A stretch of DNA of 35,698 nucleotides, taken from positions 1 to 35,698 of the IMG/VR virus record IMGVR_UViG_3300017697_000044. One strand, given 5' to 3'. Of the stretch, positions 1 to 35,698 are shown piece after piece. Origin of the DNA: a virus. How positions within the stretch are numbered: the first letter of the stretch is position 1; each line of letters starts with the position of its first letter. The position numbers and the translations under genes were made by a program. The notes beneath the pieces are model-generated. The model worked only from the letters and a program-made list of their open reading frames with translations, did no database searches and was not told the origin of the DNA.

Positions 1-375
1 TCCTACCAGTAGCCATGCAGATCCTGTGTAAACATAAACTTGATTGTCATCTGTGTCCATCCAAAGGTCACCTGCACTTGCAGATGTTGGTGCTGTACTC
101 TGTGATTTAGCTCCGCCTGTGGGTTTGAAAGCTGTACCGTCATAAACTTTTAATTGTTTTGATGCTGTGTCAAACCATATCTCTCCTGATAGTGGAGCAG
201 TTGGTGCCGATGAACTAGAAGAATTTTCTAATAACTTAACAAGGTTTTCTTGTAACAGTTCACCCCATCCTGAATACGACTTCCCAAACAGTGTCAAAGA
301 TGTAGTGTTATTCAGTGTGCCGTCTGTTATGGTAGCAATCGTTGTTCCGTCTGTTTTGTTAATTGTGTATGCCAT
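1..375 (-). CDS. Tail-fibre-like structural protein, N-terminal 125 residues (cut by window start)
   Basis: An open frame starts at ATG 375 and runs leftward off the window, giving 125 residues without a stop. It begins MAYTINKTDGTT and contains paired modules of the type GEIWFD...LKVYDGT and GDLWMD...VYVYTG. The next gene upstream (385-1884) starts with the same plan: MAYTVNKTN, a conserved SL.L.GK.Y.G...E...EN...LLEN stretch, then the same two modules. The two are therefore tandem paralogues that share an N-terminal, probably attachment or oligomerisation, region. The gap between them is 9 nt, so they are almost certainly co-transcribed. The position downstream of baseplate genes suggests a fibre or baseplate appendage. 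This role is inferred from context; the distal part, where host binding would lie, is outside the window. Confidence 0.8.
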   Translation of the reverse strand, partial: MAYTINKTDGTTIATITDGTLNNTTSLTLFGKSYSGWGELLQENLVKLLENSSSSSAPTAPLSGEIWFDTASKQLKVYDGTAFKPTGGAKSQSTAPTSASAGDLWMDTDDNQVYVYTGSAWLLVG

Positions 376-384
376 TTGTTTTTT

Positions 385-1884
385 CTATATTCTTCCTGCC
401 ACAATATTAATTGTGCCTATTTCAATTGAATTATAATTTTCTAATGCTTTTCCTATCACTGTGCCCATTGCAGGATCATTTCCTTTTCTAGCAACACCCG
501 GATGTTGTGAATGTGTTACTAACATGTCACCTTTGCCTATGACGCCAATTACTTTACACTTAACTTTTCCTTGTAACGCCACTGCTTGTCCTGTTGCTTC
601 CGAATTCATTAAGTATGCTGGATTTTCTGAGATAACTCCTGCTACCCTAGGATCTGCACCCATACTTGAAACTGTAATTTCTTTGTCTCCGCCAAATATG
701 ACAACTGTGCCCACTTCGTACTCCGAGTCGGATTCATATATCTCAGCCAAGTCAGCATATTGTGCCGATGTTGCTTGGGCGTGAACTGTGTTGTATTTTT
801 TACTGGTCGATCCTATATCATATGTTGTAGTGGTATCAGGCAAAATTGCTTTTGATGTAAGTGTTCCTGCAAGTGTTGTTGCACCCAAACTGCTTGTACC
901 TGATCCTGCTATATTTCCTGTTACATCTCCTGTAACGTTTCCTGTGACGTTTCCTGTAAATGCTGTTGCTGTTACTGTTCCTACTACTTGTAATTTTGTA
1001 CTAGGTGTTGCTGTTCCTATTCCAATTCGAGACAGTGCACCGTCCATGTGCATTAGAGTAGTTGTTACTCCACCATCGTTCACTTTGAATGTTATGTCCG
1101 TATCTGATATTACATTTGAAAAAATTACTCCTGAAGCATCTACTGTCACCGAAAGGTCACTGTCAGCACCAACTGTTAGTCCTAAATCATTTGTAATTCC
1201 TAGTGAGCCTGACGTAGTGTCATTGGCATTCGATGTTAGGAAGTTGGCCGCGGAAGTTCCGCCCAGTGCATCTGCGTTAGTGGCAGTGCCTGTAAATTTT
1301 AATCCTGATATGTCTGTGGAAAGCTGAAGACCTTGTGTGATTGTAGAAAATCCTGCTATACTTAATTTAGGAGTGAATGCTGTTTCGCTGATAATAGCTA
1401 TTCTCTGACTGTTATTAAAAAGTTCAGTTATTGGTTTATCGGCATCTGTTGAATCTTTAATAGTTGAAAAAATATGTCCACTGGTAGTTGTGGCACGTGG
1501 CCCAACTAATACGTTAGCGGTTCCGTTGTAAAAATATAGTTGTCCTAAAGTTGAGTCAACCCAAAGATCTCCTGCTACCTGTCCTGAGGGTGTAAAAGAT
1601 TGATAAGAGGCTGATGTTACTGGATTAAAACTAGAGCCTTGATATACTTTAAGACGTCCTTCTGTTTCATCATACCACAGTTGTCCTGTAATTGGCTTGG
1701 TAGGAGCCGTGGTGTTTGAAAAATTTTCTAACAGATGTAAAAAGTTTTCAGCAACAACTTCGGCATAGCCGTCATAACCTTTACCTAGTAAAGAAAGATT
1801 TGTTTGAGTATTCAACACAGAGTCTTGCACTGTGAATTGATTTGGTGACGCAGATGAATTAGTTTTGTTTACTGTATAAGCCAT
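385..1884 (-). CDS. Tail-fibre-like protein with peptidase-G2-like C-terminal chaperone region
   Basis: The protein has 499 residues. Residues 1-130 are the module shared with the partial gene at 1-375 (MAYTVNKTN, GQLWYD, GDLWVD). The middle is a beta-rich shaft with short repeats of the form GNVTGNVTGDVTGN near residue 310. The C-terminal 130 residues start near YADLAEIYESD and include VAGVISENPAYLMNS and KGDMLVTH. That pattern is common at the end of phage fibres and resembles the peptidase G2 / intramolecular chaperone type. Such domains help fibres trimerise and may be cleaved off; whether cleavage happens here cannot be seen. ATG 1884 follows the stop of the preceding gene (1888) after 3 nt; no strong ribosome site is visible. 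An exact structural name is not supported, but a trimeric fibre or appendage is the likeliest role. Confidence 0.85.
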   Translation of the reverse strand: MAYTVNKTNSSASPNQFTVQDSVLNTQTNLSLLGKGYDGYAEVVAENFLHLLENFSNTTAPTKPITGQLWYDETEGRLKVYQGSSFNPVTSASYQSFTPSGQVAGDLWVDSTLGQLYFYNGTANVLVGPRATTTSGHIFSTIKDSTDADKPITELFNNSQRIAIISETAFTPKLSIAGFSTITQGLQLSTDISGLKFTGTATNADALGGTSAANFLTSNANDTTSGSLGITNDLGLTVGADSDLSVTVDASGVIFSNVISDTDITFKVNDGGVTTTLMHMDGALSRIGIGTATPSTKLQVVGTVTATAFTGNVTGNVTGDVTGNIAGSGTSSLGATTLAGTLTSKAILPDTTTTYDIGSTSKKYNTVHAQATSAQYADLAEIYESDSEYEVGTVVIFGGDKEITVSSMGADPRVAGVISENPAYLMNSEATGQAVALQGKVKCKVIGVIGKGDMLVTHSQHPGVARKGNDPAMGTVIGKALENYNSIEIGTINIVAGRI

Positions 1885-1887
1885 TGT

Positions 1888-2598
1888 TTAACTTGTAACT
1901 GTTGTTCCTGTTATTGGTGTATCGTTGTATGATGTCAAACTTTGAACCCTCAAAGTGTAATCAATTTGAATCAATCTGTTTAATGATTTCTGTACCGGAT
2001 GGAATATAACGTGTGTCAAAAGTTTGTTGGTTGCTCCGTCCTCTGTACCTTCCCAAGATTTCAATCCAAGCTCATCAAATACATAGTCACCGTCAAAATT
2101 TGTTGTATTATCAAAGGCCGCTTGTCCTGTTGGTTCGCCGTAATCTAGTGTGCAGGTTACAACTATGTCTGTGTATTTGTTACCAGCTGTGTGCCGCACT
2201 TCCATTTTGTTTCTTGAGCTATCTTTGTTAGTGGATGAATTGTCATCGACCACTTTGTAATAAGTTTGATTGTACAATGTAGCGTTTGTACCTGTGGAGT
2301 TTGGAGTTAGATATGTTATTACTCCTGTGGTGTCCACGGTGGCGCCGCCATTGCCAAATGCCATCTCATGCACAAATCCTGTGCTTTTATTAGCCAATGA
2401 GTTTGCTAGTGCTGAACTCATATTTTCGTAATGGATTGCATTTCTTTTGTCCACAATTATTTCGCCGGTCTCTGGATCCCATATTTTAATATGTCCCTGC
2501 ATAAACACTCCTGACTTATCATCCGGAGTTTTAGTGTCTTGTTCTTGTTTATTTTCTATTGTTTCTTCTTGCATGTTATTGTATTTATTCTGGTGCAT
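1888..2598 (-). CDS. Conserved phage structural protein (236 aa), function unknown
   Basis: The start at ATG 2598 is preferred over the internal ATG 2574 because an AGGAG ribosome site lies 9 nt upstream of it. The start overlaps the end of the giant gene by 14 nt. After a charged, flexible N-terminus (about 30 residues rich in E, Q, K and D) comes GHIKIWDPETGEIIVDKRNA, a segment with IHYENMSSALANSLA, then FGNGG. This kind of sequence recurs in marine T4-like phages as an unnamed structural protein, from memory rather than from a search. There is no signal peptide or membrane segment. Position between the giant baseplate-linked protein and the fibres suggests an adaptor or appendage protein, by inference only. 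Confidence 0.8.
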   Translation of the reverse strand: MHQNKYNNMQEETIENKQEQDTKTPDDKSGVFMQGHIKIWDPETGEIIVDKRNAIHYENMSSALANSLANKSTGFVHEMAFGNGGATVDTTGVITYLTPNSTGTNATLYNQTYYKVVDDNSSTNKDSSRNKMEVRHTAGNKYTDIVVTCTLDYGEPTGQAAFDNTTNFDGDYVFDELGLKSWEGTEDGATNKLLTHVIFHPVQKSLNRLIQIDYTLRVQSLTSYNDTPITGTTVTS

Positions 2599-5500
2599 TT
2601 GTTGGTTCTCCTGCTATAAATTTAGATACTGTTGTACTTGACCTATTTAAGCCGTTGCCATCGGCGGCTGTGGTAACTCCTGCTGTGTACCATGTATTAC
2701 CACGTTTTTGTACAATTTTAATTTGTGTTCCTGACGCAGGTGCTGAGGTTAATGTTACGTTAGCGGTACTTCCATCCACTGTATAACCTCTAACTAATGT
2801 GCTATCGTCCGTCTCGTGTTTAAACAACAATCGTTGGCCACCAATGAAAATGTCTAAATCTTCTTCACGAGACGGAGCGAATGTAGTAGCAAACTGAACA
2901 GTTGAACCATCACCTGTGTAGGTTACAGTGTTTTCTGTGTCAGCATAAGGCACAGTTTGTTTGCCTCCGGCATCTACTACGGATGTGCCTGAAGCGTGTG
3001 TCTTAATTCCTGTACCAAGAGTACCTCGTCTCAACTCTGAAAGAGAGTTACCTGTCTTGGTAAAATATTCAATACGTTCTTTGTCGATAAAAATAACACC
3101 TGGTATTCTAGTTCTCACAGTTGACCCGTCAAATGATGTGTCAATGTCAGGTACAGACAACACAGTGCCATCAGCCACTGTGATTGTTGTATCGTCAGTT
3201 CCTAGAGATACAGTTAATGTAGTTGTACTTGTTGAACTAATTCTCTTATAAAAAGTCCTGTTCAACATGTCTTTGAAAATCCTAAATCCCGTGGCGTTGG
3301 TTGCTGTGTCAAGAGCAAAATACATTACATCTATTCTATCTGATGATGTAAAGGTGATTCCTGATACGGTAATTTTATTGCCAGATAAAACATAATCTTT
3401 GTTTGCTATTAAGGCCTGTGTTGAGTTGAGGGTAACAAACACATAGTCAGAATTCAAAGGCTCGTTTGCCAAGAAAAATTCTCCCGAAGGTCTTCCTTCC
3501 AGTATTTCTCTTCTGTGTTTCATACCTAAGGCATTGTTAAATGTGGTTGCTCTAATTACGTCTCCCAAACTTAATGTAATTCCATCTGCCGCGATCTGCG
3601 TTAGATCTAAAATAATGTCATTGGCTGTCATGAAGTAGTGTTTGTCTACAAGTGTTGTTATAGCAATAACATCTCCGCTAGTTGGTTGCGTGACAAAAGT
3701 TATACTCTGGCCAGCTATACTCACCGTGTAGTCTGTGTTAAGTGTTTGCTTGGCACCATTTTTATAAACTTCGATCTGACCACTAGATGTAATTGATTTT
3801 GAAGGATCTACTGTTGAGCCGTCAGTCAACGATGATGCGACACCATATGTGTAGGTTGACCCATCACCTGAATAATAAGTGTTGTCTGGTCCTCTCAACA
3901 GTGCACCATTTACTTCTAACATGGTCAATCCTGCGAAAGGTCCTATTGCTCCTGGTGGATAGTCTAGCGTGTATGTTGTAGTGGAACCATCAAAAACTAT
4001 GTCCTCAGATATTATTTGAGCAAATGATCTTGTTGATGGATCTTGATTGAATCCAGCAATCTGTATCGCTTTGCCCGAGGCAGGTGCTGTGTTAAAATTT
4101 ACAGTGATAGATTTATTTGCTTCTGCAGTTGTGAATGCCGAGGTTGGTTGACCATCTAGTGTGACATATAGCGTTGGAAGTACACTGTCCAAAGTGTAAG
4201 TGTCTCTGGCTGATGTGCTGAATGCTGTAGTTGATCCGTCTCCAGTAAAACTGTTAAGCACCACATAGTTGTTGCCTGATATAGCAAAACTCTTGATGTT
4301 GATTACTGAATTGACTATGGGTGCTGTGGTGAATGTTATTGTTTTTGCCGCAGTGTCCACAGTGTAATTTACTGTGCTGTCGTCTGCAAGACTGTTTTGT
4401 TGAACTCCGTTAACAGATACCTTAACGCCTGCCTGTGTGCCTGGCTGTTGTCCTATTCCGAATGTTGTAGTAGAGCCATCACCCCTGTGTGATCTGTCCA
4501 CAATAAATGGTACACCCGATTGTGGTGTCGTATAAACTTTAATGTCTAGTGTGTCAAATATCTGACCTGGCACAGACTCTTCTGGTGAAAAACTATTTTC
4601 AGGTGAAATAAATGCATCACCATCTGTGATAATATCTGATGGTGCTATTCCTACTGCTGAACTAAAACGTCCTCCTTTTAAAATTTCGTCTAGCGTCCTG
4701 TCATCTGTAGGAGTTAAAACTCTGTCCTGATCAAAAAGAATTAATTCAACTTTGACACCGGCTCCTGGAACAGAACTAAAACTAAATGTTGCAGTAGAAC
4801 CGTCACCCCTGAACGCTGTTGTTGTTTGCCTTACACCATCATAGTAGACTGTGTAGATATCTGTAACTGCTGGAGCTGAAGCAAACGTATAAGTGACCGT
4901 TGATCCATCTCCATAGAATGTTTTGACTGTGGCTGATGTGTAGGTGTCCCAAGCTGTGCTGTTCCAATTGCCTCGATCCCATCCTTGGTTTTCGTTAAAC
5001 AGTAATCCAGTGACACTAACTCCTCCATAGTCCACTCCGTCCATTAATTGTGCTAAGTCATTGCCTGCCATGCCAGAGCTTGGAGTGTACATACCTAATG
5101 TTCTGCCCGCGGCAGTTAAGAAATTTTCAGCTCCTGTTAATTTTTGTACATCACCAATGTTGTCATTAAATTTAGTAGTTGAGGTAAAAGCACTAGTGAT
5201 TCTATATAATTCATCTTGGTATCTTATCAGTGTGTGATAAGCATAGCTTGTACTTGCTTTCCATTCAAGCACAGTAGCTTTTTGATCTATTCTGTCAAAC
5301 TTCAGTGTGACGTTGAAATCTCTCACAAGATCGTTGCCAAGGTTGGCATAGGCTTTAGCAATATCTGTTGGTGTGACTCCGCTGGCACCGCCGCCTGATA
5401 GCACTATTGAAGGTGTGGTTGTATAGCCAACACCTCGTGTGAGTAGATCAATTCTTGTCACTGAACCACTTTTAATTACTGCTGTAGCAGTAGCTTGGGT

Positions 5501-8500
5501 GGTTCCTCCTCCGCCTGTGAATGTTACCGTGGGTGCTGTTACATAACCTGATCCACTGTTTGCAATCGTGATACTCTCCACAGATTTTTTATAGGACTCA
5601 TTCCATATTTTGTATGGATATTCTGTAATTCTAGTGCTGTCTGCAACACTGCCCGGATCTAGATTTCTAATTTTGCCGGTGGTGCTGTCATAGAATGGCG
5701 GATTATCAAAGTCTGTAAACAATCCATCATCTACTTCAAGTTTTCTATAACCTACTTTGTACTCTCTCAATTTGGTGTGGAAAGGTTTGACTTCTTTAAT
5801 ATATTCTTCCACATATGTGTCAGCTCCTGTGGTATAAGTTTTTGTCTCCGTCAATTCACGGAAATTGTTTCTAACATTTAGGAACGATGTTTTAAATGCC
5901 CAATCCACATAAGATTGTTCTTCTAATACTTTTCTCAATCCAATAAAGAATAAGTTGTTGTATTCCGAATATAATTCACCTATAAAAATATTATCTCTTA
6001 GAGCAGTTAACACATTTCTCGTTTCTATAATAGGTTCTTGGTCAAAGAAATTATCATCAAATGTATCATCGCCAGCATATCCTGTGTTATCAATGGTGTA
6101 GTCGTATAGTTTTTTAGATAGTTTTATTGTTCCGTTTTCTGTTCCCACGTTCACATAACCTGTAGAAGTCTTCATAAACAGTTTCCATCCACCTGTGTCT
6201 GCACTTGTTACTTTAACGTGTTTTCCATTGGCTAGGCTTAATGTATCTAGCTCATATTCGAACGTTACTTGTTTGTCAATTTTCGTGTTTTCAGTGTGTG
6301 CCATCCCGCCATGCAGTGCTCCTCCACCGTACCAGTCTGTCAATGAATAATAGGCAGAAGTCTTGTAGGTTTGTAATTGTGTTCTGGTCCATTCTGTACC
6401 ATCCCATTGATATATTGCCCAGAAACCATTGCTGTTTTCTTCATCGGCTTTTACTAGATAATTCACTGTGCCACTTAGATCTTGTGTGTTAATGTAAGTT
6501 AATTCAGCATAGGTATCTACTGTGCCATCCCATAATCCTGATGCCGCAGTGGGTTCAGCTTCTTGGCTATTTAGATTTGTATAAGATATCGTGTTTGCTA
6601 ATTGATATTCAGACATTACAGAGTTTGCGTAATCAATAATCTGTTTCAAAGCATCAAATCTATCCACATACCAACTCTGTCTTGGTCTGATAGCTGTTCC
6701 GTATCTACGATTAAGTGGAAGACTTATATCTGGTACTTGGTCGCCTGCTGTGTTTGAACCTGTTAAACTGTCCCACCATTTGCTTTCAATACGTGTGCTT
6801 GGTCTATCTGTTGGATCACCTTCACTGAATAGTTTCCAAACTGAATGTGACTTATCATCTTGAATATTATCTGCGTAATCAACATTTAAAATAATGTTAC
6901 TGTTGAATAAACTGTCTTTAACATTGAACGTGATTAATTTATTTGTGTCACTGACTGCGAAATATTTAAATCCCGAAGCATATGGATTGGCAATAATATT
7001 AGAAATGTATGAAGTAGTGTTTTTTCTTTTGACTACAGATTTACCTGGATCTGGTAAGAAAACAGAATTTTTTACCCAATAGTAATAGTAAGTGACAAAT
7101 CCATCTAGAGCTGAATTGTATTTTGGTTTTGCAGTGTATACAGTGTTGTCTGCAAATTTTGGTGTACCTGAAATATTTTGACTCAACCCATTGCTAGTAT
7201 CTGCCAAATTGGACCAATCGGTTGGTGCTTGAAGTGATTCTATCCATTCATACACATCAACGCTTGATCCAGGAAATAATTTTCCCCAATTTTTAGTTTT
7301 GTATTCTTGAGTGCTTTGTTCATACCAAGTATACCTAGTTGTAGATAAATCCCACCATACTTCGCCTATGTGTTCTTCACCCCAAGCAGTGTCTGTGTTT
7401 ACAGTAACAGAAGTAGTTCCTACATTGTAGACTGCCGGATCCCATTCTGATTTAAAATTAATTTCTCTGTCTGCCACACCCAATATTCTGCCTTTTATTG
7501 GATCGTAGTAATCAAGGTAATCTATAATTTCGTTTGTAGCAGAATCAAAAACAAATGCTGATTTAATTTTTCTGTTGTCTACAAGTGCAGTTTCGGTAAC
7601 GATCTCTTGCCAAGCGTATGATGCCGGTGTGTTCAATTTAAACATACTCACTGTACCGTCGTTGGTGCCAACATAGTCGTCGTCTGGTGCACCTACATGG
7701 ATTCCATTTTCAGCAACAAATACGCCTCTGCCAAAATCGTCATTAGTACTAACTCGCGTTGTCACAAGCAGATCGTCAACTACGAATTTAGTATCATACA
7801 TTGTGGCTGTGTACGCTCCACCTGACCCAATGTTAACATCTACAATGATTGTGTCCTGTAGGTCAATAGTAGTACTTCCAGCATCAAACTTCATTTCTCT
7901 AGAGTTTGCTAATTTTTCTGCTCCAATCGCCAATCTTGTACCTGCTAGATCAACAGATAGTGAAGTTCCAAATCTCATATTGGTCTGTAGATCTGGTGCT
8001 TCCATGGTCTGTTGTAAAGTGAAGGTGTTGGTGGAGCCGTCAGCATTCCACGCATAATAGTATACTGCCCCAGCATCTGCTTGATTGGTTTTGTCGTAAC
8101 CTGGCGCTGACACAAATAATCTTGTGCCATCTTTGTTCATTGCAATGTCCTGGCCAAACGCTGTGTTCAAAGAAGATCCGTCTGAGGATGCGCCTGTGAG
8201 TGTTTGCCTCTGAGTCCAAAGATACTGAGTACTGTCATCATTTGTAACGCTTGATCTTGTGAAAATTTCAACCTTGCCTGCTTGGCCGGGAGCTATGGAT
8301 GCCACAGCCAATATGTCACCGTTGTCATTAATTTTTATTCTGTGTCCGAATCTTTGACCGGCATCTGCATCTTCTGATTGTATCGACATTACCTGTGTCC
8401 AGGTATCATAGGTAGAGCCGTCCGCTCCTATTCCCCATGTATACATATGCACCAGTCCAGTGTCATTTAGATAACCAGGTGCTGACACAAAAAGATATTT

Positions 8501-11500
8501 TGGTGCGGTGCTTCGTACTGCCGAGTCCGTTGGTTCAGCGATCGCCGTGCTCCAACCAAAGTTACTGTTTTCATTATTTGTTGAACCATCGTCTGTAGGT
8601 GCTACAAGTGTATTAAGCTCACTGTAAGCGAACGTGGATGAATTCCACACATAAACTTTTACCAACCCAGAATCTAAAAATCTTGTACTGCCATCTAGTC
8701 CTACAGCATTGGCGTATGGCGCTCCTGCTACAACAAAATTTCCATCGGTACTGATGGATAAACTTTCTCCAAGTCTAGATGTGTTATCATTGTTATCAGT
8801 CATGGTCAAACTAGACTGTGTAGTGACTGTTGGTGTGCTAGACGATAAGTTTCTTACAAAAAAGAAATGCACAGTGCCTTGGCCTGCCGAGGGTGCAGAT
8901 ACTATTATTGTTCTGCCGTCTTCTCTGCCAGTGATCCTATATCCAAAACTTTGATCACTTGTAGTGTCTGGTGACGCTAAAAGACTTGTAGTGTAAGCAT
9001 TAACTTTTTCATATATCTTCCAATTAGATCCCTCATTGTCTACAAATACCCTGTCGCCGTTCACATTGTTGACTGTGTCTTTGAATCTATAATCACCGTA
9101 CGATAGAAGATCATTTACGTTATTCATTGACGCTAATCGAACACTAGGAAACTTGTAAACATCTCCATATGTTCCAAAGGTAGATCCGTCAGCTAACACG
9201 CTGATGACAGATCCTAATCTGCTGGCATTTAAAAAATCAATTAATATAGATTTGCCTGAAGGTACTTCTTGAATCTTGTATACTCCATTGAACTCGGCAA
9301 ATTGAGAATTTCTAATTGCAATGTAATTATTTTTTACAAAAGAATGAGCTAGAGTAAATGTAATTACTAGCTGTGTATCATTGTTGAATGATTCTATCTT
9401 AGCCACTGTGACACCCGAATTGGTGATTCTTTGAACGTCCCACTCTGTATTTTCTTTACGAGCAATCCAAACTAGATCATTATTTTGTATTGAATCAATA
9501 TCTAGATTTTGTAAAGCTGTTTCATCGTATGCAGTGTGTTGAACATCCTGTAACCTAGGCCACCCTGCTGTTTTATATTCCTGTACTGTGTCTCTGTCAA
9601 CACCTGCCTGTGTGTAATCGTATCTATCAAACGTAGAAGAGGCTGTGTATTCCACTGGGGTTGAATAAAGATCCGTGGTGCTTACTCCGGCTGATCTTAC
9701 ATATTCTTTGGTTGAGCCAGGATCTAAAAGTTCAATTGATTGTATGTTGCTTGTAAATGTATTATCTGGCATTTGTATCTGTACTGAATTCAATCCATCT
9801 GTGTTACCAAATTCTCCTACTTTGATCATCCATTCTGGATAGGTATCAATGGATAAACTTTCTTCATTGAACTGTGCTTTTGACAATTGATCAATAGCAG
9901 TTTGTGTTCCTTTATCTCTAATAAATCCTTGATAGAACTTGTATTGTGATATATCATTTACAAATAAATTTTCTAAATATGGTCTACTCTGATAGCCAAT
10001 CAAGTGCTGAGCTAAAGATTGTTGTGATTCATCAAAATTGTTGGTTTCAAGATTATAGAAATCGTTGAATTGAGAAATTTTGTAATCAAAGTTTGGTATC
10101 AGTGAAGGCTGTGGTTTGAAATCTTTTTTCTGCCATTGAGCAAAATCAAATTGTGAGCTAGAATTGTGGTTCTGTTTTGCTACGAAGAAGCTCGCACTAT
10201 ATTCTACTGTGTCACCAATTTCATAATTGGTATTGGCTGACCATAGAGCTACCCGTGCTTCATCAAATACAAATCCTGGAGAATAATAATCTCCATTCCA
10301 TCCTCCAGTTTTCCATCCTACTAATTTTAATCTCTGTTGACGGAACCCGGTGGGCAATTCTAGAATAATATCGTTGAATACTGTAACATTGTCAAATATT
10401 AACACGTGTTCTTTTTGCACAGCATTCATTGTAGCATTGAAGATACCAATCTCTGGATTTTTAGAAGAAATGTTAAACGTTGTTCCAACCCTTTTGGTTG
10501 ATATATCTTTTTTTGCAATGGTTCTGCCGCCGGCATCTAGGACGGTGTAGTCACCTCTCATATTTTGCAATCTACTAACAATACTGTTGTTGGTTAGTAA
10601 GCTGAATCCATCAGAGCCCGCTGACACTGTAATAGCAGATCCTGCCGACCAACCTTGTGTGGTCCAATATAAGAATTCTTTTGCAGAAGTGTCCCAATTG
10701 GTAACTTCTTTAATTTCATTTGAGAATTTATCAAATGTAAATCCTTGTGATTCTAAATATTTGCCATACCCTACTAAAAAGTTTACAACTTCTTGAGTAG
10801 AGTTGAACACTGTGCCATAAGTTATAGTTTTTGCATCTTTGGTTTTCCAATTGTTGTAAATTAGAGCCGTTGCTGAACCAACAGTAAATTTTGTAGCATT
10901 GCCATTTATTATTGGTTCTAGTATTTTGAAAAAAGGTCTAAGAGTATTGTATCCAACAACTTTGAAACCACCTTCCAGTGTAGAACCGTCTGATGTAATA
11001 TTTGTGTTCAATTCAATCAACACACCTGAGTAATCATAGCTGTCTACAGGATTAGATGTCCTAAATAAAATTTTATAATTTTCATCTGGCACAAATTGAG
11101 ATCCACCCGATGAACCTGGTGATGTTGAATCTGTTAACACTTTTATGTTTGCTTTGTCTGTAAATCCACCTAGTTTATAAGTCAATTGCACATCTAGATT
11201 TTTCATCTTATCATAATAAAACACTGCTGGATCAAGATTATTCTTGATTAAGTAATTTACTACCCAAGGTTGATACCCTGATGTGCTGTACCTGGTTACT
11301 ACACCCGTATTATCATCTGTAACAGTTTCTAAATGATATTTGGAAACGGAAATAATTTGTCTAACTTCGGTTTCTGAATCTACAATATTATTTGCTGTGT
11401 TGGTGGTTAGTCTAGAATTATCAAAGAACACTCCAAAGAACGTAGCAGGTTTTGTAAGTGCCAACAGCTTCATTACGGAAAAAGGATAACCGGACGATCT

Positions 11501-14500
11501 TCTCCATGCAGTTTCTGAAGGTGCTTCATCTCCAAACGACCATGGTCTAGTTAAATTTCTTGTGTGATCACCCGTGACCAATCCAATAGCAATTGGTGAT
11601 TTTAAATTTCCTGAATCATCTACAGGAAGATAATCTAATAATCCTGTTCTAATCCATCTTGTGTTAGTGTTGCCTGTGTGTTTATCATGCCCTGCCGCAA
11701 GATCTTCCCATAGTACACTGTTGCCTGCTGTGTAAGGTGTTGGACCATAATTGGTTTCCCACGTACTCGGTTTTTCTGAATGACCTAACATCTCCCATGG
11801 ATGAGTATGTGGACGATCTGTGTCATAGAATAATTTGAATATGCCTCTCCAATAACCCGGTAGAAGATTGCCGTTTACTGCATCTCTAGTAAAACTATAA
11901 TTCCAAGTGAATTGATCATCTACGCTGTATGTGGTATTGCTTTGCCAGTTCACTCCGTTCTTCCCTGCCCATGCATAGAAATCTGTTGAGAGCACTGAAT
12001 TAACTTCTGCTATTGTATAATTGGTAGCAGTGAAGGCAGAAGGTCTTACATCTGTCTCTGTTAATAAAGTGTTATCGTAAGCAGTCTTACAGTTGTTGTA
12101 AATTCTTTTTTCTAATTCCAAAAGTAAATCATCACGATAGTCACCATAAGCAATAGTTCTTGATCCATCGTGTCCAACCAATATAGAATTGGAAGTTCTA
12201 TATGTGTTGTCTGTAATTTTTTCTGGTGTAAATTTTGGATACAGTCCTAGTTTGGTCGGTGTTGGTGGAATATAACTTGCAGTTGTATTGCTGTAATCTC
12301 TTATCTTAAGAATGTTGCCTGCTACAAGCGTCTTCAGTACATTAATACTATCATCTGTTGTGCTGAATGTATAATCTGTACCTACTACTAACTGGACATC
12401 GTTGATATAAACATACACAGCTCTGTTGCTCAGTGTTGTCAATGAGTGTGCAGAATCTATTGCGAACTCTGTCTCCGTGACGTCTGCTATTGTATAGGTC
12501 CTTGTGCTTACATTTGGCCCATGCCCTATCATGTCCTCGTAGTAAAACGGAAAACTTATATCTTTGTCTTCTGTGATCGCATTTATCAACTCATCTACAT
12601 AACTAGGCACATCACCTTCAAACGTGTTTCCTGTGCTTCTTGAAATAAAATTTTCCTTAAATTTTTGGTATTCAATATTTGCGTAATCTAATGCCTTAAT
12701 TGCATTTGCGTCTTGGTCAATAAGATTGAATACTCCTTGAGGTAAAGGTGCTAGGTGTTGAATAATTGTGCCACCTTTGGTGCGTACATCGGGCAAATCT
12801 CGTAAATTAGAAGCTCCTGGTATGGCTCCCACAACATCTATGTTCTTTTGTTGAATGTCGTGGACATGATTTAACACTTCACCGAATGTAAATTCATCTA
12901 ACTCGGCATTGAATGGATTGTTTGTTAAATTTTCTGGTACCTCATACAGTCCAACTCCTGCCACTTTTTTGACAGAAGAGTATGTTTGGAGTTTAACAAG
13001 GTCTCCAACAACTAGGTCAGCGTTGAAACTCACATACTTGTTTGTGCTTCCATCTTCTAGAGTATAGTCTGTTGTTAAATCCTTTCTGACGTGGTTTACA
13101 TCTACAGAAACTTCAAGATCTGTTAGATTAACTGAATTCTTATAAACATCAATTGGGAATAAACGTTTCTCATCTGCTGTGACAGTTAAGGTCCTAATAA
13201 CTCGCTGTTTACTATTTTCTACTCTTTTCACCCAAGAACTTTTAGAATTATGTGTGGTCAATCCTGTGGTATAATGTAAATGTCCTGATCCATATTTTTT
13301 AGTTAAAAAATCTTCACCGCTTTTGTACGTAAATGTGCCAGATGACATATCTGAAGCAAACACCATATCTCCCACATTGTTAATGGTTTTGTATTTTACT
13401 TTAATTCCTAACACAGTGTCTTCAACTGCCGTGTCTGCAGTTTTGTATTCAAAAACTTTAGCTCCTACAAATGAACTGTTTGGATATTTTGTTGTATCAT
13501 CAAAACTTACGTGATCATTGTCAAACATCTCAAACAGAGGTTGTTGATTTAATGCTGTCTTAGTTTGTCCTGATTCCCAAGTGGTTGTAGTAGAATTATA
13601 AAAAAAAGTTTTACCTTGATTATTCGTACCTAATTCTACAAATAAACACTGATTACTTGTTGATGTTGTATCCGAAGTTTCTGTGAGAGCAATAACAGAA
13701 CTAGATCCTACTGTAACAAAATTTACCAAATAGATTTTATTTTTTACTATAGTATCTTCGTCTGCCGTGAACAACACTCTCATGCCATCTCGTAATGTTA
13801 TGCCGTCTACAATATATCCAGTGGCTCCTACAACAGTTGAAAATACGTCTGTGGTAACTGCGTCCACTAATGCTACCGAGGTCTTGGCCTCGAGACCATG
13901 ATTGTAAAGAGCTATACCTGAATCAAATTCTATAATTGGTCTTTTGGCTCTGTCCTCTTCTAACAGATTGGCTACGAGACCGTTGGCTGTAGCTGTGGTT
14001 TCTATAAGTGATTTATGGAACCACCTGTTGTATCTTGACCAAGCATTTCTATCTAATGAGTCTCTTTTGATTGTTATATAATCTTTACTTACTGGTCTAT
14101 AGTACGAGATTGCATATGGTCTTTGATCATAGGCTACATCATCAAACAGTTCTGTTATTTCAGAAGCGTATGATTCTGGCGTTATTAGATCAGCTGTGTC
14201 AGTCAATGTTATACTGTCACCGACACCTTCTACATAAAACTCTTTGCCTGAATAGTTGGCTGTATCAGAGACATTAGAACCAAATTTTACTTTCATTCCA
14301 TTTGAAAAAACAACTGCTGTGGATGTTGTATAATTTTTTGCTCCAACAATGTCGTCATCAACATTAATATTAGTAGAGGTTCCAACTGTTAGAATGTTTA
14401 TCACTCCGTGCATCGCTGAGTGATTGCCACACTGATAGTATAGAACATCTGGAGCATCTACAGGCACAACAAATTCTACCGTGCCTGACTGTGTTCCATT

Positions 14501-15256
14501 GTTGGTTACTCCTGTAGAATATATCACACTCGTTGATCCGTCTTGAGCAATTCCTGTATATACAGGTTCAGTCATGATATAGAACGGATGTCCTTTGGCA
14601 TCTACTTTAAATTTGTAGGTGTTACCTCTGTAAAGATTTAGTCCCGGCGAGTCTGCGTTGCCTCTGGTTCCAAACTGATATGCTCCAGCCGCATTATTTT
14701 TGACATCAATTTCTGTTATTGATCCTGTGCCTACGGAGCTTACAGTTATAGAATTTGGCCCTTCAGGCATCCAATAGTATTCTCTATAGTTGACCAATTT
14801 ATCAAAATCAATAGCTGGATTCCAAGCATAAACAGTCTCACTATTCAATCTATCATGATTGTCTGTTAGACCGCCAAAAAATTTGATTTGATTAATGTAA
14901 TCATCATATGTTCCTGTGAACTTTACTTGATCTTCAGGATTAATACTCGATGTGTCTTGGCTGGTGTAGGTTACAGCAGGTTCTAGTTGATAATTTTTTC
15001 TATCTTCTGACGTGGCAGTAAGATATTGATCTTTGCTAGTGTTTCTGGTATAAGCATATTCGTGGCCGACAAATCCGTCTAATCTTTCTAATGCTCCTGG
15101 TTGAATTAATTGATCAAGTGTGCTGGATAAGAATCTTTCATTGGCATCTGTCCTGTAGAATGCCGGCAGATGAGCGATAGATCTTCTGATCACAATACCA
15201 TTTTTGTCTTTGTAAGTGAAGTCGTTTGTTTGTGAATTAATTGGAGCGTCTGCCAT
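2585..15256 (-). CDS. Giant tail/baseplate structural protein, 4223 aa, in the gp7 position
   Basis: One uninterrupted frame of 12.7 kb starts at ATG 15256, 2 nt after the gp6 stop, with AGGA 8 nt upstream lying in the last codons of gp6. T4 has gp7 (1032 residues) after gp6, so this is probably its functional counterpart, strongly enlarged; clear similarity to T4 gp7 cannot be shown by eye. Visible parts in order: an N-terminus with HLPAFYRTDANERFLSSTLD; a cupredoxin-like segment (residues 203-290); long baseplate-like regions; seven FG-GAP-type propeller repeats (about 2100-2540); two glycine-rich GSGY...GGGG units (about 3230-3310); and a C-terminal third with many GDGST beta modules. It has no membrane segment. 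It should sit in the virion at the baseplate periphery and probably touches or recognises the cell surface. Confidence 0.93.
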   Translation of the reverse strand: MADAPINSQTNDFTYKDKNGIVIRRSIAHLPAFYRTDANERFLSSTLDQLIQPGALERLDGFVGHEYAYTRNTSKDQYLTATSEDRKNYQLEPAVTYTSQDTSSINPEDQVKFTGTYDDYINQIKFFGGLTDNHDRLNSETVYAWNPAIDFDKLVNYREYYWMPEGPNSITVSSVGTGSITEIDVKNNAAGAYQFGTRGNADSPGLNLYRGNTYKFKVDAKGHPFYIMTEPVYTGIAQDGSTSVIYSTGVTNNGTQSGTVEFVVPVDAPDVLYYQCGNHSAMHGVINILTVGTSTNINVDDDIVGAKNYTTSTAVVFSNGMKVKFGSNVSDTANYSGKEFYVEGVGDSITLTDTADLITPESYASEITELFDDVAYDQRPYAISYYRPVSKDYITIKRDSLDRNAWSRYNRWFHKSLIETTATANGLVANLLEEDRAKRPIIEFDSGIALYNHGLEAKTSVALVDAVTTDVFSTVVGATGYIVDGITLRDGMRVLFTADEDTIVKNKIYLVNFVTVGSSSVIALTETSDTTSTSNQCLFVELGTNNQGKTFFYNSTTTTWESGQTKTALNQQPLFEMFDNDHVSFDDTTKYPNSSFVGAKVFEYKTADTAVEDTVLGIKVKYKTINNVGDMVFASDMSSGTFTYKSGEDFLTKKYGSGHLHYTTGLTTHNSKSSWVKRVENSKQRVIRTLTVTADEKRLFPIDVYKNSVNLTDLEVSVDVNHVRKDLTTDYTLEDGSTNKYVSFNADLVVGDLVKLQTYSSVKKVAGVGLYEVPENLTNNPFNAELDEFTFGEVLNHVHDIQQKNIDVVGAIPGASNLRDLPDVRTKGGTIIQHLAPLPQGVFNLIDQDANAIKALDYANIEYQKFKENFISRSTGNTFEGDVPSYVDELINAITEDKDISFPFYYEDMIGHGPNVSTRTYTIADVTETEFAIDSAHSLTTLSNRAVYVYINDVQLVVGTDYTFSTTDDSINVLKTLVAGNILKIRDYSNTTASYIPPTPTKLGLYPKFTPEKITDNTYRTSNSILVGHDGSRTIAYGDYRDDLLLELEKRIYNNCKTAYDNTLLTETDVRPSAFTATNYTIAEVNSVLSTDFYAWAGKNGVNWQSNTTYSVDDQFTWNYSFTRDAVNGNLLPGYWRGIFKLFYDTDRPHTHPWEMLGHSEKPSTWETNYGPTPYTAGNSVLWEDLAAGHDKHTGNTNTRWIRTGLLDYLPVDDSGNLKSPIAIGLVTGDHTRNLTRPWSFGDEAPSETAWRRSSGYPFSVMKLLALTKPATFFGVFFDNSRLTTNTANNIVDSETEVRQIISVSKYHLETVTDDNTGVVTRYSTSGYQPWVVNYLIKNNLDPAVFYYDKMKNLDVQLTYKLGGFTDKANIKVLTDSTSPGSSGGSQFVPDENYKILFRTSNPVDSYDYSGVLIELNTNITSDGSTLEGGFKVVGYNTLRPFFKILEPIINGNATKFTVGSATALIYNNWKTKDAKTITYGTVFNSTQEVVNFLVGYGKYLESQGFTFDKFSNEIKEVTNWDTSAKEFLYWTTQGWSAGSAITVSAGSDGFSLLTNNSIVSRLQNMRGDYTVLDAGGRTIAKKDISTKRVGTTFNISSKNPEIGIFNATMNAVQKEHVLIFDNVTVFNDIILELPTGFRQQRLKLVGWKTGGWNGDYYSPGFVFDEARVALWSANTNYEIGDTVEYSASFFVAKQNHNSSSQFDFAQWQKKDFKPQPSLIPNFDYKISQFNDFYNLETNNFDESQQSLAQHLIGYQSRPYLENLFVNDISQYKFYQGFIRDKGTQTAIDQLSKAQFNEESLSIDTYPEWMIKVGEFGNTDGLNSVQIQMPDNTFTSNIQSIELLDPGSTKEYVRSAGVSTTDLYSTPVEYTASSTFDRYDYTQAGVDRDTVQEYKTAGWPRLQDVQHTAYDETALQNLDIDSIQNNDLVWIARKENTEWDVQRITNSGVTVAKIESFNNDTQLVITFTLAHSFVKNNYIAIRNSQFAEFNGVYKIQEVPSGKSILIDFLNASRLGSVISVLADGSTFGTYGDVYKFPSVRLASMNNVNDLLSYGDYRFKDTVNNVNGDRVFVDNEGSNWKIYEKVNAYTTSLLASPDTTSDQSFGYRITGREDGRTIIVSAPSAGQGTVHFFFVRNLSSSTPTVTTQSSLTMTDNNDNTSRLGESLSISTDGNFVVAGAPYANAVGLDGSTRFLDSGLVKVYVWNSSTFAYSELNTLVAPTDDGSTNNENSNFGWSTAIAEPTDSAVRSTAPKYLFVSAPGYLNDTGLVHMYTWGIGADGSTYDTWTQVMSIQSEDADAGQRFGHRIKINDNGDILAVASIAPGQAGKVEIFTRSSVTNDDSTQYLWTQRQTLTGASSDGSSLNTAFGQDIAMNKDGTRLFVSAPGYDKTNQADAGAVYYYAWNADGSTNTFTLQQTMEAPDLQTNMRFGTSLSVDLAGTRLAIGAEKLANSREMKFDAGSTTIDLQDTIIVDVNIGSGGAYTATMYDTKFVVDDLLVTTRVSTNDDFGRGVFVAENGIHVGAPDDDYVGTNDGTVSMFKLNTPASYAWQEIVTETALVDNRKIKSAFVFDSATNEIIDYLDYYDPIKGRILGVADREINFKSEWDPAVYNVGTTSVTVNTDTAWGEEHIGEVWWDLSTTRYTWYEQSTQEYKTKNWGKLFPGSSVDVYEWIESLQAPTDWSNLADTSNGLSQNISGTPKFADNTVYTAKPKYNSALDGFVTYYYYWVKNSVFLPDPGKSVVKRKNTTSYISNIIANPYASGFKYFAVSDTNKLITFNVKDSLFNSNIILNVDYADNIQDDKSHSVWKLFSEGDPTDRPSTRIESKWWDSLTGSNTAGDQVPDISLPLNRRYGTAIRPRQSWYVDRFDALKQIIDYANSVMSEYQLANTISYTNLNSQEAEPTAASGLWDGTVDTYAELTYINTQDLSGTVNYLVKADEENSNGFWAIYQWDGTEWTRTQLQTYKTSAYYSLTDWYGGGALHGGMAHTENTKIDKQVTFEYELDTLSLANGKHVKVTSADTGGWKLFMKTSTGYVNVGTENGTIKLSKKLYDYTIDNTGYAGDDTFDDNFFDQEPIIETRNVLTALRDNIFIGELYSEYNNLFFIGLRKVLEEQSYVDWAFKTSFLNVRNNFRELTETKTYTTGADTYVEEYIKEVKPFHTKLREYKVGYRKLEVDDGLFTDFDNPPFYDSTTGKIRNLDPGSVADSTRITEYPYKIWNESYKKSVESITIANSGSGYVTAPTVTFTGGGGTTQATATAVIKSGSVTRIDLLTRGVGYTTTPSIVLSGGGASGVTPTDIAKAYANLGNDLVRDFNVTLKFDRIDQKATVLEWKASTSYAYHTLIRYQDELYRITSAFTSTTKFNDNIGDVQKLTGAENFLTAAGRTLGMYTPSSGMAGNDLAQLMDGVDYGGVSVTGLLFNENQGWDRGNWNSTAWDTYTSATVKTFYGDGSTVTYTFASAPAVTDIYTVYYDGVRQTTTAFRGDGSTATFSFSSVPGAGVKVELILFDQDRVLTPTDDRTLDEILKGGRFSSAVGIAPSDIITDGDAFISPENSFSPEESVPGQIFDTLDIKVYTTPQSGVPFIVDRSHRGDGSTTTFGIGQQPGTQAGVKVSVNGVQQNSLADDSTVNYTVDTAAKTITFTTAPIVNSVINIKSFAISGNNYVVLNSFTGDGSTTAFSTSARDTYTLDSVLPTLYVTLDGQPTSAFTTAEANKSITVNFNTAPASGKAIQIAGFNQDPSTRSFAQIISEDIVFDGSTTTYTLDYPPGAIGPFAGLTMLEVNGALLRGPDNTYYSGDGSTYTYGVASSLTDGSTVDPSKSITSSGQIEVYKNGAKQTLNTDYTVSIAGQSITFVTQPTSGDVIAITTLVDKHYFMTANDIILDLTQIAADGITLSLGDVIRATTFNNALGMKHRREILEGRPSGEFFLANEPLNSDYVFVTLNSTQALIANKDYVLSGNKITVSGITFTSSDRIDVMYFALDTATNATGFRIFKDMLNRTFYKRISSTSTTTLTVSLGTDDTTITVADGTVLSVPDIDTSFDGSTVRTRIPGVIFIDKERIEYFTKTGNSLSELRRGTLGTGIKTHASGTSVVDAGGKQTVPYADTENTVTYTGDGSTVQFATTFAPSREEDLDIFIGGQRLLFKHETDDSTLVRGYTVDGSTANVTLTSAPASGTQIKIVQKRGNTWYTAGVTTAADGNGLNRSSTTVSKFIAGEPTNAPE
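2650..4960 (-). repeat. Repeated GDGST beta modules at the C-terminal end of the giant protein
   Basis: At least six units begin with GDGST followed by F or Y after a few residues, then a V.V..NG..Q turn, a DYTV strand and an ITF...P.SG..I.I strand. Examples start FYGDGSTVTYTF, FRGDGSTATFSF, HRGDGSTTTFGI, FTGDGSTTAFST, YSGDGSTYTYGV and YTGDGSTVQFAT. They look like divergent copies of one small beta domain strung along the distal part of the protein. The repeats are at the protein level; the DNA copies have drifted apart. Confidence 0.6.
7630..8960 (-). other. Seven FG-GAP/integrin-type beta-propeller repeats in the giant protein
   Basis: Residues about 2100-2540 contain seven units with a strand of the type VSAP or VAGAP followed by G.V..Y. 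Recognisable cores are IIVSAPSAGQGTVHFF, FVVAGAPYANAV, LFVSAPGYLNDTGLVHMY, ILAVASIAPGQAGKVEIF, LFVSAPGYDKTNQADAG, LAIGAEKLAN and IHVGAPDDDYVGTNDG. Most are preceded by FG or LG plus S...D..G. Seven units match one closed propeller. Boundaries are approximate. Such domains bind proteins or glycans in other systems; the target here is unknown. Confidence 0.6.
14387..14650 (-). other. Cupredoxin-like (blue-copper-type) segment of the giant protein
   Basis: This covers residues about 203-290 of the 4223-residue protein. It begins LNLYRGNTYKFKVDAKGHPF and ends DVLYYQCGNHSAMHGVINI. His223, Cys276, His279 and Met282 are spaced like the His, Cys, His, Met ligands of type-1 copper proteins (C-x2-H-x2-M here, against C-x2-H-x4-M in plastocyanin). 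The flanking beta-strand pattern (RGNTYKF, VEFVVP, APDVLYYQC) also fits a cupredoxin. Metal binding is inferred; many virion proteins keep this fold without a known metal role. Confidence 0.55.
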
Positions 15257-15258
15257 CG

Positions 15259-18200
15259 TTAGTATCCTGACCCGCTACTGCCGGAACTGGAAGATGAACT
15301 TCCTGAACTAGAAGATGAAGATGAACTTCCTGAAGAACTATATCCTGATCCTGTTCCTGATGTTGTAGTGGTGCCAGATACTGCTGATGTTGATCGTCTA
15401 CTTGATGTTGTTGTCGTGGTTGATGTCACAACTGTGCCTGAAGCCGCAAACTGGTTGGCTCCTAAAGCGTCAATTATGGAAACATCATCAACGGTGGCCC
15501 CACTGATAAAAATTTCGTCGTCTGCTCCTGATATTTGGAATAGTGAACCAAAACTTTGAGTGCTTTCATTTGGTACAATCACCACAGTTAGCAAATCGGG
15601 TGCTAATTGTTGATGAACGTAAGCCGCAAGTTCGGTAAAATAAAAAGTATCGCCAAAATCAAAATTGTCCAGTGCAAAGAATTCATTGATTGATTGAATT
15701 ACTTTGGTTTTAATAACCGCCGAGGTCACATTTGATGCTGTATTTTTTACTACTTTAAATGTAGCTTGGAATTTTTCATCTGCTTTGGTCCCAAATAAAA
15801 TTTTGTATTTCACAGGATGATATACTATTTGATCTGATACAACTTTTAAAGGATTTAAATAACCTGAATAACTAATCCTTAATTGATCAGATGTCGATGC
15901 TGTGGGTTTTACTCCGCCTAGTCTGAGCCAAGTTCTAAATTGATCATCATAGTTTCTTTCTAGCATGTAGATATCTACGATGTTACTCACACTTGGATCT
16001 ATTCTAGTATCCTGCCCAGCGTAATGTTTGTAATGAAAATTAAGTGCTGATCTTCCGGGTTGAACAATATAATCTGTGTTGGTTGTCAAAGTAACTGTGC
16101 TAGAGCTGTACTTTTTGATTACATTCTCTGCACTATCATAAAAGTAGAATAGTTGACCGTCAGTGTATGTGCCTGGTAGTGTGATATCAGTTTCTTTCTC
16201 TGCAATTACAAAATTTGAGGCCGCATAGGGTCGATACCTTGAAATACTATTATAACCGCTATATTCTTCAAAGAAAACAAATTTAGTAGTTTTGTTTAAT
16301 TCTGGTTCAACTATAATGTCAAATATTTCTGGGTTGTCTACAACACCGTCGTCGTCTCCATCAAAAAATCCTACCTGGACTTTTCTGTTATCTTGATAAC
16401 CATCTATTTCTTCTATTGTGTCTACTACTTCCCAATCAATTGGATAACCTATGCCTAGTCCTGTAGATGGTATGGTGTTATTTTTTAATACTGTTATGGA
16501 ATCTTTTACTGCTCGACCTGTGCTGTAATCATAAATTTTTTCTACTTTATCATAATGAAATTTATTTTCACCAGCAGATTCAAAAATGTAAGATAATGAT
16601 CTGTAGGTTACTGTGTAGGTATTGCCATCATTTGTAAATTTAAAGAACCAACTGGCATCAAGATTGGTTGCTGTGGTATCTCCCGCAAAATCTGTAGAGA
16701 ACACTGATGATGCACTTAGATTGGCAGTCGTTATTACTGTCCACTCACTGGTTTCTTCGTTGTACTTTAATCCAAACTCTTCATACCCATTAATTCTATC
16801 AATCAAATCGTTTTTCAGAGCAGTTGTAAATGTGTTTGTGAATAATGGAAATACTGCTGATAAAACTGCATTGGCTGGAACAACATTGTTAAGCGTGATT
16901 GGACCAACTCCTGATTCTAAATTTCCTTCTCCTGAATTAGATCCGTCACCCTCCACTGCTGATATTTTAACCCATGCTCGATCCTCGGCATTGTCTGTGC
17001 CGCTAGTTACCAGCTTACCGTTTAAAAACTCTCGTGTGTCTGGAGATGTAAATTTAATAAGAGAACCTACTTTGGCATATTTTAAATTGGATGTTGCATA
17101 CTCGCTTATTGCCAGTGGTCCACCTGCGTTGAAATATCCTGTGTTGGTGTTGGTTCCGGTAGTTGTAGATACCCAACTAGCAGACAGTGTGCTTAAATCT
17201 TTGGTGCCATAATTTAAATAGAAAAATTGTCTTGATGTGGCTTGATTTAGTTTGGCTTCTACTAAACTATTAATAGTGTTTAAAATTTCATTTGAATTGT
17301 TGAACGTAAAAGTAAATGTTGGAAGAGTCTGTTCTCTGTATAGTATGCCATCATCTGCAAACACAGAAACATTTGAGTAAGCACCTGTGGGATCAATAAT
17401 TTCTTTAGCTCGAGATATTCCTGATGCTGTTCTGTTCATTGACTTAACTTTTATAATTTCTTGTGATGCTGACAGAGGAACTACATTGTAATCTTCTGCA
17501 GTGATCATTCTATTTTGTGAATAATAAACTTGTGGTGCTTTCTGTTTTATAGAAGCTGACGATTCAGTCGCCGCAGAATTGTAAACAGATTGTTGCAATG
17601 AAGCCGCTACAGTCAGTGTTTGTGCGGCACCGTTTTTGTCTGTGTATCCCATTGAAAACGTAACCCCTGTCATGTCTGCAGGTTGCACAGCATATTTTGT
17701 ATTGTCTGAAACTCTGTAATAACTTCTAAATGTACCTGATGGTATGTTTGAAAAATTGCCATCACCAAAAACTAAATCAACAGCATCATTATTTTTTGTT
17801 ATCACGTTGTAAATATTTCTTTTATTTTTAGCCAGTGAATTGTAAATGGCATTGTTGCCCACTGTTGTAGGAACCATGTCCCAGAGAGATTCTAGCTGTC
17901 CAAAATCATCTAACTGATACAACCATACATCGCTGTTGTTTATGTTGTTAATATTCAATGGTTGGACAAAATTTGTGGTTGCTTTGTCTACTGTAAATTC
18001 TGTGTTTGCTATAGTTCCTTGTTTGAACAGAGAGAAAAATCCTGTGTTATTAGAAGTGTCGCCGGCCCCATCTGTTCTGTAAACATATGTAAAGCCACCA
18101 CCTGGTACAGGAGTTGCCTCATAGATGCTCTCCGAATCTTGTATTGTTGCAGGAACGATTTCAAAAGGTCTGTCAACACCACTTATGGATCTACGAAAAG

Positions 18201-18798
18201 TAAAAATAGGCAAATCTACGTTGTTGGAGTTTGCCGTATAAATTTCTGTCTTGATACCTCCAATGGTGTCTGACTCTTGTGGCTTGCCAAATGTCTGACC
18301 TGACACATTGGCGGCGTTTAAAATATTAATAAATTGTTCTCTGTAGTTGGCGTTGGTTCCATCGTTCCATGCTACCGTGACATTGGCTAAATCTGTGCCT
18401 GATGAATCTGTAACATTTTCAGTAGTGGATACTGCTGTGTATTTCAATAGCCCCGAAGCAGGCAAATTTCTTTTGGCATTGTAATTAATCAGTCTTGCCA
18501 ATCTTAAAACTGAGTTTCTTCTTTCAGCAGTCTCTAAAAAGTTTTCTCTGGCATTTAGGTCTACTCTGAACGAAAGCGACTGGGCAATGTAAGCAATTAG
18601 ATCTAGCAGTGCAACGTACTCTGATGATTCAATGTAATCATTAAAATCATCTGCGTAATTCTCTCGTAGATAGGCCACCATGGTTCTACGAATTGTTTCA
18701 AAATCGTATGATTTAAAGTCTGCCTGTTGGAAAGACGTATAGATTTTCCGCCAATCCTCGGCAACTAGTAGTTTGTTCTGTCTATCTGTTGTGGCCAT
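15259..18798 (-). CDS. 6: Baseplate wedge protein gp6-like
   Basis: The protein has 1179 residues against 660 in T4. The N-terminal 120 residues carry the gp6/J-like signature: DWRKIYTSFQQADFKSYDF, MVAYLRENYADDFNDYIESS, LLDLIAYIAQSLSFRVDLNA and ENFLETAERRNSVLRLARL. gp6 links neighbouring wedges into the ring of the baseplate. The middle is a long beta-rich insertion. The last 59 residues (about 1121-1179) are almost only Ser, Thr and Gly, ending in runs of serine; this tail also holds the ribosome site of the next gene. ATG 18798 lies just 14 nt after a TATAAATA late promoter, so this gene begins its own late transcript. It sits between gp25 and the giant protein, the expected place for gp6. 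Confidence 0.92.
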   Translation of the reverse strand: MATTDRQNKLLVAEDWRKIYTSFQQADFKSYDFETIRRTMVAYLRENYADDFNDYIESSEYVALLDLIAYIAQSLSFRVDLNARENFLETAERRNSVLRLARLINYNAKRNLPASGLLKYTAVSTTENVTDSSGTDLANVTVAWNDGTNANYREQFINILNAANVSGQTFGKPQESDTIGGIKTEIYTANSNNVDLPIFTFRRSISGVDRPFEIVPATIQDSESIYEATPVPGGGFTYVYRTDGAGDTSNNTGFFSLFKQGTIANTEFTVDKATTNFVQPLNINNINNSDVWLYQLDDFGQLESLWDMVPTTVGNNAIYNSLAKNKRNIYNVITKNNDAVDLVFGDGNFSNIPSGTFRSYYRVSDNTKYAVQPADMTGVTFSMGYTDKNGAAQTLTVAASLQQSVYNSAATESSASIKQKAPQVYYSQNRMITAEDYNVVPLSASQEIIKVKSMNRTASGISRAKEIIDPTGAYSNVSVFADDGILYREQTLPTFTFTFNNSNEILNTINSLVEAKLNQATSRQFFYLNYGTKDLSTLSASWVSTTTGTNTNTGYFNAGGPLAISEYATSNLKYAKVGSLIKFTSPDTREFLNGKLVTSGTDNAEDRAWVKISAVEGDGSNSGEGNLESGVGPITLNNVVPANAVLSAVFPLFTNTFTTALKNDLIDRINGYEEFGLKYNEETSEWTVITTANLSASSVFSTDFAGDTTATNLDASWFFKFTNDGNTYTVTYRSLSYIFESAGENKFHYDKVEKIYDYSTGRAVKDSITVLKNNTIPSTGLGIGYPIDWEVVDTIEEIDGYQDNRKVQVGFFDGDDDGVVDNPEIFDIIVEPELNKTTKFVFFEEYSGYNSISRYRPYAASNFVIAEKETDITLPGTYTDGQLFYFYDSAENVIKKYSSSTVTLTTNTDYIVQPGRSALNFHYKHYAGQDTRIDPSVSNIVDIYMLERNYDDQFRTWLRLGGVKPTASTSDQLRISYSGYLNPLKVVSDQIVYHPVKYKILFGTKADEKFQATFKVVKNTASNVTSAVIKTKVIQSINEFFALDNFDFGDTFYFTELAAYVHQQLAPDLLTVVIVPNESTQSFGSLFQISGADDEIFISGATVDDVSIIDALGANQFAASGTVVTSTTTTTSSRRSTSAVSGTTTTSGTGSGYSSSGSSSSSSSSGSSSSSSGSSGSGY

Positions 18799-18812
18799 AC
18801 TGTTTGTATGGG

Positions 18813-18820
18813 TATTTATA
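18813..18820 (-). promoter_or_regulatory. T4-type late promoter (TATAAATA) for gp6 and downstream genes
   Basis: A perfect TATAAATA on the minus strand lies in the 42-nt gap between gp25 and gp6. In T4 this element spans about -13 to -6, which would start the transcript near 18807 and leave a leader of only 8-9 nt before ATG 18798, with no ribosome site in it. A gp55-like sigma is encoded at 24991-25998, which fits. Confidence 0.75.
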
Positions 18821-18840
18821 GTTTATATAATGTGTGTATA

Positions 18841-19251
18841 TTAAGATAGACGGAGAGTGCTGTTTTCGTCAAATGAGAATGTGAGTTTTTCTACCACATT
18901 GTAGGGCACATATCGTATGGTGGCTTGTACAGCGATTCCTTGCTCAAATTCGGTAACCAAAACTTCTTCTGTTTCAAGTCTAGGATCTGCGTTTAGATTG
19001 CTTGTGATGTCATCGGCTACTGCCTGTTTAATTGCTTCAGTCAGTGGTTCAAACAGCACATCGTAAATGATGGTGCCAAATTCCGGGTTTTCTACCCTCT
19101 CACCTTTTCTCACGCTCAGTCTGTTGATTAAATTCTGCTTGATCAAAGCAAAGTCATACAGTTTAAAGTTGCTTTGCTCTGCTCTAGAACTAAATCCTTT
19201 GAAAACTGATTGACCTTTACTATATCCTGATGAGTTGTCTCCGTATGCCAT
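18841..19251 (-). CDS. 25: Baseplate wedge protein gp25-like (GPW/gp25 family)
   Basis: The protein has 136 residues, near the T4 gp25 length of 132. It has the family core RKGERVENPEFGTIIYDVLF followed by EPLTEAI, and ends in a strand-rich part (VQATIRYVPYNVVEKLTFSF). gp25 is the conserved sheath-initiator-like wedge piece that contacts gp6 and gp53. The start ATG 19251 shares its A with the TAA of the spike gene (TAATG), and AGGAG lies 9 nt upstream, so the start is firm. Its place between the spike and gp6 is as in other marine T4-like phages. Confidence 0.92.
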   Translation of the reverse strand: MAYGDNSSGYSKGQSVFKGFSSRAEQSNFKLYDFALIKQNLINRLSVRKGERVENPEFGTIIYDVLFEPLTEAIKQAVADDITSNLNADPRLETEEVLVTEFEQGIAVQATIRYVPYNVVEKLTFSFDENSTLRLS

Positions 19252-21584
19252 TAATTTAATCTCCTAAATTCAACATCCACTTTGCTATAATCCACCATGT
19301 AGAATCCTGTGTCTGTCATTTCTCTTGCCCATGTAACTTCCTGTGCCATCACGCCCTCATATGTTCCATTTAGCTGTTTGTATTTAAACGAATATATGTT
19401 GATGCCCGTGGGTGACTTGCCAACTAATTGTATATTTTCTTTCAATCTAACATCACTGAATCCGCTAAAAAATGAACCTATGCTTCGAGCCACTGTGGCA
19501 ACCTTGGCAATCGTTGATCCCACTGTGCTAACTGCTGAAGCTGTCTGTATCACCGAGGTCACTTTGCCACCAACTACATTTTTATATGTGTCTGTGACTC
19601 TAGTTAAATTGCTAATTGTATTAATTGGACTTGTGCCAACGTTGGTGCCTGTTGCGGATGACAACAGTGTACCAATTGTGTTTACTGTTGAAGATACCTT
19701 GTTCAAGGTGCCTGAAACTTTGTTTGTGTTTGGTACACTTACAATTTTGTTTGTTCCTTTGGTGTACAATACTCCAGATTCATTTATTAAAACATTTGTC
19801 AAGGTGTTTCCACTTGTGTTAAGACCTGACGTCAGTTGTTGATAGGTTTCAGAAACCAACTCTGGCAGTGCTTTGTAATCTTGTACACCACTCGTGAAGT
19901 AATTTGTATCTACACTGTATGTTGTGCTGTAAGAAGCATTAAAAATGCTTATGACACTATCACTTATTTTATTTAAATTTTCATCTTTCAAAAGGGTAGC
20001 ATCTAAATCAGCTTTGTACTGAGCCCATCTAACACTACTTAAATCTGCATTTCTATTTTGCTCTTCAATCCAGCCTGCTGTGCCTACATTAACATCTGTG
20101 CCACCCACTGCTCCAAACGCTGGTACAACATCTTGATGTCCCCAAAAAGGTTCATGAGTAGGTATTCTCATTCCACTCATGCCTCGGAGTGCTCTGTCTA
20201 CTTCGTACACTGATCCTACTGGTTTTAAAGATACATCTGGATAGTCTGTTGTAGCTGTACCTGTACCACCTGGTTGTGTGAAATTGGTTCTAAACATCGA
20301 AGGAACTAAATTTGTTACACCAATGCCGTTTAGGTGTACTTGTCCACCAACCATATGTGCGACAGATTTACCTTGTTGAATATTGCTTGAACCTGCGTCG
20401 GCGGCAATATCTCCAAATGCTTTGGAATAGATATGTTGACCTTGAAATCTTATAAGACCTTCTGCAATTTGCTTAATGTCTCTGCCTGCATCAATACTGA
20501 CACTACCTGTCTTTTCGTTGGCTTTAATTTTAATATTTTTGTTTGCGTACATATTGATATTGCCTTCTGCATGGAAGTTAATATCTGCGCCTGACCTTAA
20601 ATTGTATCCTGTTTGGGCATACACGTCTACCATGCCGTTGTTGGAAAATTCCATCCACACTGTGCCTTCAGAGTTGGCCAGATACATTACACCAGCTGAG
20701 TCGTGCATCAACAGTTGATGTCCGGAACTGGTTCTCAATCTTATAAGGTGGTTGTCACCGTTGTTGTCTCCATCATCCATGACAAAACTATGACCGGTCT
20801 TACGATTTTTGGCTTTTTGTTTGGCGTCTCTGGGTCCTAAATCTTTAGTGTTAGGAGATCTGCTATCTACCGGTCCTGGTGTGCTGATCCCAAACACATT
20901 GCTCGGCGATTCTCTTCGTGCCGATGATGTGGTGTTGCCTCTAACTGTGTCTTGTACAAGACCTTGATCTCTTAGGGTGTTGGCAAAAGGATGTACTGGT
21001 TTTTTTAATTTATCAAAACCTAACTGAGATGCGGAATCCCATATGCCTCTGTTGACTTCGCCTGCAGGCAAATTTTCTGCACCATAAATTCCAACTTTAG
21101 AATTTGAACTTGTAACTGGTTCATCATAACCACCAGTGTTTGCTATGGGAGTAAATGTGTCTGTGGAACTAGCGATACCCGGAACCATGTTATTCACAAA
21201 AGGTTCTTGCACACAACCTATCCAATAGCCCTGTGAAATTTTACCTTCAACAAAAGTTACCAATACTTTGGTGTCAATGTCTGGTGGTACCATCCACATA
21301 CCATAGGAATGTTGTGAATCGGCATAACTGGTTACATTAGATGGCCTTACAGATTCTGGACTTTTTGCTCCGTAGAATGGAGGCAAGTATTCCACTGTGA
21401 TTAATTCACTGTCAAAGGGCTCGCTGGATGAACTGAGAGATGGAATTAACACTCTCAATCTTCCCATTTTGGTTTGGTCTATGTTGTCCTTTACGATAGC
21501 AACATACGGGCCTGGATTGATCTCTGTGTAGGACTCATCTCTGCCTACGTTCTTTGTATTACCGAATGGAGAAGTTTTTGCCAT
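19251..21584 (-). CDS. 5: Baseplate spike protein gp5-like, with a C-terminal S74-type chaperone domain
   Basis: The protein has 777 residues. Residues 26-125 form the OB-fold head (GPYVAIVKDNIDQTKMGRLR, then VLVTFVEGKISQGYWIGCV). Residues 264-400 are short repeated strands as in gp5/VgrG beta-helices (GHSFVMDDGDNNGDN, RLRTSSGHQLLMHDSAGVMY, then N-rich repeats such as GNINMYANKNIKIKA). From residue 710 there is SDVRLKENI, the start of a peptidase-S74 / intramolecular chaperone domain with the Ser710-Lys715 pair; only 68 residues follow, shorter than usual. The T4 lysozyme domain, with its Glu/Asp/Thr catalytic motif, is not seen. It forms the puncturing trimer at the tail tip. It is joined to its neighbours by TAATG overlaps on both sides. 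Confidence 0.87.
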   Translation of the reverse strand: MAKTSPFGNTKNVGRDESYTEINPGPYVAIVKDNIDQTKMGRLRVLIPSLSSSSEPFDSELITVEYLPPFYGAKSPESVRPSNVTSYADSQHSYGMWMVPPDIDTKVLVTFVEGKISQGYWIGCVQEPFVNNMVPGIASSTDTFTPIANTGGYDEPVTSSNSKVGIYGAENLPAGEVNRGIWDSASQLGFDKLKKPVHPFANTLRDQGLVQDTVRGNTTSSARRESPSNVFGISTPGPVDSRSPNTKDLGPRDAKQKAKNRKTGHSFVMDDGDNNGDNHLIRLRTSSGHQLLMHDSAGVMYLANSEGTVWMEFSNNGMVDVYAQTGYNLRSGADINFHAEGNINMYANKNIKIKANEKTGSVSIDAGRDIKQIAEGLIRFQGQHIYSKAFGDIAADAGSSNIQQGKSVAHMVGGQVHLNGIGVTNLVPSMFRTNFTQPGGTGTATTDYPDVSLKPVGSVYEVDRALRGMSGMRIPTHEPFWGHQDVVPAFGAVGGTDVNVGTAGWIEEQNRNADLSSVRWAQYKADLDATLLKDENLNKISDSVISIFNASYSTTYSVDTNYFTSGVQDYKALPELVSETYQQLTSGLNTSGNTLTNVLINESGVLYTKGTNKIVSVPNTNKVSGTLNKVSSTVNTIGTLLSSATGTNVGTSPINTISNLTRVTDTYKNVVGGKVTSVIQTASAVSTVGSTIAKVATVARSIGSFFSGFSDVRLKENIQLVGKSPTGINIYSFKYKQLNGTYEGVMAQEVTWAREMTDTGFYMVDYSKVDVEFRRLN

Positions 21585-23626
21585 TATGCTACCGTATCTT
21601 CGATTGTTGGTGTTTCATTAGTAATAACTTTTGCTTTGACGATTTCATTGCCTTGTTTATCGTGTGTGTATTTAAAAGCGTCGCCTGTTTTATATTGATT
21701 CATGTGTCTGCTCATGGTTAAGTTTTGAGTAAATTGTCCATTGTCAAACACACTCCTTACTCCATTTACTCTATATAGTCCAGAGAACTGTGGCGTCTCT
21801 CCTTGACTGAATGTGTATAATCCCTTGTTCTCATCAAAGTCGCTTGGAAATACAAAATCTAATCTAACACCAACCTCTGCACTGTCAAAATTAAATGCTC
21901 CAATTTGTGCGTCCCAATCAAAGCCCTTGATTGCCCCTACTCGAGACACTGCATTATAAAATCCACTCTCGTCAGGTGTTGGCAATGGCAGGAATAGATC
22001 TTGTCCAATAAATGCCGGGTCTCCCATTATTCGCATGTCAATTACAACCATGTCTCCCTGGGGATCGGTTAAGAAATCATAAAATTCTTGAACTTGTGCT
22101 TGTCCTTTTTCCAGATCTGTAACGCTGTCACTTGTTGTTCGGCTGGCTGTTGGGTGTTCTTGCACTGGCAAATCAAGTTCAGGAAAATCATCATTCCCAA
22201 AATATCTCAAAACCTTTTTAAATGTGTTAGTAATAACTTTCTTTACAATATTAGTTGGATTGCTAACAACCAGCGTGGACAGAGCGTATGAACTATTGTA
22301 ATCTATATCAAGATCAAGAATATCTAAATTTTTTCCTGTGTATATGTAATTATAAACTTTTCTCACGGTTTCTGACCAACTCGCAAATCCGCCCAGTCCA
22401 GCACGAGCAAAATTGGCCACGTGAATTGAAAAAGGCTTGATATGAAAATGAATGGTCCTTCTGTGTGATTTCAATCTTTTGTCAAACTCTTTATGAACTG
22501 TCACTGTTGAAGCAATCTTAAACCAAGGCACCCACGGTGTTGGAGCTCGATCATAATCACTACTATTAGCAAAAGATACATCTTTCCAGTAGGTTTCAAC
22601 TAGTCTACTAATGTTAGAATACTTAGGAAACTGTTTTACAAAGTCTTCTAGGATTTTTGAAATTGATTGGTTTGATTTGTACGTCGCCGATTTTAATTGC
22701 TTCAACCTCATTGCTGTAGCCTGATACAGGTTCTCATAATCAGCTGTGCCAATTTCTCCAATGCTGGCATCGGCAGTGATACGATAAGTGTCTGGATACT
22801 CTCTAATGTCATTTTCAACTTCCTGTTGCATATTCTTGTTTAGGCTATCAGCAAAATTTGTCAGGTAGGTATCTAATCTTGCTCCCGACCCTTTAATCTC
22901 TCCCGTACCACGAGTATATAAAAAAGCATTATTTTTGGCGAAGTCTGTGAATGGTACTGCTGTTAAATTGTATGTGGCTCCCCCGGCGTTCAACTGCATG
23001 TTGGATTTAGTAAGAGTTATAGGTAAACGTCTTGACAATGATGCATCTGTAACTTGCTCTCCGTTGCTTTTGTATCCTTTAAATTCCAAAGTCAACAAGA
23101 ATGGTGCATTTAAATGATTAACAAAAGCGTTGTTTGCGGCCGCGGCCCTAAGTTTTTGCCAAAGACTGATACCGGTGGGTTCGGTCAAAATCATTTCAAT
23201 TCCAGTGAAGTTCATTAGTTTTCTTTGTTGGTTAAACCAAGGCCTACTATCAATCTCTACCTTTTGAAAATATATGTCTCTATTTTTTTTAAGGATGCCT
23301 TTAGCGAATTCTGCTTTTTCGGTGAAAAATTTATCTTGTTTAGCTATCGTCACGGCCTGGCCCGCGTCACCGGTTTCCGTTGTGAAGATACCATCATTGG
23401 GCGAGCTAAATTTTCTACTGTCTCCTATGCCGCCTGTTCGAGCAACGATGTCATGTGGTGCATTCTTTAATATTTGATTAGGGTCCTGTAATTCTGCCCT
23501 GCTGAGAGCAGACAGAGTAAAAACATAATTGTAAGACGCATACTTGTGTAGCTTATTGTCTTCAACAAAACCTTCGGGAGCTATTTGGCTAGCTCCTGCT
23601 TTATTCTTAATTGTTTTGTCTTCCAT
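21584..23626 (-). CDS. Baseplate hub protein, gp27-like candidate
   Basis: The protein has 680 residues; T4 gp27 has 391. The late part reads DPAFIGQDLFLPLP and then GLYRVNGVRSVFDNGQFTQN, ending in LTMSRHMN. This is the typical final strand pattern of gp27/gpD-type tail hub proteins (a Y-x-V loop, F..G.F.Q.L, then R). The N-terminal half includes YNYVFTLSALSRAELQDPNQ and RPWFNQQRKLMNFTGIEM. The gene lies directly before the gp5-like spike, which binds the hub in T4, and shares a TAATG junction with it. Start ATG 23626 has AGGA about 8 nt upstream and follows the gp53 stop after 1 nt. The hub identification rests on this C-terminal pattern and context; an unnamed baseplate protein is the alternative. 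Confidence 0.8.
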   Translation of the reverse strand: MEDKTIKNKAGASQIAPEGFVEDNKLHKYASYNYVFTLSALSRAELQDPNQILKNAPHDIVARTGGIGDSRKFSSPNDGIFTTETGDAGQAVTIAKQDKFFTEKAEFAKGILKKNRDIYFQKVEIDSRPWFNQQRKLMNFTGIEMILTEPTGISLWQKLRAAAANNAFVNHLNAPFLLTLEFKGYKSNGEQVTDASLSRRLPITLTKSNMQLNAGGATYNLTAVPFTDFAKNNAFLYTRGTGEIKGSGARLDTYLTNFADSLNKNMQQEVENDIREYPDTYRITADASIGEIGTADYENLYQATAMRLKQLKSATYKSNQSISKILEDFVKQFPKYSNISRLVETYWKDVSFANSSDYDRAPTPWVPWFKIASTVTVHKEFDKRLKSHRRTIHFHIKPFSIHVANFARAGLGGFASWSETVRKVYNYIYTGKNLDILDLDIDYNSSYALSTLVVSNPTNIVKKVITNTFKKVLRYFGNDDFPELDLPVQEHPTASRTTSDSVTDLEKGQAQVQEFYDFLTDPQGDMVVIDMRIMGDPAFIGQDLFLPLPTPDESGFYNAVSRVGAIKGFDWDAQIGAFNFDSAEVGVRLDFVFPSDFDENKGLYTFSQGETPQFSGLYRVNGVRSVFDNGQFTQNLTMSRHMNQYKTGDAFKYTHDKQGNEIVKAKVITNETPTIEDTVA

Positions 23627-23627
23627 T

Positions 23628-23927
23628 TTAGATTCCTAAATCAGTTTTCAGATTGCTTAATTTTGGCAATTGAATTGTGACTCCGGGAGCAAAATCATAA
23701 ATTGGGTCTTCTATTTCGTCGGGATTCCTTTGAGCGAACACCCACCAAAGTCTCGGAGAGCCATACAAATCATATGCCAGTAGGTCTGGTCTGTATGCAT
23801 ATATTCTATCAATGGTGTAAACCACATCGTCGGTGTCTGCCGTGATTGTTCTTGGCACAAAGAAATCAAGACTGATGTTGTTTTCTGTTGTGTTAAAATA
23901 AGGTGATGTGTTTGAATAATTGGCCAT
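23628..23927 (-). CDS. 53: Baseplate wedge protein gp53-like
   Basis: The protein has 99 residues, about half of T4 gp53 (196). The core matches the gp53 family: a tyrosine-rich helix IDRIYAYRPDLLAYDLYGSP followed by RLWWVFAQRNPDEIEDPIYD and a LysM-like end, PGVTIQLPKLS. In T4, gp53 joins wedges and contacts gp25 and the tube base. The start ATG 23927 overlaps the gp48-like stop (TAATG) and has AGGA upstream. The short length, with only the core domain kept, is normal in marine relatives as far as I recall. Confidence 0.88.
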   Translation of the reverse strand: MANYSNTSPYFNTTENNISLDFFVPRTITADTDDVVYTIDRIYAYRPDLLAYDLYGSPRLWWVFAQRNPDEIEDPIYDFAPGVTIQLPKLSNLKTDLGI

Positions 23928-24847
23928 TAAATGAATCCTACCCCATCATCAGCATTTTTACCGGTTTGGCCAAAATTGTGTAACTCTCCAGAAACAAATT
24001 TTTTCATTGAAAAGTTTTTGACTGTGTCTCTTGAATAGACCGGTTGTAGTTGTACTGTGATTGTGCTCAAGCTAGGCGCCCATGTTTCTGGTATATTACT
24101 GTTGGGACCGATCGAACCTTGATTTTGAAAACCAGTAACAGCGTCGGGGGCGTTTGTAAGTTTAGGACCCTGAGATGTAGCAATGTAATCTACGTCTGCT
24201 CTCAATTCACATGTGAAGTTGGTCACGATCACAGGAATATTTTTAAACACATGATTTCCATACCCGTTCAGTTTTAGAATTGGCGGAGGATTTCCTCGAG
24301 TGGGGTCCTCTCCACCAAAAAACATTTTGGTTACGGCTCTAAGGAAATGTATGGTGGCCACCCAATGAGCGGCGTCTGATTGATTCTGTACCGGAAACTC
24401 TCCCACAATGGTCATGTTTGCGGGTTCTGAATTTTGGTAAGCATAGTAAGGATAATTTGCATGAGCTGTGGCCAGTTGTGAATAGTTTGCAGTGTGCTGT
24501 ATGATCACTGATGGTGTGATTGGAAATATTACACCGTTAGTTTTGGCAAGTGGTTGCATTACTTTGTAACTGACTCCATTAGCCTCTTTGTTGGAGGCAT
24601 CGCCAAAAAAGTCTGCAAGGAGATCAGATTGAGATGGGATGGTAATTTTCACTCTCCAGTCTGTACTGCCACTTCTTGTAGTCCAACGAGCAGTGTTTGG
24701 GTTTCCGCCAAATTTACCCTTGGCGGCGCCTTTGTTCAATCCGGCTCCAAACAGACGACCTAGTGTTCTGTTGAACACATTGGAAGCCGCTTGACCCACT
24801 GCTTTACCTAGTGTTTTTTCATTTGGTGATTGCGGTTGTGTTGTCAT
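23927..24847 (-). CDS. Tail tube cap / baseplate protein gp48-like
   Basis: The chosen start is ATG 24847 (MTTQPQSPNE), giving 306 residues. A longer frame opens at ATG 24883, but that codon lies upstream of the TATAAATA promoter at 24871-24878, so it would not be in the late message. The protein has a Gly/Ala-rich N-terminus, TDWRVKITIPSQSDLLADFF, a tube-like strand region (FPITPSVIIQHTANYSQLAT) and MTIVGEFPVQNQSDAAHW. It opens the late operon immediately before gp53, as gp48-type tube-baseplate junction proteins do in marine T4-like phages. The choice between gp48 and gp54 is by context; both share a tube-like fold. It would terminate or nucleate the tail tube on the baseplate. Confidence 0.7.
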   Translation of the reverse strand: MTTQPQSPNEKTLGKAVGQAASNVFNRTLGRLFGAGLNKGAAKGKFGGNPNTARWTTRSGSTDWRVKITIPSQSDLLADFFGDASNKEANGVSYKVMQPLAKTNGVIFPITPSVIIQHTANYSQLATAHANYPYYAYQNSEPANMTIVGEFPVQNQSDAAHWVATIHFLRAVTKMFFGGEDPTRGNPPPILKLNGYGNHVFKNIPVIVTNFTCELRADVDYIATSQGPKLTNAPDAVTGFQNQGSIGPNSNIPETWAPSLSTITVQLQPVYSRDTVKNFSMKKFVSGELHNFGQTGKNADDGVGFI

Positions 24848-24870
24848 AAAAATTGTTGTATAATAAACAA

Positions 24871-24878
24871 TATTTATA
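24871..24878 (-). promoter_or_regulatory. T4-type late promoter (TATAAATA) for the baseplate operon
   Basis: A perfect TATAAATA on the minus strand lies 23 nt before ATG 24847. The expected transcript start is near 24865, giving a leader of about 18 nt. It would drive gp48-like, gp53, hub, spike and gp25. The gp55-like sigma gene begins 113 nt away on the opposite strand, so the late operon and its own sigma factor are divergent. Confidence 0.78.
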
Positions 24879-24990
24879 GGCATAATAATAGGCGCATTTA
24901 ATTAACAGTACGGCACAGTTTTAGCACACATTTCAACAGACCTGTTTGTGGTCATTTCAAATTCATTTAAGTTAACAAAGAAAGTAAATT

Positions 24991-25998
24991 ATGAAAAGAG
25001 TGAACTATCTAAACAATCGTGACATGTTGCGCCAGATACATCTAAGTAAAAACACCTATTGTTCTTATGTGTCTCCAGAAGACAGCGATTACGATATCAT
25101 TGTCAAGGATGTTAAAAGTATCAATAAAAATACTGTTGCTCAAGCTAGAAAGTTAAGGGCTAAAAGATTGACCCAGCAGGCATGGGAAAAAGCTAAAATA
25201 GAAGCGGGCCGGAAAAATAAATTAAAAATGTCGGATTTCGAGGTGTCTCCAAGACAGATAGATAAAACTGATCTTGTATTCCGTGTAATGAATTTTGATC
25301 ATGTTCCGGAAGATCTGTTAAGGAAAAAAAATCCTAAAACTGTAGCTGACAAGCATACTAAAGTTAACTTTCCTCCATTCCAACACTACCGCATTGATAA
25401 AAAGGGAAAAACAACCTGCGTAGGCAAATCGCATTGGGTGGGCGGCATGAGTAACGGGAAGTTCTCTCTGACTCACGGAAACACAACTACCGTGTTGGCA
25501 CAGATGTACATGAAGCTGTGTGAGAGATATGGTACTAGAAGCAACTGGAGAGGCTATACCTACAATGACGAAATGCAATCACAGGCACTGATGCAATTGA
25601 GCCAAATAGGTTTACAATTTGACGAATCCAAATCAGAAAATCCATTTGCTTACTACACCGCGGCGATCACAAACTCGTTCACGAGAATATTAAACATTGA
25701 AAAAAAGAATCAAAATATCAGAGATGATATAATGGAACAGAACAACCTGATGCCTTCCATGACACGACAGCTGAGTGAGATAATTGCTAGACAACAAAAA
25801 AGAATCGTAGAAGAAACAAAATCAGTAAAAGTTGCAACAAAAGATTCCATGAAGAAGTTTAACAGACATTACAAAAAAACTGGCAAAAAAGACTATTCTA
25901 TGTTAAAATATAAAAACGTAAGTGCAGAAAAAATAAGAGCTAAACAAGATGAACTAGAAGAAGAAAGAGAAAAAAACGGATGTTTTTCAAGAAAGTAG
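24991..25998 (+). CDS. 55: Late transcription sigma factor gp55-like
   Basis: The protein has 335 residues; T4 gp55 has 185. Residues 186-245 contain the gp55 / sigma region 2 type core: RGYTYNDEMQSQALMQL, then FDESKSENPFAYYTAAITNS and FTRILNIEKKNQNIRDDIME. It would guide host RNA polymerase to TATAAATA late promoters, which are present in this window. The first 130 residues and the last 75 (Lys/Glu-rich, with runs such as KLRAKRL and EELEEEREK) lie outside that core and look like additions. A C-terminal hydrophobic clamp-binding motif like the one in T4 gp55 is not obvious. The gene is divergent from the late operon and overlaps gp47 by 19 nt. A weak AAAGAAAG lies before the ATG. Recognition of the core is good; the function of the extensions is unknown. 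Confidence 0.82.
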   Translation: MKRVNYLNNRDMLRQIHLSKNTYCSYVSPEDSDYDIIVKDVKSINKNTVAQARKLRAKRLTQQAWEKAKIEAGRKNKLKMSDFEVSPRQIDKTDLVFRVMNFDHVPEDLLRKKNPKTVADKHTKVNFPPFQHYRIDKKGKTTCVGKSHWVGGMSNGKFSLTHGNTTTVLAQMYMKLCERYGTRSNWRGYTYNDEMQSQALMQLSQIGLQFDESKSENPFAYYTAAITNSFTRILNIEKKNQNIRDDIMEQNNLMPSMTRQLSEIIARQQKRIVEETKSVKVATKDSMKKFNRHYKKTGKKDYSMLKYKNVSAEKIRAKQDELEEEREKNGCFSRK

Positions 25999-26999
25999 CC
26001 TGTTTTACAGATATCCACTTTGGCCTAAAAGGCAATTCCAGAGTTCATAATAATGACTGTGAAGAATTTATAAAGTGGTTTATAGAACAAGCCAAAGCAG
26101 AAGGTTGTGAGACCTGTATATTCCTGGGAGACTGGCATCATCATAGATCAGCAACAAACGTTTCTACCATGAACTACACTGTTTCTAATATGGAGAGGCT
26201 GGGTAAGGCGTTTGAAAAAGTTTACGTGATAATGGGTAATCATGATTTGTATTACCGAGACAAAAGAGAAATTAACTCTATGGAATTTGTTAGAAATATT
26301 CCTAATGTTACTATTGTAAACAACTGGATTGAAACAGAAGATGTGGCAATTATTCCATGGATCGTGCAGGATGAATGGAAACGTATTCCTCAAATGAAAC
26401 AGAAATACATATTTGGACACTTTGAGATTCCTTATTTTAAAATGAATGCCATGGTAGAGATGCCGGACGTGGGTGGCATCAAAGCAGAACACTTTGTGAA
26501 TCAACAGTATGTGTTTACAGGACACTTCCACAAAAGACAGATAAGGAACAACATAACTTACATGGGCAACGCATTTCCTCATAACTTCGCAGACGCAGGC
26601 GATGACGAACGAGGCATGATGATACTGGAACACGGCGGTGAGCCCAAATACATCAACTGGCCGGACATGCCAAAATACAGAAATTATAAAATTAGTCAGC
26701 TGTTAGCAGATCCTGATCGATTACTGTCTAAAAAAATGTATGTGAGAGTGACCATGGACATAAAGATTTCTTACGAAGAAGCTAACTTTATTAGAGAAAC
26801 ATTCATTGACAAATATGGTTTGAGAGAATTACAACTGATTCCGGAACAGATAGATCAATCTAAACAGACCACTGCTACAGTAGAAAAATTCGATTCAGTA
26901 GATCAAATTGTGGTAAAACAGTTAGAGAGTGTGGATTCGCAAACATACGATAAAAAAATATTAATGGCAATTTATAGCAATTTAGATGTTAACAATTAA
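25980..26999 (+). CDS. 47: Recombination endonuclease subunit gp47-like (Mre11/SbcD family)
   Basis: The protein has 339 residues, the same length as T4 gp47. All metallophosphatase motifs are visible: DIHFG (Asp11, His13), GDWHH (Asp51, His53), GNHD (Asn87, His88, Asp89), GHFE (His147) and GHFHKRQ (His182, His184). These bind two metal ions and make the nuclease that works with gp46 to resect DNA ends for recombination-dependent replication. The first codon overlaps the end of the gp55-like gene by 19 nt, and the end overlaps gp46 by 14 nt, so the three are translated from one message. Identification is secure. Confidence 0.95.
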   Translation: MFFKKVACFTDIHFGLKGNSRVHNNDCEEFIKWFIEQAKAEGCETCIFLGDWHHHRSATNVSTMNYTVSNMERLGKAFEKVYVIMGNHDLYYRDKREINSMEFVRNIPNVTIVNNWIETEDVAIIPWIVQDEWKRIPQMKQKYIFGHFEIPYFKMNAMVEMPDVGGIKAEHFVNQQYVFTGHFHKRQIRNNITYMGNAFPHNFADAGDDERGMMILEHGGEPKYINWPDMPKYRNYKISQLLADPDRLLSKKMYVRVTMDIKISYEEANFIRETFIDKYGLRELQLIPEQIDQSKQTTATVEKFDSVDQIVVKQLESVDSQTYDKKILMAIYSNLDVNN

Positions 27000-28761
27000 A
27001 ACTTTAACGGTAAAAAATTTCCTATCAGTGGGCAATCAAACTCAGGCCATAAACTTTGAGGGCAAACATCTAGTGCTAGTGCTAGGTGAGAATATAGATA
27101 TGGGCGGTGATGACGCTGGTGCAAGAAATGGTACGGGTAAAACAACAATTATAAATGCAATCAGTTATGCACTTTTTGGTGACGCACTGACACAGATTAG
27201 AAAAGACAACTTGGTCAACAAAACCAACAATAAAGGTATGGTGGTATCTATCACGTTTGAAAAAAACGGTGTAACATACACTATTGAGAGAGGCAGAAAA
27301 CCAGCCACTTTAAAATTTTACATTAATGATGTAGAACAAGATGGTGAGAGCAATGAAGCACAGGGCGAAAACAGAGAAACACAGGCCGAAATAAACAAGT
27401 TGATTGGTATGACTCATTCTATGTTTAAAAATATAATTGCACTGAACACTTACACACAGCCGTTCTTAGCCACAAAACAAGCAGAACAAAGAGAAATTAT
27501 AGAACAGTTGCTTGGTATCACAATCCTTTCAGAAAAAGCAGAAATGCTGAAATCACAAATGAAAAGCAACAAAGACGAATTGATATCGGAAAAATATAGA
27601 CTGGACAGTGTGATTGACAGCAATGAAAAAATAGAAGGATCAATCAAAACAATAAAATTGAGAAGCAGTGCTTGGGAGACTCAAAAAGATCAAGACACTG
27701 AAAAATTTAAAGAAGCAATAGAAGAATTAGAAAAAGTTGATATCAAGCAAGAAATAGAAGCACACAAAAAATTATCAAAACACACAGAAGATTCTAAAGC
27801 ATTAGTGAGTTTACAGAAAGAAAAATCTTATCATGAAAATTCATTTACCCAGGCAGATGCTAACGTAGACAAAACTAAAAAAGACATAGAATATGCCAAA
27901 GATGCTAAATGTCCTACTTGCGAACAGGACCTGCATGATGACAAACACACACATCTAGTGGATAAACTAAAAACTATACTTACTGAAAATGAAGATTACA
28001 GTAACAAACTAAAAAATGATCTTGGCAAAATACAAAAAGACATTGATGCTATAGGTGATCTTGGCAACACACCAGACACGTACTATGACACACTAGATGA
28101 AGCATACAATCACAAGGCATCATTGAATGATCTTAAACGTCAACTGACACAAACTGAAACAAAAGAAAACCCATATCAAGAACAAATTGAAGAGCTCAAC
28201 AAAAGTGCTATACAAAAAGTTGATTTCACAAGAGCCAACGAACTAGAAGACTTGTACAGACACCAAGAGTTTTTGTACAAACTGTTGACTGCTAAAGACA
28301 GTTTTTTAAGAACAAAGATTATAGAACAGAACTTAACATATTTGAACCAAAGACTTGCTGTGTATCTGAGCAAAGTGAAACTGCCACACACAGTTGTTTT
28401 CCAAAGTGATCTCACTGTGCAAATAGAAGAACTTGGCAGAGAACTTGACTTTGACAATTTGAGTAGAGGTGAAAGAAACAGATTGATCCTAAGTTTGAGT
28501 TGGGCGTTCAGAGACGTGTGGGAAGGATTGTATCAACAGATCAACTTGCTGTTCATTGATGAACTTATAGATGCAGGAATGGACACATCGGGTGTGGAAG
28601 CCGCAATGGCAGTGTTAAAAGACATGGCGCGGACTCAAAATAAAAATATTTTCTTAATATCTCACAAGGACGAGCTGGTATCTCGAGTCAACTCTGTATT
28701 GAAAGTGATAAAAGAGAATGGTTTTACCAATTATTCAAATGATGTTGATATTATAGTTTAA
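26986..28761 (+). CDS. 46: Recombination endonuclease subunit gp46-like (Rad50/SbcC family)
   Basis: The protein has 591 residues; T4 gp46 has 560. The N-terminus is an ABC-ATPase half with a P-loop ending NGTGKTT at residues 48-54. The usual GEN (34-36) is separated from it by about 11 extra residues rich in Gly and Asp. Long coiled-coil arms flank a zinc-hook CPTC (Cys309, Cys312). The C-terminal half has the signature LSRGERNRLILSLSWAF, Walker B LLFIDEL and an ISHKDEL switch. With gp47 it forms the ATP-driven end-processing complex. It overlaps gp47 by 14 nt; its last 11 nt overlap the convergent gene on the other strand. Confidence 0.95.
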   Translation: MLTIKTLTVKNFLSVGNQTQAINFEGKHLVLVLGENIDMGGDDAGARNGTGKTTIINAISYALFGDALTQIRKDNLVNKTNNKGMVVSITFEKNGVTYTIERGRKPATLKFYINDVEQDGESNEAQGENRETQAEINKLIGMTHSMFKNIIALNTYTQPFLATKQAEQREIIEQLLGITILSEKAEMLKSQMKSNKDELISEKYRLDSVIDSNEKIEGSIKTIKLRSSAWETQKDQDTEKFKEAIEELEKVDIKQEIEAHKKLSKHTEDSKALVSLQKEKSYHENSFTQADANVDKTKKDIEYAKDAKCPTCEQDLHDDKHTHLVDKLKTILTENEDYSNKLKNDLGKIQKDIDAIGDLGNTPDTYYDTLDEAYNHKASLNDLKRQLTQTETKENPYQEQIEELNKSAIQKVDFTRANELEDLYRHQEFLYKLLTAKDSFLRTKIIEQNLTYLNQRLAVYLSKVKLPHTVVFQSDLTVQIEELGRELDFDNLSRGERNRLILSLSWAFRDVWEGLYQQINLLFIDELIDAGMDTSGVEAAMAVLKDMARTQNKNIFLISHKDELVSRVNSVLKVIKENGFTNYSNDVDIIV

Positions 28762-29593
28762 TATCTCCAAGTAGTTTTCCAATAGAATACAGTTTATCAT
28801 CTTTATCTTTGACCACGTAAAAGAACATGGTTGGTTTAAGGCCTAACTTATCACAAATTTGTTGATTTATTTTTCCATATTTTTCCCATCCGTAGTCCCT
28901 GGGTATGTTGTCCATCATGAAAGATCCACATGCCGTGGTCAACTCGTTGTATTTCCTTTGGGCACTTATCATAGAACACGAATCCATTGTACGCTGTCTG
29001 GACCATCTCAACCCTATCCTGTTCCAAGTGAAATTGTACTTGGACATGCTCATGGCAAAGGATTTTATGTTAGGATGATCGAAGTTGAAGTCAAACCCTT
29101 TCGCGGCTGTGACCCAAGCACAATCAATGTGTATGTCGATGCCCTTCTGTTCACACTCCTTTAGAACTGCTTGCCAGGCTGGCCTGTTGCCGTAAAAGTA
29201 GTTTGGCAAAGACACTATAAGGGGTTTTCCGGGCTCAAGGTTCCCGGGATCGGTGTGTTTTTTGCCCATAACCGTGTAGTAGGCGTATTCTTTTCCAAGC
29301 ACCTGTATGTTCCATTTGTGTTTGCTGGCCAGACTCTCTATGAAGTGAGTGCAACCCATTATCACATCAACACAGGGAAACTTATCCCATCCTTGTAAAT
29401 CATTAATTTTCGTGGACCTAAACCAACCACTTGCCTTTTCAACAAATTCATTGTGCCCAATGCTTTCTTGCGGATCATGATACCATGATTTTTTCAGTGT
29501 GGACAAGTGTTCGTCCTGTACAGGCATCAACACGGTGTCTAGATGGCCTCTCTTTTGCAATTTTTTTATCGTTAAATTAGATATATCTAACAT
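28751..29593 (-). CDS. PLP-dependent aminotransferase-fold protein (fold type I)
   Basis: The start chosen is ATG 29593 (MLDISNLTIKK), which has GGAG 5 nt upstream; a longer frame from 29656 lacks one. This gives 280 residues, against about 400 for free-living class I aminotransferases. Visible landmarks in order: a VDVIMGCTHFIESLA segment like the phosphate-binding Gly/Thr loop; PLIVSLPNYFYGNRP in place of the usual NPNNPTG; DIHIDCAW with Asp157, the likely pyridine-nitrogen partner; SMSK with Lys185, the likely Schiff-base lysine; and RIGLRW (Arg192). The C-terminal small domain is shortened. The substrate is unknown. It overlaps the oxygenase gene by 17 nt, so the two are probably made together. 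A fold without activity remains possible. Confidence 0.62.
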   Translation of the reverse strand: MLDISNLTIKKLQKRGHLDTVLMPVQDEHLSTLKKSWYHDPQESIGHNEFVEKASGWFRSTKINDLQGWDKFPCVDVIMGCTHFIESLASKHKWNIQVLGKEYAYYTVMGKKHTDPGNLEPGKPLIVSLPNYFYGNRPAWQAVLKECEQKGIDIHIDCAWVTAAKGFDFNFDHPNIKSFAMSMSKYNFTWNRIGLRWSRQRTMDSCSMISAQRKYNELTTACGSFMMDNIPRDYGWEKYGKINQQICDKLGLKPTMFFYVVKDKDDKLYSIGKLLGDIKL

Positions 29594-30137
29594 ACAAACT
29601 CCTACGTGGGTCGTTTTTGGCAACTGTTCCTTCCGTGCCATGCAGGCTGACAGCATTGTTCAACAGTGCATAACCAGAATCCAATATATAAGGAAATGTC
29701 TTTATCACATTGTTGTCCCCGTCGAACAATGATGTTCCCACATTTGTTTCTGTGCCTAGATAAATCTGCAAGGCAAGTTTTATCCTCTGATCATCGGTGT
29801 GTGGAGATAGATAATAACCTGCACCGTCCAACCAGATGTCAACGCTTTCACATCGCAACGGCGTGTTGAATTTTGTTTCAAGTGCCTTTGTAATTTTGCT
29901 GTTGCAAAAGAAAATTTTAAGTTTTTTCATCAATGTCTCCGAATAATCTATCCTGTTTCTTGGCATGTGGTGTTGTTTTTCTAACTTTACTATTGTCATT
30001 TTTTCTATGTCTTTGATTTCTTTTAATATTTTATTACCAAAAAAATTTTGGTACTCTTGGTAAGCTATACCTTGTTTTACCATCAATGGTGATTTTTCTA
30101 TTGACGAAACCACATCTTGTGTGCTTAAATGTAACAT
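29577..30137 (-). CDS. 2OG-Fe(II) oxygenase (prolyl-4-hydroxylase type)
   Basis: The protein has 186 residues. It contains the facial triad: YLSPHTDD gives His113 and Asp115, and VSLHGTEG gives His166. RRSLYVRY (Arg178/Arg179) supplies the 2-oxoglutarate-binding arginine. The strands LALQIYLGTETNVGTSLFDG between the ligands fit the double-stranded beta-helix. Such oxygenases hydroxylate proteins or small molecules using iron, oxygen and 2-oxoglutarate, and are frequent in marine T4-like phages, where the substrate is mostly unknown. It overlaps the downstream PLP-fold gene by 17 nt. No good ribosome site is seen before ATG 30137. Confidence 0.85.
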   Translation of the reverse strand: MLHLSTQDVVSSIEKSPLMVKQGIAYQEYQNFFGNKILKEIKDIEKMTIVKLEKQHHMPRNRIDYSETLMKKLKIFFCNSKITKALETKFNTPLRCESVDIWLDGAGYYLSPHTDDQRIKLALQIYLGTETNVGTSLFDGDNNVIKTFPYILDSGYALLNNAVSLHGTEGTVAKNDPRRSLYVRYI

Positions 30138-30214
30138 ATGTTAATTAATTATATAGGTTATAACTACCGACGTTAATTAATCTTATCGTACAGCAACTAA
30201 AAGGAAGGACAAAT
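30138..30214. promoter_or_regulatory. Divergent promoter region with a 10-nt direct repeat
   Basis: This 77-nt gap separates the minus-strand oxygenase and the plus-strand Hc1-like gene. GTTAATTAAT occurs twice, at 30140-30149 and 30172-30181, a 32-nt period (about three helical turns). TATAAT reads on the minus strand at 30148-30153, and TATAAC on the plus strand near 30159-30164. A strong ribosome site AAGGAAGG lies before ATG 30215. The repeats could be protein-binding sites; no exact -35 match supports a firm promoter call. Confidence 0.35.
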
Positions 30215-30406
30215 ATGTCACAAACACATGAAAGTATAATGACAGCAATTCAAACTTATTCAGAAGAGAATGGTAAGTTTGTTGAAAAAGGTGTAAAAGC
30301 TTCAGCAACAAGAGCCAGAAAAGCACTTGCTGAATTATCAAAGTTGATCAAAGCAAGAAGAAAAGAAATTCAAGAAGTTAAAAACGCGGCAAAAACAGCG
30401 GCGTAA
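30215..30406 (+). CDS. Hc1 / histone-H1-like small basic protein
   Basis: The protein has 63 residues and is rich in Lys, Arg and Ala. The core is GVKASATRARKALAELSKL followed by IKARRKEIQEVKN. This resembles the bacterial histone-H1-like family typified by chlamydial Hc1 (pattern KG.KA...RAR.A...L.KL....RKE). Such proteins bind DNA and compact it. It has a strong AAGGAAGG ribosome site and its own intrinsic terminator just downstream (30430-30466), so it is a single-gene transcript, probably highly expressed. A role in packing phage or host DNA, or as a host-modulating protein, is inference. Confidence 0.72.
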   Translation: MSQTHESIMTAIQTYSEENGKFVEKGVKASATRARKALAELSKLIKARRKEIQEVKNAAKTAA

Positions 30407-30429
30407 TTTTCGTCAACAATTATAAATTT

Positions 30430-30466
30430 AAAGCCCTCGGCTATCTTTGGTTGGGGGTTTTTTATT
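30430..30466 (+). terminator. Rho-independent terminator after the Hc1-like gene
   Basis: AAAGCCCTCGGC (30430-30441) pairs with GTTGGGGGTTTT (30450-30461) as a 12-pair stem around an 8-nt loop, continuing into six T. Several of the pairs are G-U, so on the minus strand the same sites become mismatches. The terminator therefore acts only on plus-strand transcripts. Confidence 0.85.
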
Positions 30467-30471
30467 TGTGA

Positions 30472-31317
30472 TTAATCGTGGAAGTAATCTTCCATCTCGC
30501 CTTCTCTGTATAGATCTTGTGTGACACAGTGGATACCGTTGTCCCAGAATTGCTTGTCTCTGAATTCAGATACAATGGGATTTATTTTGTTTTTTTCCAG
30601 AAAGTTAAACAACACCTTGTTTTCTTTCGTAATTATACAGTTCTCTTCATTGACTGACAGTATGTTTACGTCGTAGTTGCTTTCTTTGTAGTCACCTCCC
30701 CAATCGTGCTGTATTGGTTTCTGCACTTGCTCTGCGGTTGGATAGCAGATATCCCATTTTGGATAAATTGTTTCTAGTTCGGGCAGGTCTCGAGAAGCCA
30801 CTATTACACCCGGTTTCAATATGCTGTAAACACCGTCCATGTGCCAACCGTGCCTGGTTATGGACACTTTATACTTGTTTTCACTTAACCATTGCAGTAT
30901 CTCTTTTTCCATTCTGTGCTCAACATGTTTACTGATATCCCAATGTACATGATTGCCACAACGTACCATGTTGCCGCTTGAAATATCATTTCCCACACAC
31001 CATTTTATTTTCTCACGATCTATTGATTTTAAAATATCCTTGTACCCAGCTACGACTTTGCCCACAAATAATTTTTCGCCCAACGCTATAAAATAGTCCC
31101 TAGGAGATATAGGTGGCCGCTGTGTGGTACTTTCAATGTTGGGCCTGTAACACACAACATCCATCGACTCAAGTGTTTTGACCAAGTTGTTTAAGTCCTC
31201 CTTGGTGTTGTTCATTACTTCCTTTAAGGGTTCTGCTACGTTTTCTGGTGAAGTTGCTCGACCAACAATACAGTGTTTAAGTGGTTGGAAGGTGCTGTAA
31301 CCTTTGATGGGTATCAT
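30472..31317 (-). CDS. Amidinotransferase (glycine-amidinotransferase type, pentein fold)
   Basis: The protein has 281 residues, shorter than cellular arginine:glycine amidinotransferases (about 360-420). Landmarks follow that family: SPRDYF (Arg73, Asp74) for substrate binding, SSGNMVRCG (113-121), GWHMDGVYSILKPG with the catalytic His159, and NGIHCVTQDLYREG with Cys264 as the likely nucleophile. Such enzymes move an amidino group from arginine to an amine through a covalent Cys intermediate. At the usual acid position (Asp in the DAAD loop of the human enzyme, from memory) there is Ser113, with Asp111 two residues before. The gene is translationally coupled to the GIY-YIG gene upstream (ATGA overlap). 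The acceptor amine is unknown; an arginine deiminase-like reaction is the alternative. Confidence 0.75.
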   Translation of the reverse strand: MIPIKGYSTFQPLKHCIVGRATSPENVAEPLKEVMNNTKEDLNNLVKTLESMDVVCYRPNIESTTQRPPISPRDYFIALGEKLFVGKVVAGYKDILKSIDREKIKWCVGNDISSGNMVRCGNHVHWDISKHVEHRMEKEILQWLSENKYKVSITRHGWHMDGVYSILKPGVIVASRDLPELETIYPKWDICYPTAEQVQKPIQHDWGGDYKESNYDVNILSVNEENCIITKENKVLFNFLEKNKINPIVSEFRDKQFWDNGIHCVTQDLYREGEMEDYFHD

Positions 31318-31745
31318 CCTTTTAATATACCCTTGCCGTGTACCCTGACACGTATGTGACCGTTGTAGTAATCGTTGGTCTCTAGCACTTTCCGAGCAAA
31401 CTGCTCTCGTGCCTCCACGTATGATAGTTCTGATTTTGATTTGCAGTAGAACAATATCTCCCTCTTGAAGTTTTCCGCACCAAGTCTCTTTATGTCTATG
31501 GTCAGTTCATCGCTGGAACCATAATAGTCCTGCCAGTCACTGTCGACCTTGTACCTACGTCTGTTGCGTCTGCCCTTTAGTGGTGCCTTGGATCTTTTGA
31601 ATTTCGCAAGTTTCTTGCCTATGTACATCCTGTCGTTGGTTGTGTTTGTTATCAAATAAACGAAACCCACACAGTCCTCTGGTAATACTAAAATGTCTTT
31701 CCCTTGGTGTGTCCATTGCATAGTGGTATTTAAACTCAAGAACAT
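31314..31745 (-). CDS. GIY-YIG nuclease-like protein
   Basis: The protein has 143 residues from ATG 31745; ATG 31721 (MQWTHQGKD) is an equally possible start because neither has a clear ribosome site. The signature is GFVYLI (27-32) followed by MYIGKK (40-45). Further along are a basic stretch of Arg and Lys, SDWQDYYGSS, and a helix YVEAREQFARKVLETNDYYN with a candidate metal-binding Glu and a terminal Asn. This is the single-domain GIY-YIG type seen scattered in T4-like phages, some as homing enzymes, others of unknown use. It overlaps the amidinotransferase start by 4 nt (ATGA). The structured, gene-free stretch begins right behind its start. Confidence 0.75.
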   Translation of the reverse strand: MFLSLNTTMQWTHQGKDILVLPEDCVGFVYLITNTTNDRMYIGKKLAKFKRSKAPLKGRRNRRRYKVDSDWQDYYGSSDELTIDIKRLGAENFKREILFYCKSKSELSYVEAREQFARKVLETNDYYNGHIRVRVHGKGILKG

Positions 31746-32036
31746 TGACAGACTTTTTTATGCGTGTTATATAGTAGTGAAGGGCAACAGCATCCTTCCA
31801 CCAGGCAAACAAATTTCCCAACAGGCAAACATAGCATCTTCTCAGTGAGCAGTGAAATGCACCGGATAACGGGATAAGTGAATCACTTGATGCACCATAC
31901 AAAATGATGGGGCTCTTAGAAAAAGATAATCCTCAAGTTTACCAAAAACTATTATACAAGGGTTTGGTAGGCTCGCGTTGTAACAGAATGAGCAAACGGG
32001 TACAGCACAACCGCCCGACGCAAGTAGCGATGTATA

Positions 32037-32136
32037 GTGACTGCGAACTCACCACAGGGTTCCGATCAGTTCTGCTAGTAATAGCAGAATTGTGACTGCT
32101 CATCTACCACAGGGTACGCATATGCGTAAATGCGTT
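32037..32136. ncRNA. Candidate structured RNA: two 24-nt repeats around a GNRA hairpin
   Basis: A 24-nt unit GTGACTGC...ACCACAGGGT occurs at 32037-32060 and 32092-32115 (19 of 24 identical, 55-nt period). Between them CAGTTCTGCTA (32067-32077) and TAGCAGAATTG (32082-32092) form an 11-pair stem closed by GTAA, a GNRA-type tetraloop when read on the plus strand. The second copy runs into a 14-nt perfect palindrome (32115-32128). ACGCAT (32116-32121) can also pair with ATGCGT (32130-32135) before TTTTT, which looks like a terminator. The GNRA loop and the T run favour the plus strand. No known RNA family was recognised. Confidence 0.4.
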
Positions 32137-32199
32137 TTTCAGTTCTTTAGTGTGTACAGCGTAAATTTAAAAAAAAGGAAACGAGCGTAGCGAAGTTTC

Positions 32200-32221
32200 A
32201 GATGACTGCAAGTCATCTTTT
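32200..32221 (+). terminator. Hairpin followed by T4 run, directly before the transferase-like start
   Basis: AGATGACT (32200-32207) and AGTCATCT (32211-32218) form a perfect 8-pair stem with a 3-nt loop, followed by TTT to 32221. It could end transcripts from the gene-free region, or it could be a translation-controlling hairpin because ATG 32224 follows after 2 nt. The T run is short, so both readings stay open. An outer GAAAC/GTTTC pair (32178-32182 with 32195-32199) forms a second hairpin just before it. Confidence 0.4.
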
Positions 32222-32223
32222 GC

Positions 32224-33012
32224 ATGACCTTAAATATCAACATGGAACTGCTCTTTGACCACACCCACGGCAAACAGGAACACCAAGATCTTGTGATATG
32301 CAGGCCCATGGCCATCATTGATCCACAGGAGGAACCAGAAATGTTGGACCGCGGTTGGCTGGCGCAGGACTATCCAGTGGCGGATCTGCGTGAAGTGTGG
32401 TACCAGAGTCGTAGCACACGCATAGACATGCAGAAGTATAAGCCACGCTACAAACGTCACGAGTGGAAGGGCAAGGAGATAGGGGTCAAAGTGATCGAGG
32501 CCAGCGAGATGGTCAAACTGCTGGGACTGCCACACATCTACAGGCTGTACATGAAACGTAAAAATTTTGGCGCGGACTACGACCCTTTTGCACACTACCA
32601 CGAGCGTGATCAGTTCATGCTGTTCTATATCGGAGAGGCCGACAACATAATAGGATTCACCAAACAGAAACGCTATGCCTACATGGAGGACAACTACGTC
32701 GGCATCAATGATTACCCGGACCTTGCCGGACTGGAGTCAGTGATACACGCCAACACTGTGCCTGTGTCCGACATCACGCTGGACCTTGAATTGCAGTGGG
32801 CCTACAACAACCACGTGGGCTACTTCTACATGGGATCGGGCTACGAGAGATCATCAGAGTACAAGGCCAACTATGTTGGATTTCAGTGGTGGACGGGCAC
32901 CGAGTGGAGCACCAGCAAGAAACAGTACAAAAAATTGTGTCGCAGGGATTCTAGGATCGAGACTTTACAGGATGTCGCCAAGTGCCAGTCACTGATTCGT
33001 GATAGCCTCTAG
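32224..33012 (+). CDS. Arginyl/leucyl-tRNA-protein transferase-like protein (ATE/Bpt type)
   Basis: The protein has 262 residues from ATG 32224 (ATG 32242 also possible; neither has a clear ribosome site). The N-terminal part aligns by eye with the ATE/Bpt plan: MLDRGWLAQDY near 40-50, then RSTRIDMQKYKPRYKRHEWK near 63-82, matching the family's R-x-V...F.PS.SQRR stretch. The C-terminal part (about 180-228) has TLDLELQWA, VGYFYMGSGYE and EYKANYVGFQWW, matching the GNAT-like end with its G-Y and Y-K-A motifs. Members attach Arg or Leu to protein N-termini and so mark them for proteolysis. The Cys-rich cluster normally found between these N-terminal parts is absent. Coding sequence is richer in GC than most of the window. 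Function as an N-terminal aminoacyltransferase is inferred. Confidence 0.6.
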   Translation: MTLNINMELLFDHTHGKQEHQDLVICRPMAIIDPQEEPEMLDRGWLAQDYPVADLREVWYQSRSTRIDMQKYKPRYKRHEWKGKEIGVKVIEASEMVKLLGLPHIYRLYMKRKNFGADYDPFAHYHERDQFMLFYIGEADNIIGFTKQKRYAYMEDNYVGINDYPDLAGLESVIHANTVPVSDITLDLELQWAYNNHVGYFYMGSGYERSSEYKANYVGFQWWTGTEWSTSKKQYKKLCRRDSRIETLQDVAKCQSLIRDSL

Positions 33013-33547
33013 AGAAGTTGTCGTAGTACTTGGTCCTCTTCAGGATGTCCTCGAACTTCTTCAGCTTGACACGGTGTTGCACAAACAACAGCGTGTGCTT
33101 GCCTTGGTTTAGCTTCACGTTCTTTACTTTCTCCACCAGTCTGGGATGGTCCTCCATGATAAGGAGATTGTCACTTTGGTAGGATCGGTTCAGCTGTTCA
33201 GCCAACTTGCGGGTGTAGTGTGGAGTCCATCTCTTGGCCTCTGCGATTATCACCAGCACATCCTTGTTCTTGAAATCAAAACGATCTATCCTGGTCCATA
33301 TGTTGGAGTCAGGTTCTGCGTCTGTGAGTTCTTTGAACTCTACCTTGCCATCCAGCATGGCCTGTCGGGCGTAGGGACAGGGTGGGTAGTCGGCAAACAC
33401 CGGGTGTGGCACTTGTACAAATTCTTTTACCCAACGTATCACGTCCTCTGTGGGACTAGTCGTTGGACTGTTCTTCTTCTGTGATGGGTTTGTCGGCCTG
33501 CTCTTCGTCGACCGGGGTGTCTTTGTTTTTTTTAGTTTTTGTTTCAT
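32951..33547 (-). CDS. Conserved-looking protein of unknown function (198 aa or shorter)
   Basis: The frame starts at ATG 33547, but its first 35 residues (Lys/Thr/Pro/Ser-rich) overlap the coiled-coil gene out of frame by 92 nt and may not be translated. GTG 33442 (V-IRWVKEFVQVPHPV) is a plausible shorter start. The body has WVKEFVQVPHPVFADYPPCP with YARQAMLDG, a hydrophobic strand DVLVIIAEAKRW, and LNQGKHTLLFVQHRVKLKKF. The CPYA motif after a W-V helix is faintly like the DUF1415 family; this is a weak hint only. Its last 62 nt overlap the end of the transferase-like gene on the other strand. Base use is GC-rich like that gene. Confidence 0.7.
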   Translation of the reverse strand: MKQKLKKTKTPRSTKSRPTNPSQKKNSPTTSPTEDVIRWVKEFVQVPHPVFADYPPCPYARQAMLDGKVEFKELTDAEPDSNIWTRIDRFDFKNKDVLVIIAEAKRWTPHYTRKLAEQLNRSYQSDNLLIMEDHPRLVEKVKNVKLNQGKHTLLFVQHRVKLKKFEDILKRTKYYDNFSRGYHESVTGTWRHPVKSRS

Positions 33548-33779
33548 TTATTTTTGCGTTGGCTTTGTCCAATTCCATTGAGAGATCCTTGATCTGGTCT
33601 TCCTGTTCACGTATTTTTTTTCCGACCGCGGTCACGTCATCCGTGCTGTTCTCCAATTGAATTAAAATTTGTTTGATTCGAGACTCCTTGCTGGATAGTT
33701 TCCTCAGCAGTTCCTCTTTTTCTTCGGCGAGTTCTTTGATAGTCTGTTTAAGTTCTCTAGTAAGATCTTTGTTCGACAT
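33456..33779 (-). CDS. Coiled-coil protein, 107 aa, unknown function
   Basis: The protein is almost entirely helical heptads (LKQTIKELAEEKEELLRKLS, then IKQILIQLENS, IREQEDQIKDLSMELDKANA) with a charged acidic end (DEEQADKPITEEEQ). There is no membrane segment or enzyme motif. It lies after a 64-nt gap from the 64-residue gene, with a TATAAT-like hexamer on the minus strand near 33818-33823, and overlaps the unknown gene downstream. It could be a scaffold or assembly factor given the neighbouring gp26-like gene; that is inference. Confidence 0.68.
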   Translation of the reverse strand: MSNKDLTRELKQTIKELAEEKEELLRKLSSKESRIKQILIQLENSTDDVTAVGKKIREQEDQIKDLSMELDKANAKINETKTKKNKDTPVDEEQADKPITEEEQSND

Positions 33780-33843
33780 AAGTGAATAATAGTTATCCTG
33801 GTTTTTTTATTGTATTATAGTTGTAGTTAATAGTATAGCACGA

Positions 33844-34038
33844 TTAGAAAAAATCTCTATTGGTTTTTTTGGTAGTTTCAAGATTATCTTTGACGATATT
33901 ACCAACAATTTTACGCTCGTCGACGCTCATGTTCAAGGACTCTTGGTAGGACACGCCACCCCGCATGTACCAACAAATTTTTAACAGTTCGTGTTTGAGG
34001 TTTTTAACTTCGGAGTCCATGTCTTTTAAATATTTCAT
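33844..34038 (-). CDS. Small phage protein (64 aa), candidate tail/hub assembly factor
   Basis: The sequence has a central helix HELLKICWYMRGGVSYQESL followed by NMSVDERKIVGNIVKDNLE and ends TNRDFF. A short protein of this kind following the gp26-like gene is familiar from marine T4-like phages, from memory and not verified. The pattern of a W-Y-M-R-G segment plus a charged amphipathic helix resembles small tail-assembly chaperones. ATG 34038 is used; ATG 34020 (MDSEVKNLKH) is possible, and neither has a clear ribosome site. Translation follows the gp26-like stop after 29 nt. Confidence 0.68.
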   Translation of the reverse strand: MKYLKDMDSEVKNLKHELLKICWYMRGGVSYQESLNMSVDERKIVGNIVKDNLETTKKTNRDFF

Positions 34039-34067
34039 GATTTCAGAATCCGAGAGTGAGAGGAGTC

Positions 34068-34925
34068 TTATACGAAAAAATTTGAGTTGTCAAAAGTCAA
34101 CGGTACTTGAAACGATACCGGTGCACCTTTCTTGATCTGCTCATCTGTTGCTTTAAGCATAATTGGTTTTACTTGTGCTTGAGCTCGTAACTTGATCATC
34201 TCGTCCTGCATCTCATTGACTATCTTGCTGTCTGTGTTGTTTAGGAAATCTTTGATCTGACCCTTGTCTGTGACCGCTTCTCCCTCTGGTGTGGTTACCT
34301 TTGTAAACGTGGAGCTCAACATTTCAAAATTTAATTCTGTCAAGTTTTTATAAGCATCTGCATACCTTTTAGTTTTTTCTTCTTCGGTCAATGCAGATGA
34401 AGTCACTGAGGCCACAATTTTTTGCTGTTCAAACGTTTTCAACTGGGTGTCTGTGATATCTTTGTAGGTCAGTGGTTTCATGTGTACTGTGAATCCGTTC
34501 TTGGTGCGGAACGAATCCTTGATGTCAATGTTTTTTACAGTTTCTAGTAGAGCAGGCAGGTTAACAGTATGCCCCATCTGCTCATTCACCACCGGAACCG
34601 TGGCGTTGATGTCCATCGTTTCCCCGTATGTGGCTATCCTAACTCCTAACAAAACTGTGTCCAGGTCGTAATTGGTTAACTGCCATGGATCTTTAATATT
34701 AGGGCAACAGCTCTTTATCACATCCACCGTGGCTTGACCATTGATCATAGCGTCTGGTGTTTTGAATGCCATCTCATCTTTAGCAGTCATTGGCAGAACA
34801 GGAATTTCACCTGTCTGTGTTGATGTATAAACATCTTCTGAATAGTACCGTCCTTTGCTGGGCAAAGAAATGTATATCGAAGGTTGCCGATAATACTTGT
34901 TTAGTGGGTTAGTGTTTTCTACCAT
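34068..34925 (-). CDS. 26: Baseplate hub subunit gp26-like
   Basis: The start ATG 34925 (MVENTNPLNKY) gives 285 residues; T4 gp26 has 208. A GTG eight codons upstream (34949) is less likely. The family plan is clear: ISLPSKGRYY, IPVLPMTAKDEMAFKTPDAM, then VIKSCCPNIKDPWQ, DLDTVLLGVRIATYGETM and a final strand/helix part with LTYKDITDTQLKTFEQQK. In T4, gp26 acts in assembly of the central baseplate hub. The CC pair and the DPW element are typical. A CATAAATA element on the same strand at 34969-34976 may be its late promoter. Opposite it, a tape-measure-like gene starts at 35000. Confidence 0.65.
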   Translation of the reverse strand: MVENTNPLNKYYRQPSIYISLPSKGRYYSEDVYTSTQTGEIPVLPMTAKDEMAFKTPDAMINGQATVDVIKSCCPNIKDPWQLTNYDLDTVLLGVRIATYGETMDINATVPVVNEQMGHTVNLPALLETVKNIDIKDSFRTKNGFTVHMKPLTYKDITDTQLKTFEQQKIVASVTSSALTEEEKTKRYADAYKNLTELNFEMLSSTFTKVTTPEGEAVTDKGQIKDFLNNTDSKIVNEMQDEMIKLRAQAQVKPIMLKATDEQIKKGAPVSFQVPLTFDNSNFFV

Positions 34926-34936
34926 AATTGTAACTC

Positions 34937-34944
34937 TATAAATA
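34937..34944 (+). promoter_or_regulatory. T4-type late promoter (TATAAATA) for the tape-measure-like gene
   Basis: A perfect TATAAATA on the plus strand lies 55 nt before ATG 35000. The transcript would start near 34950, giving a leader of about 50 nt. It lies only 11 nt before the start codon of the gp26-like gene on the other strand. Confidence 0.7.
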
Positions 34945-34968
34945 TACACTATATTATAAAGCGTGTCT

Positions 34969-34976
34969 ATATTTAT
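34969..34976 (-). promoter_or_regulatory. Near-consensus late promoter (CATAAATA) for the gp26-like gene
   Basis: CATAAATA on the minus strand differs from TATAAATA in the first base. It lies 43 nt before ATG 34925; a start near 34963 would give a leader of about 38 nt. It faces the plus-strand late promoter at 34937-34944, so the two transcripts would overlap at their 5' ends. Confidence 0.4.
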
Positions 34977-34999
34977 GTACGCAGAAAATGGCCTAAAAA

Positions 35000-35698
35000 A
35001 TGGATGAAGAAAGACTAATACAACAGCTGGAAAAACTGCTCGGTCAGCAGGGTAAAGACATCACACGATTGATAGCTGAATTCAAAGGTAAGGTTAGATC
35101 TGGTGCATTAACCACCAGTCAGACCCAACAAGCCGTCAAAGCATTTAGCGATCTAGCCAAAAATAGCAAAAATCTCACTGACGAGCAAAAAAACCAGATT
35201 AAAGATCTAAAAGAGTTTACCAAATCAGTAGAAAAGTCCACCAAAGTGATGGCAGGTCTTAATTCCACGGTTAATAAAATCACAGGTACATTGTTTGGAT
35301 TGGGAGATGCGTCGGTCACCGGTGCTGAAAAAATTGGCTACTACACTCAAGCCATGCAAGATGTGCCTCTCGTGGGCAAGGCGATTGATGCCCTAGGAAA
35401 GAGCTTAGATTTTAACATTGACAATTTCCGGAGTCTTGCTTCGGTAGGTGCTGACTTTGGTCAATCACTGGTGCAACTGAGAGTGGTTGCCAGAGATGCT
35501 CTGTTACCACTGAGAGAGTTCACAGACTTCATTGGATCTGAGGCTTCAACACTGGCAGGACTGTTTGGCTCAGTAAATCAAGGCACCGCGGCAGTCTCAC
35601 AATTGGCCAGAGGGGTAAGGCAAGATCTTATACCACAGTTTGCCGGACTAGGCATAACCACAGAAAACTATCTTGACTTCTTGGGCACATTTTTAGAA
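35000..35698 (+). CDS. Tape-measure-like protein, first 233 residues (cut by window end)
   Basis: An open frame starts at ATG 35000 and runs in frame to the last base. It begins MDEERLIQQLEKLLGQQGKD and continues as a long helical region with heptads (KNLTDEQKNQIKDLKEFTKS), followed by a Gly/Ala-rich part with GTLFGLGDASVTGAEKIG and VGKAIDALGKSLDF. Helical, alanine/glycine-rich sequence of this kind at this place fits a tail tape measure (T4 gp29 counterpart). The hub gene gp26-like sits back to back. A perfect late promoter at 34937 precedes it. The identification is by composition and context; length and the C-terminus are outside the window. Confidence 0.6.
   Translation, partial: MDEERLIQQLEKLLGQQGKDITRLIAEFKGKVRSGALTTSQTQQAVKAFSDLAKNSKNLTDEQKNQIKDLKEFTKSVEKSTKVMAGLNSTVNKITGTLFGLGDASVTGAEKIGYYTQAMQDVPLVGKAIDALGKSLDFNIDNFRSLASVGADFGQSLVQLRVVARDALLPLREFTDFIGSEASTLAGLFGSVNQGTAAVSQLARGVRQDLIPQFAGLGITTENYLDFLGTFLE

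Follow-up and report, generated by a model that had tools for sequence, protein, structure and literature searches.

The closest described relatives of the phage protein considered here are the bacterial ATE/Bpt transferases (PF04376 and PF04377; NCBIfam PRK01305 series), proteins of ~250 aa built around a GNAT-type domain. Bpt of bacteria transfers Leu. The phage protein is co-linear with these enzymes, is of similar length, and shares with them the GNAT-type domain and a Y[ML]G...[YW]K...W motif. It differs from them in that the Cys cluster is lacking, the spacing between YLG and YK is shorter, the region following RSTRI is remodelled, and the gene is phage-borne and accompanied by an obligate partner, c1. 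Eukaryotic ATE1 (PDB 8tzv, 7tif, 7wfx) provides the best fold match and the sole convincing PDB sequence match for a profile of the sister clade of the phage family. In contrast to ATE1, the phage protein is about half as long, possesses neither a zinc/Fe-S site nor a variable domain, and is ~10-14% identical in sequence. Other aminoacyl-tRNA transferases with the GNAT fold, namely the C-terminal domain of L-PGS/MprF, FemX, L/F-transferase, and Sba18/Sbb17, resemble the phage protein in Foldseek comparisons, while their profile matches are weaker or missing and their domain plans are different. To our knowledge, no phage-encoded ATE-type transferase has been described, and a full-text literature search combining arginyltransferase and phage returned none.

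The window, i.e., the whole stretch of virus DNA that was analysed, covers positions 1 to 35,698 (35,698 nt) of the IMG/VR record IMGVR_UViG_3300017697_000044. The ATE-like gene occupies 32224..33012 on the plus strand, as defined by its open reading frame, family alignments, an AlphaFold model, a fold search, and the ATE profile match. The original prediction had likened its product by eye to ATE/Bpt through a set of motifs, all of which were found in the translation: LDRGW (residues 41-45), RSTRI (63-67), and KPRYKR (73-78) in the front part, followed by TLDLELQWA (185-193), GYFYMGSGYE (199-208), and EYKANY (212-217). Many family-invariant columns fall within these motifs, including G44, W45, R63, R66, E189, G204, G206, Y207, E208, Y213, and K214. 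The protein is 262 aa long from the first ATG and ~256 aa from codon 7; the latter (32242) is probably the true start, since homology in the relatives begins at MELLFDH. The gene is under purifying selection, with pairwise dN of ~0.17-0.23 against dS of ~0.9-1.2 and dN/dS thus well below 1.

The window protein alone has no match in Pfam, PHROGs or PDB sequences and passes no family cut-off, the curated one of ATE_C (PF04377) included; the likeness to ATE seen by eye therefore had to be examined through the family. IMG/VR scans provided hundreds of contigs with relatives at identities down to ~40%, and a sister clade (clade B) was reached indirectly, via the neighbouring baseplate-hub gene. Comparison of one clade with the other gives E 1e-30 to 3e-33. 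All 6 sister-clade proteins scanned match Pfam ATE_C (best E 2.6e-7, above the cut-off); the member displayed in full scores 31.7 bits against a cut-off of 25, followed in second place by Acetyltransf_6 (28.1 bits, cut-off 22). When the sister-clade profile was compared with 177,635 PDB sequences, five ATE1 sequences came first at E 8e-4 to 1.5e-3, the next match being at 0.3; a PDB search with the first, shallow alignment had found nothing. In NCBIfam, four arginyltransferase models top the tally for 55 window-clade members, each match being weak individually (best E 0.018), and two arginyltransferase models reach E ~8e-5 with the sister clade.

The phage family was also compared directly with 59 bacterial ATEs taken from proteobacterial genomes. 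The hhalign score of the window clade against these proteins is 40.4 over 154 columns, whereas none of 400 shuffled decoys exceeds 27.5, and both clades together score 49.2 over 198 co-linear columns, compared with a maximum of 25.9 in 150 decoys; a shallow hhalign comparison had recovered the C-terminal motif only (prob 41). The YLG...YK motif of ATE is kept in the phage family in the form given above, and R66 is kept too, along with a set of invariant polar residues, none of which could be assigned as catalytic. Following the full-length hhalign path and the Cys count, an ATE_N-like part is placed at 32242..32440 (+), in which MELLFDHTHGKQE aligns with CPYLPGRLE and RSTRID with VPVRI, and from which the Cys cluster is absent. 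The GNAT-type, ATE_C-like C-terminal domain spans residues ~84-228 (32473..32907, +) according to the AlphaFold model, Foldseek, and the sister-clade ATE_C match. The likeness claimed for both halves of the protein is thereby borne out, and no profile search placed the protein in an unrelated family. LPG synthase gave a weak hhalign match to the phage family (P 0.0014). L/F-transferase (PF03588) gave no profile match to the phage family (hhalign P 0.3) and did not align with it, and this identity was rejected. An accidental likeness without homology to ATE, in favour of which one may cite the window protein finding no database match by itself, is for practical purposes refuted by the decoy-tested hhalign comparison together with the Pfam, NCBIfam, PDB-sequence, and Foldseek matches to ATE. 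From the alignments and the model, the phage protein is a divergent, Cys-cluster-free relative of ATE-type enzymes, homologous along most of its length.

The loss of the Cys cluster, also part of the original prediction, is equally clear. Four invariant Cys residues, arranged as CxxCxxC plus a fourth, are present in 59/59 bacterial ATEs, whereas CxxC occurs in 1/69 phage homologues, and the full-length alignment has a gap of ~8 residues in the phage family at the site of the cluster. A script-based mapping of shared conserved columns appeared to be out of register and was used for the absence of Cys only. In yeast ATE1, the site formed by C20, C23, C94, and C95 binds zinc and supports tRNA binding, and Y22, located between the first two Cys residues, touches the 3' end of the tRNA (PMC10115844). 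By eye, HxxGKQE of the phage family aligns with YLPGRLE of the bacterial enzymes, which suggests that the invariant H13 of the phage family may take the position of yeast Y22. Since the Cys cluster is a defining feature of ATE and was not found, the protein is not filed as a canonical ATE; the enzyme reading of the original prediction stands as regards homology, the GNAT-type fold, and the Cys loss, whereas transferase activity and the tagging of proteins for degradation are putative.

An AlphaFold model built from 55 family sequences (pLDDT 86, pTM 0.85) shows the GNAT-type, ATE-like fold that had been anticipated. In Foldseek, human ATE1 heads the PDB matches (E 3.2e-6, TMq 0.49). Most of those that come next are L-PGS/MprF aminoacyl-tRNA-dependent enzymes, then GNAT acetyltransferases; a peptide synthase that depends on aminoacyl-tRNA appears at rank 14 and L/F-transferase at rank 28. 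The same set of fold matches, FemX included, had come up with a shallower model built earlier. Sequence identities in these matches are ~10-14%, and the TM-scores, being below 0.5, indicate for the modelled protein a common domain plan without close structural identity. Residues 64-92 are modelled as strands and a basic loop, and no helix is seen between residues 68 and 94, the putative position of alpha-f, the basic helix that yeast ATE1 uses for the tRNA major groove. Recognition of tRNA may therefore be altered in the phage protein.

The Acetyltransf_6 match in the sister clade and the acetyltransferases among the Foldseek matches are what would be expected of a GNAT acyltransferase that uses acyl-CoA and is ATE-like in looks only. 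This reading is improbable in view of the ATE models coming out ahead whether the comparison is with Pfam, NCBIfam, PDB sequences or folds, and of the acetyl-CoA P-loop: the pyrophosphate-binding pattern [RQ]xxGx[GA] occurs in 0/69 phage homologues. On the absence of this signature from 69/69 proteins, a CoA-dependent GNAT was rejected.

The ATE-like gene is not alone. A second gene, c1 (32951..33547, minus strand), encodes a protein of 198 aa with the motif W...F...P.P.....PPCPyA, is convergent with the ATE-like gene, and overlaps it by 62 bases at the 3' end. It is recognized by strict co-occurrence and by weak DUF6875/DUF1415 matches. In the first gene-order survey, a convergent c1 follows the ATE-like gene almost without exception; a four-gene insert between the two genes in two loci (L049 and L071) represents the clearest break in adjacency that was seen. 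Because those loci had been selected for carrying the ATE-like gene, another set was assembled on the basis of the baseplate-hub gene. The ATE-like gene is present in 28 of these 80 loci, with c1 in 28/28, while 51 loci contain neither gene and one, at a contig edge, contains c1 without the ATE-like gene. When the count is restricted to the 55 loci with at least 2.5 kb downstream, 25 have both genes, 30 have neither, and none has only one. Phylogenetic relatedness among the loci means that such counts overstate the number of events. Clade B, a distant lineage, carries the pair in the opposite orientation with respect to the hub gene and still tail-to-tail, so that the pair has come through one or more separate rearrangements intact. 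These observations are strong evidence that the ATE-like gene and c1 form a unit. The original prediction did not mention the partner. Given the strict pairing, the ATE-like gene is not a free-standing tool of host takeover, and any proposed mechanism has to account for c1.

The c1 protein is ~170-198 aa long across the relatives. Its best Pfam matches lie below the cut-offs, with 20.6 bits for DUF6875 (PF21780; cut-off 24.5) and 20.1 bits for DUF1415 (PF07209; cut-off 26); these weak matches range from E 5e-4 to 0.03. The likeness resides in the region of the PPCPyA motif; both DUFs are functionally uncharacterised, and the pairing gives such proteins a functional context. Relatives of c1 are encoded by the phages HMO-2011 and CRP-345, in neither of which the ATE-like gene was found; c1 can thus exist independently. 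When degenerate patterns were used to look for c1, two loci only were returned, so that its independence from the ATE-like gene could be assessed only through the baseplate-gene sample. In the bacterial genomes sampled, no DUF1415 gene is near ATE, and the co-occurrence of the two (8/9 versus 50/80 genomes) is too weak to mean anything.

We favour, with a probability of roughly 60%, the reading that the protein is an aminoacyl-tRNA-dependent ATE-type transferase, changed at the metal site and acting with c1. Most likely, an aminoacyl-tRNA of the host (or phage) would donate its amino acid in the GNAT-type active site, and the enzyme would attach this residue to an amino group on a protein or peptide. 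The c1 protein, inherited together with it, would belong to this process too, whether as acceptor, specificity factor or regulator. We infer tRNA dependence, catalysis, and the acceptor, and the same holds for any consequence such as ClpS-dependent degradation. If active, the protein would be a case of a virus drawing aminoacyl-tRNA away from translation in order to relabel proteins or peptides, and would provide a natural test of whether the metal site of ATE is dispensable. The fixed pairing with c1 defines a two-gene unit that can be expressed and assayed.

Two alternatives lie within the ATE-type transferase reading. The enzyme might be a true N-degron writer, placing a destabilising residue on N-termini so that ClpS-ClpAP of the host destroys chosen host or phage proteins. 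This is the established role of the bacterial Bpt/ATE family, and ClpS is present in 76/80 proteobacterial genomes sampled. A SAR11 MAG (G001), reached through a related phage contig (L102), has ClpS but neither ATE nor L/F-transferase, and a phage could therefore supply the missing writer; the gene content of this MAG would matter only for phages that infect such bacteria. We nevertheless regard a degron writer as doubtful, given that the pocket for peptide and tRNA is changed, the Cys cluster is gone, the canonical pathway offers no role for an obligate partner such as c1, and related contigs fell in MAG bins of three unrelated taxa. About as doubtful is the second alternative, in which aminoacyl-tRNA would serve to modify one dedicated acceptor, be it c1, a peptide or some small molecule, for an end unrelated to degradation, comparable to the peptide synthases. 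The strict pairing with c1 and the fold likeness to L-PGS/MprF and to the peptide synthases Sba18/Sbb17 point in this direction, while the occurrence of c1 in HMO-2011 and CRP-345, where the ATE-like gene was not found, speaks against it. Still tentatively, and with somewhat more confidence than in either of these, we propose for the transferase that aquatic T4-like phages may employ a metal-free ATE-type enzyme and its obligate convergent c1 to modify a dedicated acceptor during infection, outside the N-degron pathway. If true, this module would be a viral use of aminoacyl-tRNA outside translation.

The carriers of the ATE-like gene are uncultured aquatic viruses of bacteria. The protein was not found in 50,697 GenBank phage records by tblastn with six different family members as queries; a profile search of four named phages was also negative, a weak negative obtained without a positive control. 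Three loci of the gene come from MAGs of unrelated taxa, and inference of the host from the MAG bins was rejected, as phage contigs were likely binned with cells.

Directly upstream of the ATE-like gene, a structured non-coding RNA of ~300 nt was identified at 31820..32125 (+) from DNA conservation and from covariation in a 57-sequence alignment. Its DNA is 80-91% conserved with sharp edges across phages whose ATE-like proteins are more divergent. For 29 of the 48 pairs that the alignment supports, both partners vary; pairing holds in 98.5% of cells, compared with 32-44% when the alignment is slid, and the covariation score is 0.50, compared with 0.19 in shuffles. A terminator-like hairpin at 32116..32135 (+) forms the 3' end; many relatives share its ACGCA/TGCGT stem, whereas the loop varies. 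Small upstream open reading frames, e.g., 31904-32095, overlap this RNA and are probably not genes. Rfam gave no match to the RNA even at E 5, ARAGORN detected no tRNA or tmRNA in it, and blastn did not find it in any GenBank phage searched.

The RNA adjoins the ATE-like gene in the window clade and is often near it in the sister clade. Taken with a Cys site that is gone and a tRNA-groove helix that seems to be missing from the model, this placement could point to a non-catalytic protein of ATE fold that binds tRNA or the adjacent RNA. However, the GNAT part has numerous polar positions that are invariant in the family alignment (K147, E171, H175, E189, E208, and K214), which suggests a working pocket, and the RNA is widespread without the protein, as the protein also occurs without the RNA; such a binder is slightly less probable than even the acyl-CoA reading. 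In the independently chosen set, 46/80 loci contain the RNA, and in roughly half of these 46 no ATE/c1 pair was detected. Occurring both alongside the pair and in its absence, the RNA is a separate element and an independent lead beside the pair. The idea that the module needs the RNA as a third component was rejected, since both the RNA without the pair and the pair without the RNA occur.

The genes on the other side of the RNA were counted by cluster in the 106 related loci of the first gene-order survey. A GIY-YIG, SegE-like endonuclease (31314-31745, minus strand; PF19835, E 7e-35) adjoins the RNA, and its cluster is present in 90/106 loci. A 63-aa histone H1-like Hc1 protein (30215-30406, plus strand; PF07432, 47.7 bits against a cut-off of 23.5) is conserved in 74/106. 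Between these two genes lies an amidinotransferase-family gene (30472-31317, minus strand) with PDB matches to SxtG, HsvA, and arginine:glycine amidinotransferase at E down to 4.9e-9; its homologous cluster is variable cargo, present in 20/106 loci. We also note that the products of 29577-30137 and 28751-29656, beside the amidinotransferase gene and both on the minus strand, resemble by eye a 2-oxoglutarate/Fe(II) oxygenase and a PLP enzyme, respectively, likenesses that the searches did not back. Together with the amidinotransferase gene, these two genes possibly constitute a small biosynthetic cassette in a variable region.
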